Shown: positions 1 to 64,000 of the stretch, one piece after another
How positions within the stretch are numbered: the first letter of the stretch is position 1
Layout of the letters: every line of letters starts with the position of its first letter
Source of the DNA: Sphaerochaeta pleomorpha str. Grapes
GTDB lineage: Bacteria > Spirochaetota > Spirochaetia > Sphaerochaetales > Sphaerochaetaceae
Reading direction: 5' to 3'
Assembly: GCF_000236685.1 (NCBI RefSeq)
Contig: NC_016633.1
Coordinates: 434,001 to 498,000 of the forward strand
DNA: 64,000 bases
Position numbers and translations under genes: made by a program
The notes under the pieces: generated by a model
Databases searched by the model: none
Told to the model about the DNA's origin: nothing
Seen by the model: only the letters and a program-made list of their open reading frames with translations

Positions 1-2
1 AG

Positions 3-308
3 GCAAAGAAGGCTGGCAAAAAAATTGTCGCCACTGGGACGACAAGCGTAAGGACTCTGGAAAGTGCCTTCAATGTAGAACAACAGCTGCTCGCCCCCGG
101 CTTAAACAGGACAAACCTATTTATCATGCCCGGTTACCAGTGGAAGGTTGTCGACCAACTTCTCACCAATTTCCATACCCCGGAATCTACCTTGCTGGTG
201 CTAGTATCAACCTTCGCCGGCAGAGACCATATCATGGGGGCCTATGCCCATGCCGTAGAAGAGAGATATCGCTTCTATAGCTATGGGGATGCAATGTTCA
301 TACGCTAG
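3..308 (+). CDS. queA: S-adenosylmethionine:tRNA ribosyltransferase-isomerase QueA, C-terminal part
   Basis: Only the last 101 codons lie in the window; the gene is open at the left edge. QueA transfers and isomerises the ribose of S-adenosylmethionine onto preQ1 in tRNA, the penultimate-stage step of queuosine synthesis. The visible family blocks are [13 protein letters not shown] near the left edge, [11 protein letters not shown], and the C-terminal [19 protein letters not shown] signature. The TAG stop overlaps the stop of the convergent tmk gene by 4 bp. tgt, an earlier step of the same pathway, is encoded at 24 kb in this window. Family assignment is near certain. Confidence 0.95.
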
Positions 309-910
309 AACAGAACTTTTTGGATCTGTCGGGCAATTTCCTCCTTGGGAAGGAGCCCGTCGATCCTGACAAGGATGACCTCCTTGGAAAGGGTAGAGAA
401 GATTCTCTCATAGTTATGCTTTACCTTTTCCAAGAAATCCTTCTTTTCGAACAGTTCCTCGGTGAGTCCCCGACCGGTTATTCTTCTCAGGCACTCTTCG
501 ACCGGTGTATCGATGTAAAATATATATTGAGGAGCCGGGAAATCATTTATACTGGCAATTTTATCGTAGTCGCATTCAACCCCCTGATAGGCAAGCGAAG
601 AATAGAAATATCTGTCACAGATGACCATTTTTCCACTTTCCAGGTCATTGACAATCCCATTGATTGGATTATACAGGTGATCCTCCCTGTCTGCGGCATA
701 CAGCATGGCCAGGGCAAGCGGGGTAGTCACTATCTGTTTTTGCAATACGGATCTTACCAGGCGACCTATCGGTTTGTCGGTAGGCTCAAAAGTTGCCCTG
801 CAGGATATGTCCGACCGATCACAGGCCTCTGCAAGTAATTTCATCTGGGTTGTGGTCCCCGCTCCGTCCAATCCTTCGAAAACAACGAAATTATGTAAAA
901 CTGAAGGCAT
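305..910 (-). CDS. tmk: Thymidylate kinase
   Basis: 201 aa, usual length for the family. It phosphorylates dTMP to dTDP with ATP in the cytosol. The P-loop [10 protein letters not shown] lies at about residues 14-23; the usual Lys-Ser of the loop is replaced by Thr-Thr, as in many bacterial TMKs of the GAGKTT/GAGTTT type. The [12 protein letters not shown] substrate block is at about residues 99-110. The start ATG is preceded by AAGGAG at 6-7 nt. The gene is convergent with queA (4-bp stop overlap) and divergent from tamB. Confidence 0.93.
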
Positions 911-1026
911 AGTAATTCTCCTTGGTTCTAATATGGTATCGTAAACAATACAGGCAGTAAATCTGTTTCTCTCGCAAAAACACCTACAGTTTACCTTTCA
1001 TCTTCACCTTAGGCTCACCAAAAGTG

Positions 1027-1055
1027 ATGCCAAACCAAAAACAATAAGATATACT
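1027..1055 (+). promoter_or_regulatory. Candidate sigma-70 promoter of tamB-bamA
   Basis: ATGCCA (1027-1032), 17-bp spacer, TATACT (1050-1055). This would start transcription about 15 nt before the TTG start of tamB, just upstream of an AAAGGTG ribosome site (1061-1067). The -35 box is only a moderate match. Confidence 0.4.
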
Positions 1056-1075
1056 GTTGCAAAGGTGCGCTAATT

Positions 1076-4000
1076 TTGAGATACCATACAACCGCCAAAG
1101 ACATAGCAGTTTCCATTCTCGTCGTACTTTCCTGTATGGCGATTTGTCTGTATGGTATTCTTTCTTTCCAAATGGGTAATCCCGCACAACCCTTGGCCGA
1201 TTTTATCCTTGGCCGATTTGACCGGGGAGGAAACCTCTCCATAACAGCTGAAACCCTTGACCGTGGTTTTTTCAAGAAAATCGAGCTGAACAAAATCAGC
1301 GTTACCGATTCCGGGACTACACCCTTTACAGCGGAGAGCCTTTTGGTCCAAGAACCGCTGCAAACCGTTTTGCTTTCGTTTTTCCAGGGAAACAGGACTT
1401 TTTCTTTGGAAGCCCAGAATCCTGTGCTCGATATGACAGTATCGAATTTGTCTTTCAACTCCCAGGGTTCTTCGCTTCCGAATCGATTCCTCAATTCCTG
1501 GTTGAACAGAAATTCTTTGTCGTTCACTGCAAATTCCCTTTCTGCGAACCTTTCACTGCCTCAGTTGGCAACCAGCATCGAGGATGCCGATGTTTCTTTG
1601 AAACTGGGAAAAAATCTATCATTTGTGTCACTCACAGCAGCCATCGGTGAAGGAAATCTTACCTATGGGAACGATTCGTTCCATGCAAAAACCATTACAC
1701 TCTCCTTTAATAAGCAATTGCAGCTGCAATTGCTTGCCCAATCGGCAATCTCTCATTTTGCAGACTCTGACATTTCCTTCTCGAAGCTAGTTATCCAATC
1801 CCAGTTTCCTTCTTTCAACCTATCCGAAGGCGTAACGGTATTTGATGTTTCGCTCGGAGCATTGACATTGGCAAGGAGTGAAGGAATATTCACTATTCCG
1901 AATCTCTCCGGAAAGCTAACGCTCGAGAAAGCTAAGCCTTCGCTTGCCGAGGCTTCCTTCGATTCTTTGCGCTTTGAAAGCAACGATTACCTGGTAACGA
2001 TGCCTACAAGCAGTGCCAATGCAAAATTCTTGGAAAATTCCATGCTCATTGGCTTCGGTACAAAAGAAGGGGAAAACATCACCCTTGTAAAGTCGGGGGA
2101 GGAACCGGTTGTATTCAACTCCTTGCAGGGATCAGTCGAATTACAGGACGGCGGACGCCAATACGCCCAGCTTTCCCTGCGTGAGCTTGAGACAAGCCTC
2201 TTTGGCTGGAAGATTTCCCTAGGCAATATACAGGTTTCAGCACAGGGGCTTGCTGACAGTAAAGGGTATCAGAGCCTTGACCTATCAATGGAAACCGGTA
2301 CCTCACTGCTCTGGGAAAAACAGAATATTAGCCTGGCAAGCCCTCTTTCCTTATCCCTGCACTTCACACAGTATTTCTCAAAGCTTTCCAGTTCCGTTGA
2401 TCTCACTTCGCTCACCACTAACCTTGCAAAGGGAAACTTCTCACTCTCCACCGGATATCAGAATGATTTTGGGCAGCAGCAAATCCAGACAGAGCTCTCC
2501 TACGGGGACCAATTATCCATCTATGCCCTATATGACCTCCCCAGTTCACAAAAAGGAACCCTTTCTTTGGATTCCCGCCTCCAAAACCTTGACATTACTG
2601 CTTTCCAGACTGTTATCGATACCTATGCCCCCTTCTTGAACCCGTATCTTTCCGAGGACTCCCTCCTGACCGGAAACTTCTCTTTCCAGTCAACGCAGGG
2701 GAAAGGAAAACTCTTTGGCTTCGATGGTACTTTGTCTGCCGACTTAGCCCTTTTGGGCCTTTCGGTCGGCAACAGGACCCTTAATGCTGGCTCCACATTG
2801 CTGGCCCATATAAACACAGACTCGGTAGCCATAGATTCCATGACCCTGACGACTTCGGGGTATCGAATGCTCTTCAATGGGACAACAGCCATCGGCACCT
2901 GGCTTCCTTCCGGCAACCTGTCACTTTCCAACGTGGCTGATGGTTCAACCTTGTTTTCCGTCGGGTTCTCCCCCTTCCCTCCGAAAAAATACCGTTTTTC
3001 CATAACGACACCCCTGATGGAATCCTTTGCGATCGACGGGAGCATTGAACAGGGCAATGTGGGAACGGTTTTCAGCCAAGCCACGTTGTCCCTGTTGGAT
3101 AAAAACTATCCCTTGGATATTGATTTCTCTGCCAATACCCTTGATTTCAATCTCCAAAGCGGAAAGGAATTGTCGGTGGCAGCTTCTTTCATTCCCCCTG
3201 TCTCGGTACAGGTGAAGAGCAAAAAGTTGCCCATACCTACGATTTCTTTCCTGAAGGATTCGCAGATTACGGGGAACCTTTCGTTTACCATCAACAATTT
3301 GCATGACTGGGAATTGCTATCCGATACCATCAATGTTGAGCCGTTGTATCTTTTCGGCAAGAATTATTCGTTATCAGGTTCGCTTTCCGCTATTCCCACG
3401 AGGATCAAAATCGATTCCCTGTCACTCTCTGATGGGTCCAAGGACTTTGTTGGGAACTTCCTTTACCAAGGAACAGAAATTATCGAGAACGTACAGGCCA
3501 AACTGATGCAGCCTTTTACTGTATCCTTTGCTATGGATGATTCGGACAGACAGCGTTTTGAAATCGCCCTGTCTTCAGAAGGTGAAAGGATAGAGGGGAT
3601 AACGACTATCAAGGCCCTGGACCTGGGAAGCCTGAACCCACAGCTAGCAGGTTTGCTGCTCGATGCCTCCTTTGTAGGATTTACCGATTTTTCCGAAATC
3701 CTGGATATAGATGGGAACCTCACTCTTTCGAGTACCGATGCCTGGAAGAAGCCACTTTCGGCGAAAACCGACATCATTGTCAAAAACAATTTGCTTACGT
3801 TTGACAATGCAACTGTCACATATGGAGAATCGTCCATAGAGGATTTCGCGCTTTCTTTGGATACGGATAAAGGCCTTCTCACTTCACTCGGTCGGTTTGT
3901 TTCTGTCAAACACCTCGTCTACAAAGACCAGGACACCCATTTCAACTATACCTTCGACCTTGGCTTTACCCCTGCAGAGAGTATTTTTGACCTATCCGGC

Positions 4001-5743
4001 ACTATTAAAAACATTCACGAAAACCAATTGACGGCAACGCTGTCGGTCACTGATATTCTGCTTCTTGGAGAAAAAGGTATTTCAGACGGGATCTATACTA
4101 TTTCCTATCAGAATGGTGACCTGAAAGTGGATAGTTCCCTTTTGAAGCTTGGCTATGATTTACATACCAATTCTTTCTCGGGATCCCTGGACAAGCGGTT
4201 TGGAGTCGGAGGTGATTTTATTGGCTCCTTGAACCAGGAAAATATTTACCTGGAAGCAGACAATATTTTCTTCCCGCTTCCTTTGCTCAACAGGATATTC
4301 CCCAAACCGATACTTACGTTCCTTGAAGGCAACGTCGAGGGGGAAATGCTCCTCAGCGGGGCTCCGGCAAACTTGAAAGTCTATGGACAACTGTTTGTGG
4401 ACAATGTCAAACTACAGATATTCTGGCTTCAAAAGGATATTGTCTCAGCCAAGAACGTAACGGCTTCTTTCAACGGCGAACGCGGTACTACCTCCTTCTT
4501 CCCCTTCTTCTCGACCAATCTCACGACAGGGGAGACTGTCCAAGGCAGAGGAAAGGTTTCCGCATCCCTGAATGGCCTTTCGATTTCCAATTATCAGATA
4601 AATGCCACCACTGACTCAGGTTCTGTTTTCATTTGGCTCCCCATACTTGATATCGACGCAGACATCAAGGCCTATGCAAGTGGGGATTTTGAGCTTTCCG
4701 GCGTAGGGAATGAAACATGGATTTCCGGTGATGTACTCATTGAGAACGCTTCTATGAGCATGGGTATCAAGGACTTACCCCCTTGGTATCTAGCGGGCCA
4801 TACGACAAGTACCGATTTCAACATTACTACAGGAAAGAACGTTTCCTTCTTCTATCCAAACCCTGTAAACCCGATTATCAATGCAACCATCAACGAAAAC
4901 CAAAAGCTTGCATTCCTGTATGACCATAAGAGCAAGGTTTTCAACCTTGATGGGGTCTTTTCCTTCCGAAGCGGTGAAATCTTTTATTTCCAGAAAAATT
5001 TCTTTATCACCGAAGGCTCCCTCTCGTTACATACCGATGCCCTCTCCGGCCAGGATGGTATCCAACCCAAGATCAATCTCAGAGCAAAGATGGCAGACTT
5101 TGACACCAGCGGGAACAGGGTAGACATCTATCTCGTTTTGCGTGAAAGCACCTTGACCAACCTCAACCCGACCTTCGAGAGTGTCCCCTCAAAGGATATC
5201 AATGAAATACTTGAAATCCTTGGTCAGAGTATATTGCCAACCGGCGCCTACGGCCAGGTAAACCTCTCAAGTGTGGCTTCACTTGCTGTTGCAGCTACCG
5301 ACGTCGCGGAACGCCTGGGCCTGATAACCAACAACGGGACTACTGATCTTACCGAAATCATCCGGATATCCCTAGGGCTGGACATGTTCAGTCTCAGGAG
5401 CAATATCGTACAGAATGTTTTGATCGAGGCCTTGCCTGGCAGTACCTATTCTTCCACATCCAGTCCCTTGGCAAGATACCTCAATAATACGACAATGTTT
5501 ATGGGCAAATATATCGGCAACAATTCCTTTTTGCAGGCGCTTCTGCACTTGACTGCAATGGATAGTTCAAAAGTTACCAGGTCTTTCCTTGTCCCTGACC
5601 TTTCTCTCGATTTGGAACTTTCGCTGGAATGGAACAACCCTCTCAGTACCTTCTCGCTTTTTACTCAGCCGAATGAGTTGTCGGTTTACAATATTTTGGA
5701 TACCATTGGTTTTAGTGTAACCCGCAGGATAGTACTGCGTTAG
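1076..5743 (+). CDS. tamB: TamB-family inter-membrane / outer-membrane biogenesis protein
   Basis: 1555 aa. TamB/AsmA-like proteins span the periplasm as a long beta-taco groove and work with BamA-family proteins in outer-membrane assembly or lipid transport. One N-terminal membrane anchor is visible (about residues 9-31, IAVSILVVLSCMAICLYG). The rest is long, repetitive beta-strand sequence rich in Ser, Thr, Leu and Asn. The DUF490/TamB C-terminal domain occupies the last 350 residues or so. The start is TTG with AAAGGTG 8 nt upstream; the next ATG (about 1135) would cut the anchor. bamA follows after 20 bp, which supports a joint role. I recall the same tamB-bamA order in Treponema pallidum (tp0325-tp0326). 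Confidence 0.85.
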   Translation: MRYHTTAKDIAVSILVVLSCMAICLYGILSFQMGNPAQPLADFILGRFDRGGNLSITAETLDRGFFKKIELNKISVTDSGTTPFTAESLLVQEPLQTVLLSFFQGNRTFSLEAQNPVLDMTVSNLSFNSQGSSLPNRFLNSWLNRNSLSFTANSLSANLSLPQLATSIEDADVSLKLGKNLSFVSLTAAIGEGNLTYGNDSFHAKTITLSFNKQLQLQLLAQSAISHFADSDISFSKLVIQSQFPSFNLSEGVTVFDVSLGALTLARSEGIFTIPNLSGKLTLEKAKPSLAEASFDSLRFESNDYLVTMPTSSANAKFLENSMLIGFGTKEGENITLVKSGEEPVVFNSLQGSVELQDGGRQYAQLSLRELETSLFGWKISLGNIQVSAQGLADSKGYQSLDLSMETGTSLLWEKQNISLASPLSLSLHFTQYFSKLSSSVDLTSLTTNLAKGNFSLSTGYQNDFGQQQIQTELSYGDQLSIYALYDLPSSQKGTLSLDSRLQNLDITAFQTVIDTYAPFLNPYLSEDSLLTGNFSFQSTQGKGKLFGFDGTLSADLALLGLSVGNRTLNAGSTLLAHINTDSVAIDSMTLTTSGYRMLFNGTTAIGTWLPSGNLSLSNVADGSTLFSVGFSPFPPKKYRFSITTPLMESFAIDGSIEQGNVGTVFSQATLSLLDKNYPLDIDFSANTLDFNLQSGKELSVAASFIPPVSVQVKSKKLPIPTISFLKDSQITGNLSFTINNLHDWELLSDTINVEPLYLFGKNYSLSGSLSAIPTRIKIDSLSLSDGSKDFVGNFLYQGTEIIENVQAKLMQPFTVSFAMDDSDRQRFEIALSSEGERIEGITTIKALDLGSLNPQLAGLLLDASFVGFTDFSEILDIDGNLTLSSTDAWKKPLSAKTDIIVKNNLLTFDNATVTYGESSIEDFALSLDTDKGLLTSLGRFVSVKHLVYKDQDTHFNYTFDLGFTPAESIFDLSGTIKNIHENQLTATLSVTDILLLGEKGISDGIYTISYQNGDLKVDSSLLKLGYDLHTNSFSGSLDKRFGVGGDFIGSLNQENIYLEADNIFFPLPLLNRIFPKPILTFLEGNVEGEMLLSGAPANLKVYGQLFVDNVKLQIFWLQKDIVSAKNVTASFNGERGTTSFFPFFSTNLTTGETVQGRGKVSASLNGLSISNYQINATTDSGSVFIWLPILDIDADIKAYASGDFELSGVGNETWISGDVLIENASMSMGIKDLPPWYLAGHTTSTDFNITTGKNVSFFYPNPVNPIINATINENQKLAFLYDHKSKVFNLDGVFSFRSGEIFYFQKNFFITEGSLSLHTDALSGQDGIQPKINLRAKMADFDTSGNRVDIYLVLRESTLTNLNPTFESVPSKDINEILEILGQSILPTGAYGQVNLSSVASLAVAATDVAERLGLITNNGTTDLTEIIRISLGLDMFSLRSNIVQNVLIEALPGSTYSSTSSPLARYLNNTTMFMGKYIGNNSFLQALLHLTAMDSSKVTRSFLVPDLSLDLELSLEWNNPLSTFSLFTQPNELSVYNILDTIGFSVTRRIVLR

Positions 5744-5763
5744 TCATATAAATAGGAGTCATC

Positions 5764-8319
5764 ATGAACAACCGGAAAATGCATAGGGTCTTGAGCCTTT
5801 TGCTTGTATTTTTCTTTACGGCATCAGTATTGGTTGCAGCAGAAGAAACCCCTTGGTATACAGGGAAAAAAATAGTTTCATTTGAAAATATTGGACTTCA
5901 GAATGTACCGGAAAGCAAAGTGGCTGATCTTCAATATAAATATATCGGCAAAGTGTTTACCGATGAACTTTTCAACGAATTGCAGGGAGAACTCTACGCC
6001 CAGGACAATTTTCTCTATTTTTTAGCAGATGCCCAGCGAACCGGAGAGGGCGACAATGATTTGAAAATTGTCATGACTTTCTATGAGCTCCCCTATGTAA
6101 ACTCGGCAGTAATAACCGGAAATGATGGGATAAAAACCAAAGCAATCGAGGAGGCCCTGACCGTTCGCCAGGGATCATTCCTCCAAGACCAGAACCTTGA
6201 GAATTCAAAAGAGGCTGTAAAGGAAATTTATTTTGCCAAAGGTTTCCCTGATGTCAAGATTTCTTCTGAGTATACGGTCGACGAGGCAACAAACAAAGCT
6301 ACGGTAACCTATTCCATCGAGGAAGGCCCCCAGAAGAAAATCGGTGAGATCTTATTCGAAGGCAATGAGAAACTTAATTCAGACCTTTTGAAAAAACAGA
6401 TTGAAAGCAAGGCTACAAGTTATTTCAATGCAGGGTATTACACACAGAAAACCATCGACTCCGACAAAGAAAAACTGGTTACTTTCTACAGGAACAACGG
6501 ATATATCGATGCAAAGGTCACTGATGTAAGAACCGAGGATATTAGTTCTGAAGATGACAAATTCACGAGACTAAGGGTCGTCTATTCTATCGTAGAAGGT
6601 CCACAGTGGTTGTTCGGGGGAATCACGGTAGAAGGAAACGAAGTCTTCACCGCCGAGCAGTTCCAGAGCCTTGTCACCTTGAAAACCGGTTCTATCTTGG
6701 ATTATTCCAAGGTGCAGTCAGAAATTTCAACAGTTGCCGACCTGTATTGGAATAACGGGTATATTTTCAACACCTTGTCGACCAAGGAGATCCGTGACGA
6801 GCAAACCAATACCATTTCCTATATTTTGACCGTCGTGGAAAACCAGCAGGCGGTTATCGAGGATATAAGGCTCGAGGGTCTGACAAAGACAAAGCCATAT
6901 GTATTCATGCGGGAACTTACCTTCAAGGTAGGGGATATTTTCAGTAAAGAAAAACTGATCAAGAGTGCCCAGAACATTTACAATACCCTTATCGTTACCG
7001 ATGTCCAATTCGATATCCTCAACGGGACACAGGAAGGCACGGTCATCCCAGTCTACAAGATTACCGAAGGAAACCAGATGGATATCCAGTTCGGTGCAAC
7101 CTTCGGGGGGAATGTCGACGGTTTCCCGGTAAGCGGATTTTTGCAGTGGTCGGACAAGAACCTCGGGGGAACGGGAAGGGATCTTTCCATTTCCACAAAC
7201 CTGAGCCCTGACACCCAGAGTATTTCCCTTTCCTTTTCAGATGGCTGGGTCGGAGACCGGCGTTGGAGCAACGGGTTGACCTTCTCTTTCGAACGGAGTT
7301 TCAAGGATTCCGTGCTGCAGACCTCAACGGAAGGGGATTACTACACGGGGCATGAGACAGACAGCAGTACGACCCCCTATCCTCTGGGCTATTCCAGTTA
7401 TGAGAGTTACGAAGCTGCCAACAAGGCTCTCCCTTCATCCGAATATCTCATGGATTATTACTATTTCCGTCTGGCTGTCGGCTATAATACCGGTTATAAA
7501 TTTATGTTTGATGCTGGTTCCCTGACAGTCTCGAGCGGGCTTTCCATCGGTTTGAACAAAGCCGTATATGACAAGGATCTCTATGACCCCTATGAAAGCC
7601 TCATCTACAAATATGGCGAACAATGGCAATTTTCCAACCGCCTGACACTTGGTCTCTCCTGGGATGGAAGGGATTTGATCGAGAATACCACAAAAGGGTA
7701 CCTGCTCAGCCAGAATTTCACCTATGCCGGAGGATTCCTATTTGGATTATCGAATTACATCCGTTCCACAACCAGTGCCAGCGGGTATATTTCCCTGTTC
7801 ACCTTTACCTTGGATGACAAACCTGCACATGGGGTATTGGGTGTAACCTCCTCGGTGAACATCATGCTCCCCCAGTATTACAACAACGGGGAAGACGGTG
7901 GCTGGGGATGGCATGACCCGAAACTCGGTGCTACCAAGTATGAGATGCTCTACATCGATGGTATGAACATCGGACGTGGTTTCAATGTCGTCTATGACCA
8001 GTCCTTCCTTTTCGATAACCAGATATCACTCAGTGTTCCCCTTGCGCAGAACATTTTGTCTGCCGAGGTCTTTGCCAGTGCCACGGGGGTAGCCTCCTAC
8101 CTAAGCGATTTGAAAGGATGGGGATCGCTCAACTGGTACTTTGCCATGGGCGCAGGCATCAAGCTCAAGATACCAGGGTTCCCCCTTGGACTCTACCTTG
8201 TCAAGAATGCCACCTACAGTGACTCAAGCTTTGCCTGGGATGCAGGGACGATTTTCACCACTTCTAGTGATACCAGTGGTTTGAAACTGGTTCTCGCCAT
8301 TACGACGACCCTCTATTGA
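5764..8319 (+). CDS. bamA: Outer-membrane protein assembly factor BamA (Omp85)
   Basis: 851 aa. It is the central beta-barrel insertase of the outer membrane. A Sec signal peptide covers about residues 1-26 and ends near VLVAAEE. Five POTRA repeats follow, roughly residues 31-105, 106-186, 187-277, 278-357 and 358-435. They are recognisable by recurring EGN, YxxxGY and the closing EGP/EGN turns. The barrel takes the remainder and ends in Leu-Tyr, the aromatic C-terminal signal of outer-membrane proteins. AGGAG precedes the ATG. It is co-directional with tamB (20-bp gap) and mutS (2-bp gap). The barrel proves that the organism has an outer membrane. Confidence 0.93.
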   Translation: MNNRKMHRVLSLLLVFFFTASVLVAAEETPWYTGKKIVSFENIGLQNVPESKVADLQYKYIGKVFTDELFNELQGELYAQDNFLYFLADAQRTGEGDNDLKIVMTFYELPYVNSAVITGNDGIKTKAIEEALTVRQGSFLQDQNLENSKEAVKEIYFAKGFPDVKISSEYTVDEATNKATVTYSIEEGPQKKIGEILFEGNEKLNSDLLKKQIESKATSYFNAGYYTQKTIDSDKEKLVTFYRNNGYIDAKVTDVRTEDISSEDDKFTRLRVVYSIVEGPQWLFGGITVEGNEVFTAEQFQSLVTLKTGSILDYSKVQSEISTVADLYWNNGYIFNTLSTKEIRDEQTNTISYILTVVENQQAVIEDIRLEGLTKTKPYVFMRELTFKVGDIFSKEKLIKSAQNIYNTLIVTDVQFDILNGTQEGTVIPVYKITEGNQMDIQFGATFGGNVDGFPVSGFLQWSDKNLGGTGRDLSISTNLSPDTQSISLSFSDGWVGDRRWSNGLTFSFERSFKDSVLQTSTEGDYYTGHETDSSTTPYPLGYSSYESYEAANKALPSSEYLMDYYYFRLAVGYNTGYKFMFDAGSLTVSSGLSIGLNKAVYDKDLYDPYESLIYKYGEQWQFSNRLTLGLSWDGRDLIENTTKGYLLSQNFTYAGGFLFGLSNYIRSTTSASGYISLFTFTLDDKPAHGVLGVTSSVNIMLPQYYNNGEDGGWGWHDPKLGATKYEMLYIDGMNIGRGFNVVYDQSFLFDNQISLSVPLAQNILSAEVFASATGVASYLSDLKGWGSLNWYFAMGAGIKLKIPGFPLGLYLVKNATYSDSSFAWDAGTIFTTSSDTSGLKLVLAITTTLY

Positions 8320-8321
8320 CC

Positions 8322-10931
8322 ATGGGAGAGATTGAAAAGACAACCCCCATGATGATGCAATATCGCCTTATCAAGGAACAAAACCAAGATAAGGTGCTGT
8401 TTTTCCGCCTTGGGGATTTTTATGAGATGTTTGATACCGATGCCGTGGAAGTCTCACGCTTGCTCAACCTTACCTTGACCAAGCGTGCAGGCCAGGCAAT
8501 GTGCGGTATTCCCTACCATGCAGCAAAGGCTTATATCAAACGGCTTCTTGACCTTGGGAAAAAAATTGCCATCTGCGAACAGGTTGAGTTGAATAACGAT
8601 CCGAAACAGCTGGCCAGAAGGGAAGTCGTGCAGGTGGTTACCCCTGCAACCGTTGTTGATGATGATTTTCTGGATTCCCGGAGCAACAGTTATGTTTTAT
8701 GCATAGCCTACCATCGCCAACGGTTCATGGTAAGTTATACGGATATAACCAACGGTGAGTTTACCCTCCGTTCTGCCGAAATGGATAAACAGTTCAATGC
8801 TTTGCTTGCAATCATCGAACAGGTAAAGCCCAGAGAGATCCTGGTCAACGAGGATGATTATTTTTTGCACTTGGATTTCCAACGGATAATCGATGCACAG
8901 AATGCTATGGTAACAAAGCTGCCTTCCTGGTTTTTCAAGGCCAAGGAAGGATACCAGCTTATGTGCGATCAAGTAGGCACCTGTTCATTGAAGGCATTTT
9001 CCCTGGATGCAAGTTCCCCGGAAGTCACCAGCGGGGGGGCTCTGCTGCGGTATGTCATCGATTCGGCCAAGACTGCTCTTGATCAGATCAGGGGATATAC
9101 CCTTGCCGATGAGAATACGTTCCTCCAGATTGATGAATCGAGCAGAAAGAACCTTGAATTGCTGTTGAACCTCCAGGATGGAAACGAGCGGTATTCGCTT
9201 TTTTCGTCCATTGACGCTAGTGTTACCAGCGGAGGGGCACGACTTCTGAAAAAATGGATTTCCTTTCCCCTCATCGATAAAGAAAAAATCCTCGGCAGAC
9301 AGGACTGGGTCCGTAGATATTGCGATGACCGCCTGGAACTGGATAGGACAAGGACCATCCTCAAGGGAGTCCTTGACCTCGAACGTCTTACAAGCAGGAT
9401 TGCCATGGGCCGTTCCCTGCCACATGACCTGGTAGGCATTGCCAGAACAGTAAAGGCTTTTTTGGAGTTGGTCTCAGATTCCTTTTCCCTCTATCGGCCC
9501 CTCTTTGGCGATGGGTTCTCCGATGAGCAGATGCATGCACTGCTTGAGGTGGTGCAGACTATCGACAAGTCACTGAACGACCAATGTCAGGGTCCCTTTA
9601 TGGAAGGGCAGGTAATCCTTGACGGATTCGACCCGGAATTGGATTCCCTGCGTTCCATCAAGGACAATGGAAAACAGATACTGGATACCTATCTTGGTAA
9701 AGTGCGTACCGAGACAGGGATTACTACCATGAAATTGTCCTCGAATAAAATCCTTGGTCATTTCCTCGAGGTCTCGAAGGGTCAAGTTGATAAAGTACCT
9801 TCTTCCTTTTATAGAAAACAGACACTGGTAAACGCCGAGCGCTATACCTCCGACGAGCTGATAGCCTGTGAGACCAAAATTCTGAAAAGCTCCTTTGAAG
9901 CGGAAAAACGCGAACGTGTCCTGTATGAGAATATCCTTTCGGAAACCCGGGAGCTGAGAAACCAGCTGTTATCAATCGGGAACTTTCTCAGCCAGGTAGA
10001 CTGCCTGCAGGCCTTTGCTACCACCAGCATCCGCTACAATTATTGCTGCCCTGTTTTTACCGATTCAGACTGTCTGGAAATCGAGGGAGGCAGGCACCCG
10101 GTTGTTGAACAGCAACTGGGAGTCGGTTCCTTTGTGGCCAATGATTTGCACATTAAGCCTTCAGGCAATCGTTTTTGCCTGATAACAGGCCCCAACATGG
10201 CTGGTAAATCCACCTTTCTGCGCCAGAGCGCACTCATTGTCCTGCTTGCCCAGATCGGAAGTTTTGTTCCTGCAACCTCAGCCCGGCTTTCATTGGTCGA
10301 TAGGCTCTATTGCAGGGTCGGTTCAAGCGACAACCTTGCCAGGGGAGAGTCAACCTTTCTGGTTGAAATGCAGGAGGCAGCCCATATCCTGAGAACCGCC
10401 AGCGCACGTTCGCTTGTAATCATGGATGAACTGGGAAGGGGTACGAGCACCCAGGACGGGATGTCGATTGCCTATGCCGTGATGCAATCTTTGCTTGAAT
10501 TAGGCCCTAAGACCCTATTTGCCACCCATTACCATGAACTTGCCCAATTGGATACATCCTTGGTACAGCTTTTGACCCTTCAGGTGCTTGAGAAGGGTGG
10601 GGAGATACTTTTTGTCAGGAAAGTCATTGAGGGAATCGCGAACAGCAGCTACGGGCTGAACGTTGCAAAGATGGCAGGAATCCCGAATAAGGCACTGAGA
10701 ACTGCATTGTCTTTCCAAAAGCGGCATTTCAGCGAATATGGTGTTGCCAACCCACAGCTTGATTTGTTTGCATCAGATTCTTCAGCAACCGAGATGGGAG
10801 GGGTACCGATCCTCACCGAGGTTGAAGCCGATGTACTGGAAAGGATCAAAGAGGTGGACATTCCCTCTTCTACGCCGATCTCTGCATTATTGCTGCTGGA
10901 GGATCTCAAAAAGAAACTTGAAGCGGATTAG
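8322..10931 (+). CDS. mutS: DNA mismatch repair protein MutS
   Basis: 869 aa from ATG 8322, which lies 2 nt past the bamA stop; an in-frame TTG at 8316 is an alternative. MutS recognises mispairs and small loops. The mismatch-wedge motif GDFYEMF is at residues 31-37 with the intercalating Phe33. The Walker A GPNMAGKST is at about 623-631, followed by STFLVEM and the Walker B/signature DELGRGTST. The length matches the MutS1 family. No clear Shine-Dalgarno sequence is present, so translation is probably coupled to bamA. Confidence 0.96.
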   Translation: MGEIEKTTPMMMQYRLIKEQNQDKVLFFRLGDFYEMFDTDAVEVSRLLNLTLTKRAGQAMCGIPYHAAKAYIKRLLDLGKKIAICEQVELNNDPKQLARREVVQVVTPATVVDDDFLDSRSNSYVLCIAYHRQRFMVSYTDITNGEFTLRSAEMDKQFNALLAIIEQVKPREILVNEDDYFLHLDFQRIIDAQNAMVTKLPSWFFKAKEGYQLMCDQVGTCSLKAFSLDASSPEVTSGGALLRYVIDSAKTALDQIRGYTLADENTFLQIDESSRKNLELLLNLQDGNERYSLFSSIDASVTSGGARLLKKWISFPLIDKEKILGRQDWVRRYCDDRLELDRTRTILKGVLDLERLTSRIAMGRSLPHDLVGIARTVKAFLELVSDSFSLYRPLFGDGFSDEQMHALLEVVQTIDKSLNDQCQGPFMEGQVILDGFDPELDSLRSIKDNGKQILDTYLGKVRTETGITTMKLSSNKILGHFLEVSKGQVDKVPSSFYRKQTLVNAERYTSDELIACETKILKSSFEAEKRERVLYENILSETRELRNQLLSIGNFLSQVDCLQAFATTSIRYNYCCPVFTDSDCLEIEGGRHPVVEQQLGVGSFVANDLHIKPSGNRFCLITGPNMAGKSTFLRQSALIVLLAQIGSFVPATSARLSLVDRLYCRVGSSDNLARGESTFLVEMQEAAHILRTASARSLVIMDELGRGTSTQDGMSIAYAVMQSLLELGPKTLFATHYHELAQLDTSLVQLLTLQVLEKGGEILFVRKVIEGIANSSYGLNVAKMAGIPNKALRTALSFQKRHFSEYGVANPQLDLFASDSSATEMGGVPILTEVEADVLERIKEVDIPSSTPISALLLLEDLKKKLEAD

Positions 10932-10953
10932 GGTACTATAGACCTTTATTGCT

Positions 10954-11604
10954 ATGTTTTGTCAAATCTGTGGAAATTTCTCCGATACAATCCTTTGTCC
11001 TGGCTGCGAGGCCAACCTTGCAGCTGCTTCGTTTTCCCACTGCTATGGAACCAGGTGCCCGTCCTGCAACAGCCCAGTGCTTGACCTACAGTATCCCTGC
11101 CTTCTCTGTTCCCATGCAGTTCGCGCATATGGGCGCTACGAACCACCGCTTTCCACGCTTATCAAACGTTATAAGTTCGGTTCCGAAAGAAACCTTTCAA
11201 AGGTTTTTGCCCCTCTCTACCATACAATGCTGCAAGACTTTGGAAACGTAGCATTGATTCCGGTTCCCTCTAGCAGGAAAGGGTACCGGGACCGGGGTTT
11301 TGACCAGATGGATTGTATATGCAATTTCCTCAAGAAGTCCTTTGGTTATCCTGTTTTGCATATACTTGTGGGCCAAGGCAGGGGAGAACAAAAATTCTTG
11401 ACTTCCGAACAGCGAAAGCTCCGCATTGGCTATGCAGTGGTAAAAGGGAAGCATGCGTTGGTAAAAACGTTCATAGAGAGAAATTATTCCTTTATACTGG
11501 TTGATGATATTTCAACAACTGGAAGAACTTTGGAACAATGTGGCAAGTTGTTATACCAGTCCTATGGTATACAATCGTCGTCAATCGTACTTGCTTTGGC
11601 CTAG
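10954..11604 (+). CDS. comF: ComF-family phosphoribosyltransferase-like protein
   Basis: 216 aa. An N-terminal cysteine cluster (CQIC at 3-6, CPGC, CPSC, CLLC) forms the zinc-binding region of ComF/GntX proteins. The C-terminal half has the PRTase core with the PRPP-loop signature LVDDISTTGRT. ComF takes part in DNA uptake by competent cells and some members act in recombination; whether this organism is transformable cannot be told. It lies 22 bp after mutS. The rimP promoter starts 5 bp after its stop, so it ends the tamB-side transcription unit. Confidence 0.88.
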   Translation: MFCQICGNFSDTILCPGCEANLAAASFSHCYGTRCPSCNSPVLDLQYPCLLCSHAVRAYGRYEPPLSTLIKRYKFGSERNLSKVFAPLYHTMLQDFGNVALIPVPSSRKGYRDRGFDQMDCICNFLKKSFGYPVLHILVGQGRGEQKFLTSEQRKLRIGYAVVKGKHALVKTFIERNYSFILVDDISTTGRTLEQCGKLLYQSYGIQSSSIVLALA

Positions 11605-11609
11605 GCTGA

Positions 11610-11638
11610 TTGACAAAGCTTTCTTTTATGCTTACTAT
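11610..11638 (+). promoter_or_regulatory. Strong sigma-70 promoter of the rimP-nusA-infB operon
   Basis: Consensus TTGACA (11610-11615), exactly 17 bp, then TACTAT (11633-11638). Transcription should start near 11645, giving a leader of about 66 nt before rimP. Confidence 0.85.
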
Positions 11639-11663
11639 AAATATAAGAAAAAGATTGTTTATT

Positions 11664-11693
11664 GGGGATCGCTAGCAAGCAGATCCCTTTTTT
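11664..11693 (+). terminator. Terminator-like hairpin in the rimP leader (possible attenuator)
   Basis: GGGATC (11665-11670) pairs with GATCCC (11682-11687) around an 11-nt loop and is followed at once by six T (11688-11693). It lies downstream of the rimP promoter and only 17 nt before the rimP ATG. It therefore sits in the leader as well as acting on read-through from comF. Confidence 0.75.
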
Positions 11694-11710
11694 ATGGGAA
11701 ATGGATAGGT

Positions 11711-12211
11711 ATGTTACAGACAGGAATACAACAGAACGAATTATTTGCGGAGTATGCTCCGCTTTTGGAGGCCCTGGGGATTACCCTTGTTGACATCAGC
11801 AGGGTAGACCATGGTCTGACGGTAGGTATCAGTATAATCATCATGACTAAAGATCATGAAGTGAGCATTGCAGAATGTTCCAAGGTGTATAAGCTCGTAT
11901 ACCCACGCATGGAAATGAAGTTGGGAGAACGTGATTTGCAGCTGGAGGTCTCTACCCCCGGATTGCAGAGAACCATGAGAGATTACTATGAATTCTCCCT
12001 GTACACTGGAAAACGGGTTCGTATCTATGATACTGGGTATGCGCAGTGGGTTAGTGGTGTTATCGAAAGCTCGGATGATAAATCGATAACCTTGACTTCT
12101 GCCCAGATTGGAGACTCAACTGAAATCGTTGAGTCAATGGTCGTTGATTTTTCAAAGATACAGAAAGCTAAACTCGACTATAGATGGGAGGATAATTCAC
12201 ATGGCAACTGA
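11711..12211 (+). CDS. rimP: Ribosome maturation factor RimP
   Basis: 166 aa from ATG 11711; the reading frame is open upstream to 11501 but those codons overlap comF and the promoter. RimP assists maturation of the 30S subunit. The family blocks are the N-terminal ALGITLVDIS segment, LEVSTPGLQR (the conserved LEVSSPGLDR block), and a C-terminal SH3-like region with FSKIQKAKL. It is first of the rimP-nusA-infB-rbfA-truB cluster, a widely conserved order. Its last 11 nt overlap the start of nusA. Confidence 0.93.
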   Translation: MLQTGIQQNELFAEYAPLLEALGITLVDISRVDHGLTVGISIIIMTKDHEVSIAECSKVYKLVYPRMEMKLGERDLQLEVSTPGLQRTMRDYYEFSLYTGKRVRIYDTGYAQWVSGVIESSDDKSITLTSAQIGDSTEIVESMVVDFSKIQKAKLDYRWEDNSHGN

Positions 12212-13694
12212 TATAGGTGATGCTATTCGGAATATGATTGCAGAAAAGGGTATCTCAGAAGAATTGGTTATTAATACCATTGAAGATATTCTCCGCGCTG
12301 CATACAAAAGAAAATTCGGGACTGAAGAAAATGCCGTGATTGAATTCAGCGAGGACTATACTTCTGTTGAACTCAGTGCACGCCGAAAGATTGTCGATGA
12401 CGATAACTGGTATAATGAAGTTACCGAGATTTCTCTTAGCGATGCGCAGAAAATCAATGAAGATTGTGAAATTGGCGATGAATTGCTAATTCCAGTTGAT
12501 TTGAAAGAATTTGATAGAATCAGCGTCCAGAGTGCAAAGCAACGTGCCCATCAGAGTTTCAGGGACATCCAGAAAGATACGCTCTATAGCGAATTCAAGG
12601 CCAAGGAAGGCCAGCTGATCATAGGGTATTTTAGACGTCAGATTGCCAATGGAGATATCTATGTGGACATTGGGTCTACCGAGGGTATCCTGCCAAGGCG
12701 CAACCAGTCTAACCGGGAAAGCTATGGCAATAATGACAAGATCAAATGTTATGTCGATAAAGTAGAGAAGGCTGAACGTGGTGTTCGGGTTGTCCTTTCC
12801 AGGACTAGCCCTGAATTGATCCGCCAATTGTTCGAGGTCGAGGTTCCCGAGATTGCCCAGAACCAGATTGATATTATCAAGATTGTTCGCGAGGCAGGAT
12901 ACAGGACTAAAGTGGCCGTTGCTTCACGCAATGACGATATCGATCCTGTCGGCGCTTGTGTCGGGTTGAAGGGAAACCGCATTCAGACTATAATGAGTGA
13001 AATTGAAGGGGAAAAAATCGATATCCTTCGTTACGATCCCAACCCGGTCAACTATATTCGCAATGCATTGTCTCCTGCACAGGTTGGTGATGTAGTCATT
13101 ATCGATAAAAACATTTATCATGCAGTTGCAATTGTTGAGGAAAGCCAACTTTCACTTGCAATTGGTAAACAGGGATTGAATGTTCGTTTGGCAAACAAGC
13201 TTTGTGACTGGCTCATAGATGTGAAGACACCTGCCCAGTTCCAAGAGATGGATATAGCAACTGATGCTCGCTCCAGGGCGGAGAGCATATTCAGGGAAAA
13301 CGATATTTTCGAAGAGACCGAGGAAGAACAGGTTCAGGGCGAAACAGCAGGAGTTATTGAACCTGCACCAGTGGAAAGCGGGGTGAGTGAAGATGAAATT
13401 GCGCTCTCCGACCTTCCCCTTGACAAGATGCTTCTCAAGAAGCTGCAATTCCACGACGTTTACAGCGTTGAAGAATTCATCAACCTTAGCGAAGAAGATC
13501 TCACTTCTTTCGGCGATTTAAGCGATGAGGAAATCAACGAGGTAAAGGATACCATCAACGAGTATGTCGATATCGTTGAAGACGAAGATGATGGAGAGAC
13601 CGAGTATGTTTGCCCGAACTGCGGGGAGCCCATCACCACTGACATGACTGTATGCCCGAGCTGTGGCACCGGTCTTGCATTTGAGGTAGAGTAA
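12201..13694 (+). CDS. nusA: Transcription termination/antitermination factor NusA with C-terminal zinc ribbon
   Basis: 497 aa from ATG 12201, preceded by GGGAGGATAA; upstream in-frame codons overlap rimP. NusA binds RNA polymerase and nascent RNA and tunes pausing and termination. It has the N-terminal polymerase-binding domain, an S1 domain (about 135-205) and two KH domains (GACVGLKGNRIQ and LAIGKQGLNVRLA). An acidic linker leads to a helix-hairpin-helix-like segment (about 415-465). The unusual end is a four-cysteine ribbon, CPNCG at 471-475 and CPSCG at 485-489. Typical NusA proteins lack this ribbon. Confidence 0.96.
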   Translation: MATDIGDAIRNMIAEKGISEELVINTIEDILRAAYKRKFGTEENAVIEFSEDYTSVELSARRKIVDDDNWYNEVTEISLSDAQKINEDCEIGDELLIPVDLKEFDRISVQSAKQRAHQSFRDIQKDTLYSEFKAKEGQLIIGYFRRQIANGDIYVDIGSTEGILPRRNQSNRESYGNNDKIKCYVDKVEKAERGVRVVLSRTSPELIRQLFEVEVPEIAQNQIDIIKIVREAGYRTKVAVASRNDDIDPVGACVGLKGNRIQTIMSEIEGEKIDILRYDPNPVNYIRNALSPAQVGDVVIIDKNIYHAVAIVEESQLSLAIGKQGLNVRLANKLCDWLIDVKTPAQFQEMDIATDARSRAESIFRENDIFEETEEEQVQGETAGVIEPAPVESGVSEDEIALSDLPLDKMLLKKLQFHDVYSVEEFINLSEEDLTSFGDLSDEEINEVKDTINEYVDIVEDEDDGETEYVCPNCGEPITTDMTVCPSCGTGLAFEVE

Positions 13695-13713
13695 TATTAT
13701 CCAAGAGGGAAGA

Positions 13714-16707
13714 ATGACGGAAGAGAATAAGCCAAAAGCAACATTAATCAAGCATGTCGTGACTCCATCGGAAAACAAAGAGGAGCAGAAAGTGACTCCT
13801 AAGGAAACCGATACGCAGCCTAAGGCTCAGGAGAAACGAAGAGTAGTCGTAGTAAAGAAGAAGGTAGTAGTGGTAAAGCCACAGGTTCGTCCGTTGCCGA
13901 CCGAATCCTCATCTTCGGAAAACTCTTCACTCGATGCTGAAAAGAAACAGGCAACAACATTGCGTACAAATACGCAGAAAAAAGCGCCCCGAGTAAGCGG
14001 TGACAGACTTTCTATGTCTCCATTGCACAATGGGCCAGTCGTTATTAGGCCTACGAATCTTCCGCCTGTCCCAAATCAGGGCCAAACGGTGAAAGACCAT
14101 GCCGAATGGCAGAGCAAAAACCCAGACGGGCCAGCACCTGCTGTGGCACCTGCCTCCACGGGTCCTCGCATAGCGGGAACTGTCGGTGGGCGTCCAGCCC
14201 CCGGTTCACGTCCTCCTTACCAAGGAAACCGTCCCAGTGGCGGATACCAGGGCAACAACCCTGCAGGCGGAGCCCCCAGGACGACCAGTGGGTACCAGGG
14301 CAGTAACTACCAGGGCAGCGGAGCCCCCAGGACCGGCGGGTACCAGGGCAGCAACTACCAGGGTAGCGGAGCTCCCAGGACCGGCGGATATCAGGGCAGC
14401 AACTACCAAGGTAGCAACTACCAGGGTAGCGGAGCCCCCAGAACCGGCGGATACCAGGGCACAAACCCTGCAGGCGGACCTCCCAGGACCAGCGGGTACC
14501 AAGGCAGCAACTACCAGGGTAGCGGAGCCCCCAGGACCGGCGGGTACCAGGGCAGCAACCCTGCAGGCGCACCTCCCAGGACTGGTGGATACCAAGGCCA
14601 GAACCCGGCAGGAGGACCTCCAAGGACTGGTGGATACCAGCCACGTCCCGGTGGCTATCAGCCAAGAACCGGTGGTGGTCCAGGACGTCCCGGCGGTTTC
14701 AGACCCCAGAGTGGACCTGGAGGAAGACCTGGCTTTGGCGGAAACAACAGGCCGGGTACGGGCGGGAAACCGGGATCATCATCCAATGATCTCGATTCAC
14801 TGAACCAGAGAGCCCCTAAAAAAGTCTTCAAGAAGAAGGATTCTGCCTCCTATAAGAAGCGTAATGCCGAAGAAGAGAAGGAATTCCAGATCCAGAGACG
14901 CAAGGAACAGGCAGCTGCAAAGCTGGCTTCAGTCCCCAAGTCCATTGACATGATGGAATCGATTACCGTAGCTGACCTTGCCAAGAAAATGAACCTCAAG
15001 GCTAATGAAATCATTGCCAAGCTGTTCAAGATGGGTATGATGGTTACGATAAACCAGCAGATTGACCATGAAACCGCGGGGATCATCTGTAGTGAATACA
15101 ACTGTGACGTGAATCTTGTCAGCCTGTATGACGAGACCTTGATTGCACGCGAACCGGAAAATACGGAAGACTTGGTTTTCCGTGCCCCGATCGTAACCGT
15201 CATGGGCCACGTTGACCATGGTAAGACTAAATTGCTTGATGCCATTCGATCTACCAAGGTAGCGGAAGGCGAGTTCGGTGGTATTACCCAGCATATTGGT
15301 GCGTATAAAGTTACGCTTCCAGGCAAGGGTGATGTCGTTTTCCTCGATACCCCGGGACATGCCGCATTCTCAATGATGCGTGCCCGTGGAGCACAGGTTA
15401 CCGACATTGTCATTCTGGTTGTCGCGGCCAATGATGGTGTAATGCCCCAGACCCGTGAGGCCATCGACCATGCAAAGGCAGCAAATGTACCTATTATCGT
15501 TGCCATCAATAAATGCGACTTGCCTGAAGCAAACCCTGAAAGGGTTATGCAACAGCTTTCCGACCTTGGGCTCATGCCTGAGGAATGGGGTGGGACGACA
15601 CTATTCTGCAAAATCTCTGCCTTGAAGAAAATCGGTATTGAAGAATTGCTTGACACCGTATTGCTCCAGGCTGAAATGCTTGAACTGAAGGCCAGCGCTA
15701 GTTGCAGGGCTGAAGGTAAGGTCATTGAAAGCAGGATTGACCCAGGTCGCGGTATTGTGGCAAGTGTTCTGATAGAAAGAGGGACACTGCACCAGGGAGA
15801 CTATTACGTAGCGGGAATTTACCCCGGGCGTGTACGTGCCTTGTTCGACGACAAGGGTGTAAAGATTCCAGAGGCTGGGCCTTCTACTCCTGTTGAGATT
15901 ATCGGGCTTTCCGATATTCCCGGAGCAGGCGATCCGTTCCAGGTTACCGAAGACGAGCGCCAAGCCCGTCAGGTTGGAACGAAACGTCAGGAACTTGAAA
16001 GACTCGGTGAAAGCCGTAACGTCAAGAAAGTTACCCTGGACAACCTGTACTCGAAGATCAAGGAAGGTGAAATCCAGGAATTCAATGTTGTCATCAAGGG
16101 TGACGTGCAAGGTTCTGTCGAAGCCCTCCAGGGTTCTTTGGAGAAATTGTCAACCAATGAAATCCATCTCAATGTCATCCGCGCCTCGGCCGGAGCAATC
16201 ATCGAGAGCGATGTAACCTTGGCAAGTGCTTCCAACGCTTTGATTATCGGATTCAATGTCAGACCTACCCCAAGGGCTCAGGCTCTCGCCGAACAGGAAA
16301 AGATAGAAATACGCAAGTACAATGTCATTTACGATGTAGTCGACGATGTGCATGATGCAATGGAAGGAATGCTTGCCCCGGATATCAAGGAAGTCGATAT
16401 CGGTTCCTTTGAAGTTCGAGAGACTTTCAAGGTTCCCAAGATCGGTACAATTGCCGGTGGTATGGTTATCAAGGGTAAAGTCAAGCGTAACAGTCTGGCC
16501 AGGGTTATCCGTGACAGCATCCAGATCAACAAGGATTTGGTTCGTATCACTTCCTTGAAGCGTTTCAAAGATGATGCCAAGGAAGTCTCAGAGGGTTTCG
16601 AATGTGGTATTGGTCTTGAAAATTTCCATGACCTGCATGTCGGCGACGTGCTTGAACTTGTGGAAACCGAAGAAATTGCCAGAAAGCTGGTACACAACAA
16701 CGAGTAA
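13714..16707 (+). CDS. infB: Translation initiation factor IF-2 with a Gly/Tyr/Gln repeat domain
   Basis: 997 aa. IF-2 is the GTPase that places initiator tRNA on the 30S subunit and promotes subunit joining. The G domain has GHVDHGKT at 498-505, DTPGHAAF and NKCDLP, followed by the beta-barrel and C-terminal domains that bind fMet-tRNA. The N-terminal third is disordered: a basic, Val/Lys-rich start, then repeats of the [16 protein letters not shown] type at about residues 170-320, then Gly/Pro/Arg-rich sequence to about 355. It lies 19 bp after nusA with GAGGGAAG before ATG. rbfA follows after 2 nt. Confidence 0.97.
14221..14690 (+). repeat. In-gene tandem repeats coding GGYQG(S/T/Q)N(Y/P) units of IF-2
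   Basis: Imperfect direct repeats in phase with infB. Core units are about 30-50 bp and encode [16 protein letters not shown] or GGYQGxNPAGGxPRT. At least eight GGYQ-type units can be counted. High DNA identity between units makes this stretch prone to length change by slippage. It also creates long meaningless open frames on the opposite strand. Confidence 0.85.
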
Positions 16708-16709
16708 CT

Positions 16710-17066
16710 ATGAGTGAATACAGCCAGAAACGAATTGAGGCTAGGCTCTCCGAGGCAATCAGCACGCTGATTGTCAAAGGAGAGGTTAAGAACCAAAATT
16801 TAAGTACTCTCTGCTCGGTCAGCCGAGTAGAGCTTTCGACAGACAATGCATATGCCACTGTCTATATATCCTCTGTATTGGACGAGAAGACGCTCAACCA
16901 AAGCGTTGCCGCACTACAGGGGGCAAGTGGTTTTATCCAGAAAAGGGTAGGAGCCTTCTTGAAAACCCGCAATACACCAGTGTTGCACTTCAAGGCAGAC
17001 GACTCCCTTCGTGAAGGACAAAAGATAATCGAATTGATTGATTCTTTGGTGGACAATGGGAAATAA
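16710..17066 (+). CDS. rbfA: Ribosome-binding factor A
   Basis: 118 aa, normal family length. RbfA binds the 30S subunit near the 5' helix of 16S rRNA during late maturation and cold adaptation. It shows the start RIEARLSEAISTLIVKGEVKN, the STDNAYATVYISS strand block and the C-terminal RKTRNTPVLHFKADDS-like segment with the conserved ...R..P.L.F..D.S pattern. It lies between infB and truB, its usual place, and its last 11 nt overlap truB. Confidence 0.93.
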   Translation: MSEYSQKRIEARLSEAISTLIVKGEVKNQNLSTLCSVSRVELSTDNAYATVYISSVLDEKTLNQSVAALQGASGFIQKRVGAFLKTRNTPVLHFKADDSLREGQKIIELIDSLVDNGK

Positions 17067-17940
17067 TGCAAGCATTCTGCTTGTCAATAAACCCAGTGGG
17101 ATAACCAGCTTTTCTTCCCTGAATACTATCAAGCGTACTGTCGACCCTAAAGTGGGTCATGCCGGTACGCTTGATAAATTTGCACAGGGATTGATGGTTG
17201 CCCTTACCGGGAGCATGACAAAGCTAAACGTACTCTTTTCGACTATGGATAAGCGCTATAGGGCAACTATTTGTTTTGGTTCAGAGACTGATACTCTCGA
17301 TCCGGAAGGAGAAATTGTTGCAACTTCACCTATCCCGTCATATGATGAAATTCAGCAGGCAATGAAAACCTTTATAGGGGAAATTGAACAACAACCTCCC
17401 CAATACAGTGCATTACACATTGATGGAAAACGTGCCTCAGCTCTTGCAAGGGAGGGGAAAATGGTTGAGATGGCAAGTCGTCCGGTTACCATTTATTCCT
17501 TTGAGCCGGTTTCTTTCGATGGTTGCAATCTCGTTGCAGATGTGCATGTATCAAAAGGGACCTATATACGTTCCCTTGCCAGGGATTTGGCGCTTGCGTG
17601 TAACAGCAGGGCTCACCTGGTTGATCTTGTAAGGACCCAGATAGGTCCGTTTTTACTGGAAGAGGCCGTCTGCTCAGATGACAGAAAAGCCTTGGTCGAA
17701 TCGATGGGAAATACTGATTCTTTGATGAAGAGGGTCCCCTCGCTCTCGGTCCTTGAGATTGAGGATTCGGACTTGTTTTCCGTAGGCAATGGACGCTATC
17801 CTGATCGCTATTCAGTCGTACGACAAAATGCAGATGATACGTATGCAGCTGTCTACAGCAAAGACGGCATCCTACGCTGTGTTGTCAATTTGGACGAACA
17901 GAGGATTATTGCACAGATACATCCTTCAATGCAGAGGTAG
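17056..17940 (+). CDS. truB: tRNA pseudouridine-55 synthase TruB
   Basis: 294 aa from ATG 17056, chosen because it gives the usual short lead before LLVNKPSGITSF; it overlaps rbfA by 11 nt. TruB makes pseudouridine 55 in the T loop of tRNA. The catalytic block GHAGTLDKFAQGLMV carries the nucleophilic Asp, followed by KRYRATICFG and RSLARDLA. A C-terminal PUA-like region is present. It shares an operon with rbfA and ribF. Confidence 0.95.
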   Translation: MGNNASILLVNKPSGITSFSSLNTIKRTVDPKVGHAGTLDKFAQGLMVALTGSMTKLNVLFSTMDKRYRATICFGSETDTLDPEGEIVATSPIPSYDEIQQAMKTFIGEIEQQPPQYSALHIDGKRASALAREGKMVEMASRPVTIYSFEPVSFDGCNLVADVHVSKGTYIRSLARDLALACNSRAHLVDLVRTQIGPFLLEEAVCSDDRKALVESMGNTDSLMKRVPSLSVLEIEDSDLFSVGNGRYPDRYSVVRQNADDTYAAVYSKDGILRCVVNLDEQRIIAQIHPSMQR

Positions 17941-17945
17941 GGAAA

Positions 17946-18779
17946 ATGATACGGTATGATTTCATGCATCTTGCAGCACATCCTGTTTTATGGCAGACAC
18001 CTATGTGTGTCTCTATAGGAGTGTTTGATGGGTTGCATGTAGGGCATATGCAAATCCTGAATCGGGCTGTAACGTTGGCCAGGGAAAATGGCTGGTCCAC
18101 TATGGCAATAACGTTCAACAAGAACCCGAAAATGGCTGTCAAGGCCCAACCCTATCACAGTAGGCTTACCACAGAAGCCCAAAGTACCGAGATATTTACA
18201 AAACTTGGGATCGACCACCTTGTTGTCATTGACTTTTCTTCTGATTTCAGTAAACTCACAGCTGAGGAGTTCCTTGCTTTCATTTGTTCATTTTGTACAT
18301 TGAAGGCAATGGTTGTCGGAGAGGATTTCCGCTGCGGTGCCCCGGTTTCAAGCGCCGGACCTGTTCAGCTGCAGGAACATCTATCCCGATTAGCACCAGG
18401 TGCTTTTTTGGAGGTTCCTCCGTTTGTCCGTACGGCAAATGGAGAGATAGCCAGTAGTACCTTAGTGCGGCAAAAACTTCTTGAGGGCGCTTTGGAAGAA
18501 GTCCAAAGTATGCTCGGCAGACCTTATTCCCTCGATTTGGCACCTTATCCTTCCAAATTCACGGAACATGGCCTGTTGTACCGTACCGGCTCATTCATAC
18601 AGCTTCTGCCTCCGGCAGGTAAGTATGAAGCTACCATGGTTCTTTCTGATGGACAGCAATGCAAGGTTTCGATGTATTTGAATGAATCGGAAATGCGGAT
18701 TGTATGCTCAGGAAAAGTCTGGGATCACAGCAAGGTACGGGCAAAATGTCTTAGCATTGCTAAGAGGAGTGTTACATGA
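17946..18779 (+). CDS. ribF: FAD synthetase (RibF family) apparently lacking the riboflavin kinase motif
   Basis: 277 aa. The N-terminal half is a clear FMN adenylyltransferase: [16 protein letters not shown] near residues 20-35 is the nucleotidyl-transfer HxGH-type motif, and [10 protein letters not shown] matches the (I)SSTxxR motif. In bifunctional RibF a riboflavin kinase domain with a GRxLGFPTAN motif follows. Here only about 90 residues remain after LGRPYSL, and no such motif is visible. The protein is therefore probably only an FAD synthetase, or the kinase domain has diverged beyond recognition. Its position between truB and rpsO is typical. The stop overlaps the rpsO start (ATGA). 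Confidence 0.85.
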
Positions 18780-19042
18780 TCTCTAAAGAACAGAAACAGG
18801 AAATCATCACAAAATTCGGTGGTGATGCAGCAAACACTGGTTCAACCCAGGCACAGATTGCCTTGTTGACCTATCGCATCAATGAACTTCAGCCCCATTT
18901 CAAGAGAAATCCAAAAGACAACGCTGGAATCCGAGGCCTTTTGAAGATGGTTGGTCAGCGCAGAAGGTTGCTAAAATATTTGAAGAACAACGACATCGAA
19001 GCCTATCGTGCACTTATTGCCGAGCTTGGTCTGAGAAAATAG
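18776..19042 (+). CDS. rpsO: 30S ribosomal protein S15
   Basis: 88 aa, standard length. S15 binds the central domain of 16S rRNA and nucleates platform assembly. The motifs are [18 protein letters not shown], the conserved H-F-K-R..KD segment and [16 protein letters not shown]. It overlaps ribF by 4 nt. A stable hairpin with a T-run follows before pnp, as in the classical rpsO-pnp arrangement. Confidence 0.98.
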
Positions 19043-19068
19043 TCGTGGCAAGTTGATTTGATTTAGTA

Positions 19069-19107
19069 TAGCTCCGGCGGCTGAACAAGCTGTTTGGAGC
19101 TATTTTT
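19069..19107 (+). terminator. Long hairpin with T-run between rpsO and pnp
   Basis: TAGCTCC (19069-19075) pairs with GGAGCTA (19096-19102), followed by TTTTT. The inner sequence continues the stem with G-U pairs to a 5-nt loop. It can be a partial terminator for the upstream operon, a processing site, or both. Confidence 0.7.
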
Positions 19108-19150
19108 GTTTTCCGAAAGACAGAAAAAAGAACAAAGAAAGGAATAAGAA

Positions 19151-21256
19151 ATGTCAGAAGTAAAAAAAGTTTCCGTAAAAATTGGCAATGGCGAACTGGT
19201 TTTTGAAACCGGTAAGATTGCAAAACAGGCAAGTGGCGCCGTATATGCCCATTATGAAGGAAGCGCAGTAATCGCAACAGTCTGTTGTGGCAATGCCCCT
19301 ACCGAAGCCCTCGACTATGTACCACTCAGTGTCGAATATAATGAAAAATACTATGCAGCAGGCAAAATCCCCGGTGGATTCCTTAAAAGGGAATCACGCC
19401 CGAAGGACAAAGAAATTCTGGTAAGCAGAATCATCGACCGTCCGATGCGCCCTCTGTTTGACAAGGCTTTTGGTCGCGAAATCCAGATTGTCCCAACCGT
19501 TGTCTCCTCTGACATGATCAATACCCCAGATATCATCGCAGTTAACGCAGCCTCTGCTGCCGTAACAATCAGCGATATCCCTTTCGATGGCCCCATTGCT
19601 GCTGTACGTATTGCCATGCTCGATAATGAATATATCGTAAACCCTACCTTTGCACAGATAGAACAGTCCCAGCTTGATATTGTTGTCGCAGGAACCCGTA
19701 ATGGTATTACGATGGTTGAAGGCGGAGCAAAAGAAGTCAGCGAAGAGACCATGCTTGGTGCAATCGCCACAGCACAGCCAGTGATCACTGCAATATGCGA
19801 TGCACAGCTTGAACTAAAGAAAATTGCAGGAAAGGCGAAACTCCCGGTCTTCGTAGAGACTGTCGATCTTTCTTGGCTTGATAGCGTCCGCAAGGCTGCC
19901 TATCCCTTGATCAAGGAAGCTTCGTTTGTCAAAGGAAAGATGGAACGGTATGCTGCCCTGGAAGTTGCCCAGAATAAAATCAAAGAGCAGTTTGCCGCAG
20001 AGATTGCAGCAGAACCTAAACACTCCAGCCAGCTTTCCACTATGTTTGATGACCTTGAATATGAAATCCTTCGGTCCTCTATCCTCAATGACGGACTTCG
20101 CACCGATGGACGTAATGTTGAACAGATCAGGCCTATTACCTGTGAAGTCGGCGTATTGGCTAGAGCACATGGATCAGCACTCTTCACCCGTGGAGAGACT
20201 CAGGCCCTTGCTGTAACCACGCTCGGTACCGCTTCTGATGAACAGATGTTTGATACCATCGACGGCGAAAAAACTTTCAGCAATTTCATGCTCCACTACA
20301 ACTTTCCTCCGTACAGCGTTGGTGAGTGTGGCAGACTTTCCACCGGAAGACGAGAGATTGGACATGGGCACCTTGCCCAGCGCGCACTCTCTGCAATCGT
20401 ACCCTCCAAGGATAAGTTCCCGTATACCGTTCGTATCGTAAGCGAAATCATGGAATCCAATGGATCTTCCTCGATGGCTTCGGTTTGCGGTGGTTGTCTT
20501 TCCCTGATGGATGCCGGAGTACCCATCTCCAAGCCTGTAGCTGGTATTGCAATGGGCCTGATCACCGAAGGTGCTGATTACAGCAAGTATGTTGTTCTTT
20601 CCGATATCCTCGGCGAAGAAGATCACCTTGGTGATATGGACTTCAAGGTAACCGGAACAGAAGATGGTATCACTGCTTTCCAGATGGATATCAAGATTGC
20701 AGGTGTCACTCCTGAAATCATGAGCAAGGCCTTGCAGCAAGCAAAACGTGGCAGACTGCATATCCTCCACATCATGAACGAAACACTGAAGGCTCCTCGT
20801 AAGGAAATCAGTGAATATGCACCAAAGATTCTGACCATGAAAGTTGATGAGGAAAAAATCGGTGCCGTTATCGGAACCGGTGGAAAGACCATCAAGGCAA
20901 TTGCAGCCCAGAGTGGTTCTGAGGTAAATATTGCTGACGACGGGACTGTAACCATCTATGGCAAGAACAATGCTTCGGCACAGATGGCGAAAGACTTGGT
21001 CAAGTCCATCATAGAGGAACCGGAAATCGGTCGTATCTATCAGGGAACTGTCAAGCGGATTATGGACTTCGGTGCCTTTATTGAAATTCTTCCTGGAAAG
21101 GAAGGACTCTGCCACATTTCGAAACTTGCCAAGACAAGGGTTCAGAAAGTGGAAGAAGTTCTTACTGTCGGCCAGGTAATTCCTGTAAAACTTATCGAAA
21201 TCGACCGCCAGAACAGACTGAATCTCAGCTATATCGACGCCATCGAGACCAAATAA
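19151..21256 (+). CDS. pnp: Polyribonucleotide nucleotidyltransferase (PNPase)
   Basis: 701 aa, standard length. PNPase degrades RNA phosphorolytically from the 3' end and can add tails. Two RNase PH-like domains are visible, the second with [13 protein letters not shown] and [16 protein letters not shown] domain ([20 protein letters not shown]) and an S1 domain ([18 protein letters not shown]) end the protein. AAGAAAGGAA precedes ATG. The TAATG junction with dut shares one base, so the two are translationally coupled. Confidence 0.97.
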
Positions 21257-21702
21257 TGGCTAAGATGACCGTAGAGGTGCCCATAACCTTACAAACGGGG
21301 GCAAAAGCCCCCGTTTATGCTACTGAATGCAGTGCAGGCGCAGATATATGCGCCTGTATTCCTGCAGACATGGTAATCGATAGCGGTTCGTACGCAATGG
21401 TCCCCACTGGCCTTAGCATAGCCCTTCCAAAAGGGTTTGAAGCACAGGTGAGGCCTCGTTCAGGACTCTCTGCAAAATTTGGGGTAACAGTCCTCAATGC
21501 GCCGGGAACCATAGATGCCGATTATCGAGGTGAGATAAAAGTAATCCTCATCAACCATGGAAAGGATCCTTTTGTAGTACATAATGGGGACCGCATTGCC
21601 CAAATGGTAATAGCAGCATATACCGTGACTTCGTTCAACCTGGTAGAGAGCCTTGATGAGACCGAACGTGGCCAGGGAGGCTTTGGTTCAACGGGAGTAT
21701 AG
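21256..21702 (+). CDS. dut: Deoxyuridine 5'-triphosphate nucleotidohydrolase (dUTPase)
   Basis: 148 aa, trimeric dUTPase type. It hydrolyses dUTP to dUMP and pyrophosphate, keeping uracil out of DNA. All five family motifs are visible: [35 protein letters not shown] and the C-terminal GQGGFGSTG. The start ATG overlaps the pnp stop by one base. lptF-like follows after 3 nt. Confidence 0.96.
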
Positions 21703-21705
21703 GCA

Positions 21706-22980
21706 ATGGCAAGAAATCAAAGCTATAGGCTGGTCCACCAGCATATTGGCAAAGAATATCTTCTTTCGTTTGTCGTTGCTTTTTTCTTTTTCTTTTTTAT
21801 CTTCTTTATAAACCAGATTCTCCTGGTCGCACAGAAAATCCTCCTGAAGAACGTTGATTTACCTTCTGTTCTCAAGTTGATCCTCTTATCGATTCCACAA
21901 TTCCTCCTCTATACATTCCCTTTCAGTGCCCTTACAGCCTCAAGCATGGTGATAGGGGACCTTTCGGGAAGCAACGAGATTCTCGCTATCAGGTCCTCGG
22001 GTATTTCCATCCGCCATGTCTGGCTGCCCATTGTCGCAATTGCAATATTTTTCAGTCTTCTGACTTTATTCACTGCAGATGTCGCCCTGCCTTGGAGCAT
22101 GAGACAATACAAGACACTCTATTCAAAGTTGATGCAGGAACTCCCTACCATAGAGCTGGAAAGCAATGCATCCAATACCATCGGCAAGAAAGTGTTGGTA
22201 AACGGGGCTGTAGACGGTTCGCAGGTATACGACCTCATCCTCTTTGATACATCGGGAACTGAAAACACCCAGGTTCTCAGCTCCCCGCAGGCAACAATAA
22301 GCCTTGTAGACCTTCAAAATTTCATCTACAGGCTTGACCTACAATCACCTGTTATCCTTGACACCAAAGCTCAAGATGCACATTCCTGGAGCCTTTCAAA
22401 GGCAGCCTCGGCTTTGTTCTACCTCGATTTTTCTGGTCAGATTGCAGCATTGGCAACGGCAAGCCCTTCACAGCTCTCGCTTTCAGAATTGCAAACCAAT
22501 ATTGAAAAATACCGGGACAATTATCGATTGGAATATGTACGCTATGAAGATAGCCTGAAAGATTTGAAAATGGAAATGGCGGGGTATTCCCTTGGTTTAG
22601 ACAAGGGGGAACTCCCCGTGAATGCCATTTCTGTGATAAACGAGACACGTAAAAACATCGAAAAGGAAACTTCTGATATACCGATTAACTTTTACTATCA
22701 ATACTATCGTGCAGAGCTCAATAAAAAATATGCCCTTTCTGCCGCCTGCTGGATGTTGGTATTCCTAACGTTCTCCCTCTCTTTTTTCAAAGTAAAACAT
22801 GGTCGCCTCATTGGTTTTGGTTTATCGATGCTTATTGCGGTACTCTACTGGTATCTCTTGTTCTTTGCCCAGTTGAAAGTCTTTTCATTTTCTATCAACC
22901 CTGCATTTTTGATCTGGGCACCTAATTTCTTTTTCCTTATCATAGGTGTCTTCCTGCTGGGGAAAGCGAGGCGAACATGA
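21706..22980 (+). CDS. LptF/LptG-family permease (YjgP/YjgQ)
   Basis: 424 aa. YjgP/YjgQ proteins form the membrane dimer of the LptB2FG transporter that extracts lipid from the inner membrane. Three N-terminal membrane helices (about 20-125), a periplasmic beta-jellyroll region, and three C-terminal helices (about 345-420) give the family topology. An extra charged helical stretch (about 265-330) lies in the periplasmic part. The stop overlaps the second permease gene (ATGA), so the two should form a heterodimer. Which is LptF and which LptG cannot be decided by eye. Confidence 0.85.
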   Translation: MARNQSYRLVHQHIGKEYLLSFVVAFFFFFFIFFINQILLVAQKILLKNVDLPSVLKLILLSIPQFLLYTFPFSALTASSMVIGDLSGSNEILAIRSSGISIRHVWLPIVAIAIFFSLLTLFTADVALPWSMRQYKTLYSKLMQELPTIELESNASNTIGKKVLVNGAVDGSQVYDLILFDTSGTENTQVLSSPQATISLVDLQNFIYRLDLQSPVILDTKAQDAHSWSLSKAASALFYLDFSGQIAALATASPSQLSLSELQTNIEKYRDNYRLEYVRYEDSLKDLKMEMAGYSLGLDKGELPVNAISVINETRKNIEKETSDIPINFYYQYYRAELNKKYALSAACWMLVFLTFSLSFFKVKHGRLIGFGLSMLIAVLYWYLLFFAQLKVFSFSINPAFLIWAPNFFFLIIGVFLLGKARRT

Positions 22981-24062
22981 GATTGCTGGACAAACATATC
23001 ATTTCGACGGTCGCAAAGGTTGCCTTTGTTGCCTTGGTGCTCTGTACGTTCATGCTCGTGAGCGTAGACCTCTTCGCAAATCTAGATTCCTATATCCAAA
23101 ACGATGTCCCACGCTTGACAATATTCAAACTCAGCTTCCTCAACATACCTGAAGCTGCCCTGTATGCGCTGGCTCCCTCCTTGTTATTCTCTGCAACTTT
23201 TTTCTTTTCCCAGCTCCAAGCCAACAATGAGATGATATGCCTTTACAATGCAGGGATCAGCTATAAGAGAATCATCTTGCCAGTTTTGCTACTGGGGGTT
23301 TTTTTCTCGATAGCAAATTTTGCTGTCAATGAACTATTTGCAATTCCATTTTCCAGGCAACGTGCGGTCATGGAAGATGACCTTTTCGGCTTGACTTCCA
23401 CCTATGATAACCGCAATATCACGCTCAGTGATCTACAAGGGGGATTTGTCATTCATGCCTCGCATTACAGCGATGAAAGGAAACGAATCTCCAATGTCGT
23501 TCTGGTCCTCCAAAGTCCAGACGGAGCGTTGTCAAAACGAATTGATGCACCCTCGGCCACTTGGGATGCTTCGCTAGGGTATTGGATTTTCAAAGATGCA
23601 ACTATCCATTCCGTGGTAAATGACCCTTTCACCATAGAAACCGTTCAGCAAAATTCGTATAGCAACCCATCGATTGACCTTGAACCAAATCTATTCAGGA
23701 ACTTTTCCACCAATATCAAGACAATGGAGCTGGGCACCGCTGTCCGTTTTCTCAAACGTATTCGTTTGCTTGATCCAAGTAAATGGAATACCTATGCCAC
23801 CGATTTTGCAAACCGTATTTTCGGATGTTTTTCACCTTTGATACTCCTTTTCATTGCCTGCACCATCAGTTATAAATATAAAAAGAATGTACTCCTGTTC
23901 AGTATCATCATGAGCCTCTGCATTGCAGTGATATATTATGTAATGCAAATGCTTTCGCTCATCCTGGCCAAACAAGGGGTCATCGGTCCAGTATGGGGTA
24001 TGGCAATCCCCATGATTATGATAGTATGCATAGCTGTACTAGAACGCTTGATATCCAATTGA
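22977..24062 (+). CDS. LptF/LptG-family permease, second subunit
   Basis: 361 aa with the same three-plus-three helix plan as its neighbour: MRLLDKHIISTVAKVAFVALVLCTFMLV at the start, a periplasmic domain from about 115 to 265, and helices near 275-355. The canonical start Leu-Asp-(Arg/Lys)-(Tyr/His) of YjgP/YjgQ is clear. The start overlaps the upstream permease by 4 nt. The ATPase partner LptB and the periplasmic bridge are not in this window. tgt follows 6 nt later. Confidence 0.85.
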   Translation: MRLLDKHIISTVAKVAFVALVLCTFMLVSVDLFANLDSYIQNDVPRLTIFKLSFLNIPEAALYALAPSLLFSATFFFSQLQANNEMICLYNAGISYKRIILPVLLLGVFFSIANFAVNELFAIPFSRQRAVMEDDLFGLTSTYDNRNITLSDLQGGFVIHASHYSDERKRISNVVLVLQSPDGALSKRIDAPSATWDASLGYWIFKDATIHSVVNDPFTIETVQQNSYSNPSIDLEPNLFRNFSTNIKTMELGTAVRFLKRIRLLDPSKWNTYATDFANRIFGCFSPLILLFIACTISYKYKKNVLLFSIIMSLCIAVIYYVMQMLSLILAKQGVIGPVWGMAIPMIMIVCIAVLERLISN

Positions 24063-24068
24063 GGAAAT

Positions 24069-25193
24069 ATGCAGACGATATTTACAGAAACTCACAAGGA
24101 CGCACACAGTAACGCACGACTCGGTATCCTGTCTCTCCCTCATGGGGATGTTCAGACACCGGCTTTTATGCCGGTAGGGACCAATGGTACCGTGAAAGGC
24201 ATTTACCATGATAAGATCGAAGAAATTGGTTATAACCTGATTCTTGGCAACACCTACCACCTGTACCTTCGTCCAGGACTTGAAGTCTTGGAAAAGTTCG
24301 GTGGTCTCCATAATTTTTCCCATTGGAATCACAACCTGCTTACCGATAGCGGGGGATTCCAGGTTTTCTCGCTTTCGGGACTAAGAAAAATAAGTGAGAA
24401 AGGAGTGGCATTCCAGAGTCATATCGACGGATCACGCCATATTTTCACCCCAGAAAAAGTTGTCGATATCCAAAAGGTAATTGGCTCTGACATTGCCATG
24501 TGCCTAGATGTCTGCACACCTCCCAATATCGAATACCGTGCGGCCAAGGAAGCAATGCATATCACCCATAACTGGGCTGAAAGGGCTTTGAACCACAGAA
24601 AGGAACTCGGTGATGCATTTAAGGGAAACCTCTTTGGAATCGTCCAGGGGAATTTCTACAAAGACCTGAGAAAAGAAAGCGCCGAGGTACTCAGTGCAAT
24701 GGATTTCCCAGGCATTGCAATCGGAGGATTATCAGTAGGGGAGACCACTGACCAGTTCAATGAATTCCTTGCCTATACCGCCGATATCGTAACAAAAGAA
24801 AAACCACGCTATGTAATGGGAATAGGGAGTCCTGACTACATCCTTGAAGCAGTTGAGAACGGGATTGATATGTTCGACTGCGTTTTGGCAACCAGGATGG
24901 CCCGAAACGGCGCTGTCTTTACCGATGATGGTATTGTAACCCTGAAAAAAGCCATGCATAAATTTGACCAAGGGCCAATCGAATCTGAATGCCATTGTAC
25001 TGCCTGTACAGAATACTCCCGGGCTTACATGCACCATATGGTAAAAACAAACGAAATGCTCGGGGGAATGCTCGCAACCGAACACAACCTCACGTATTTC
25101 TATCGCCTCATGGAGAAAATCCGCCTGGCAATCGCTGAAGACAGGTTCTCTTCCTTCAAGAAGGACTACCTTGCACGATTCTACAAACGATAA
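24069..25193 (+). CDS. tgt: Queuine tRNA-ribosyltransferase (bacterial TGT)
   Basis: 374 aa. TGT swaps guanine 34 for preQ1 in tRNAs with GUN anticodons; this window also encodes one such tRNA, tRNA-Tyr(GTA). Motifs: FMPVGTNGTVKG, LLTDSGGFQVFSL with the catalytic Asp, GIAIGGLSVGE, DMFDCVLATR, and the C-x-C-x2-C...H zinc site in CHCTACTEYSRAYMHH. The AGGAAAT ribosome site precedes ATG. Its last 23 nt overlap murJ. Confidence 0.97.
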   Translation: MQTIFTETHKDAHSNARLGILSLPHGDVQTPAFMPVGTNGTVKGIYHDKIEEIGYNLILGNTYHLYLRPGLEVLEKFGGLHNFSHWNHNLLTDSGGFQVFSLSGLRKISEKGVAFQSHIDGSRHIFTPEKVVDIQKVIGSDIAMCLDVCTPPNIEYRAAKEAMHITHNWAERALNHRKELGDAFKGNLFGIVQGNFYKDLRKESAEVLSAMDFPGIAIGGLSVGETTDQFNEFLAYTADIVTKEKPRYVMGIGSPDYILEAVENGIDMFDCVLATRMARNGAVFTDDGIVTLKKAMHKFDQGPIESECHCTACTEYSRAYMHHMVKTNEMLGGMLATEHNLTYFYRLMEKIRLAIAEDRFSSFKKDYLARFYKR

Positions 25194-26742
25194 GTCCTCG
25201 GAAAAATCCAGTATCACTGTAATGGTTTGTACTCTGGCAAGCCGCTTGCTCGGTATCCTCAAAGCGAGGATTATCGGCTCCATCTTCGGGGCAAGTGGTA
25301 TTGCCGATGTTATAAACTTTACGTTTAACATTCCCAACAACTTTAGGAAAATTTTTGCCGAAGGAGCTCTCAACGGCGCCCTTATTCCTTATTTCACAAC
25401 CTTGATAGAAAGTGGGGAGAAGAAAAAGGCAAATCGGCTGATGGCGCTGCTTTGCACCTACCAGCTACTTTTTTTTGTCCCCCTATGCATTTTGTCCTAT
25501 TTCCTGGGAGAACCCCTCATTGCTTTCTTCTCTGATTTCACTGCAGACAAAGTGGCCCTTGGAGCAAAATTGCTTCCGTTTTTTATGGTATTCTTGGCCA
25601 CTATCAGCATAGGTACGACGTTCAATGGACTCCTTTTCTGCCATAAAAGCTTTTTCCATGCTTCATTTGCCCCGCTTTTATTTTCACTGTCAGTAATTTT
25701 CGGAGTACAGTTTTTCCATGAAAGCCTTGGTGCCATGAGCATGGCCTATGCAACGGTCATAGGTGGTGGACTGCAGGGTTTGTATTCCTATTTCGCTGTC
25801 CGACGATTCGGTTATCGGTTGCAAGTAGCCGTCAAACCGTTGGGTACTCCATTCAAACCCCTTATGATAGCCTGGCTCCATGTTATGCTAGGATCATCCT
25901 TTTTGGTTGTCGGCCAATTGATAGCCTACTGGTTTGCCTCAGGGCTCAGTGTGGGCAGCGTGACTGCTTTCAGCAATTCCATGATCTTCTGGCAAACCCC
26001 TTATGGCATTTTTTTCAATGCGATTGTCATGGTGTCTTTTCCCCTTATGAGCAGGTCCTGGGCTCTGGGTTCAATCGATGATCTGCAGAAACAGGCAGGA
26101 ACAGCTCTGCAGTACCTTGCAACCTTCCTTTTCCCCAGTTTCATTCTTTTATATTTTCTCAGCAATGAATGTGTCTCGGCTGTCCTGCAGACTGGCAATT
26201 ATTCTCTCACTGATTCCCTGCTTACCGCGAATGTGTTACGTTATTACCTTTGGGGAATGGTCATCATTGCCTGGTACGGGTTACTGCAAAGACTTGGATA
26301 TAGCGTAAACAGACACCGCCAGATGACTATTGTTTCCATTATCCAGACGGCCCTCGATATTCTTTGCATGTGGGTTCTGCTTCATTATGGCCTTGGGATC
26401 ATAGCTCTGCCCATTGCAAACGCCATTTCTTTTTTCATTGGTTTGGTTATTCTCATTGTCATTCTCAAGGATGTCTATCCAATAACCAGGGACCGGCGGC
26501 TTGCAAAGGGGCTTCTCCGGCTGGTGATTGCAAACCTTCCGCTACTTGGCCTTTGTGTTCTCTACAGCAGCTGGAAGCTGACCTGGTACCAGAGCGGGTC
26601 AAACCTTAAGACGTTTTTCTTTGTCTGTCTTCTGGGATTGACTGGAGTAGGGGTTACGGTACTTTCCTATAGCATATTCAGGATTCCGTTTCTGCAAATA
26701 CTTTTTGCAAGGAAACAGCGTAAGGAGAACACCCAGGAATAG
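25171..26742 (+). CDS. murJ: Lipid II flippase MurJ (MviN)
   Basis: 523 aa, about 14 membrane helices. MurJ flips lipid-linked peptidoglycan precursors to the outer face of the inner membrane. Family blocks include ASRLLGILKARIIGSIFG at the first helix and FRKIFAEGALNGALIPYF. The TTG start at 25171 has an AAGGA site about 5 nt upstream and gives a normal N terminus; ATG 25222 would cut close to the first helix. It overlaps tgt by 23 nt. The C terminus is basic. Confidence 0.93.
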   Translation: MHDSTNDKSSEKSSITVMVCTLASRLLGILKARIIGSIFGASGIADVINFTFNIPNNFRKIFAEGALNGALIPYFTTLIESGEKKKANRLMALLCTYQLLFFVPLCILSYFLGEPLIAFFSDFTADKVALGAKLLPFFMVFLATISIGTTFNGLLFCHKSFFHASFAPLLFSLSVIFGVQFFHESLGAMSMAYATVIGGGLQGLYSYFAVRRFGYRLQVAVKPLGTPFKPLMIAWLHVMLGSSFLVVGQLIAYWFASGLSVGSVTAFSNSMIFWQTPYGIFFNAIVMVSFPLMSRSWALGSIDDLQKQAGTALQYLATFLFPSFILLYFLSNECVSAVLQTGNYSLTDSLLTANVLRYYLWGMVIIAWYGLLQRLGYSVNRHRQMTIVSIIQTALDILCMWVLLHYGLGIIALPIANAISFFIGLVILIVILKDVYPITRDRRLAKGLLRLVIANLPLLGLCVLYSSWKLTWYQSGSNLKTFFFVCLLGLTGVGVTVLSYSIFRIPFLQILFARKQRKENTQE

Positions 26743-26829
26743 CAAGAAGACCATGAAGCTCTTCTTCGATCCTGAGGGTTTTCCTTTACTGGGTAAAACT
26801 ACATCCAAACCGAATCAACCACGTGCAGA

Positions 26830-26878
26830 TATAAACAGAGGCCATTTCAAGCATTTACTCTCAAAACAGCCTCTGGCT
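26830..26878 (-). terminator. Hairpin downstream of greA
   Basis: On the minus strand CAGAGGC (26875-26869) pairs with GCCTCTG (26842-26836). An inner TTTTGAG / CTTGAAA stem leaves an 8-nt loop, and TTTAT follows. It lies about 30 nt past the greA stop. The rest of the 162-bp gap between the convergent murJ and greA genes shows nothing else. Confidence 0.6.
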
Positions 26879-26904
26879 TATACATTATTTCAGCGTACTA
26901 CCAA

Positions 26905-29625
26905 TCAAAAATCAATAACCGCTATTTCCTTTACCGTAAAGTCGTATTGCTGGTCATTGAGTGTAAATTCAATCCTTTCACCAACTTTATGGTTCAAGAG
27001 AGCTTTACCCAGAGGAGCCAGTAGGTTGATGATATTTTTATTGGGATTTGACTCCCAGGGTCCCATGATCGTGTAATAGATATCCTCTCCCTTCAAGTTG
27101 TCAAAAAGGAGCACCTTTGTCCCAAATCCGATTTTACTTGGATCGACTTTATCATGGGTGATGACCGTTGCACGGTCAATTTCTTCCGAGAGTCTGCGCA
27201 GTGAATTGTTGAGGAAAGCCTGTTTCTCTTTCCCGTATTTATATTCACTGTTCTCCCGCAAGTCTCCCATCTCCCTGGCGATGCCAATCTCTTTGGCAAC
27301 CTCGGCAAGGTCAACGTGCTGGATGTGTTCCATTTCCTTTCTCTTCTGATCCAAGGCTGCTGCAGTACAGAAAAGACCGGTCGGTACAAGTCCGACTTTA
27401 TCTATGGGGCTTGCCTCATCGAAAAATCTGAAAGCTGGATACCGTTCACTGATAGCATGTTTCAGCTCAATGCGCTTCCCACCACTAAGCCCACTGACGC
27501 TCGCCACGAGGCTATAGATTTTCTGTGCACTGTCTTCATTCCCGTTCTTTACATAGTCCAAGACTGCCTTCTCATCAAAAAGGATGGTCATCAAGGTTTT
27601 TGTATTCTTTCTGTTTTCCTGCACGTCTTTCTTGGACTCGATGCAACGGTTGGTATAATCAAGCAGCTGCAATTCAGCGAATAATAGCTGTTCATTGGTA
27701 ATACCGGCCTTAGCCCAAAGTTTTGGTTCCGTATTTTTAATCAAATAGATCAGAGTACTCGACTTATCCCTGAAATTGTCGACAGCGTCCTTGTACACCT
27801 TGCTGAACGACTGGAATTTCTTGTTCTGTCTGAATACATCAGGAATATAGCTTGTAAGGTACAGAGGGAATATCTTGATCAGGATATTTTCCCAGTCCTC
27901 GATCTCGTCAACCACATGGTCAATAAAATCCTTCTTCAAATCAGGATCTTTGATGGAGGCGAAACTTTTCTCAACATCCGTAAGGTGGTCAAAGAGATAC
28001 TTGAAGGTAAGGTTCTGGGGACGCTTTACAAAGTTCATATTATGTTTTTTGGAAAGGTCTTCAAGCAAAAGGAAAGCACTGACTGTCTGGTCGGTAACTT
28101 CACCAAGTTTCTTTTCTTTATCCTCGGAATCAATAAATATTTCGCTGAAATATTTAACCATTTCATAGAAAAAGTCGCTATCTGCATCACCTTTGGAAGC
28201 AATGAAATCCTTGAGGTCCTTAACCTTGTCATAGAAAAGCTTTTCGCTACGGAATACCGCGAGTTGCTTTTCTTCATAGCTAACAGGGGTAGAACGGAGG
28301 AAATACGTATCAACATCATTTGCAGACAAGTCAAAGATTGTATTGGTCATCAATTCTTTCTTCGCCTGGTTCGACCAGGTAGTCCACTGGCTTGCACTGA
28401 GAATAGAAGGAACCAACTCACTCTTCATTTCACGAATCGAGCTCTTTCCACCATTGCTGGCCATCAACGTCTTCAGAGTCCATGGAATATCTTCCAGTAC
28501 TTTTTTATTGAGTTTTTCCCTTGGAAGTGCACTCTTAAGGACCCATATATGACTTTTAGGCAATGCCAAAAGGCTCTTGAAAGCCATGCTAGTCGAAAGC
28601 CGGCTCCCTTCATTGCTTGCTTGTCCGGCAAAATCCACGATTACATCGGTTTCGTTGATAGAACGGATCCTGCCAATTCGGCCAGTACTGTTCTGGAAAA
28701 CAAAAGTACCGGTATCAAAGGCAATATTCGTCTCAAAATCCTCGATACTATGTAAGACATCCCTCACAATATTACTAGTCAAAGCACTGGATTCAAGACA
28801 ATTCTTGAGCCTTGAGTGACTCTTGTACTTTTTCTTATAGCTTTTGATAAGATTCTCTTTTGCAGAGATATCATCCCTGTCAAAGGTCAGGGTTTTTTTC
28901 TGGCATTCTATCTGGCGGTCGACTTCGTCTTTGCATGCAGCTTCAAGATCCCTCAACACAGCAACGGCGCTGCTTTTGCTGATGGCTCCGATTTGGTCTG
29001 ACAAAGAAAGGAAATACCCGAATTCTTCCTTGTTATGCTCAATTAGGAGATTGAATATCGGCCTGATAGGGGAGACGTCTTTTCTCTTGATAAGGCGATG
29101 GATAGCCTTCTTGTAAAAAAGAATTGCCTTTTCTTTATTTCCTTTGGAAAGGGCATAGGCTGCAATCTGTTTGACTATGTCAATTTCTTCATAGTCAACC
29201 TTGACAAGCCGTTCCCACACTGCATATTTATCGTCTTCCCTGTTTGTCTGCGTATAACAATCTGCAAGCAGTCGCAAAGCATGTTTGTTTTCTGTTTTTC
29301 CCAGGATTTTCATACAGAGGGACTCAACAATATTCCATTTCTTGTTTTCCGAAAATAGTTCTATGAGGTTGAGCAAAAGTAGATAATCTTCAGATCCCCT
29401 ACGTTCGAGCTGGATGCTTCCGCTGATATACATAGCAATGATGCTGTTCCGCTCTTTTTCAAGCAAATGTTTATCGCAGAGGTTTTTAACCTCAGTCTTT
29501 TCCTCTTCATCCATGGATTTGACATGACCGTCAAGTTCCTGAAAACTATTCACGGTATAGTTGTTGATTGTGGTTCGTGTCCACTGCTCTTCTTTCAATA
29601 AATTCTCAATTTCCTGGAATCCCAT
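26905..29625 (-). CDS. greA: Transcript cleavage/elongation factor GreA with very long N-terminal extension
   Basis: 906 aa from ATG 29625, which has a GGAGG site 6 nt upstream; a TTG 12 nt earlier overlaps that site. The last 160 residues or so are a complete GreA: the antiparallel coiled coil with the acidic tip motif GDLRENSEYKYGKEKQ, then the FKBP-like domain ending in LNHKVGERIEF. GreA rescues backtracked RNA polymerase by stimulating transcript cleavage. The first 740 residues are helical and TPR-like, with no motif I recognise. I recall GreA proteins of about 900 aa in Borrelia and Treponema, so the extension is a spirochaete trait. Its function is unknown to me. Confidence 0.88.
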   Translation of the reverse strand: MGFQEIENLLKEEQWTRTTINNYTVNSFQELDGHVKSMDEEEKTEVKNLCDKHLLEKERNSIIAMYISGSIQLERRGSEDYLLLLNLIELFSENKKWNIVESLCMKILGKTENKHALRLLADCYTQTNREDDKYAVWERLVKVDYEEIDIVKQIAAYALSKGNKEKAILFYKKAIHRLIKRKDVSPIRPIFNLLIEHNKEEFGYFLSLSDQIGAISKSSAVAVLRDLEAACKDEVDRQIECQKKTLTFDRDDISAKENLIKSYKKKYKSHSRLKNCLESSALTSNIVRDVLHSIEDFETNIAFDTGTFVFQNSTGRIGRIRSINETDVIVDFAGQASNEGSRLSTSMAFKSLLALPKSHIWVLKSALPREKLNKKVLEDIPWTLKTLMASNGGKSSIREMKSELVPSILSASQWTTWSNQAKKELMTNTIFDLSANDVDTYFLRSTPVSYEEKQLAVFRSEKLFYDKVKDLKDFIASKGDADSDFFYEMVKYFSEIFIDSEDKEKKLGEVTDQTVSAFLLLEDLSKKHNMNFVKRPQNLTFKYLFDHLTDVEKSFASIKDPDLKKDFIDHVVDEIEDWENILIKIFPLYLTSYIPDVFRQNKKFQSFSKVYKDAVDNFRDKSSTLIYLIKNTEPKLWAKAGITNEQLLFAELQLLDYTNRCIESKKDVQENRKNTKTLMTILFDEKAVLDYVKNGNEDSAQKIYSLVASVSGLSGGKRIELKHAISERYPAFRFFDEASPIDKVGLVPTGLFCTAAALDQKRKEMEHIQHVDLAEVAKEIGIAREMGDLRENSEYKYGKEKQAFLNNSLRRLSEEIDRATVITHDKVDPSKIGFGTKVLLFDNLKGEDIYYTIMGPWESNPNKNIINLLAPLGKALLNHKVGERIEFTLNDQQYDFTVKEIAVIDF

Positions 29626-29661
29626 GGCTTCCTCCAAAACATTCTTGTATTCTTTACACGT

Positions 29662-29685
29662 AAAAGAAAACCGGGCAAACCGGTT
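29662..29685 (-). terminator. Terminator-like hairpin in the greA leader
   Basis: On the minus strand AACCGG (29685-29680), loop TTTGC, CCGGTT (29674-29669), then TTCTTTTA. It lies between the greA promoter and start codon, about 45 nt before ATG, so it may stop part of the transcripts early. Confidence 0.6.
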
Positions 29686-29724
29686 CTCAGCCTGCTCGGA
29701 TCAAAATTTCATTTAGTTTCCTTT

Positions 29725-29753
29725 AATATACCATAATTAACCCAGATAAGCAA
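29725..29753 (-). promoter_or_regulatory. Sigma-70 promoter of greA
   Basis: On the minus strand TTGCTT (29753-29748), 17-bp spacer, TATATT (29730-29725). The start should be near 29718, giving a leader of about 92 nt. Confidence 0.65.
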
Positions 29754-29815
29754 TCGAATCTTATAAACCTACTAAACATATTAACAAATATATAGTATTT
29801 TGCTTTTATTTTACG

Positions 29816-29844
29816 TTGCAAAAGCCTTTTTTACCTGCTATAAC
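29816..29844 (+). promoter_or_regulatory. Sigma-70 promoter abutting the rpe start codon
   Basis: TTGCAA (29816-29821), 17-bp spacer, TATAAC (29839-29844). Only 7 nt separate the -10 box from ATG 29852, so the predicted transcript starts at or next to the ATG. Confidence 0.7.
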
Positions 29845-29851
29845 TTGTGGT

Positions 29852-30532
29852 ATGGAACAAGCACCCCTTATTATTGCACCCAGTGTGCTATCGGCAGACT
29901 TTTCCCGAATTGCGGAGGAAGTCGCGACAATCAATGGCAGTGGAGCCAAATGGGTCCACCTTGATGTCATGGACGGTAGGTTTGTGCCAAATATCACGTT
30001 CGGTCCAAAATTTATAAAGGACCTGAGACCTTGCTCTCCTTTGGTATTTGACACTCACTTGATGATTTCTGAACCGGAACGGTATGTTGAGTTATTCGCC
30101 CAGAGCGGAAGCGACTTCATTACTGTCCATAGCGAAGCGACCGTACACCTTCACAGGACCTTGCAGTTGATCAGAAGCTGTGGTTGCAAGGCTGGGGTGG
30201 CAATCGTTCCCTCGACACCGGTTGTGCTCATTGAGTCAGTTTTGGACATCGTTGACCAAGTCCTGGTCATGACAGTCAACCCCGGTTTTGGTGGCCAGCA
30301 GCTCATTCCCTCAACATTGAGGAAAATCTCGGACCTTGCTCAGATTCGTCAGGAAGAAGGGTACGAGTATGTAATCAGTGTAGATGGGGGAATCAATATG
30401 AGAACCGTCAAGGAAGTTGTGGCCTGTGGAACCGATGCCGTTGTATGCGGCAATGCTTTCTTCAATGCCGATGACCGAGCCTTGTTCGTAGATCAGATGA
30501 TTTCACTGGCAAGGGAAGAAAGGATCAGATGA
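29852..30532 (+). CDS. rpe: Ribulose-phosphate 3-epimerase
   Basis: 226 aa from ATG 29852. Upstream in-frame codons to 29816 lie inside the promoter and give an untypically long start. The enzyme interconverts ribulose-5-P and xylulose-5-P in the pentose phosphate pathway. It is a TIM barrel with IAPSVLSADF, HLDVMDGRFVPNIT, DTHLM and VLVMTVNPGFGGQ, then VDGGIN. No Shine-Dalgarno sequence is visible, in line with a leaderless message. The stop overlaps dtd (ATGA). Confidence 0.95.
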   Translation: MEQAPLIIAPSVLSADFSRIAEEVATINGSGAKWVHLDVMDGRFVPNITFGPKFIKDLRPCSPLVFDTHLMISEPERYVELFAQSGSDFITVHSEATVHLHRTLQLIRSCGCKAGVAIVPSTPVVLIESVLDIVDQVLVMTVNPGFGGQQLIPSTLRKISDLAQIRQEEGYEYVISVDGGINMRTVKEVVACGTDAVVCGNAFFNADDRALFVDQMISLAREERIR

Positions 30533-30966
30533 AAAGCGTCATCCAAAGGGTATCAAAAGCTTCGGTAACCGTAGATTCCCATTTGGTCGGGAGCATTGAA
30601 CACGGGCTTCTGGTCTATCTGGGAATCGAGAAGGGTGATACGCTTGAACAATTGACATGGCTTTGTAACAAAATCGGTAAACTACGTATGTTTACCGATG
30701 AGAATGGCAAAATGAATCTAAGCCTTGCCGATGTGAAAGGGGAAATCCTTGTCGTCAGTCAGTTTACCCTCTGTGCCAATCTACGCAAAGGCAATCGCCC
30801 TTCCTATGATAATGCAGCCGACCCCAAGGATGCTGAGATACTCTATGAAAAATCCCTGGCCATTTTAGCTGGCCTTGGCTTCCCGGTTTCCCATGGAAGT
30901 TTCGGGGCCCATATGCAGGTAACCTATACAAATGATGGCCCGGTCACTATGCTTCTCGATGCTTAG
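30529..30966 (+). CDS. dtd: D-aminoacyl-tRNA deacylase
   Basis: 145 aa. Dtd removes D-amino acids wrongly attached to tRNA. The signature SQFTLCANLRKGNRPSYDNAA (catalytic Thr region) and the C-terminal GxxGAxMQVxxxNDGPVT block, which carries the cross-subunit Gly-cisPro-like motif, are plain. It overlaps rpe by 4 nt and is probably cotranscribed with it. Confidence 0.95.
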   Translation: MKSVIQRVSKASVTVDSHLVGSIEHGLLVYLGIEKGDTLEQLTWLCNKIGKLRMFTDENGKMNLSLADVKGEILVVSQFTLCANLRKGNRPSYDNAADPKDAEILYEKSLAILAGLGFPVSHGSFGAHMQVTYTNDGPVTMLLDA

Positions 30967-31029
30967 GCATTGAAGCAAACCGTAGGGAATTTTACCTTAT
31001 CGTATTAATGAACCATGCAGGAGCATACT

Positions 31030-32106
31030 ATGGCAAAGAATAAAGAAACTACATTCCCTACTGATTTCGCCCAGAAGAGAGAGGCTCTTGAAGCCGCACG
31101 GGTACAGATTGACAAACAATTCGGAAAGGGATCCCTGATGAAACTGGGAGATAACGAAGATACACTGGATATCGGTTGCATCTCTTCCGGGTCGCTGTTA
31201 CTTGATGAAGCCCTCGGGGTTGGCGGTTATCCGAAAGGAAGGGTTATTGAGATCTATGGCCCAGAAAGTAGCGGTAAAACAACGTTGGCCCTGCATGCAA
31301 TCGCAGAAAGCCAGAAAGCTGGGGGTATTGCAGCTTTTATTGACGCAGAGCATGCCCTGGACCCAACCTATGCCAAGAAGCTCGGCGTAAATATCGATGA
31401 GCTCTGGATCAGTCAGCCTGACAGCGGGGAACAAGCCCTTGAGATTTGTGAGTCACTGGTTCGTAGCGGTGCCATCGACCTTATAGTGGTTGACTCGGTT
31501 GCTGCCTTGACCCCACAGGCTGAAATCGATGGCGACATGGGAGACAGCCACATGGGCCTTCAAGCCAGGCTCATGAGCCAGGCTTTGAGAAAGCTGACAG
31601 GGTTGCTCTCGAAAAGCAATACTACCATTATCTTTATCAACCAGATCCGTATGAAAATCGGGGTAATGTTCGGCAACCCCGAAACCACGACCGGTGGAAA
31701 CGCCTTAAAATTCTATGCCTCGGTTCGAATCGAAGTGAGAAAAATCGAATCTATCAGCAAAGGTGCCGATGATATTGTCGGAAACAGAGTCAGAATCAAG
31801 GTAGTGAAGAATAAGGTTTCCCCTCCCTTCAAGAAAGTCGAGCTGGATTTGTTGTTCGGGGAAGGTATCAGCTATGTGGCAAGCATCCTGGATGCTGCAA
31901 TCAAATTTAATCTCATTGACAAGAGTGGCTCTTGGTACTCTTACAATGGAGAGAAAATTGGGCAGGGCAGGGATAAGACCATCGATTTCCTTAAGGAAAA
32001 CCCAGACATTGCGGTTACCTTGGACAAGAAACTGCGGGCAACAATGTTTCCCCCCAAGGCTTCAAAATCCGTTCTGAAACCGGAAACCGTTTCCGAAAAC
32101 AAATAA
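31030..32106 (+). CDS. recA: Recombinase RecA
   Basis: 358 aa from ATG 31030, with AGGAG 6 nt upstream; an ATG at 31015 is in frame but its own site would be poor. RecA forms filaments on single-stranded DNA for strand exchange and SOS signalling. The Walker [10 protein letters not shown] starts at residue 77; then [19 protein letters not shown] and loop 2 with [25 protein letters not shown]-type sequence follow. A candidate promoter TTGAAG-17-TACCTT (30970-30998) lies upstream. I saw no convincing LexA box. Confidence 0.98.
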
Positions 32107-32123
32107 CAGACGCATAGGTTTGG

Positions 32124-32146
32124 GGAAGCGGGTAATACCCGCTTCC
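32124..32146 (+). terminator. Perfect hairpin after recA
   Basis: GGAAGCGGG (32124-32132), loop TAATA, CCCGCTTCC (32138-32146): a 9-bp perfect stem. The following sequence TTGCC is not T-rich and already forms the -35 box of the next promoter, so termination may be inefficient. Confidence 0.6.
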
Positions 32147-32175
32147 TTGCCATAGACACCTTGCTCCGTTATAAT
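32147..32175 (+). promoter_or_regulatory. Sigma-70 promoter of the scpA-scpB-rluB-cmk-rpsA operon
   Basis: TTGCCA (32147-32152), 17 bp, consensus TATAAT (32170-32175). The predicted start near 32182 lies downstream of the first in-frame TTG (32161), which rules that codon out as the scpA start. Confidence 0.8.
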
Positions 32176-32199
32176 TTGTTGCTATGGAGGCCGGCTGAA

Positions 32200-33177
32200 T
32201 TGCTTGCAAATATCCCCAAGACCATTTCTCCCTCCGACCCAGACGGAAAAACCTTTCATACTACAATTTTTGACGGTCCGCTTGACCTCTTGCTCTTCTT
32301 GATTCAAAAATCTGAAGTAAATATATATGATATACCGATTTCAGAAATCACTGACCAATTCTTGGAGTATCTGACCAGTGCGAGAGATCTTGAACTTGGC
32401 GACCTGACCGGTTTCTATAAAATGGCCGCAGACCTTCTGTATATTAAAAGCAGAATGCTTCTTCCCGTCGATATTGAGTTTGACGAAGAGTATGAAGACC
32501 CTCGCCACGAACTTGTCGAACAATTGCTCGAATACCAGAAATTCCGTAAATATACAGAATTGCTTACTTCTTCCGGTAGCAATGCCGAGTTGTATATAAA
32601 GCGAAAACAAACCCAGTTCATCCTCCCTTTCGGGGATGAGGAACTCTTTCATGAAGTGTCCTTGCAGGATCTGCTTAAAACCTTCTCCCGCCTTATGACG
32701 AGCATTACGCCGAACAAGGTGTTCAACGTATATGAATCAGTCACGGTAAACGAAAAGATAGCCCTTATGAATGAACTTTTTGAAACCAGGGAGTATATCA
32801 CAATTACCGATATCATCATTCATATTGATCAACCCCTGCATATCATCTGTTCCTTCATGGCAATCCTTGAATCCTGCAAGTTCAATATGATACTGATTGA
32901 ACAGCGGGAAGCCTTCCAGGAAATTGTTATGCGCAGGCGTCCCGAGAACTTTGACAGTAACCTCGCAGACCTGTATGACGAGGAATATGACGAAATAGTG
33001 GAGCATGATCTCGACGATTCCGAGGATTTTGATGATTTTTCTGTCCTCATCGAAGAAGAAGATGATGAAGAAGTTCAACAAGATGAAGAAACAACGCTCG
33101 TAACTGCTGACGACGGTCGAGTTTTCCAGTATGATGATGAAGGTGAAGTCGAGCAAATCGACCTCGATGATGAATAA
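32200..33177 (+). CDS. scpA: Segregation and condensation protein A
   Basis: 325 aa from TTG 32200, chosen because GGAGG (32186-32190) lies 9 nt upstream and the promoter excludes TTG 32161. ScpA is the kleisin that bridges SMC heads in the condensin complex. The N-terminal kleisin block FDGPLDLLLFLIQKSEVNIYDIPI and the YLVMAADLLYIKSRMLLP-like stretch (YKMAADLLYIKSRMLLP here) are typical. The winged-helix C-terminal region ends near residue 250. A further 70 or so residues are strongly acidic (Asp/Glu runs), which is longer than usual. scpB overlaps its end. Confidence 0.92.
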   Translation: MLANIPKTISPSDPDGKTFHTTIFDGPLDLLLFLIQKSEVNIYDIPISEITDQFLEYLTSARDLELGDLTGFYKMAADLLYIKSRMLLPVDIEFDEEYEDPRHELVEQLLEYQKFRKYTELLTSSGSNAELYIKRKQTQFILPFGDEELFHEVSLQDLLKTFSRLMTSITPNKVFNVYESVTVNEKIALMNELFETREYITITDIIIHIDQPLHIICSFMAILESCKFNMILIEQREAFQEIVMRRRPENFDSNLADLYDEEYDEIVEHDLDDSEDFDDFSVLIEEEDDEEVQQDEETTLVTADDGRVFQYDDEGEVEQIDLDDE

Positions 33178-33808
33178 AACGGTAGATAGGGGTAAATACG
33201 TCTTGAAAGGGAACTCTGTTCAGTTGAAATTGGTTCAAAATGAGAATGGTCCGATCCTCAGCCCAGAGGCACGTTTAGTCGAGGTTATCCTTTTTTTGGA
33301 AAATGAACCAGTTTCGTTGGAAAAAATTTTACGGATGACCGGATTTTCCCAAACTCAAGCATTGGATGCAATTGAGGAACTCAAGAACCATTACACCCTT
33401 TTTATGCATGGCTTGGATCTAAAAGAAAGCCAGAGTGCCTATCAGTTCGTACCTTCGTCGGATTTGCATGAAAAACTTCGCGGATGCTATGGAAAGAGGG
33501 TAGACCGAAGATTATCCAAGGCTGCCTTGGAAACGCTTTCCATCGTTGCCTATAGCCAACCGGTCACACGTCGCGAGATAGATAATATCCGCGGAGTGAC
33601 CAGCGATACGATCGTACGGCTTTTGAGGGAACGTGAATATATCAAGGTTGTTGGCCGGAAGGACGTCCCTGGCCATCCATGCCTCTATGGGACGTCAAGA
33701 AAATTCCTGTATGAATTCAATTTGAGCAGCATAAGTGCATTGCCAAAGCTGTCCGATATAGACCGGGAGCGATTCGTGAAGGAAAACGAGGAGAATGAAA
33801 CAATATGA
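33167..33808 (+). CDS. scpB: Segregation and condensation protein B
   Basis: 213 aa from ATG 33167 (ATG 33170 and an ATG run at 33131 are alternatives); the start overlaps the last codons of scpA. ScpB dimers bind the ScpA kleisin and help SMC loading. Two winged-helix domains are visible, with the family block LSKAALETLSIVAYSQPVTRREI, then DIRGV-type and the GRKDVPGHPCLYGTS segment. Its stop overlaps rluB by ATGA. Confidence 0.92.
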   Translation: MMNKTVDRGKYVLKGNSVQLKLVQNENGPILSPEARLVEVILFLENEPVSLEKILRMTGFSQTQALDAIEELKNHYTLFMHGLDLKESQSAYQFVPSSDLHEKLRGCYGKRVDRRLSKAALETLSIVAYSQPVTRREIDNIRGVTSDTIVRLLREREYIKVVGRKDVPGHPCLYGTSRKFLYEFNLSSISALPKLSDIDRERFVKENEENETI

Positions 33809-34557
33809 AATTGGAATATCCAATCCGCCTCCAGTCCTATCTTGCAAAGAGTGGGTCAGGTTCCCGAAGGTCATGCGAATCACTCATTTCGGCCGGCAGG
33901 GTCACAGTGAACACGAAACGCGTTACAGAGCTCGGAACGAAAGTCAATGCCGATGATGTCGTCATGGTCGATGACATTCTGGTTGAACCAAGCGACCGTA
34001 CCTATTATTACGCCTTGAACAAGCCAAAAGGGTACGTCTGTACGAATTATGACCCTAATGAAAAGCTCTATGCACGTGATCTTATCGACATTCCAGACAA
34101 GAACCTCCTGTTTCACATCGGTAGGCTGGACAAGGAATCGAGTGGTTTGATCCTGTTTACAAACGATGGCAAGGTTGCCCAGAAAATCATGCACCCGTCA
34201 CAGCAGATTGAAAAAGAGTATATGGTCAACTGCAGCACGGAAGTACGTCGGGAAGACCTTGAGGAAGCCTTAAAGGGCATCTATATCGATATCAAGCAAC
34301 CGTACAGGATCAAACATTTCGAAATCCTGACCAAACGCTGGGTAAAGATTGTCCTTACCGAAGGAAAGAACAGGGAAATACGAAAAATTTTCAGTTACTA
34401 TGGATATGATATCAAGCAGCTGGTCCGGGTTCGCATCGGCAGTCTTGAACTTGGAGACCTTAAGAGCGGGGAATACAGGCTGGTAACCTCCGCTGAGATC
34501 GATGAATTGCTTAGCGGAAAATCCGAAAAGTCCCAGGGGAGGAAATCCCATTCATGA
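33805..34557 (+). CDS. rluB: RsuA/RluB-family 23S/16S rRNA pseudouridine synthase
   Basis: 250 aa. An S4 RNA-binding domain (RLQSYLAKSGSGSRRSCESLI, about residues 8-60) is followed by the synthase domain with the catalytic-Asp motif GRLDKESSGLILFTNDG and the EGKNREIRKIF block. The product is pseudouridine in rRNA, most often position 2605 of 23S for the scpB-linked RluB type. The substrate is inferred only from neighbourhood. It is coupled to scpB and cmk by 4-nt overlaps. Confidence 0.88.
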   Translation: MKLEYPIRLQSYLAKSGSGSRRSCESLISAGRVTVNTKRVTELGTKVNADDVVMVDDILVEPSDRTYYYALNKPKGYVCTNYDPNEKLYARDLIDIPDKNLLFHIGRLDKESSGLILFTNDGKVAQKIMHPSQQIEKEYMVNCSTEVRREDLEEALKGIYIDIKQPYRIKHFEILTKRWVKIVLTEGKNREIRKIFSYYGYDIKQLVRVRIGSLELGDLKSGEYRLVTSAEIDELLSGKSEKSQGRKSHS

Positions 34558-35198
34558 TTGTAGCGATTGATGGGCCTGCAGGTGTCGGAAAAAGCTCCAT
34601 CGCAAAGATGATTGCTGAAACCTGCGGCTTCTATTATCTAAACTCTGGCTCTTTCTATAGAGCCTACACATACCAACACATAACTCAGGGGGGAAACCCC
34701 CTGGATAATGAGGCAGTTCTGGAAACTGCAAAAAAAACCTCTCTTTCTGTCAAGGATGGTCAGATTTGCATTGAAGGGTTGCCGGTGGAAGAAAAATTAC
34801 ACACACCTTCGGTAGATGCCTTTGTAGCAAAGGTCTCTGTATTCCCTCCGCTTCGCTCCTATGTAAACACCCAGTTAAGGGAAATCGCAAAAGGGCTGGA
34901 TGTCATAGCTGAAGGCAGGGATGTCACCACAGTGGTTTTTCCTGACGCCGACTTGAAGTGCTATTTCGATGCCAAGCCTGAAGTCCGGGCAGAGCGCCGT
35001 TTCAAACAGCATCCTGAGGGACAAAGTTACGAGACGGTATTGAATAAAATTATTGAACGGGATGAAATTGACAGAAATAAAGCTGTAGGAGCCCTAAAGG
35101 TGGCTCCCGATGCCCTCTATATTGATACCTCGTACTTGACTATAGGGCAAGTTTGTGAGAAAGTGTTATCTGCTATTTTTGCGCATAAAGCGAAGTAA
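34554..35198 (+). CDS. cmk: Cytidylate kinase
   Basis: 214 aa. It phosphorylates CMP and dCMP. The P-loop GPAGVGKSSIAK is at residues 7-18, followed by YLNSGSFYRAYT, EGRDVTTVVFPDADLKCYF and the RAERR lid arginines. The order cmk-rpsA is conserved in many bacteria and is present here with a 30-bp gap. Confidence 0.95.
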   Translation: MIVAIDGPAGVGKSSIAKMIAETCGFYYLNSGSFYRAYTYQHITQGGNPLDNEAVLETAKKTSLSVKDGQICIEGLPVEEKLHTPSVDAFVAKVSVFPPLRSYVNTQLREIAKGLDVIAEGRDVTTVVFPDADLKCYFDAKPEVRAERRFKQHPEGQSYETVLNKIIERDEIDRNKAVGALKVAPDALYIDTSYLTIGQVCEKVLSAIFAHKAK

Positions 35199-35228
35199 AT
35201 AGGTAAATTTAGGATCAGGAGAAATCAA

Positions 35229-36950
35229 GTGGCTGAAGAACAAGAAATGGATGAAAAGAAGACCAAAATGCAGGATATGCTGCAGGAGGAATATCTTAAA
35301 TCTCTTGATGGAATCGAAGACGGTCAACTCGTGGCCGGTACTGTTGTCCAGGTAAACAACGAGTATGTGTTCGTAGACGTTGGCTATAAGAGCGAAGGAC
35401 GCATTTCCCGGGACGAATTCACAACGATTCCGGAAGTTGGTGAACAGGTAAAAGTCGTTATCATCAACAAGGAAGGGAAGGGCGGACAAATCGTCGTTTC
35501 CAAAAAACGTGCTGACTTCAAGGAACGCACTGATGAATTGAAAACCGCTGCCGAAGGTAGAACCCCTGTAATGGGCAAGTTCGAAAAGGTTATCAAGGGT
35601 GGTTTTGAGGTAGACCTCGGTGGGGAATACAAGGGTTTCTGCCCTCTGTCCAAAGCTGATGTCATCCGTGTCGAAGATCCAGAGACTTTGATTGGGATTT
35701 CCGATTATTTCATCATTGACAAATTCCATGGTGGCACAAAACTCAAGAGCGTCGTCAACAGACGAGAGTATCTTGACCAGAAAATTAAAGAAAACAAAGA
35801 GAAGTTCTTCTCTACCGTCCAGATCGGTGACGTTGTCGAGGGTGTTGTTAAATCTTTCACCTCTTTCGGCGCATTCATTGACCTTGGTGGTTTTGACGGA
35901 CTGCTCCATATCAACGATATGAGCTGGGGTCACGTAACACGTCCCAAGGATTTCGTGAAGAAAGGACAGGTCGTCCAACTCAGGCTCATTAACATTGACC
36001 CAGAGACACAGAAGATCAACCTTTCTTTGAAGCACATGCAGGAAGACCCCTGGACTACTTTCGAGCACAACTTCCATGTTGGCGATGTAGTAAAGGCACC
36101 TGTAACAAAGATCACAACCTTTGGTGCTTTCATTGAAATCGAGCCCGGCATTGAAGGCCTTGCACACATTTCCGAACTGTCTTGGACAAAGAGGGTCAAC
36201 AACCCCAAGGAAGTCCTGGATGTAGGCGATGTAGTAGAGGCTAAGATCCTTGGATACGACTTGGACAAGAAGCGTGTATCCCTTGGACTCAAGCAACTTG
36301 AGAGCAACCCCTGGGACACCATTGCCGAGAGATATCCTACCGGCATGACACTCTCCAAACCAGTTGTCAAAATCACCAATAGCGGTGCATTTGTCAATTT
36401 GGAAGAGGGTATTGATGGTTTCCTCCACATTGACGACATTTCTTGGACCAAGAAAGTGAAGAATATGTCTTCCTTCTGTGCAGAAGGTGATGTTATCGAC
36501 GTCGTAGTTACCCGTGTCGAACCTGAGAACAGAAGAATCCGCCTTGGTGTGAAACAGCTCGAGGGAAACCCCTGGCAGACTCTTAGGCATGATTATCCCA
36601 AGTTCAGTACAATCAGCGGTGTAATAACCAATGTTACCGATTTTGGTGTATTTGTAAAAGTTCTCGGCGATATCGAAGGCCTGATCAGCAAGTTCAACTT
36701 GGTTGGACCAGATGAGGAATTCTCTGATGAAGTCTTGAAGAAGTACAATGTAGGTGACCCGATCACTGCCATGGTTGTCGAATGTAATCCTACAACCCAG
36801 AAGCTCTCCCTTTCTATCAAGGAAATGGTAAAGCGTTCACAGCAGTCAGAGATTGCCAAATACATCCATGAGGATGATGACGGCGATACCTATTCACTTG
36901 CAGATATGCTGCGTTCCAAAGATGAGGACAGGGAAAAAGGGGACAACTAA
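35229..36950 (+). CDS. rpsA: 30S ribosomal protein S1
   Basis: 573 aa with six S1 RNA-binding repeats, beginning near residues 30, 112, 197, 285, 370 and 457. Each carries the G-x-V...G-(A/V)-F-(V/I) pattern. S1 captures mRNA for the 30S subunit, in particular structured or weak-SD messages. The start is GTG with AGGAG 8 nt upstream. A hairpin terminator follows. The number of domains matches the full-length Gram-negative type. Confidence 0.95.
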   Translation: MAEEQEMDEKKTKMQDMLQEEYLKSLDGIEDGQLVAGTVVQVNNEYVFVDVGYKSEGRISRDEFTTIPEVGEQVKVVIINKEGKGGQIVVSKKRADFKERTDELKTAAEGRTPVMGKFEKVIKGGFEVDLGGEYKGFCPLSKADVIRVEDPETLIGISDYFIIDKFHGGTKLKSVVNRREYLDQKIKENKEKFFSTVQIGDVVEGVVKSFTSFGAFIDLGGFDGLLHINDMSWGHVTRPKDFVKKGQVVQLRLINIDPETQKINLSLKHMQEDPWTTFEHNFHVGDVVKAPVTKITTFGAFIEIEPGIEGLAHISELSWTKRVNNPKEVLDVGDVVEAKILGYDLDKKRVSLGLKQLESNPWDTIAERYPTGMTLSKPVVKITNSGAFVNLEEGIDGFLHIDDISWTKKVKNMSSFCAEGDVIDVVVTRVEPENRRIRLGVKQLEGNPWQTLRHDYPKFSTISGVITNVTDFGVFVKVLGDIEGLISKFNLVGPDEEFSDEVLKKYNVGDPITAMVVECNPTTQKLSLSIKEMVKRSQQSEIAKYIHEDDDGDTYSLADMLRSKDEDREKGDN

Positions 36951-36968
36951 AAACCCTTTTGGATAATG

Positions 36969-36994
36969 CAGGCGGCTTATGCCGCCTGTATTTT
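36969..36994 (+). terminator. Terminator after rpsA
   Basis: CAGGCGGC (36969-36976), loop TTAT, GCCGCCTG (36981-36988), followed by TATTTTA. An 8-bp GC-rich perfect stem, 18 nt after the stop. Confidence 0.8.
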
Positions 36995-37020
36995 ACAATC
37001 TTGAAACGCGGAGATACACC

Positions 37021-37710
37021 ATGAGTGATAAAAAAAAGGATAAGGCAGAGCTAACCAAAACCCAACAGGTCGAAGGAAAGCTGAATGCATTTCTTGGAAA
37101 CAATCGCAAAATCGTTTTGGCCTTTTGTATTGTCGTAATTCTAGTCATTGCCATCGTTGCTATTGCTTCGAGTGTCAATAACAGTATTCTGAATAAGCAA
37201 TTTGACCAGATTGATCAGCTCTCAACTACCTATTCTGAAATTCAGGCTGCAGACAAAGATGCAGCGGACTATCAGCAGAAAGTCGATGATCTTGTTGCCC
37301 AATTAACTGAACTTGCTTCTAAAAACAAGAAATATCCGGCTCTTAAAGCCCAATATCTCCTTGGTATGCAATCTTTTGATGAGAAAGATTATCAGAAGGC
37401 AATGGATAGTTTCCTTTCTGTATATACCAATGCTTCGGATTCTTACCTAGGATCCTTATCATTGAGCAATGCAGCTACGTGTGCTGAGAACATGAACAAT
37501 GATGCTCTTGCACTGGAATACTACACAAAGCTGATCGATCAATACGGAAACAATGTTGCAGAGTCTCCGAAGGCTCTCTTCGGACAGGCTAGACTCCAGG
37601 AAAAATCAGGAAACGTAGAACTTGCCAAGGCAACGTTCCAACAGCTTGCTGACCAGTTCCCGAGTTCAGAGTTTGCAAAACTTGCCAGAAACAAATTGGT
37701 ACTCCTGTAA
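37021..37710 (+). CDS. Membrane-anchored tetratricopeptide-like protein
   Basis: 229 aa from ATG 37021, with GGAG 8 nt upstream; upstream in-frame codons run through the rpsA terminator. A charged cytosolic N terminus precedes one membrane helix (about 32-52, IVLAFCIVVILVIAIVAIASS). The periplasmic part holds three or more TPR-like helical pairs (YQKAMDSFLSVY, ALALEYYTKLIDQYG, ELAKATFQQLADQFPSSEFA). The plan resembles YfgM/BamD-like scaffolds that assist envelope chaperones. This is a topology-based guess. Confidence 0.75.
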   Translation: MSDKKKDKAELTKTQQVEGKLNAFLGNNRKIVLAFCIVVILVIAIVAIASSVNNSILNKQFDQIDQLSTTYSEIQAADKDAADYQQKVDDLVAQLTELASKNKKYPALKAQYLLGMQSFDEKDYQKAMDSFLSVYTNASDSYLGSLSLSNAATCAENMNNDALALEYYTKLIDQYGNNVAESPKALFGQARLQEKSGNVELAKATFQQLADQFPSSEFAKLARNKLVLL

Positions 37711-37753
37711 ACCGGGGTAGGGTAGTTTCTTGCAAGAAAGGAGACAGATACGT

Positions 37754-38536
37754 ATGAAGATGAAAAGAAAACTTCTTCCTGCGGTATCTGTCTTTTTTTG
37801 TATCCTCATACTCGCAGGTTGTGGGATTGCCACAATTTTTTATATCACCGGATCTGTTACTATCGATGATGAGGATTCAGATATTTTTATAAATGCTAGT
37901 TTTAATGTGTATTCGGATGAATATAACAATCTCGACCTAATCAAAACCGGCACGGGGCCTTCTTTAATGCTTTTTTATATCCTTACTGATTCAAATGACA
38001 CTTCTTTTGTTGCCAACATTAAAAGCAATTTCTCCTCCATCTATAAGAACAGCCCCTATGGCAAGATTGTAAATACTTCTGTTTCAAATCCCATTGTCTT
38101 AACCTACACGAACACGGTTTCAAATAAAACGTATGACCTTTTTGCTTTTTCTGATCCCAACAGGGTACAGTTTTCAGCACCTCATTATATAGCTTCTGCT
38201 GATGACCCCAACAATAGCAACTTTTCTTTTTCCCTGACAAGGGATGGAGATACTTCTTTGCTATATGAAATTATTCCAACCATAATAAGCGGAGATTTTT
38301 CTGTCCAGACAAGTGAAAACCTACGCCGCTATAACGGAAATAAATTCTTGAGCGATACCAATGAAATGACAGATAAGCTGGATTATGAATCGATTTCAGT
38401 TCAAGATATCCAAGATTCAACGTACTATTGCCATGTATTTGCCGCCATGTGCGTATCAGAAGGTTCCTTCAACAATATCTTTTGGACCAGCTTGGCTTCA
38501 CTTGGTTATATCAAGTTTCCCACCATCACAACATGA
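37754..38536 (+). CDS. Putative lipoprotein of unknown function
   Basis: 260 aa from ATG 37754 with AAAGGAG 9 nt upstream. The signal peptide MKMKRKLLPAVSVFFCILILAGC ends in the lipobox LAG-C, so the mature protein should be lipidated. No domain is recognised. The mature part is rich in Ser, Asn, Asp and Tyr and looks like beta-rich secreted sequence. Its neighbours (TPR protein upstream, terminator downstream) say little. Base use is more A+T-rich than that of the flanking genes. Confidence 0.7.
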   Translation: MKMKRKLLPAVSVFFCILILAGCGIATIFYITGSVTIDDEDSDIFINASFNVYSDEYNNLDLIKTGTGPSLMLFYILTDSNDTSFVANIKSNFSSIYKNSPYGKIVNTSVSNPIVLTYTNTVSNKTYDLFAFSDPNRVQFSAPHYIASADDPNNSNFSFSLTRDGDTSLLYEIIPTIISGDFSVQTSENLRRYNGNKFLSDTNEMTDKLDYESISVQDIQDSTYYCHVFAAMCVSEGSFNNIFWTSLASLGYIKFPTITT

Positions 38537-38617
38537 CAAACATAGATTTGAGAAGGTAAAATTTTTAGTACCATTACTTGGTAATAATATATATTCTGTT
38601 AACTAGAAACCCTAAGC

Positions 38618-38646
38618 AAAGGCCTTCCTTGCCAGGAGGCCTTTTT
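38618..38646 (+). terminator. Terminator after the lipoprotein gene
   Basis: AAAGGCC (38618-38624) pairs with GGCCTTT (38638-38644), with added TCC/GGA pairing inside, followed by a T-run to 38646. It also stands just beyond the end of the convergent glmS. Confidence 0.85.
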
Positions 38647-38668
38647 CATGTGATTTTGTGTTTGTTTG

Positions 38669-40468
38669 CTATTCGACCGTAACCGATTTTGCGAGGTTCC
38701 TTGGTTTATCAGGATCATTACCTTTGAGCACTGAACAATAATAGGCATACAGTTGACTGACGATTACCGTAAGCATCGGTGTGAAATACGGCTCGGTCTC
38801 AGGGATCCTGAAGACTTCATCTGCAGTATCATCAAACTCATGGACCCTGTCGAACGTTACAACCAAGGCCGTAGCACCCCTGGCCTTTACTTCCTTGATA
38901 TTCGAATCCATTTTCTTATATAGCTGAGGCTGGGTGCACATGGCTACCACCAAGGTTGATTCATCTACCAGAGCAATCGGCCCGTGTTTGAGTTCTCCTG
39001 CGGCAAACGACTCACTGTGGGTATAACTAATTTCCTTGAGCTTCAAGGCGCTTTCCAGGCTTATCGCATAATCAGTAAGCCTTCCCATGAAGAACACCTT
39101 GTCCTTGTTAAACTGCCTGGCTGCAAATCGCTGGATATCTTCTTGTTTTTCCAGCAATTTCTGAGCCAGGGAAGGAATCTGGGAAAGCTGTGCCAGCAAG
39201 GTAGCATCATGGTTCTTTTTAAGTACCATGGCAATGAGATACAGGCACATCAACTGGGTTGTCAGCGCCTTCGTAGAGGCAACGGCAATCTCAGGGCCTG
39301 CCTGTGTATACATGACAAAGTCGGCTTCCCGGCTTATTGTCGAACCAACGACATTCGTAAGTGCAATGGTCTTTACCCCAAGCTCCTTAAGGAGGCGTAG
39401 CGAGGCCAGGGTGTCTGCAGTCTCACCACTCTGGCTTATTACGATACAGACGTCACCTTGGCGGCAGAGCGGCGTCCTGTAGCGCATTTCGCTTGCTACG
39501 TCGACCTCCACACTGATCTTTGCAAAATGTTCGATGACATATTTGGCAACCATCCCCGCATGGTAGGCGGAACCACACCCAACGATCAGCAAATGCGTAC
39601 ATTCCTGGAGCAAGGCATCGATTGCAGGTGCCAGGTGGATTTCACCGCCCTTGATCCTTGAAGCAAGGGTATCCTGCAAGGCTTTCGGCTGCTCGAAGAT
39701 TTCCTTCAGCATGAAATGTTCATACCCGCATTTCTCTGCTGCCTCGATATCCCAGTCTACATGGGTTATCTCACGTTCAAGCTTATCCCCATCCATTGAA
39801 TAAATCGTAACATCGTCTGAAGTAAGCAAGGCAAGTTCGTGGTCATTCAGATATTGGACTTCACGGGTAATCCCCAACAAAGGCGGTACATCACTAGCTA
39901 TGAGGTTGCAGCCTTGAAAGCGTCCGATAACCAGGGGGCTGTCCTTGCGGGCAACTACCAACCGGTCCGGGTAATCCTCGCAGACTACCGCAATGGCATA
40001 GGAACCCTCGAGTCTCTTTACCGTCTCCATAACCGCAAGCAAAAGGTCGCCATTGTAATGGAAATCGACCAAGTGAGCTATTACCTCGCTATCGGTCTGG
40101 CTCTTAAAAGTTACCCCATGCTTCTCGAGCCAGGTTTTTAAGGCTGCATGGTTTTCGATGATACCGTTATGTACCACGGCAATAGAACCGGAGACATCAG
40201 TATGGGGATGGCTGTTTATATCACTGGGATCGCCATGGGTAGCCCATCGGGTATGTCCTATTCCACACATACCTTCTACCGGTTGCTGCTGGACAAGGAG
40301 TTCAAGGTTCGACAACCTTCCCTTTATTTTCCTGACAAGAAGATTGTGGTTTTCCTGCACTACCGCAATTCCTGCCGAGTCATACCCTCTGTATTCAAGC
40401 TTACGCAGAGCTTCCAAAAGAATCGGAGATGCCTGGTCAGAACCTATATAGCCAACAATCCCACACAT
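38669..40468 (-). CDS. glmS: Glutamine-fructose-6-phosphate aminotransferase (isomerizing)
   Basis: 599 aa from ATG 40468, chosen because processing exposes Cys2 of MCGIVGYIG as the glutaminase nucleophile; GGGGAGG lies about 6 nt upstream. GlmS makes glucosamine-6-phosphate for peptidoglycan and other amino sugars. The Ntn glutaminase half carries GIGHTRWATHG and NGIIEN; the two SIS sugar-isomerase domains carry SQSGETADT and AVASTKA, and the C terminus ends in LAKSVTVE. The 111-bp upstream gap is too short for the glmS ribozyme and shows none of its core. Confidence 0.97.
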   Translation of the reverse strand: MCGIVGYIGSDQASPILLEALRKLEYRGYDSAGIAVVQENHNLLVRKIKGRLSNLELLVQQQPVEGMCGIGHTRWATHGDPSDINSHPHTDVSGSIAVVHNGIIENHAALKTWLEKHGVTFKSQTDSEVIAHLVDFHYNGDLLLAVMETVKRLEGSYAIAVVCEDYPDRLVVARKDSPLVIGRFQGCNLIASDVPPLLGITREVQYLNDHELALLTSDDVTIYSMDGDKLEREITHVDWDIEAAEKCGYEHFMLKEIFEQPKALQDTLASRIKGGEIHLAPAIDALLQECTHLLIVGCGSAYHAGMVAKYVIEHFAKISVEVDVASEMRYRTPLCRQGDVCIVISQSGETADTLASLRLLKELGVKTIALTNVVGSTISREADFVMYTQAGPEIAVASTKALTTQLMCLYLIAMVLKKNHDATLLAQLSQIPSLAQKLLEKQEDIQRFAARQFNKDKVFFMGRLTDYAISLESALKLKEISYTHSESFAAGELKHGPIALVDESTLVVAMCTQPQLYKKMDSNIKEVKARGATALVVTFDRVHEFDDTADEVFRIPETEPYFTPMLTVIVSQLYAYYCSVLKGNDPDKPRNLAKSVTVE

Positions 40469-40579
40469 ACAAACCTCCCCATGAAATACCAACAATTAGT
40501 ATAAGGAATAGCATGAAATTTGTTGTTTTTACTACTGGTTTGATGCCGTTCAAGCAAAAATGCCTTGTAAATCTCAGAT

Positions 40580-41209
40580 TCAAATGTCCTTATTTGCGAA
40601 AAAACGCTGGGAAAGCAGCAATGAAGACCCTAACAAAGGCAAAGCAAGGATGCACAACACCCCTGACAAGGCAGTCCCATCAATGCAAGAGGATAGAATA
40701 TTGCCTCCGACAAGCGACACGCCAGCACCAATCCCTGCCAAGAGAGCGAATAGCAAAAGGGTATACCAGAACCTTCCCTTTTCCAGACCCAGCTTAAAGA
40801 AAATAGGATACCCCAAAGAAGTGATGCTTATCCCGATGGCCAATTGCACGGCACATCCACGTAACAATGCCAGGATGGAAGGATTTCCAAATCTGAATAC
40901 ATTCACTACCGAACCTACCAGAAATGTCAAAACAACGGATAACCCGAGACAAAGCAGGGCAAGCACATATTTTTCCCTTACAATGACTGACCGGGAAAAA
41001 GGCAATCCCAATGCGTATCGGTTCCATTTGCTTTTCTCATCATAGCCCATCACCATAACAGGAAGCTTTGTCACGATAATGGCACTGAGAAAAGAAAAAT
41101 ACATTCCTCTACCGATCGCGACGATTGCAAGGGAGACGACAGCCAAGACAATCGTCCATTTTGCTTCTTTCTTAAGAATATACCAGTCTTTTACAAGCAA
41201 TGCATGCAT
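40580..41209 (-). CDS. ABC-2 type transporter permease
   Basis: 209 aa with five to six membrane helices. The start MHALLVKDWYILKK is typical of ABC-2 membrane subunits, where an amphipathic Lys-Asp helix leads the first span. The MVMGYDEKSKWNRYALGLPFSR segment is the cytoplasmic coupling region found in the ABC2_membrane_5 type. It overlaps its ATPase gene by 19 nt, so both subunits are made together. The substrate is unknown; drug, peptide or lipid export is possible for this family. Confidence 0.75.
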   Translation of the reverse strand: MHALLVKDWYILKKEAKWTIVLAVVSLAIVAIGRGMYFSFLSAIIVTKLPVMVMGYDEKSKWNRYALGLPFSRSVIVREKYVLALLCLGLSVVLTFLVGSVVNVFRFGNPSILALLRGCAVQLAIGISITSLGYPIFFKLGLEKGRFWYTLLLFALLAGIGAGVSLVGGNILSSCIDGTALSGVLCILALPLLGSSLLLSQRFFANKDI

Positions 41210-42054
41210 TTCTGTTCCCTACCCTTTGCCATCATCACCATAATCTGTTCGATACCCACCCGTTCGCTTTTTAGAAACGATGGAACCAATTCGCTTTTCA
41301 TCAGGATTTCCTCAAAATACGGCAAAGACCTTACATATAGCATCGAAGATGGCTCCAATTCCTTTTTGCATTCCCCGCTACACCGTACCAGTGCATAGGA
41401 ATCGAGAAGCGTCTCCTTGTCCTGGGAAAACAAAACAGACCCCTCGTGCAGGAACGTGACATAGTCACAGATTTTCTCCAGATCACTGATTATATGAGAA
41501 GAAATGAGAACAGAATGCCTCTCATCTCTGGTATAATCATTGATAATTTCCAAAATCTCGCCACGGACAATAGGGTCGAGCCCCCCAGTCGGTTCATCAA
41601 GAACCAGCAGTTCAGCATCATGAGACAAGGCGACTGCCAGTGCAAGTTTCATTTTCATACCCCTTGAGAATTGCTTGAACATTTTTCCCTTTGGCAGTGC
41701 GAACCTCTCAAGGTAGGCTAAGAACACTTTCGAATCCCAATTGTGGTAACAGTAACCCATGATTGTATCGACTTGAAAACAATTGATGCTATCTGGGAAA
41801 TTGGCTTCATCCAGAACGAAGCCTATCCTCTGCTTGGCTGTCTGGAAGGTAGTCGGATCATCATTTCCAAAGACCTCGATACGGCCCGAGTCAGGATTAA
41901 CCATATGCATTAGCAACTTGACCAAAGTAGTCTTCCCTGCCCCATTCTCACCAACCAAGCCCATGACGGTCCCGCAAGGCAAGGAAAGATCCTGTATCGA
42001 AAATTCGAAACCAGGATATTTCTTTGTAACGGAGTCAAAGTGAAAAGCGTCCAT
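41191..42054 (-). CDS. ABC transporter ATP-binding protein (YtrB/BcrA type)
   Basis: 287 aa from ATG 42054 (AAGGGG 7 nt upstream). The Walker A GENGAGKTT is near residue 37, the signature FSRGMKMKLALA and Walker B LLVLDEPTGGLDP follow, then the H-loop region ISSHIISDLE. The signature is the degenerate FSRGM form usual in exporters of the BcrA/YtrB group. It starts 2 nt after the GntR-type regulator and overlaps the permease, giving a three-gene operon. Confidence 0.9.
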   Translation of the reverse strand: MDAFHFDSVTKKYPGFEFSIQDLSLPCGTVMGLVGENGAGKTTLVKLLMHMVNPDSGRIEVFGNDDPTTFQTAKQRIGFVLDEANFPDSINCFQVDTIMGYCYHNWDSKVFLAYLERFALPKGKMFKQFSRGMKMKLALAVALSHDAELLVLDEPTGGLDPIVRGEILEIINDYTRDERHSVLISSHIISDLEKICDYVTFLHEGSVLFSQDKETLLDSYALVRCSGECKKELEPSSMLYVRSLPYFEEILMKSELVPSFLKSERVGIEQIMVMMAKGREQKCMHCL

Positions 42055-42056
42055 AT

Positions 42057-42431
42057 TCAATCCCCTTCCTTTAAAAGCTGATACATACAGCCAAGCTCCT
42101 CATCACTCAAATCACAGAAATTAGCCAGTAGCAGAATGGAACGCATGTGCTCTTCAATCTGTTTCAGGTATTCTTCCTTGATGTGTTCCTTGTCCCTGGC
42201 TGCCACAAAACAGCCCTTTGAGGCAACCGAATTAATAAACCCCTGCATTTCCAGTTCGTCATAGGCACGCTTGGTCGTTATGACACTGACACGCAAATCT
42301 TTTGCAAGGGCACGTATGGAAGGAAGATTTTCTCCCTCTTTTAACACGCTGGATAAAATCTGTGCCTTAATCTGTTCGGCAATCTGTTCGTAGATCGGCT
42401 GTGAACTGGTGTTGCTAAGTAAGATATGCAG
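42057..42431 (-). CDS. GntR-family (YtrA type) transcriptional regulator, probable CTG start
   Basis: 124 aa if translation begins at CTG 42431, which has a perfect AAGGAGG (42444-42438) 6 nt upstream. A GTG at 42467 is in frame but lies upstream of the predicted transcription start. From CTG the protein reads (M)HILLSNTSSQPIYEQIAEQI, the typical YtrA beginning. The winged helix ends with PSIRALAKDLRVSVITTKRAYDELE. YtrA regulators repress their own operon with an ABC exporter and respond to cell-wall stress in Bacillus. The promoter carries palindromes suitable as its operator. Confidence 0.85.
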   Translation of the reverse strand: MHILLSNTSSQPIYEQIAEQIKAQILSSVLKEGENLPSIRALAKDLRVSVITTKRAYDELEMQGFINSVASKGCFVAARDKEHIKEEYLKQIEEHMRSILLLANFCDLSDEELGCMYQLLKEGD

Positions 42432-42456
42432 GGGCTGCCTCCTTTTCTGTATATAT

Positions 42457-42486
42457 ACAGTACACACAGTATATACATCATGTCAA
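42457..42486 (-). promoter_or_regulatory. Promoter and palindromic operator of the YtrA-type operon
   Basis: On the minus strand TTGACA (42486-42481), 18-bp spacer, TACTGT (42462-42457). A 14-bp perfect palindrome CTGTATATATACAG (42447-42460) overlaps the -10 box and a second GTATATAC (42469-42476) lies in the spacer. This fits autorepression by the GntR protein. Confidence 0.7.
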
Positions 42487-42509
42487 GTATTTCTCTACGG
42501 TTTATATTC

Positions 42510-42538
42510 TTTTCACCCTCCCCTGTTTTGGGTATACT
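42510..42538 (+). promoter_or_regulatory. Candidate promoter abutting the mazG start codon
   Basis: TATACT (42533-42538) lies 6 nt before ATG 42545; the -35 region TTTTCA (42510-42515, 17-bp spacer) is weak. It is back to back with the YtrA-operon promoter. Confidence 0.5.
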
Positions 42539-42544
42539 CTCACT

Positions 42545-43369
42545 ATGATTGAATACACTTACAAGCAGGCAGAAGATTTACAAGCTGCCTTACAACAACT
42601 TTTTGAAATCGTTACGATGCTCCGAAGTCCTGAGGGATGCCCCTGGGACCGGGAGCAGACAACTAAAACCGTAGCTACCTCGCTTATGGACGAAACCTAC
42701 GAATACCTTGATGCCATTAACGCCAATGACACGCAAGGGGCCAGTGAAGAAATCGGCGATGTGATGCTGAATGTCATGCTGTTGCTTGAGATACACAAAG
42801 AACATAATGATTTCGATATTGTCGGCTCCATAAACGGGGTTTGTGAGAAACTGGTCCGCAGGCACCCCCATGTATTCTCAACCGAGCATGCAGAAAACAG
42901 CACGCAGGTGCTTGACCTCTGGAACAAGATAAAAGTTGAGGTTGAAGGCAAGAAAGCCTCGACTGACGATTTTTTCAGCCGTGTCCCCAAATCGCTTCCG
43001 CCTCTCGAAATGGCCAATGAAATCCAGAAGAAAATTCAGAAAGTCGGTTTTGACTGGCCAGGCATACAGGGCGTCGTTGATAAGGTCAAGGAAGAACTGC
43101 AAGAGGTCGTCGAAGCAAATTCCTCTTTAGATCGTTGCCAGGCAGATGTGGAATTGGAAATCGGTGACTTATTGTTCTCGGTAGTCAACCTTGCACGTTA
43201 CCTCCACATCTCCCCGTCTGTTGCCCTGCACAGGTCAAACAGGAAAGTACAGAAACGTTTCAATGAAGTTGCACGCCTCTGCAAAGCTCGCGAGATAACC
43301 TTGTCTGGAGAAAACCTTGCCCAGATGGATGGCATCTGGGACGAAGTCAAAAAGACAGAAAAGCTGTAA
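42545..43369 (+). CDS. mazG: Nucleoside triphosphate pyrophosphohydrolase MazG
   Basis: 274 aa, the double-domain MazG length. It hydrolyses NTPs and dNTPs to monophosphates and pyrophosphate, and can affect ppGpp-related responses. The signature MLRSPEGCPWDREQT is at about residues 25-39. The metal-binding EExxE...ExxD pattern appears as EEIGDVMLNV in the first domain and again as ELEIGDLLFSVVNLAR in the second. There is no Shine-Dalgarno sequence before the ATG. Confidence 0.93.
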   Translation: MIEYTYKQAEDLQAALQQLFEIVTMLRSPEGCPWDREQTTKTVATSLMDETYEYLDAINANDTQGASEEIGDVMLNVMLLLEIHKEHNDFDIVGSINGVCEKLVRRHPHVFSTEHAENSTQVLDLWNKIKVEVEGKKASTDDFFSRVPKSLPPLEMANEIQKKIQKVGFDWPGIQGVVDKVKEELQEVVEANSSLDRCQADVELEIGDLLFSVVNLARYLHISPSVALHRSNRKVQKRFNEVARLCKAREITLSGENLAQMDGIWDEVKKTEKL

Positions 43370-43408
43370 AAAGCCGTCATTGGCCAAGGTAATATACGAT
43401 TATCAGTA

Positions 43409-43437
43409 TTGTTCGCCTTTTGCTATCGTGATACACT
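43409..43437 (+). promoter_or_regulatory. Candidate promoter abutting the BusR-like gene
   Basis: TTGTTC (43409-43414), 17-bp spacer, TACACT (43432-43437), 7 nt before ATG 43445. Transcription would begin at the start codon. Confidence 0.5.
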
Positions 43438-43444
43438 TCCTGCC

Positions 43445-44098
43445 ATGGAAACCGACGAGAAGGAAAAAGGGACAGCCAAACGCAAAAAGCACGAAATTGT
43501 GGCTGTATATGACCGTATCGCTTTTGATATTGCAAACAGGATAGCAAAAGGGGAAATAGCGGAAGGGGCACGTCTCTCCGGCCGGTCTACCATGTCCAGT
43601 GAATACGGGGTTTCCCCTGAAACGATACGGAGAGCCTTTTCCCTTCTGGAAGAAATGGCTGTTGTACTGGTACAGCACAACAGTGGCGTTGTCGTCCTTT
43701 CGCGCGACAATGCAAAAAAATATATCACACGCCACGGAAGCCGAACGGAAACCAGGGTAATCCTTTCCCGTATCAAGGACCTTATAGAGGAACATGAGCG
43801 AATAGACAGGGAACTGTTCAATATAACCAAGGAACTGGTTACGGCAACTGAACGCTTTACCGCAAGCAATCCTTTTTCCCCGTACGAATGCAGCATCAGT
43901 GCCAAATCAAAGGCCCTCGGAAAAACACTTGCCAACCTGAATTTCTGGCAGAAAACCGGAGCTACGGTAATTGCAATTCGGAGAGAGGACTCCATCCTTC
44001 TCTCCCCCGGCCCAGACTTTTCCCTGGCAAAGTCGGATGTGCTGGTTATTGTCGGCGATCTGAAAACCCGCGAACTGGTCCTTGAACTAATCAGCTAA
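43445..44098 (+). CDS. GntR-type winged-helix regulator with C-terminal RCK_C (TrkA_C) domain, BusR-like
   Basis: 217 aa from ATG 43445. Residues about 15-85 form a GntR winged helix (YDRIAFDIANRIAKGEI, then LSGRSTMSSEYGVSPETIRRAFSLLEE). A coiled-coil helix (about 98-135) leads to an RCK_C domain (about 140-217) with GKTLANLNFWQKTGATVIAIRRE and FSLAKSDVLVIVGD. This architecture is that of BusR, the c-di-AMP-binding repressor of osmolyte uptake in Lactococcus and Streptococcus. Ligand binding here is inference from the fold. It lies directly upstream of a Dpp-type importer. A TTG at 43409 is in frame but forms the -35 box. Confidence 0.82.
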   Translation: METDEKEKGTAKRKKHEIVAVYDRIAFDIANRIAKGEIAEGARLSGRSTMSSEYGVSPETIRRAFSLLEEMAVVLVQHNSGVVVLSRDNAKKYITRHGSRTETRVILSRIKDLIEEHERIDRELFNITKELVTATERFTASNPFSPYECSISAKSKALGKTLANLNFWQKTGATVIAIRREDSILLSPGPDFSLAKSDVLVIVGDLKTRELVLELIS

Positions 44099-44434
44099 CC
44101 TATTTCATCGACAATCTTAAATTATACAATTTTATCGTAATGTATAGCACATCTATACATGTCCTAAGCATGTCTGTTGTTGTGCACAATTATCATCTTT
44201 TCGCAATTCTTCATTTTTTCCCACTTTCATACAAAATTTTTTATTGCTTATATTAAATAGTTTTATCAGTGTTTTTCCTGCTCCTTGACAAACTGCCACT
44301 CTCCATATGATAATTAAGTTGTTGGTTCTCGCCATCAATACCACTTCGTTTTTATAGGTTGTCTAACGGTTTTCAACCGACTGCGTCGCAGTATTCATGT
44401 CCAAACCAACATCGATTCATTTAATGGAGGTTAT
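44099..44434 (+). promoter_or_regulatory. 336-bp A+T-rich regulatory gap before the importer operon
   Basis: No gene is seen here. A 21-bp inverted repeat ATGTATAG-CACAT-CTATACAT occupies 44140-44160, with a further TATACA at 44123-44128. A promoter TTGACA (44285-44290), 18 bp, GATAAT (44309-44314) follows. The predicted leader of about 114 nt carries two adjacent small stems, CGGTT-TTC-AACCG (44367-44379) and ACTGC-GTC-GCAGT (44380-44392). AATGGAGG precedes the ATG at 44435. Confidence 0.65.
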
Positions 44435-45946
44435 ATGAAACGTACAATACTAATTCTCGCCCTTATGATGAGTGTCATGCTTGTCCCTCTGTTTGCAACT
44501 GGGGAAAAAGAAGCTGTTACGCAAGAAAAACAGATTCGCATAGCAGAGCAGGTCCCAAATCTCATTACCCCTGGAGTCTGGGATGGCCAAACTTTCTCAT
44601 TGAATTCGTCAATTTATGAATATCTTGTTGAAATCAATCCCGATACCAAGGAATTGGTTCCCGTTCTGGCTACCAGTTGGTCAACAACCGATGGCAAACG
44701 CTGGGAATTCAAACTTCGCCAAGGCGTTACCTTCCAAGATGGTTCTGCTTTTGACTCTGCTGATGTCAAATATACAATCGAAAGAACCCAGGATGAGACT
44801 ATCGGGCATTTGAAGAAACAGGATTTTGCCGTTGTATCCTCAATTGAGACACCGGACAAATTTACGGTCATCCTCAACTTGAAAGAAGCAAGGCCGACTT
44901 TCATCTATCTGATGACCGATTACAACATGCCAATGCTCTCAAGCGATTACGATTATGCAAATCTCGGAGAGAGCAAACCGATGGGTACCGGTCCTTTCAT
45001 ACTGCAGCAGATGATTCCCAAGGAATCGGCAGTTCTTGTTAAGAATGCAAATTATTGGGCCCCAGGCCTTCCGAAGGTCGACAAGCTACTTATTTACTTC
45101 GTACCCGATATCGATGCCAGCGTTTCCATGCTTGAGGCAGGAAAAGTCGATGTCGTCCCTTTCATAACACCTGTTATCAAGCAACGTCTTGAAAGCATCG
45201 GTGGAATATCGGTAATTTCGCCATATCAGGAACATCGTTTCGTTGCAATGGCTGAAAACATGAAACCCTTTGATGACAATCGTGTCCGATTGGCTCTCAA
45301 ATATGCCATGGATCCCCAGATCATTGCAAAAAGCGTAACCCAGATGGACCTTGGAAAGGGTTCGAACTACAATGAGACTCCGCTGCTCAATACCCTCTCC
45401 CAATACAAGGAAATGCCTTTACGTGGTCAAGATATTGCAAAAGCAAAAGCCTTGCTGAGTGAAGCCGGGTATCCAAACGGCGTAACCGTTGAATTGTACT
45501 TCGCTTCGGATCATCCGTTCGGCAAAGAACTTGCCCAGACCATCAAAGAGCTTGCAGCACCTGCTGGATTTACCATTAACCTCAAGGGCTATCCCCGTGA
45601 CGTCTATTTGACCCAGTATTGGTTGAACGTTCCCTTCTGTATTACAGGTTGGGGCGGAAGAATCGATCCATCCATGTTACTTGCCTATGCATTCAAATCG
45701 ACGGGTCCTTGGAATGAATCACACATGAACAATGCCAAAGTCGATGAGCTGATCAATAAGATATCTGCAGAGGTTAACGACGCCAAAAGGAATGAATACT
45801 ATCATGAGTTGCAGGACATTTTCTATGAAGAAGGTACTGTTCTGAATGTACAGGTCCCTTATTTGGTTGCCATCAGTGATAAGGTTGTTGGCTATAAGCA
45901 GCCTTTGACAATGCTGCCACAATACAAATACACCGATATAAAATGA
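44435..45946 (+). CDS. ABC transporter substrate-binding protein, peptide/nickel family 5
   Basis: 503 aa. A signal peptide (about 1-21, ending LVPLFATG) is followed directly by EKEAVTQEK. The SBP_bac_5 fold is shown by VPVLATSWSTTDGKRWEFKLRQGVTFQDGSAFDSADVKYTIER-type sequence and the C-terminal DEGTVLN-like hydrophobic block. It delivers a ligand to the two permeases encoded next. The family includes di- and oligopeptide, nickel and sugar importers, and the ligand cannot be read from sequence. Its stop overlaps the first permease gene. Confidence 0.9.
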   Translation: MKRTILILALMMSVMLVPLFATGEKEAVTQEKQIRIAEQVPNLITPGVWDGQTFSLNSSIYEYLVEINPDTKELVPVLATSWSTTDGKRWEFKLRQGVTFQDGSAFDSADVKYTIERTQDETIGHLKKQDFAVVSSIETPDKFTVILNLKEARPTFIYLMTDYNMPMLSSDYDYANLGESKPMGTGPFILQQMIPKESAVLVKNANYWAPGLPKVDKLLIYFVPDIDASVSMLEAGKVDVVPFITPVIKQRLESIGGISVISPYQEHRFVAMAENMKPFDDNRVRLALKYAMDPQIIAKSVTQMDLGKGSNYNETPLLNTLSQYKEMPLRGQDIAKAKALLSEAGYPNGVTVELYFASDHPFGKELAQTIKELAAPAGFTINLKGYPRDVYLTQYWLNVPFCITGWGGRIDPSMLLAYAFKSTGPWNESHMNNAKVDELINKISAEVNDAKRNEYYHELQDIFYEEGTVLNVQVPYLVAISDKVVGYKQPLTMLPQYKYTDIK

Positions 45947-46911
45947 ATAGAACAGCATCAATATTTCTAAAAAGGCTAGGGTCACTTTTAGTGACCCTGG
46001 TAATTATGTCTCTCATTATTTTCCTCTTGGTTGAGATTATGCCCGGAGATGTCGCACAGATGATTCTCGGGCAGAGTGCTACACCCGAGGCGGTTCATGC
46101 CCTCAGGGAAGCCCGCGGGTTGAACGACCCTGTCATGATACGTTATTTCCGCTGGGTAACCGGTGTAATACGTGGTGACCTTGGCGATTCAATCTATATG
46201 CAAGGGGTTTCGATTAACTCGATCCTCTGGCGTAAAGTAGGACATTCTTTGATCCTTGCACTGACCGCCTTCATTATTTTCGTCCCATTATCCATTGTCT
46301 TGGGAGTTTTGGCCGGGGTAAAAAAAGAAAAACCCACCGACTCAATCATTTCTTTCCTTGGCTTGGCTACCATGGCCTTGCCAGAATTTGTTTCAGGTGT
46401 ATTTCTCATTACCATTTTCGGAGTGCAACTGAAATGGCTTCCCATAGTCAGTATTATCCCCATCGGGGAATCACTGTTCGAAAACCTTAACATACTGCTT
46501 CTCCCTGCCCTTTCCATTACCTTTGTAATGTTCGGATATGTATCGAGGATGCAACGCTCCTCCATGATCCAGGTATTGGATTCAGACTACGTCCGTGCAG
46601 CGATTTTAAAAGGAATGCCCAGAAGATATGTCATTTTTCGGCATGCATTAAAGAATGCCCTGCTACCTACCATCACCATCATCGGGATGAACATCGGCTG
46701 GCTATTCGGAGGCCTTGTCGTGGTTGAAACGCTCTTTGGGTTCCCCGGCATGGGTTCACTGCTCATGACCGCCATCAAGACACGCGATGTCCCGCTTATA
46801 GAAGCCTGCGTTTTGCTGATAACTGTTATTTATTCACTCTCAACCATGATTACAGATATGCTTTACAGTTATCTGAATCCTAGAATCAGGTTTGCCGGAG
46901 GTCAAAAATGA
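45943..46911 (+). CDS. ABC transporter permease, DppB/OppB type
   Basis: 322 aa, six membrane helices. The first span is LGSLLVTLVIMSLIIFLLVEIMPGD, with the family's PGD motif. The EAA loop appears as SDYVRAAILKGMPRRYVIFRHALKNALLP. It forms a heterodimer with the DppC-type permease. Both ends overlap neighbours by ATGA, giving tightly coupled translation. Confidence 0.93.
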   Translation: MNRTASIFLKRLGSLLVTLVIMSLIIFLLVEIMPGDVAQMILGQSATPEAVHALREARGLNDPVMIRYFRWVTGVIRGDLGDSIYMQGVSINSILWRKVGHSLILALTAFIIFVPLSIVLGVLAGVKKEKPTDSIISFLGLATMALPEFVSGVFLITIFGVQLKWLPIVSIIPIGESLFENLNILLLPALSITFVMFGYVSRMQRSSMIQVLDSDYVRAAILKGMPRRYVIFRHALKNALLPTITIIGMNIGWLFGGLVVVETLFGFPGMGSLLMTAIKTRDVPLIEACVLLITVIYSLSTMITDMLYSYLNPRIRFAGGQK

Positions 46912-47738
46912 AATACCTTTGGTATCAAATGAAAAAACATCCCCTTTCGTTTTTCGGAATAGCAATCATAGTGATATGGGTAATCCTGGCACTATTCGGA
47001 CCTTCTATGCTTTCGTTCAGTTTTACCGAAATGGATTCAACCAACCAAATGATAGCCCCGGGACATGCAGGACATCTTTTTGGAACCGATAGTCTTGGAC
47101 GGGATATCCTATCCCGTATCGTCTACGGTAGCCGGTCGATCCTTACGGTCGCCTTGATGACTTCGATTATTTCCACATGCATTGGTGTTATCCTTGGTTT
47201 CATGGCAGGGTATTTCGGAGGAAATATTGATTTCATATTCCTCAGGGTTATGGATGTGCTCATGGCTATCCCCCCTTTGGTTTTGGCCATGGTTGTTCTG
47301 GGGATACTGGGGGATTCATCAATAGTTTCCCTTACCCTAATCGTATCCATTGCTTTTGTGCCTGCAACGGCAAGGGTTTCCAGAGGTGTGCTCCTTACCG
47401 AGAAAAGCCATGAATATGTTTCTGCTGCGAGGATTCGGGGAGAAAGCAATCTCTATATTATGTTTGTCGAGATTCTTCCCAATACCACTGGACCAATCAT
47501 CGTTGAGGCTACTGCCCGTTTCGCTTATTCAATCATGATGGTAGCATCCCTTGGATTCCTTGGGGTTGGGCTGCAACCACCTACACCTGACTGGGGTATG
47601 ATGGTCATTGAAAACAAAGCCATCATCTCACAGGCACCCTGGGCCGTATTGTTCCCTGCCCTAGCCATTGCCTCCCTGGTTATCGCAATTTCGATTTTCT
47701 CTGACTTTGTCAGCAAGGTACTCATACATGAACGATAA
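46908..47738 (+). CDS. ABC transporter permease, DppC/OppC type
   Basis: 276 aa. The N-terminal cytoplasmic OppC_N segment and first helix are followed by the family mark HLFGTDSLGRDILSRIVYGSR. Five further helices and the EAA loop (EYVSAARIRGESNLYIMFVEILPN) complete the protein. Its last 11 nt overlap the fused ATPase gene. Confidence 0.93.
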   Translation: MKYLWYQMKKHPLSFFGIAIIVIWVILALFGPSMLSFSFTEMDSTNQMIAPGHAGHLFGTDSLGRDILSRIVYGSRSILTVALMTSIISTCIGVILGFMAGYFGGNIDFIFLRVMDVLMAIPPLVLAMVVLGILGDSSIVSLTLIVSIAFVPATARVSRGVLLTEKSHEYVSAARIRGESNLYIMFVEILPNTTGPIIVEATARFAYSIMMVASLGFLGVGLQPPTPDWGMMVIENKAIISQAPWAVLFPALAIASLVIAISIFSDFVSKVLIHER

Positions 47739-49734
47739 TATACTGGATATTGAACATTTGAATGTTTCTTTCAAAACCTTTGAAGGCGAGTTTGCAGCCG
47801 TACGGGATGTCTCCCTTTCCCTCGCTCTTGATGAATCCATCGGAATCATCGGAGAAAGCGGATGCGGGAAAAGCACCCTTGCCTACTCGATCATGCGATA
47901 TGTTGCCAGCAACGCGGTCGTTGAAGGTGCAATCAAATTCAAAGGTGAAAACCTTCTGGAGAAATCGGAACAGGAAATGAGCTCATTCCGCGGTAACCGT
48001 ATCGCAATGGTCTATCAAAATCCGTCATCATCGCTTAACCCTGCCCTCACCATCGGGTTCCAACTCGATGAAGTCGGTATATTCCATCAGAAACTTTCCA
48101 AGGAAAAAGCAAGGAAAGCATCCCTTGAAGCCTTGAAAATGATGAATATTGGCGACCCGAAAGGCATCGTACGCCGATATCCCCATCAGATCAGTGGAGG
48201 TATCCAGCAACGTATCTGTATTGCCATGGCTATCCTATGCCGTCCCGACCTCATGATACTTGATGAACCTACCACTGCCTTGGATGTTACCACTGAGGCA
48301 ATCATCCTTGACTCGATCAATAAGCTCAGGGAAAAACTCCATATGTCCCTCATTTACATTTCCCATGATATGGGTGTCATCAACAAGGTCTCCGACCAAG
48401 TCGTAGTGATGTACAATGGAGAAATCGTTGAACAGGGACCAAAAGAAAAGATCTTTGAACACCCCTTCCATCCCTACTCCCGGGCATTGATCAACTGCAT
48501 GCCCCGCGGAGGTATAGTCAAAGAGAATACACGGCTCAATACTATCCCCGGGTATGTAAAACGACGCGGTATCATCGAAAGCGGTTGTCCCTATGCAGAC
48601 CGATGCGACCAGCATACCCCTACCTGTGAGAGTATGCTCATGTTCAGACAAGTTGATAATCTTCATTATGCATCCTGTGACCGGGCTTATGCTAAAGATG
48701 GCGAAGAGCTGGTTATCAAAAAAAGAACACCAAGGAAAAGAATTCCCAAACATATAGAAGAGACAGAGGACAACGAACCGTTGCTTGAAATCCTTAATTT
48801 GAACAAAGTATATGGGTCCCTTCGCAAGGTGTATGCTGTCAATGACATCTCCGTCTCAGTAAAAAGCGGAACAGTATTGGGAATAGTAGGGGAATCAGGA
48901 TGCGGGAAATCGACTACGGGCCATATGGTTTCGGGGTTATTCAAACCGACTAAGGGTAAGATTTTGTTTGAAGGTAAAGATATTTCGATTGCCTGGAACA
49001 AACGTTCTGCTGAAACACTGAAAGATATCCAGTTGATTTTCCAAAACCCCGGAAGAAGCCTAAACCCTTCCCATACGGTGGAACAAATTATTGCCAGGCC
49101 GATGAAACGCCTTTCCAAAATCAACTCAGCTGCCGAACGACGCAAGCTTATCGTCTCACTGCTTAATAAAGTCGACCTTGGCGAAGAATACCTACTCAAA
49201 AAACCAAACCAGCTAAGTGGAGGCGAACAACAGCGCGTAGCTATCGCCAGGGCTCTTTCCATATCCCCAAAATTGATTGTCTGTGACGAACCTACCAGTG
49301 CGCTGGATGTTTCCGTACAGGCTTCAGTGTTGAACTTGCTCAATGACCTGCAGATCGATACTCAGATTACCTATCTTTTCATCTCCCATGATTTGAATGT
49401 AATCAATTATCTCAGTGATACCATCATGGTCATGTACGCAGGCAAGATTTGTGAATTCGGGACCCGTGACGAAGTCATGGCACCCCCCTACCACCCCTAT
49501 ACAGAAGCCTTGCTTTCTGCGATTCCAGAGGTGGACCCGACCAAGAAAAAAGACCCCATCAGGCTTGAAGGCTCCTTGCCGAATCCTGGCAAGAAACAGA
49601 AAGGTTGCCCGTTTGCAAGCAGATGTCCTCGTAAGGTTGGGGCAATCTGTTCCAATGTGTATCCGCCGATGGTTAAACTTAGTGACTCACATTATTATTA
49701 TTGCCACATCAAACCGGGACCGAAGCAGGATTAA
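47728..49734 (+). CDS. Fused double ATPase of the Dpp/Opp importer (DppD-DppF)
   Basis: 668 aa from ATG 47728; upstream in-frame codons lie in the dppC frame overlap. Two complete ABC domains sit in one chain. The first has GESGCGKSTLAYS at about residue 39, signature ISGGIQQR (Gln for the usual Met) and LMILDEPTTALDVT. The second has GESGCGKSTTGHM near 390, LSGGEQQRVAIARAL and LIVCDEPTSALDVS. Each ends in an oligopeptide-type cysteine motif (CPYADRCDQHTPTC and CPFASRCPRKVGAIC), the kind that binds an iron-sulfur cluster in DppD/DppF. It energises the two permeases. Confidence 0.93.
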   Translation: MNDNILDIEHLNVSFKTFEGEFAAVRDVSLSLALDESIGIIGESGCGKSTLAYSIMRYVASNAVVEGAIKFKGENLLEKSEQEMSSFRGNRIAMVYQNPSSSLNPALTIGFQLDEVGIFHQKLSKEKARKASLEALKMMNIGDPKGIVRRYPHQISGGIQQRICIAMAILCRPDLMILDEPTTALDVTTEAIILDSINKLREKLHMSLIYISHDMGVINKVSDQVVVMYNGEIVEQGPKEKIFEHPFHPYSRALINCMPRGGIVKENTRLNTIPGYVKRRGIIESGCPYADRCDQHTPTCESMLMFRQVDNLHYASCDRAYAKDGEELVIKKRTPRKRIPKHIEETEDNEPLLEILNLNKVYGSLRKVYAVNDISVSVKSGTVLGIVGESGCGKSTTGHMVSGLFKPTKGKILFEGKDISIAWNKRSAETLKDIQLIFQNPGRSLNPSHTVEQIIARPMKRLSKINSAAERRKLIVSLLNKVDLGEEYLLKKPNQLSGGEQQRVAIARALSISPKLIVCDEPTSALDVSVQASVLNLLNDLQIDTQITYLFISHDLNVINYLSDTIMVMYAGKICEFGTRDEVMAPPYHPYTEALLSAIPEVDPTKKKDPIRLEGSLPNPGKKQKGCPFASRCPRKVGAICSNVYPPMVKLSDSHYYYCHIKPGPKQD

Positions 49735-49750
49735 TCCTCTTGTTCCCGAT

Positions 49751-49789
49751 TACAACGAAGGTTCGGCTATTAGCCGAACCTTCGTTGTA
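49751..49789. terminator. Bidirectional terminator between convergent operons
   Basis: A 19-bp perfect inverted repeat with one central base: TACAACGAAGGTTCGGCTA (49751-49769) and its complement (49771-49789). It lies 16 nt after the ATPase stop and 45 nt after the radical SAM stop on the other strand. Confidence 0.85.
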
Positions 49790-49834
49790 TTAAGCTATAC
49801 TACTCGTTTACCAACCTAGGTAACTGCCTTTGGC

Positions 49835-52333
49835 TCAGGCAAGCGACAAAGCAGCGGCAGTTTCCCTGAATCGTTCCATCTGCTTAGTAAAGAACCCGAT
49901 ATAATCGTCATCCCAGCTACCGGCACAGATGGTAATTCTTTTGATAGTTATCTTCGATGCAATATCAAATTTATCGGCCTCGGGTCCGAAAATACTCTTC
50001 ACCATATTCTTTTCGCCCAGTACCTTGACCTCATAGAGATATTCCCCACTCTGACGGACTGAAATCTCATTTGTCGATTTCGGTTCCCACTGTCTGAGAA
50101 GCGCATCGTAGGCGATATTACCCCGCGTATTGATGCTATAAATACTTCCTTTGATATATTTTGCCAGGGTTATCTTTTTCCCTAGGTCAGCAAACAGCAC
50201 CTTCTTCAGCTCATAGCCTTCAGGCAGCGCCTTCTGCAGCATATCCTTGACCATTTTCTCCGTAACCCCTGGGTCCAGGTCAAGATCTGCCAACATAACC
50301 TCGTTATCGCCTTCAATCCCCAAGGACAACGGATTTACAAACTCCAGTTTTGGTTTCGGGTTATACCCTTGGGTAAACTGAAGATGCAATGTGCTCCGCT
50401 GGAAAGCCATTTCGAAATTGCGCATCGCATTGATGTGGCTGATATACAGAGACCTTCCAAGCCTCCTGTAGGTAAGTATCACCTGCATAGGATTACGCAA
50501 AGGGGAAACCTTGGGTGCCAGAACCAACCTTTTCTGCCTCACCTCTTCCAAAACAGGATCGGCATCAGTAGTGTCGACAACTTCTGTCACCTTGGAACAG
50601 ACTCCGCATAGATGTTCACAGTCATTCTGGCAACGGTCAAGCAATATGGAGGCCATTGCATTCTTGCATTCGCTTTTTAAAAATTCCTTGCTTACCCGCA
50701 TGGAAACTGAGTCCCAGGGAAGTTCCTCATCCATTTGTTTCGGCTGGAAGATTGCCTCGCCGGGGTCATAAGGAGCCTCAGCGATTGCTTCGAACCAGAG
50801 GTCCGGTTTTAAAAACTCATCCCAGGCATCAAGGCGGCAACCTTTTCTATAGGCACTTTCGAGCACTGAACCAAAACGTTCGTCCCCCCTGCTGATAAGC
50901 CCCTCAATGTAGCTGACATTCGGTTCATGGTAACTTACCTTACAACCACGGATTCTTTCCTGTATTGCCCTCTTAAGTGTAGAAAGCTGGGAATAGGATT
51001 CCTCAGGGCGCAACTGGGCAGCCCACTGGAACGGAGTATGCGGTTTTGGGATAAAGGTCCCGATATTAATGTTCATATTGATATGGGTAGCATCATACAC
51101 TTTGGCAAGATAGTCTACGATTGCCTGGTTTTCCAATTCACGGTCAACAAACGGCAAGCCGACCATGAAATAGAATTTAGCAAGTTTCCACCCACGCCTT
51201 TTTGCCTCATCGGCAATGGCCACTACCCTTTCTACAGGTACTTCCTTGTTGATAGCCCTCTGCCATTGCAACAAAGGTGTTTCTATGGCAAAGGTCAGAC
51301 CGCTTTTGCGAACCTCGGAAAGCTGTTCCAGGATATCGAGGGAAAAAGAGCTTACCTTGAGGCTAGGAAGAGAGAAAGAGATATGATCTGTCGAATACTC
51401 AGCATTCAAGGTCTCGATAAGTTCCTTGATATACGGATGGTCCCCGCTCGACAATGAAGAAAGGGTCACTTCCCTGAATCCAAACCCAAACACATTCTGG
51501 TCTATCTGGGACTTGATAGTCTCATACTGTTTTTGCCTGTAGGGTTTGTAATATTGGCCGGCATGGCAGAACCTGCAACTGTTGGGACATCCGCGCATTA
51601 TTTCGACCACCCCATTATCCTGGGCTACCTTGAAATTCGGTACGACATAATACTTGTACGTATGGTCTTCAAGGGAAGCAAAATCATGGTCAAAAGTTCT
51701 GGAGGCGAGTTTTTTTCCAGGATACCACAGGAAGTTGAATTTTTTCAAAGCCTCAATCTGCTGTGTCCTTGTATTGCCTTTGGCCTTCCCTTCACGGAGA
51801 GCCTCAACAAGTTCCACCAGTCCGTTTTCTGCTTCACCAATGAACATGAAATCTATGAATTTCGAGAACGGCAGAGGATTGGTTGACGCTGGTCCACCAC
51901 AGATAACAATAGGGTCACTTTCCTTTCTGTCTTCCGTATGGAGGGACATCCCTCCGAGTTCAAGTATTTGGAGAATATTGGTTGCGCATAACTCATACCC
52001 AATGGAAATATTTAATAGGTCTAGTTCATGGAGAGGTTTTCCCAGGTCCAGTGTATACAGGGGAAGGTTTTTCTCACGAAGAAGTTTCTCAAAGTCATGC
52101 CCTACAGAAAAAACCCGGTCACAGTGTACCGTGGGCATAGTATTGAGAATATCGTAGAGAATCCTGACGGCATTGTTGCTCATTCCTATTTCATACAGAT
52201 CCGGAAAACACATAGCAGTATAAAAATCAATATTGTCCATGTCTTTCTGCCCATAATGGAATTCGCCGCCGGTATATCTTGATGGATTTTGGATTAAAAG
52301 GAGATCATCCTTAATTTGTTCTAATACGTTCAT
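49835..52333 (-). CDS. Radical SAM protein fused to a DUF2344-type domain
   Basis: 832 aa from ATG 52333 with GGAAG just upstream. The N-terminal part resembles a degenerate cobalamin-binding domain (about 60-200). The radical SAM core has the iron-sulfur motif C-P-N-S-C-R-F-C with GCPNSCRFCHAGQYY at about 275-289. A second Cys-rich spot (CQNDCEHLCGVCSK) lies near 610-625. The last 220 residues match the radical-SAM-linked DUF2344 domain (YKPKLEF-type GYNPKPKLEFVNPLSLG). The TIGR03960/TIGR03936 pair is often found fused or adjacent and is associated with RNase E/G or ribosomal genes. Its substrate is unknown. Confidence 0.87.
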   Translation of the reverse strand: MNVLEQIKDDLLLIQNPSRYTGGEFHYGQKDMDNIDFYTAMCFPDLYEIGMSNNAVRILYDILNTMPTVHCDRVFSVGHDFEKLLREKNLPLYTLDLGKPLHELDLLNISIGYELCATNILQILELGGMSLHTEDRKESDPIVICGGPASTNPLPFSKFIDFMFIGEAENGLVELVEALREGKAKGNTRTQQIEALKKFNFLWYPGKKLASRTFDHDFASLEDHTYKYYVVPNFKVAQDNGVVEIMRGCPNSCRFCHAGQYYKPYRQKQYETIKSQIDQNVFGFGFREVTLSSLSSGDHPYIKELIETLNAEYSTDHISFSLPSLKVSSFSLDILEQLSEVRKSGLTFAIETPLLQWQRAINKEVPVERVVAIADEAKRRGWKLAKFYFMVGLPFVDRELENQAIVDYLAKVYDATHINMNINIGTFIPKPHTPFQWAAQLRPEESYSQLSTLKRAIQERIRGCKVSYHEPNVSYIEGLISRGDERFGSVLESAYRKGCRLDAWDEFLKPDLWFEAIAEAPYDPGEAIFQPKQMDEELPWDSVSMRVSKEFLKSECKNAMASILLDRCQNDCEHLCGVCSKVTEVVDTTDADPVLEEVRQKRLVLAPKVSPLRNPMQVILTYRRLGRSLYISHINAMRNFEMAFQRSTLHLQFTQGYNPKPKLEFVNPLSLGIEGDNEVMLADLDLDPGVTEKMVKDMLQKALPEGYELKKVLFADLGKKITLAKYIKGSIYSINTRGNIAYDALLRQWEPKSTNEISVRQSGEYLYEVKVLGEKNMVKSIFGPEADKFDIASKITIKRITICAGSWDDDYIGFFTKQMERFRETAAALSLA

Positions 52334-52346
52334 CGCTTCCTTCTTG

Positions 52347-53114
52347 TTATTTATTGGCCAAGGTTTCATATTTTCGTTGTAGGACCCGTTGGTCGGCATA
52401 GCCATAGAGCTTTTCCAAAACCAAATAGACTCTCTTGAGTCCCACGCTTTCGGTACATGACTTTTCTAGGGGAATTGCCAGTTTCAGCAACCCATTCGCA
52501 TAGTCAGGTTTTACTGTATCAGAAGCAGCAAATTCAAGCAATGCAAGTTGTTCATCCGGTGAGAGAGTGAGAAATGCATCAAAGAGGTTTTCAATACTAG
52601 CCTTTGCATTCACCAGCAGCAATGCATACTGGTAGGCATCAACGGAGTCTTTCAGATAACTTTTGAAAACCTGATTTGCCTTTTCTGCCTGTTTGGCGGC
52701 AACCAAAGCCTGATAATAATATCGCGGTAATTCACCGCCTAGCCATCCTGATTGTTCCAAAATACCAGCACTCTCTATCACCCTCTGATATTGCTTTACC
52801 TGGAACCCAATTTTACACATCAGTTCATTTGCTTCGCGCCAAGAAGCATTTTCATGATCGGTCATTGCAAGATATAGGGAAAGCTCGCTGTAGGCTACTG
52901 CAGTGTTTCCCAAAGAATCATTTGCCTTCGCTTCCCAAAAAAGATACTCACTCTGCACAGATTCCTTGAGCAGAGTCTGGGCAATCTTCACGGTTCCTAC
53001 ATAGTCTTTTTGTTCAAAGGAATTTCTTAGTTCCTGGTTAGGATCTTTTTTACATCCCGGGAAAAAGACAAAAAGGGAGAACAAAAGACACACAGACAAT
53101 GTTCGTATGTGCAT
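52347..53114 (-). CDS. Putative TPR-like lipoprotein
   Basis: 255 aa from ATG 53114, with GGGAG 9 nt upstream; codons further upstream run into the rnpB 3' end. The signal peptide MHIRTLSVCLLFSLFVFFPGC ends in a lipobox with Cys21, then KKDPN. The mature part is helical with repeat spacing of TPR type (FEQKDYVGTVKIAQTLLKES, then WEAKANDSLGNTAVAYSELSLYLAM). It resembles BamD-like or other assembly lipoproteins only in outline. The radical SAM gene starts 13 nt after its stop. Confidence 0.7.
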   Translation of the reverse strand: MHIRTLSVCLLFSLFVFFPGCKKDPNQELRNSFEQKDYVGTVKIAQTLLKESVQSEYLFWEAKANDSLGNTAVAYSELSLYLAMTDHENASWREANELMCKIGFQVKQYQRVIESAGILEQSGWLGGELPRYYYQALVAAKQAEKANQVFKSYLKDSVDAYQYALLLVNAKASIENLFDAFLTLSPDEQLALLEFAASDTVKPDYANGLLKLAIPLEKSCTESVGLKRVYLVLEKLYGYADQRVLQRKYETLANK

Positions 53115-53144
53115 ATACTTGTTCTCCCAACAACTATCAAAAAA

Positions 53145-53477
53145 AGGCAAGCAATAAGCCGGGTTCTGTTTATGATGATCATCTATCCACATGCATTGTT
53201 ACCAATACCCTGTAGCAACCGACCCGCAGGCTAAAGACGGACTACCCAACCTGCTGCTTGGTTTTGCTCCTGACGAGGCTTACCCTGCCATAGCTGTTGC
53301 CAGCTACGCGGTGGGCTTTTACCCCACCATTTCACCCTTACCGGAAAACCGGCGGTATATTTTCTGTGGTGCTTTCTATAGCGTTACCGCTCCCGGGCGT
53401 TACCCGGCGTCATGTCCTATGGAGCCCGGACTTTCCTCAAGCGGCCTTTCGGCCGCCCGCGATCATCTAGCTTGCCT
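53145..53477 (-). ncRNA. rnpB: RNase P RNA (bacterial type A)
   Basis: About 333 nt on the minus strand. The 5' half carries GAGGAAAGTCCGGGCTCC followed by ATAGGACA, the universal P4/CR-I region. The 3' half carries the CCC-AC-type and AGA-ACCCGGCTTA end (CAGAACCCGGCTTA). The first bases AGGCAAGC pair with GCTTGCCT at the 3' end to close helix P1. A run of seven T follows, acting as terminator. RNase P RNA cuts the 5' leader from pre-tRNAs. It lies between the zinc-ribbon gene and the TPR lipoprotein gene. Confidence 0.95.
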
Positions 53478-53485
53478 TAAAAAAC

Positions 53486-54304
53486 CTAGAGCAAATCGTC
53501 AAATTCACTGCTATCGACAAAATTGGCCAAGCCAGAATCTTCGATATCAGCATCTTCAACATGTTTCTTGAACTGTTCCTCAGCACCCTCGACATCCTCA
53601 TAATACAGGATACGGCTGCAGTACGGACAGAAATCAATCTGAGTCTGAGAGCGAACATCGTTGACGAACTGAATCGGCAATACGATATGGCATCCCTGAC
53701 AAATCAATCCATGGATAGGGACAATACCCTTACCTTTCTTGTTTTTCACAATATTGCAGAACTTAATGAAAAGTTCCTCGGAAATATCATTACCGATATA
53801 TCCTTCGCAAGCAGCAATAACCTTGTTAAGAAGGGCTTTCTTGGTAGTAAGCAAGTTTCCGATCTTACTTGACTCTGCATTCACTTCATTGGTCTGGAGC
53901 AACATAAGCTGCTCTTTCTCGGTGAGGTGCTCACTGAATTCATTAACTTGCTTTTCCTTGGCATGGACCTGTTTGAGAAGGCTCTGTTCCTTGGATGCTG
54001 CATCTTTGATTTCTTTCTCCAATGCTTCGAACTCACGCTGGGTATTGATCAATTCCATTTGTTTCTCGGAATTTTCCCTTGCATGGACCGCATCATCATA
54101 TTGGATGCGGAGGCTCTTCAATTCATCCTTGGCAACTTCGCTTTTATCGTTTTCCTCAATGTATTCCTTGTTGATTTTATCAAGCAACTCCTGCTTGACT
54201 CTCAAATCCCTCGGCAACTTGACAATCTCTTCCTCAAGGGAAAAACGCTCGGTAAGTTTTTCCTGCAATTGGTTGAGTTTTGCGAATACTTCTGCTTCTT
54301 CCAT
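53486..54304 (-). CDS. Coiled-coil protein with C4 zinc ribbon (COG1579 / zf-RING_7 family)
   Basis: 272 aa; start at ATG 54304 (the ATG 3 nt earlier is equally possible). Residues about 5-175 form a long antiparallel coiled coil rich in Glu, Lys and Leu. A zinc ribbon follows with CQGC and CPYC (HGLICQGCHIVLP ... IDFCPYCSRILYY). An acidic tail ends the protein. COG1579 proteins are conserved but poorly defined and are suggested to bind nucleic acids. It lies between rpoD and rnpB, which points to an information-processing role. Confidence 0.85.
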   Translation of the reverse strand: MEEAEVFAKLNQLQEKLTERFSLEEEIVKLPRDLRVKQELLDKINKEYIEENDKSEVAKDELKSLRIQYDDAVHARENSEKQMELINTQREFEALEKEIKDAASKEQSLLKQVHAKEKQVNEFSEHLTEKEQLMLLQTNEVNAESSKIGNLLTTKKALLNKVIAACEGYIGNDISEELFIKFCNIVKNKKGKGIVPIHGLICQGCHIVLPIQFVNDVRSQTQIDFCPYCSRILYYEDVEGAEEQFKKHVEDADIEDSGLANFVDSSEFDDLL

Positions 54305-54323
54305 CATTCTCTCCTGGTATATG

Positions 54324-56381
54324 TCAAATGAAATCCTTCAATTTCCTACTTCGCTTGGGATGCCTCAGCCTTCTAAGGGCTTTGGCTTCGATCTGTCTGA
54401 TACGTTCCCTCGTTACTTCAAAATACAACCCGACTTCTTCAAGTGTCAATGAGTATCCGTCTTCAAGGCCAAATCTCATCTTCAAAACTTCCTGTTCACG
54501 AGCTGGAAGTGTCGCAAGAACATCTTTCAGCTGTTCCTGAAGCAGGGAATATGCCGTCTGGGTCGCAGGATTCTCAACTTCCTTGTCTTCAATGAAGTCA
54601 GACAAGAGAGAATCCTCTTCCTCGCCAACAGGGGTTTCCAGGCTGATCGGTTCACGGGCAACATTCTTGACTGCCTTTACCTTACTTTCGGTCCAGCCCA
54701 GTTTTTCTGCCACTTCCTCGTCAGTAGGTTCCCTTCCCAGCGATTGCATCAGCATCCTGGACTCCCGCACAACCTTGTTGATCTGCTCGATCATATGAAC
54801 CGGCACACGGATTGTCCTTGCCTGGTCACTGATAGAGCGGGTAATTGCCTGCCTGATCCACCAAGTTGCATACGTTGAGAATTTAAAACCCTTGCGGTAC
54901 TCAAACTTCTCTACAGCCTTGATAAGACCGATATTCCCTTCCTGGACCAAATCAAAGAAATGCAATCCGCGGTTGGTATATTTTTTAGCAATGGAGACAA
55001 CAAGCCTGAGGTTCGCCCTTATAAGGCGGTCCTTCGCATCCTTCATCATTTTCTGACCGAATTTGATTTTAGTGGAATGCGTCAGGATGTTCTCGGCCTG
55101 TTCTTCAAACTGATACTCAATATTCTTCAGATTCTTATCAGTCAATTGCAATTCACGGATAAGATCCTTGATTGTATCGCTGGTAAGATGCAGTTCTTCC
55201 TCTATCTTTGAACATCTGCTCTGGGTTGCAAGGTCACGACCAAGCTGGCGTAATTCTTTCGCAGAGGAAATATGGAGCTTGTTTTCCAGTTGTTGCTTCT
55301 TTTCCTTGTACGAACGAATCTTGTTCTCCGCATTGATGAAATCCATTGTAAACGTAGTGATTTCTTCTGGTTGAAGCTCAACTTTTGCCAGTTTTTTCAA
55401 AAGCATGGAACGGGTTTTCCCGAGGACTTCATCGTGGAATACATCTTCCCCACTGCTGATCATCTGCTCTTTCTTGGCAATATAGTTTTTCAGGGGACCC
55501 TGCAAATCTTTGAGCTGTTCTTTATAATATTGGCTATAACGTTTCTGGTTGGTTACCAGTTCCTTATAATCCTTGGCATTGTATTCTTCTTCCTGACCTT
55601 CGATCTTGGTATTGAGTGTTTTGATAATCTCATAGAAAAGCGTAATCATAATACCGCTTTCCTGGATGACTTCCTTGATAATCAAGGCCCCGTCTTCCAT
55701 TTTTTTACTCAGCTCAACTTCCTGTTCAGCTGTGAGCAGGTTCTCTTTACCAATCTCACGGAGATACAGACGGATCGGGTCATCCCCGGAGGCATCACTC
55801 TTATCGGTTCCAAGAATAGTGTTATGGCGGACATGCTCTATCTCGCCATCGTGGTCATCGAGGCTTGAAATATCAATATAATGGTCACTACCGCCGACAG
55901 AGTCGTCGTCAGTACCCATACTGCTCCAATCGTTCTTGATTGTGCCGGCAGACTCATCGTCGTCCAAGGATGCATCATCACTATCTTCATCTTCTTGGTC
56001 CTCGTCTGAGGCATCCTTCGTCAAGGAAGAGGAATCCTTCACATTAGCAGTGGAAAAATCATCAAGCAAGGCATCGACAGGGATATCGTCGTCCAAGGCC
56101 CCTTCCAGCAAGTCGGGGTCTTCTGGTTCGTCCTCGATATCACCTTCAATTTCATCCTGGCTTGGACCATCGCTGAAAATACTCCCAGGAATAGGTTCGT
56201 TATTTTCTGTAACCTGGATTTCCAACTCACTAAGTGTCTGCATTATTTCATCCATCGCTTCATCACTTTCTTTCTCAGAACCTAGTGCCTTTCGAATGTC
56301 CTCTTTGGAGACGTGTCCAGTCTCGGCTGAGCGCGCTACCATGTCCTTGACGATGGTCTGTGAAATGTTTTCATCAAGCAT
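54324..56381 (-). CDS. rpoD: Primary sigma factor RpoD (sigma-70)
   Basis: 685 aa. It directs RNA polymerase to housekeeping promoters such as the TTGACA/TATAAT elements listed here. An acidic region 1.1 (about 1-190, with Asp/Glu/Ser runs) precedes region 1.2 ([21 protein letters not shown]) and a long non-conserved insert. Region 2 ([42 protein letters not shown]) and region 4 ([30 protein letters not shown]) are complete. The window's promoters suit the region 2.4 and 4.2 residues. It lies in a dnaG-rpoD order. Confidence 0.97.
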
Positions 56382-56401
56382 CTGTATCTATCCTACCCTG
56401 T

Positions 56402-58198
56402 TTAATTATCCTGTCCGAGCACTTGCTTCAAAAGAGAAATCTTTGCATCGATTTCCGTTTTCTCACGAAGCAATTCCTCGATCCCTTCTTCTGCAGTTCC
56501 ATCACTGAGACTTATATCAAGCAACCGTTTGCTACTCGCTCTCTTTTTTTCATAATTCCTGAGTTGAATCCGATTCACTGCCTCATTGAGCACTTTCTGG
56601 GGTGCTAATCTAAACTCTTCCATGGTAAAGGAAGTAGCGACATCACTTCTGAGCTGTGGATCATCAATCATCTGCAGGATGTATTCATCGTTTTTCCCGA
56701 CATCCTCTCGAGCGGCATCCTCTAACACATCGTAAAGTGCTTCGGCCTCCTGGTCTTCAAGATCCTCTATTGCCAGCTTGTACCTAAACTGTACGTACAG
56801 GCTCCTATTGTTGACAAGGGTCAACATTGCATACAAATCGACGGAAATCGAAGCAGGATTAAGCGGCTTAACATGATCTCCTTTGACCGGAACCTGGGGT
56901 TCGGCGGTTCTCGTGTGCCCACGTGAATAATCGTCAATAATCGAGGATTCGTCAACCTTCAGCAAGAGCGAAAGATGTTTGATGAGGTCTTCCTTCTCGA
57001 TTGCAGACTCCGTTGCATCCAAATATGGCCTAACTTTCGAAAAAACCAGTGATTTTCCTCTGGACGTCGTTATATCATACTGATTTATTGCATTGTTTAC
57101 AAGATAATCAAAGCCCTGTATCGGATGTTGTAGGTCTGAGCGTAGAGATTCCTCGCCTTGTTTCTCAACCAATTCCGATGCATCCTTGGCCAAAGAGAGC
57201 TTGAGAACCGTGTTTGCTATACCATGGCTCTGTGCAATCGTCAGGGCCTTTACCGTAGCGCTCTGCCCTGCAGCATCACTGTCAAAGAGCGTTGTCACCG
57301 AAGTGCAGTAACGCCTCAGCAGTTTCGCCTGCTCATTGGTAAAGGAAGTCCCCAGGGGTGCCATGGCATTTGTCAGACCGCTCTGATGGAGGGCCACCAC
57401 GTCGAAATTCCCTTCGCAGAGAATTGCAGACTGGCTTTTTTTAATAGTATCGAGAGATTCGTAGAGGCCGAACAAGTTGTTCTTCTTGCTATAGATCGGA
57501 GTCTCTGGCGTATTGATATATTTCGCCTTGCTTGTGCCAGAAAGATCACGTGCCCCGAAGGCGACGGTCTTCCCCTGCCAGGTACGGATAGGGAACATGA
57601 GGCGGTCTCTAAATAAGGGATATTTTGCTGTATTCTGGCTGAAGAGACCACTTTGGCTGAGCAATTCATCACTATAATGCTGCTTTACCAAAAAGCTATA
57701 CAACCAATTGGCATTGTCCGGAGCATAGCCAAGGTTGAATTTTTCCCACATCTCGGGTTTTACGTTCCTTGCTTCCAGGTAGTCCCTACCCTTTTTCCCC
57801 ATTTTTGAATTGGTAAGGATAAAATGGAAGGAACCTGCAATTTTGTCATACAAATCGTACAAGGTCTCATTGAGATCGCGTTTCTTCCTATCTTCCGGGT
57901 TTTCATCGGCAAGCTCGACATTCGCTTTTTTTGCAAGCATTTTCACCGCTTCAACGAAAGGGACCTTTTCCATCTCCATAACGAAGTCGAACATGGATCC
58001 ACCTTTCTTGCAACTGAAGCAATAATAGAACCCTTGGTCATCAACGACAGAAAATGAAGCTGTCTTTTCCTGGTGGAAAGGACATAAACCCCAAAGCCTC
58101 CCCCCCCTGCTGGAAAGGGTGACATAATCGGAGACTACTTCGCTGATAGGAATCTTTGCCTTGATTTGATCAAGGACAGAATCTGATATCTTTGCCAT
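56402..58198 (-). CDS. dnaG: DNA primase DnaG
   Basis: 598 aa. It makes RNA primers for replication. The N-terminal zinc finger is CPFHQEKTASF...CFSCKKGG (about residues 39-66). The TOPRIM domain has ILCEGNFDVVALHQSG, where Asn replaces the more usual Tyr/Phe of EGYxD, then FDSDAAGQ. A helical C-terminal domain for helicase contact follows. It lies 20 bp upstream of rpoD, the core of the classical macromolecular synthesis operon, without rpsU. Confidence 0.96.
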   Translation of the reverse strand: MAKISDSVLDQIKAKIPISEVVSDYVTLSSRGGRLWGLCPFHQEKTASFSVVDDQGFYYCFSCKKGGSMFDFVMEMEKVPFVEAVKMLAKKANVELADENPEDRKKRDLNETLYDLYDKIAGSFHFILTNSKMGKKGRDYLEARNVKPEMWEKFNLGYAPDNANWLYSFLVKQHYSDELLSQSGLFSQNTAKYPLFRDRLMFPIRTWQGKTVAFGARDLSGTSKAKYINTPETPIYSKKNNLFGLYESLDTIKKSQSAILCEGNFDVVALHQSGLTNAMAPLGTSFTNEQAKLLRRYCTSVTTLFDSDAAGQSATVKALTIAQSHGIANTVLKLSLAKDASELVEKQGEESLRSDLQHPIQGFDYLVNNAINQYDITTSRGKSLVFSKVRPYLDATESAIEKEDLIKHLSLLLKVDESSIIDDYSRGHTRTAEPQVPVKGDHVKPLNPASISVDLYAMLTLVNNRSLYVQFRYKLAIEDLEDQEAEALYDVLEDAAREDVGKNDEYILQMIDDPQLRSDVATSFTMEEFRLAPQKVLNEAVNRIQLRNYEKKRASSKRLLDISLSDGTAEEGIEELLREKTEIDAKISLLKQVLGQDN

Positions 58199-58206
58199 CG
58201 GTTACC

Positions 58207-58644
58207 TTATACTATCGTAATAGGTACTTCATCAGATTCTACAGAAAGGAATTTTTCAATTTCCGCTTTACTGTATTTTTTACCCTTGCCGATACCAGGA
58301 CAGGATAGCCCTTCTTTTTCCCAAGAATCCTTGTTTTCCACTACGCTTCTCCAGAACGGATACGTTCGACATTGATGCGGCCTACCTTCATAGACCGAAC
58401 AACCCTTCTTCGTAAGAAAGATGCAATCGAAATTATCTTTTTCTTTCAGGCTAATCATTGAAAACGTACCAAAGGATATTATACGACAGTACAGATCAAT
58501 AAACCGTTCACGCTGCAAACCTACACATGCGCATAATCTGTCCAAATCTTCTTTCGAAAGGAAAACATAACCAGGTTCACAACTACAGCAGTAGTTACAA
58601 CCGGTACATTCGAATTGCAGACCCTTTTCGTAGAAGCAACTCAT
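58207..58644 (-). CDS. YkgJ-family cysteine cluster protein
   Basis: 145 aa from ATG 58644, with AAAGGGG 6 nt upstream; an ATG 18 nt earlier overlaps that site. The cysteine pattern C-T-G-C-x2-C-C-x-C (CTGCNYCCSC, about residues 14-23) and a later CSVYEGRPHQCRTYPFW are the marks of the UPF0153/YkgJ (CxxCxxCC) family, thought to bind zinc or an iron-sulfur cluster. Its function is unknown. It precedes dnaG by 8 bp. Confidence 0.85.
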   Translation of the reverse strand: MSCFYEKGLQFECTGCNYCCSCEPGYVFLSKEDLDRLCACVGLQRERFIDLYCRIISFGTFSMISLKEKDNFDCIFLTKKGCSVYEGRPHQCRTYPFWRSVVENKDSWEKEGLSCPGIGKGKKYSKAEIEKFLSVESDEVPITIV

Positions 58645-58671
58645 CGATACCCCTTTTTTCATACAAGGACG

Positions 58672-58704
58672 GAAAAAAGGCCTTCCTCTGAGAAGAAGGC
58701 CTTC
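58672..58704 (-). terminator. Terminator after tRNA-Tyr
   Basis: On the minus strand GAAGGCCTTC (58704-58695) pairs with GGAAGGCCTT (58687-58678), followed by six T. It lies just past the tRNA 3' end and before the ykgJ-family gene. Confidence 0.85.
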
Positions 58705-58708
58705 ATTT

Positions 58709-58790
58709 TGGAGAGAGAAGGATTCGAACCTTCGAAGGTGTAACCAACAGATTTACAGTCTGCCCCCTTTGGCCGCTCGGGAACCTCTCC
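58709..58790 (-). tRNA. tRNA-Tyr (GTA)
   Basis: 82 nt, class II with a long variable arm. The acceptor stem GGAGAGG pairs with TCTCTCC (one G-T), the discriminator is A and no CCA is encoded. The anticodon loop CTGTAAA gives anticodon GTA. The T arm is GAAGG-TTCGAAT-CCTTC. Its GUN anticodon makes it a substrate for Tgt and QueA, both in this window. Confidence 0.96.
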
Positions 58791-58808
58791 ATTGCCAAAG
58801 ACAAACGT

Positions 58809-58837
58809 ACAGTACAAAGAATCAGGAATTTTGTCAA
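58809..58837 (-). promoter_or_regulatory. Promoter of tRNA-Tyr
   Basis: On the minus strand TTGACA (58837-58832), 17 bp, TACTGT (58814-58809). The start would be about 12 nt before the tRNA. Confidence 0.8.
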
Positions 58838-59008
58838 CCATGAAATTGAAAAAACGTAAATTCCGCTTTCATTTGCTATATTTCAATCGACCTGAAGCAA
58901 GGAATCCTCACTGATCAACATCCACGCCTATATAGTCTATAGCTTATATCCAAATTGGCAAGGGTCTCGCCACAAGCAAAAATCATGAAACCTAAAATTC
59001 TTACCCTA

Positions 59009-59037
59009 TTGACAGAGCAAAGGCTAGCGCGTATATT
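59009..59037 (+). promoter_or_regulatory. Promoter of tRNA-Thr
   Basis: TTGACA (59009-59014), 17 bp, TATATT (59032-59037). The start near 59044 precedes the tRNA by about 10 nt. The region from 58838 to 59008 shows no other feature. Confidence 0.8.
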
Positions 59038-59053
59038 GCATTTGTTATTTTTT

Positions 59054-59125
59054 GCCGACTTAGCTCAGCGGTAGAGCACGTGACTTGTAATCTCGGGGTC
59101 GTCAGTTCAATTCTGACAGTCGGCT
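59054..59125 (+). tRNA. tRNA-Thr (TGT)
   Basis: 72 nt. Acceptor GCCGACT/AGTCGGC, discriminator T, no encoded CCA. D arm GCTC-AGCGGTA-GAGC, T arm GTCAG-TTCAATT-CTGAC. The anticodon loop CTTGTAA gives TGT. The anticodon stem CGTGA/TCTCG has a T-T mismatch at its middle pair. Confidence 0.93.
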
Positions 59126-59130
59126 ATCAA

Positions 59131-59499
59131 TCAAATCGTAAGGTCGGGGCGGAGTTTCTCTGCCCCTTCTGTGTATACAGGCACCACTTTTTCCATTTCC
59201 CTGTTTGCAACCAGCATGATCCTGATTACCCTTTCGAGCATGCCGTCGATTTCCAGCTCCTGCATGCAAAATAACGGGGTCGTAGCACAGAACCCCCCGC
59301 TTCTTAACCCTGCAGCCGGATTTCTGCTTTTCAAATCCCCTGTCTGGGTCATGAGCAAAAAAGCGATATCACGTTCCAGCAGGCCATTTGCTTCCAGTAC
59401 TTGTGAAAACAATTTGCATATTGCATGGTCGATAGCCTCTTTTGTATCCTCCTGGACACAGATGGCACCACGAATGGCATGTATCATTGGATTGTTCAT
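59131..59499 (-). CDS. aroH: Chorismate mutase, AroH type
   Basis: 122 aa from ATG 59499, with GGAG 9 nt upstream. It converts chorismate to prephenate for Phe and Tyr synthesis. The monofunctional trimeric (Bacillus AroH) family is shown by IRGAICVQEDTKEAIDHAICKLF, LLMTQTGDLKSRNPAAGLR and the catalytic Arg residues in VQED and LERVIRIMLVAN. Its stop lies 6 nt from the convergent tRNA-Thr. It is last in a thiN-membrane protein-aroH cluster. Confidence 0.88.
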   Translation of the reverse strand: MNNPMIHAIRGAICVQEDTKEAIDHAICKLFSQVLEANGLLERDIAFLLMTQTGDLKSRNPAAGLRSGGFCATTPLFCMQELEIDGMLERVIRIMLVANREMEKVVPVYTEGAEKLRPDLTI

Positions 59500-59512
59500 G
59501 GGGTGTGGCTCC

Positions 59513-59854
59513 TTAGCTGATAACAAAACCGTTGGTTATCAAATTTTCGATGATAGCAGTAATAACACTGAGCAGAAACACAATAGCCATCCTTATGCAG
59601 GTAAGCAGGACCGGGGAAAACGGAAAAACACTGTCAGTAACCCATACAATACAGGAAAAGACAATAATCCAGAACCCAAACAGGAGGTTTGTCCACCCAG
59701 TCAGATCCAAGGCAAATTGTAAAAGACTGATAAATTCTTTTTGAACAAGAAAATAACTACAGGTAATGTATACAAGGAAGAAAAAAAGATACAAAAGCAA
59801 TGTATACGTATGTACCCTGCTGGAAAATGCCAGCAACCTTCGAGTTTGTAACAT
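59513..59854 (-). CDS. Small membrane protein of unknown function
   Basis: 113 aa with three to four hydrophobic spans (about 16-36, 52-72, 85-107). No family is recognised. It starts 4 nt after the thiN stop and ends 13 nt before aroH, so the operon position supports a real gene. The N terminus MLQTRRLLAFSSR is basic, as for an inside-facing end. Confidence 0.6.
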   Translation of the reverse strand: MLQTRRLLAFSSRVHTYTLLLYLFFFLVYITCSYFLVQKEFISLLQFALDLTGWTNLLFGFWIIVFSCIVWVTDSVFPFSPVLLTCIRMAIVFLLSVITAIIENLITNGFVIS

Positions 59855-59858
59855 AGCC

Positions 59859-60500
59859 TTATGGTATCATCTTTGCTCTGCCACCGGCAACAGGAAAAGA
59901 GACGAAGATACTTCCTCCCCTTACCTTTACATCCAAAAAAGTGGAAGTTGTACAATTTGAAAGGGAAATCGTAGCAAAGGAAAGCGGATAATCCAAAAGA
60001 GGCCATTTCAGCTGCAGGGCATCGACAACAGCAGAGCCACTCAGGCTGGCAGGGAAAAAACTGACGGTCATATCTTTTTCCGGGGTATCGAATCTTCTTG
60101 CATCAGAGACAAGGAAGCAGGTTTCATAGGCAGTATACCATGCTGAGGGAGGCCCAAACCTGTCAAACAAGGAATAGGTTGCAAGCAGATGGTCGAGCCG
60201 CCTGCCACCCCCTCCGACTAGAACATAGGTATCCCCTGCCATCTCGATACCCCGCTCAATCGCCAGGAAGGTGTCGCTTTCATCTTTTTCCGTACTATGT
60301 TGCTCGAACCTGATCTCCTTGATTTCCTTCAGATACCTGGTGGAATCGAAATCACCGATAGCAAGGTCTACGGTAAACCCCAGCTTTTTCGCAGCATCGA
60401 AGCCGCTGTCCGCTGCAATAACAATATCTCCGTTCTCATAAAGGTTTTTTGGTAAAGATTTTGGAGATTTTGCCCCAGTAAATATAATTGACTTACTCAT
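59859..60500 (-). CDS. thiN: Thiamine pyrophosphokinase
   Basis: 213 aa. It transfers pyrophosphate from ATP to thiamine. The catalytic region shows VIAADSGFDAAKKLGFTVDLAIGDFDS, the EKDESDTFLAIE block and the GGGGRRLDHLLATYSLF motif, all typical of TPK. The C-terminal beta-sandwich ends with a Thr/Ser-rich thiamine-binding segment. The upstream gap (60501-60577) is shared with the divergent DUF1015 gene. Confidence 0.92.
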   Translation of the reverse strand: MSKSIIFTGAKSPKSLPKNLYENGDIVIAADSGFDAAKKLGFTVDLAIGDFDSTRYLKEIKEIRFEQHSTEKDESDTFLAIERGIEMAGDTYVLVGGGGRRLDHLLATYSLFDRFGPPSAWYTAYETCFLVSDARRFDTPEKDMTVSFFPASLSGSAVVDALQLKWPLLDYPLSFATISLSNCTTSTFLDVKVRGGSIFVSFPVAGGRAKMIP

Positions 60501-60516
60501 TTTTAATCACTTTTCC

Positions 60517-60545
60517 TTGCCGATTTTGCAATATTATTATAGAAT
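60517..60545 (+). promoter_or_regulatory. Promoter of the DUF1015 gene
   Basis: TTGCCG (60517-60522), 17 bp, TAGAAT (60540-60545). The leader of about 26 nt contains AAAGAGGA before ATG 60578. Confidence 0.65.
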
Positions 60546-60577
60546 ATTGACACATTCACAAATAAAGAGGATATAGC

Positions 60578-61897
60578 ATGTCCAATTCTGACGAACGCTT
60601 CAAAACACTGGCCCTCAAGAAGGCCGATATCATGGTACCCAAAAAGGGAACAGACCTTAGCAAATGGGCTGTTGTAGCCTGTGACCAGTATACTTCAGAA
60701 CCTGAATATTGGGAACGGGCCAGTTCTTTCGTAGGCGAAGATCCTTCCACACTGCGCCTGATTTTTCCGGAATGTTACCTTGAAGAGGCAAACCCCGAGA
60801 AACGAATCGACCAGATCAATGCCCACATGGCCAAATATATCGAGGAAAATCTCTTTGACACCTACAAAGATTCCTTTTTCCTCGTTCACCGTACCACGGG
60901 AGCAAAGAACCAAGGTCGGTGGGGTCTTTTAGTTACCCTTGACCTTGAGCAATATAACTATGCAAAGGATTCCCGCTCCCTGATCAGGGCAACCGAGGGA
61001 ACCATCCTCTCCAGGATTCCCCCAAGAAAGGAAATCCGTAAAAATGCACCGCTCGAACTGCCTCATATCATGGTGCTTATCAGCGATGACAAGCGCTCGG
61101 TGATCGAACCACTGGCACAGAAACGGGAAAGTTTGAAAATGGCCTACGACACCGACCTCATGGAAGGTGGCGGACATCTTTCGGCCTGGGTGGTTGACAG
61201 CGAGAAGGATTTTTCAGCAATAGCCGATGCACTAGAGGAAATGAAGGCAAACCTCGATGTAAAGAACCCCCTGCTCTATGCGATGGGTGATGGGAATCAT
61301 AGCCTTGCAACAGCAAAAAGTTGCTGGGAAGACATCAAGAAAAACCTAAGCGATGCAGAGAAAGAGAATCATCCCGCACGCTTTGCCCTCGTTGAGCTGG
61401 AAAACATCTATGACAGCGGGCTTGAATTCGAACCCATCCACCGGGTTCTGTTCGGACTCTCCTTCGATACGTTCAAAACAGAAATCGAAAAGTGTGCACG
61501 GTCCTACACTGTTGAGGCAGTCAAAGACCTGGCAACCCTCCATGTCTTGGTAAATGCAAAATCAGATACCCAGAAGTTCGGGTTCTGCAATGCAGACGGC
61601 TTCTATCTCTTCTCATTGACAGATCCGGCAGCAAGTATTGCCGCAGGTACGTTACAAGTAGTGATCGACAATCTCCTCTCAGAGGGCAAGGCGACCGTAG
61701 ACTATATCCACGGCGAGAAAGTGGTTGCCAGCCTCGGAAGAAAAGAGGGGAATTGTGGCCTCATCCTTCCCGATGTTGCCAAGGAAACTTTCTTTGATTC
61801 GATTATCAAAGACAATGCACTGCCAAGAAAAACCTTTTCCATGGGAGAAGCCCACGAGAAAAGGTTTTACATGGAAGCCAGAAAGATTCAGAAATAA
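60578..61897 (+). CDS. DUF1015 family protein
   Basis: 439 aa. DUF1015 (COG4198) proteins are soluble, of unproven function, and in some genomes lie next to serine-pathway genes. Family marks are AVVACDQYTSEPEYWERA near residue 28, and the block YAMGDGNHSLATAK near 240. No membrane segment or signal peptide is present. Here it is alone, divergent from thiN and abutting the convergent tsaC with no spacer, so context gives no clue. Confidence 0.85.
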   Translation: MSNSDERFKTLALKKADIMVPKKGTDLSKWAVVACDQYTSEPEYWERASSFVGEDPSTLRLIFPECYLEEANPEKRIDQINAHMAKYIEENLFDTYKDSFFLVHRTTGAKNQGRWGLLVTLDLEQYNYAKDSRSLIRATEGTILSRIPPRKEIRKNAPLELPHIMVLISDDKRSVIEPLAQKRESLKMAYDTDLMEGGGHLSAWVVDSEKDFSAIADALEEMKANLDVKNPLLYAMGDGNHSLATAKSCWEDIKKNLSDAEKENHPARFALVELENIYDSGLEFEPIHRVLFGLSFDTFKTEIEKCARSYTVEAVKDLATLHVLVNAKSDTQKFGFCNADGFYLFSLTDPAASIAAGTLQVVIDNLLSEGKATVDYIHGEKVVASLGRKEGNCGLILPDVAKETFFDSIIKDNALPRKTFSMGEAHEKRFYMEARKIQK

Positions 61898-62476
61898 TTA
61901 TTTGAGAAGGTTACTGGCGTCGTAGGAGCCCATCCGGACCAAAGCATACGGGTGCACCGTGCAATCTATCAAGGTAGAGGGTACGGTGCCTTGTTTTTCA
62001 GAACCTACCACAAAAGCAGGGACCCTATCTTTGAAGGCAAAGATAATATCGGTGATATTGGTTATCGTCTGATAGCCTGATTCGTTTACGCTCGTCGAAT
62101 AGATTGGTTTGCCGAGCTTGGTAAGTACCTGTTGCAGAAATGCATCGGCAGGGACCCGAATAGCAGTCTTGCCACCTTGTTTATCCCAAAGGATTGCTGT
62201 CAGGGAACAAGGCCAGACAGATTCAATATCCTCTGGTACCGTGCAAAGTTCCTTCGCTTGCTCAAGGGTAGCAAGAAGTAAAAAGGGCTTTGTCTCTGCC
62301 CTATATTTGATGTTTCTCAGTGCTTCTTCAGCTGGACCTACCTTGGCGCACAAACCATAAATAGTATCACAGGGAAGAACGAGAACCTTATCTTCTTGTA
62401 AAAGTGCAACCACTTTATCAACTGTTCCCGTAACTTGCCTGTAGAGTACCTGCGCCTCTTCGCTATTGCTCATCAT
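61898..62476 (-). CDS. tsaC: Threonylcarbamoyl-AMP synthase family protein (Sua5/YciO/YrdC)
   Basis: 192 aa from ATG 62476, overlapping the upstream ftsB-like gene by 14 nt; AGGAG lies 11 nt upstream. Sua5/YrdC makes threonylcarbamoyl-AMP for the t6A37 modification of ANN-decoding tRNAs. Motifs: VLVLPCDTIYGLCAKVG, NIKYRAETKPFLLL with the Lys-Arg pair, and AIRVPAD with PIYSTSVNESG. The short length fits the TsaC/YrdC type without the Sua5 extra domain. YciO-like function cannot be excluded. Confidence 0.87.
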   Translation of the reverse strand: MMSNSEEAQVLYRQVTGTVDKVVALLQEDKVLVLPCDTIYGLCAKVGPAEEALRNIKYRAETKPFLLLATLEQAKELCTVPEDIESVWPCSLTAILWDKQGGKTAIRVPADAFLQQVLTKLGKPIYSTSVNESGYQTITNITDIIFAFKDRVPAFVVGSEKQGTVPSTLIDCTVHPYALVRMGSYDASNLLK

Positions 62477-62912
62477 TGATCTGTTTTCTCCTGTTAGCCG
62501 CAAAAACAAAGAATACTGTAAACAAGAGGGAAAATGCTAGTGCTATAATAAAGATCCAAAAGACAGAAAACCCCAAAAAGGTTCTCTGCTTTTGTTCTGA
62601 CCGGTAAGGAGAAGCTTTGCCCTCTGTTTGCCCTGCCCCTTCATCCGAAAAATAATAGACTTGTTCACCCTCGCTCTGATAGCCAAGCTTGAATGCGGCA
62701 TCCTTCAGCCCCTCTCCCGATTGCAATTCCGATTCCTGCCGCTTGAGCGATTCAACCTGCAGATTGATTACTTCGTTTTTATAGCGAATAGCTTCAAGCT
62801 CTTGTTTGAGGGAAAGATTTCTGAAAAACCCTTGCTTACCAAGGATTCCCAGTAAAATAAAAAATGAAATACCCAAACTAAGGGTGAATATTATCGCTAT
62901 TTTTCTTGTCAT
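62463..62912 (-). CDS. FtsB/DivIC-like septum formation initiator
   Basis: 149 aa from ATG 62912. One membrane helix (about 6-27), a coiled coil of roughly 40 residues (LKQELEAIRYKNEVINLQVESLKRQ) and the segment AAFKLGYQSEGEQVYYF match the FtsB/DivIC family, which links the early and late divisome. Unusually a second hydrophobic span (about 114-138) follows near the C terminus, absent from classical FtsB. Its end overlaps tsaC by 14 nt. Confidence 0.72.
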   Translation of the reverse strand: MTRKIAIIFTLSLGISFFILLGILGKQGFFRNLSLKQELEAIRYKNEVINLQVESLKRQESELQSGEGLKDAAFKLGYQSEGEQVYYFSDEGAGQTEGKASPYRSEQKQRTFLGFSVFWIFIIALAFSLLFTVFFVFAANRRKQINDEQ

Positions 62913-62987
62913 GTTTTTCGTCAACCTATATACTTAGAATGCTACCACTATTGTAACATATATGAAAAGTTAAAAGGGGAGGTTAAA

Positions 62988-63866
62988 ATGTTGGAAAACA
63001 AACATTATGGTCGTCAAATAATCCTAAGTCTATTTGTTACCGTTTTTCTTCTTGTCGGCTTTCTATACCTCTCTATCAGATTCTTTATCCCTATGTATAA
63101 AATCAACCAAGAACAGATATATGATGTCCTTATCAGGATGTTCCCGATTCTTATTGGGTTGGTAATGATTGAACTTGGTGTTCTCATCGCTAGGAAAAGA
63201 GATGAGGATTATGTTGATGAAGTTGACAAGCTCCCTCCCAATGCATATGACAAACCGTTATACACATTGCCAGGCGATGATCCCTCTCATTTGCACAGTG
63301 ATGAGATGACATATGGCCACACTTTGGTGAAACCAGAACCTTCGGATATGGATTTCGACGTAGTCCACTCAGGGACAATCGATCCCATAGTACCTGCCAA
63401 AGAAGAGATCACCAACATTTCGGGTATTGCCCCGGTCGGTCCTATTGCAGGAGCTCCCGTGGTAGTCGCAAAGCCAGAGTTTGCTTCGTATGATACCGGC
63501 TTTGCCTCGATTCTTTCGCTTGAGCTGCAGAACGCGATTTCCATGGATTATGACCTTACGTTAATCCTGGTCGATATTCAGAACGGTCCGAAAGTACCGA
63601 TCAGTGACAAGTTGATAGATCAGAGTGGTGAATTGGCATATTGTTACCTGCTCGACAACAACCTCATTGCCATGGTCCTTCCGTTTTACAATAGCGACGA
63701 AGCCAAAGACTTTATGCTTACTATGGTACAGGAATGCAATGACACCTTTGAAGGCTGTTCATTGGAAATCGGTTTCGCCTCGCGCAACAATAGAATCATT
63801 GACAGCGATTATCTCTACCATGAAGCAGAGGAAGCCCTCTTACTGAAGACAGAGACCGCTGATTAA
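62988..63866 (+). CDS. Membrane protein with degenerate GGDEF-like domain
   Basis: 292 aa, GGGGAGG before ATG. Two membrane helices (about 9-36 and 45-67) are followed by an acidic, Pro-rich linker (about 70-165). The last 125 residues (from about FASILSLELQNAISMDYDLTLILVDI) resemble a GGDEF fold. They include a final LEIGFASRNNRIIDSDYLYHEAEEALLLK-type stretch, which parallels the GIA...DADxLLxxADxAL end of diguanylate cyclases. No GGDEF or GGEEF signature is present, so catalysis is unlikely. It may be a sensor or scaffold. The assignment is by eye only. Confidence 0.55.
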   Translation: MLENKHYGRQIILSLFVTVFLLVGFLYLSIRFFIPMYKINQEQIYDVLIRMFPILIGLVMIELGVLIARKRDEDYVDEVDKLPPNAYDKPLYTLPGDDPSHLHSDEMTYGHTLVKPEPSDMDFDVVHSGTIDPIVPAKEEITNISGIAPVGPIAGAPVVVAKPEFASYDTGFASILSLELQNAISMDYDLTLILVDIQNGPKVPISDKLIDQSGELAYCYLLDNNLIAMVLPFYNSDEAKDFMLTMVQECNDTFEGCSLEIGFASRNNRIIDSDYLYHEAEEALLLKTETAD

Positions 63867-64000
63867 TCCTTTAGCGGAATTTCAAAACACATTCTATCCC
63901 TGGTGAGGACTGTTTCCTCAAAGACAGTCCGTGCGTCTTTAGCTAGATACTTCAGTTCTTTGTCGCTATAGCGGGGACTGTAATGGATTAAGCCAAGCTT
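63863..64000 (-). CDS. rnz: Ribonuclease Z, C-terminal part
   Basis: Only the last 45 codons are inside the window; the gene is open at the right edge. The peptide LIHYSPRYSDKELKYLAKDA and the following RTVFEET...RDRMCFEIP match the end of RNase Z (ElaC), whose HFSPRY histidine is a metal ligand. RNase Z removes 3' trailers from tRNA precursors, which fits the CCA-less tRNA genes here. The TAA stop shares the bases TTAA with the convergent gene's stop. Confidence 0.88.
   Translation of the reverse strand, partial: KLGLIHYSPRYSDKELKYLAKDARTVFEETVLTRDRMCFEIPLKD

Follow-up and report, generated by a model that had tools for sequence, protein, structure and literature searches.

The systems closest to the locus analysed here are those of BusR in S. 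agalactiae (structures 7b5t, 7b5y, and 7oz3), S. mutans (7wjg), and Lactococcus lactis; the family of this protein is already known, and so is the way it works. DarR and DasR, two other transcription factors, have TetR- and GntR/HutC-type folds, respectively, and lack an RCK_C domain. Both have been reported to bind c-di-AMP (PMC10636190, PMC11076491). The operator published for BusR is GAC-N22-GTC (PMC8517857), and the L. lactis protein responds to ionic strength as well (PMC10243994). Mutations also connect c-di-AMP with peptide uptake: opp mutations offset a lack of c-di-AMP in L. monocytogenes and S. agalactiae, and a cdaA mutant of the spirochaete Borrelia turicatae acquired a mutation in oppB; oligopeptides have been suggested as osmolytes in that organism. 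In the open-licence PMC papers searched, we found no pathway of transcriptional control leading from c-di-AMP to a peptide importer, nor any description of a peptide-type importer under a BusR operator, of BusR in spirochaetes, or of an exchange of client. The locus described here lies in a 64,000-nucleotide stretch of the Sphaerochaeta pleomorpha genome (hereafter the window) and encodes a BusR-type regulator that is probably a c-di-AMP-dependent repressor of the adjacent Opp/Gsi-like importer.

The regulator gene (busR-like, 43445..44098, + strand) encodes a protein of 217 aa in which Pfam recognizes a GntR domain (residues 22-84, E 1.1e-9) and a TrkA_C/RCK_C domain (residues 150-214, E 1.1e-12). 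An AF2 model built from the window protein and two relatives (mean pLDDT 79.7) consists of a winged helix (residues 19-84), a single long helix (87-141), and an RCK_C domain (146-217), so that the fusion of winged helix and RCK_C read from the DNA by the first-pass annotation is borne out by both approaches. Its comparison with BusR also holds: the best solved relatives in phmmer searches are S. agalactiae BusR 7b5t (E 5.9e-36) and S. mutans BusR 7wjg (E 6e-33), which are the only solved homologues aligned over the full length, the later matches spanning a single domain. When the model is submitted to Foldseek, ranks 1-13 are all BusR chains, and the modelled RCK_C domain superposes at 1.2-1.5 Å onto the BusR c-di-AMP complex; the overall TM-scores are low because the domain orientations differ. 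By its sequence and predicted structure, the regulator is a BusR-type (GntR + RCK_C) homologue. The gene mazG (42545..43369, + strand), a constant upstream neighbour of busR across the family, stands outside the mechanism that we propose. Further upstream, the - strand carries at 40580-42467 a second GntR gene (YtrA/PmtR-like), accompanied by an ABC exporter pair similar to PmtAB, the PSM exporter, and the gap between this locus and mazG holds TATATATACAGTACACACAGTATATACAT, which is probably the operator of that second GntR protein itself and of which a similar version, ACAGTATATACAG, recurs in relatives.

We mapped the published BusR pocket (PMC8517857) onto 20 members of the family. Positions W159, T165, G180, and P181 are invariant, A164 is kept in 18 of the 20 sequences, and I166 is V or I, which means that the adenine-facing residues are retained. 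I153 has become L in the family, and the window protein has A163 at the position of BusR G154; overall, the pocket core is conserved or conservatively changed, with the exception of V158, replaced by F, and of this A163 for G154. The RCK_C domain might sense another ligand, such as ionic strength, K+, or another nucleotide, and exert osmotic control without c-di-AMP. The replacement of V158 by F in all members, of the rim residue H160 by Q in 19 of 20, the variability of N157, the loss of F182, and the ionic-strength response of L. lactis BusR would agree with such a sensor, but the retention of the adenine-facing residues argues against it, as do the diadenylate cyclase (DAC) domain and the PgpH-type phosphodiesterase (7TMR-HDED protein) encoded in the same genome, and we consider it quite improbable. 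In the reading that we favour, the regulator would bind c-di-AMP as BusR does. Within the autoinhibition patch Y13-W159-P181-F182, the Y, W, and P are invariant and the F182 position is occupied by D, L, K, Y, E, or H; the F182 lock of BusR has no conserved counterpart in the family of the window protein. The DNA-contact changes K36 to S, K54 to R, and G70 to N are fixed or nearly fixed family-wide and, like the missing F182, count against the repressor model. All 22 sequences, BusR included, have 82 residues between wing and pocket, so that the molecular ruler is expected to be equal in length to that of BusR.

The importer comprises four + strand genes (44435-49734), the first of which starts 336 bp after the regulator ORF, as the first-pass annotation had counted. 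They encode a family-5 substrate-binding protein (SBP; 44435..45946, Pfam SBP_bac_5 E 1.7e-75), an OppB-like permease (45943..46911), an OppC-like permease (46908..47738), both assigned by Pfam, and a fused double ATPase corresponding to OppD and OppF in a single chain (47728..49734), with two ABC_tran and two oligo_HPY stretches and an NCBIfam assignment. The Opp/Gsi-type make-up (SBP_bac_5, two BPD_transp_1 permeases, two ABC/oligo_HPY domains) is complete, and OppB orthologues 72-88% identical occur in 16 genomes. Pfam agrees with the earlier reading of the neighbour as a family-5 ABC importer: the adjacent target is of the SBP_bac_5/Opp type and not a glycine betaine importer (BusAB/OpuA). 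A betaine importer as target is a trait of the described BusR members, not of the protein family. The nearest solved relatives of the SBP are 5u4o and YliB/GsiB 1uqw, and the solute would be a peptide or a similar compound. Downstream, between the convergent genes for the fused ATPase and a radical-SAM-like protein, an inverted repeat whose perfect 19-nt arms enclose a 1-nt loop (49751-49789) is a probable bidirectional terminator.

The 336-bp gap between regulator and importer contains two candidate sites for the regulator. The first-pass annotation had singled out the inverted repeat ATGTATAG-CACAT-CTATACAT, which we located exactly where it was reported (44140-44160), together with a further TATACA at 44123. 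This repeat has perfect 8-nt arms and lies in the right gap, but it precedes the promoter by about 130 bp, it is one of 260 inverted repeats of the window (arms of at least 8 nt, at most 12 nt apart), and the best counterparts in the homologous gaps of relatives have 5-7 mismatches out of 16, the level of shuffled sequences. Since conservation among relatives, the yardstick proposed with the repeat itself, is lacking in every homologous gap, we rejected it as an operator, and a regulator working through it is extremely improbable. The same comparison revealed a conserved BusR-like bipartite site, within an element (44285-44327) that the first-pass annotation had passed over. The element contains a strong sigma-70-type promoter (44285..44314, + strand) with TTGACA (44285-44290) and GATAAT (44309-44314) separated by 18 nt, which matches 11 of 12 consensus bases and is conserved in relatives. 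The likely BusR operator, as judged from sequence, is AACTGCCA-N21-TGTTGGTT (44291..44327, + strand), equivalent to GCC-N23-GTT, and straddles this promoter: its left half-site AACTGCCA (44291..44298) lies between the -35 and -10 boxes and its right half-site TGTTGGTT (44320..44327), TGTCGG in nearly all relatives, just 3' of the -10 box. In relatives, the element reads TTGACAAACTGMCA...TTTAATAARGTTGTCGGTT; the site of G016 is exactly GAC-N22-GTC and others have GAC-N23-GTC, the spacing being 22-23 bp and mostly 23. No other site in the set is as degenerate as that of S. pleomorpha, whose score against the symmetric consensus, 11/16, is not significant when taken alone (p=0.25); the case for it rests on conservation. 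Both this degeneracy and the prevailing spacing of 23 speak against the operator assignment. An Rfam search of 42000-45000 for a riboswitch in the leader gave no match.

A regular-expression scan retrieved 20 sites in 18 genomes, all of the form GMC-N22/23-GTY and all at the importer cassette. The strict pattern has a single match in the 3.59 Mb of the S. pleomorpha genome and one match per genome in 16 of 24 genomes (23 with BusR plus G014), with zero matches for the reversed-pattern control. Whereas busR follows mazG throughout the family, the importer is found beside busR in only part of it: in eight genomes (G001, G003, G010, G012, G017, G019, G025, and G004) busR is not linked to the cassette, and the element is kept at the same position as in the linked relatives. 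In a scan of 393 spirochaete genomes, the motif occurred in five, four of them among the nine with BusR, the fifth match lying inside a 494-codon frame; the hypergeometric value for this overlap (6e-7) cannot be taken at face value as independent evidence, since the pattern had been defined with the help of three of these four genomes and all four belong to one family. As the scan pattern was partly derived from the same genomes, the independent matches are only those of G387, of the OpuC sites described below, and of three distant loci. The 44285-44327 element could conceivably be bound by a different regulator, with BusR a mere neighbour. Proximity by itself is weak evidence, and G014 has the site although its assembly, fragmented into ~550 contigs, yielded no BusR; nevertheless, the site fits the BusR rule and persists where busR is unlinked, it is missing from the cassette homologues of the BusR-less genomes G050 and G051 (OppB 72-74% identical), and the same motif recurs at the OpuC promoters of BusR genomes devoid of the cassette, all of which makes another regulator highly improbable. 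The site is likewise missing from the first SBP copy of G020, which is decayed, with in-frame stops near its start (L037 1150-1420); an intact-looking operator is present on another contig of that genome. In G039, a second BusR-like operator (L039, about 7940) occupies the 314-bp gap from the SBP gene to oppB, perhaps as the scar of a lost second SBP.

Three complete genomes with BusR (G002, G005, and G018) have no peptide-type cassette, and each contains an OpuC-type operon encoding a ProV-like ATPase with CBS domains and an OpuAC/OsmF-like SBP. This operon is preceded by GACAACTTATATATTACTATTAGGTTGTC, an exact GAC-N23-GTC of the form GACAACTT-N13-AGGTTGTC, identical in these three genomes and in G004, where OpuC and the peptide-type importer are each preceded by the operator; the OpuC-operon site scores 15/16, and none of 1000 shuffles was as good. 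These operators were located only through inspection of OpuAC operons: in the cassette-less genomes, the loose motif CGACAA-N-TGNCA gave counts at or modestly above the control, and a fuzzy motif with three mismatches allowed gave nothing in the same genomes. A candidate before an MFS-type transporter gene in G005 and G018 was dropped, as it overlaps the end of the coding sequence of the preceding gene. At the OpuAC loci examined in cassette-bearing genomes, no operator rose above background. In G019, a frame that begins like Cas9 (LGLDIGTASVGWAVT; L162 1-2145) adjoins an OpuAC operon. The OpuAC search found no match in the S. pleomorpha genome itself (G000), in G006, G039, and G041, or in G422, which lies outside the family; in having no OpuAC-type (betaine) binding protein, S. 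pleomorpha differs from most of its relatives. Outside the family, BusR adjoins an amino-acid importer (G422), an OpuC importer (G421), and an operon of OpuA and an amino-acid importer (G324), and all these importers have matching inverted repeats with 22-23 bp spacing. In G422, two GAC-N23-GTC sites stand in tandem 35 bp apart (L143 7485 and 7520) before a family-3 amino-acid importer, an arrangement that recalls pAB1/pAB2 of busAB.

The client of BusR-type regulators, as read from these sites, varies among betaine, amino-acid, and peptide-type importers, which the regulators would bind upstream of and repress. The BusR tree groups the client labels in clusters and singles out no ancestral client. 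The simplest reading is a c-di-AMP-activated repressor acting on one promoter per genome, with a client importer that varies by lineage. We see an even chance that the Sphaerochaetaceae switched client, their single BusR promoter per genome being placed on OpuC or on the peptide-type importer (both in G004), and that, in lineages without a betaine-type binding protein, among them that of S. pleomorpha, the peptide-type importer serves for the osmolyte uptake restrained by c-di-AMP. The importer might instead be purely nutritional, for peptides or for nickel or glutathione, with a control that tracks amino-acid supply and not osmotic balance. The matches of the SBP, scattered over nickel, glutathione, and dipeptide families and all below the curated cut-offs, leave room for this, but the same regulator and operator type at the betaine importers of sister genomes and the lack of an OpuAC gene in S. 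pleomorpha itself speak against it, and we regard a purely nutritional role as rather unlikely.

Under the c-di-AMP-dependent repression that we favour, high c-di-AMP would free the tetramer from autoinhibition, and its winged helices, which the coiled coil would keep at a distance of three DNA turns, would each settle on one half-site (44291-44298 and 44320-44327). The bound tetramer would cover the -10 region and the start site and switch off the uptake of the solute, a peptide or a similar compound; a fall in turgor would lower c-di-AMP, repression would be lifted, and the solute would be imported, presumably for osmotic purposes. We infer repression and not activation because BusR represses and because the site covers the -10 region. 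The proposal made in the first-pass annotation, a c-di-AMP-controlled importer in a spirochaete, is well supported in its outline by the sequence and the model, by the conserved pocket, and by the comparison of genomes, with ligand binding and repression as its predicted steps. A peptide-type importer fits as client, since opp mutations compensate for c-di-AMP loss in other bacteria. If BusR directly represses the cassette, the link between c-di-AMP and peptide importers would be explained in at least one lineage, transcriptional control by c-di-AMP would reach the spirochaetes, and the exchange of betaine for peptide clients would show the rewiring of a second-messenger regulon.

The window protein shares with BusR the GntR winged helix, a coiled coil of equal length, and an RCK_C domain with the core of the c-di-AMP pocket, and the two systems have in common a bipartite inverted operator, predicted in our case, that overlaps the promoter. 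They differ in sequence (31-34% identity), in the spirochaete host, in the operator spacing, mostly 23 in the family of the window protein versus the published 22, and in the client, which is BusAB in the described members and a peptide-type importer here. With the OpuC operons of G002, G005, G018, and G004, the S. pleomorpha system shares a regulator of the same family and the same operator architecture, although their client is a betaine-type importer, the classical target class. Like DarR and DasR, the window protein belongs among the transcription factors for which c-di-AMP is the reported or, here, the predicted ligand. As for the importer, it has the SBP_bac_5 protein, the OppB and OppC permeases, and the fused double ATPase (as in GsiA/YejF) of Opp/Gsi-type peptide importers but, unlike the known ones, it sits under a predicted BusR-type operator.
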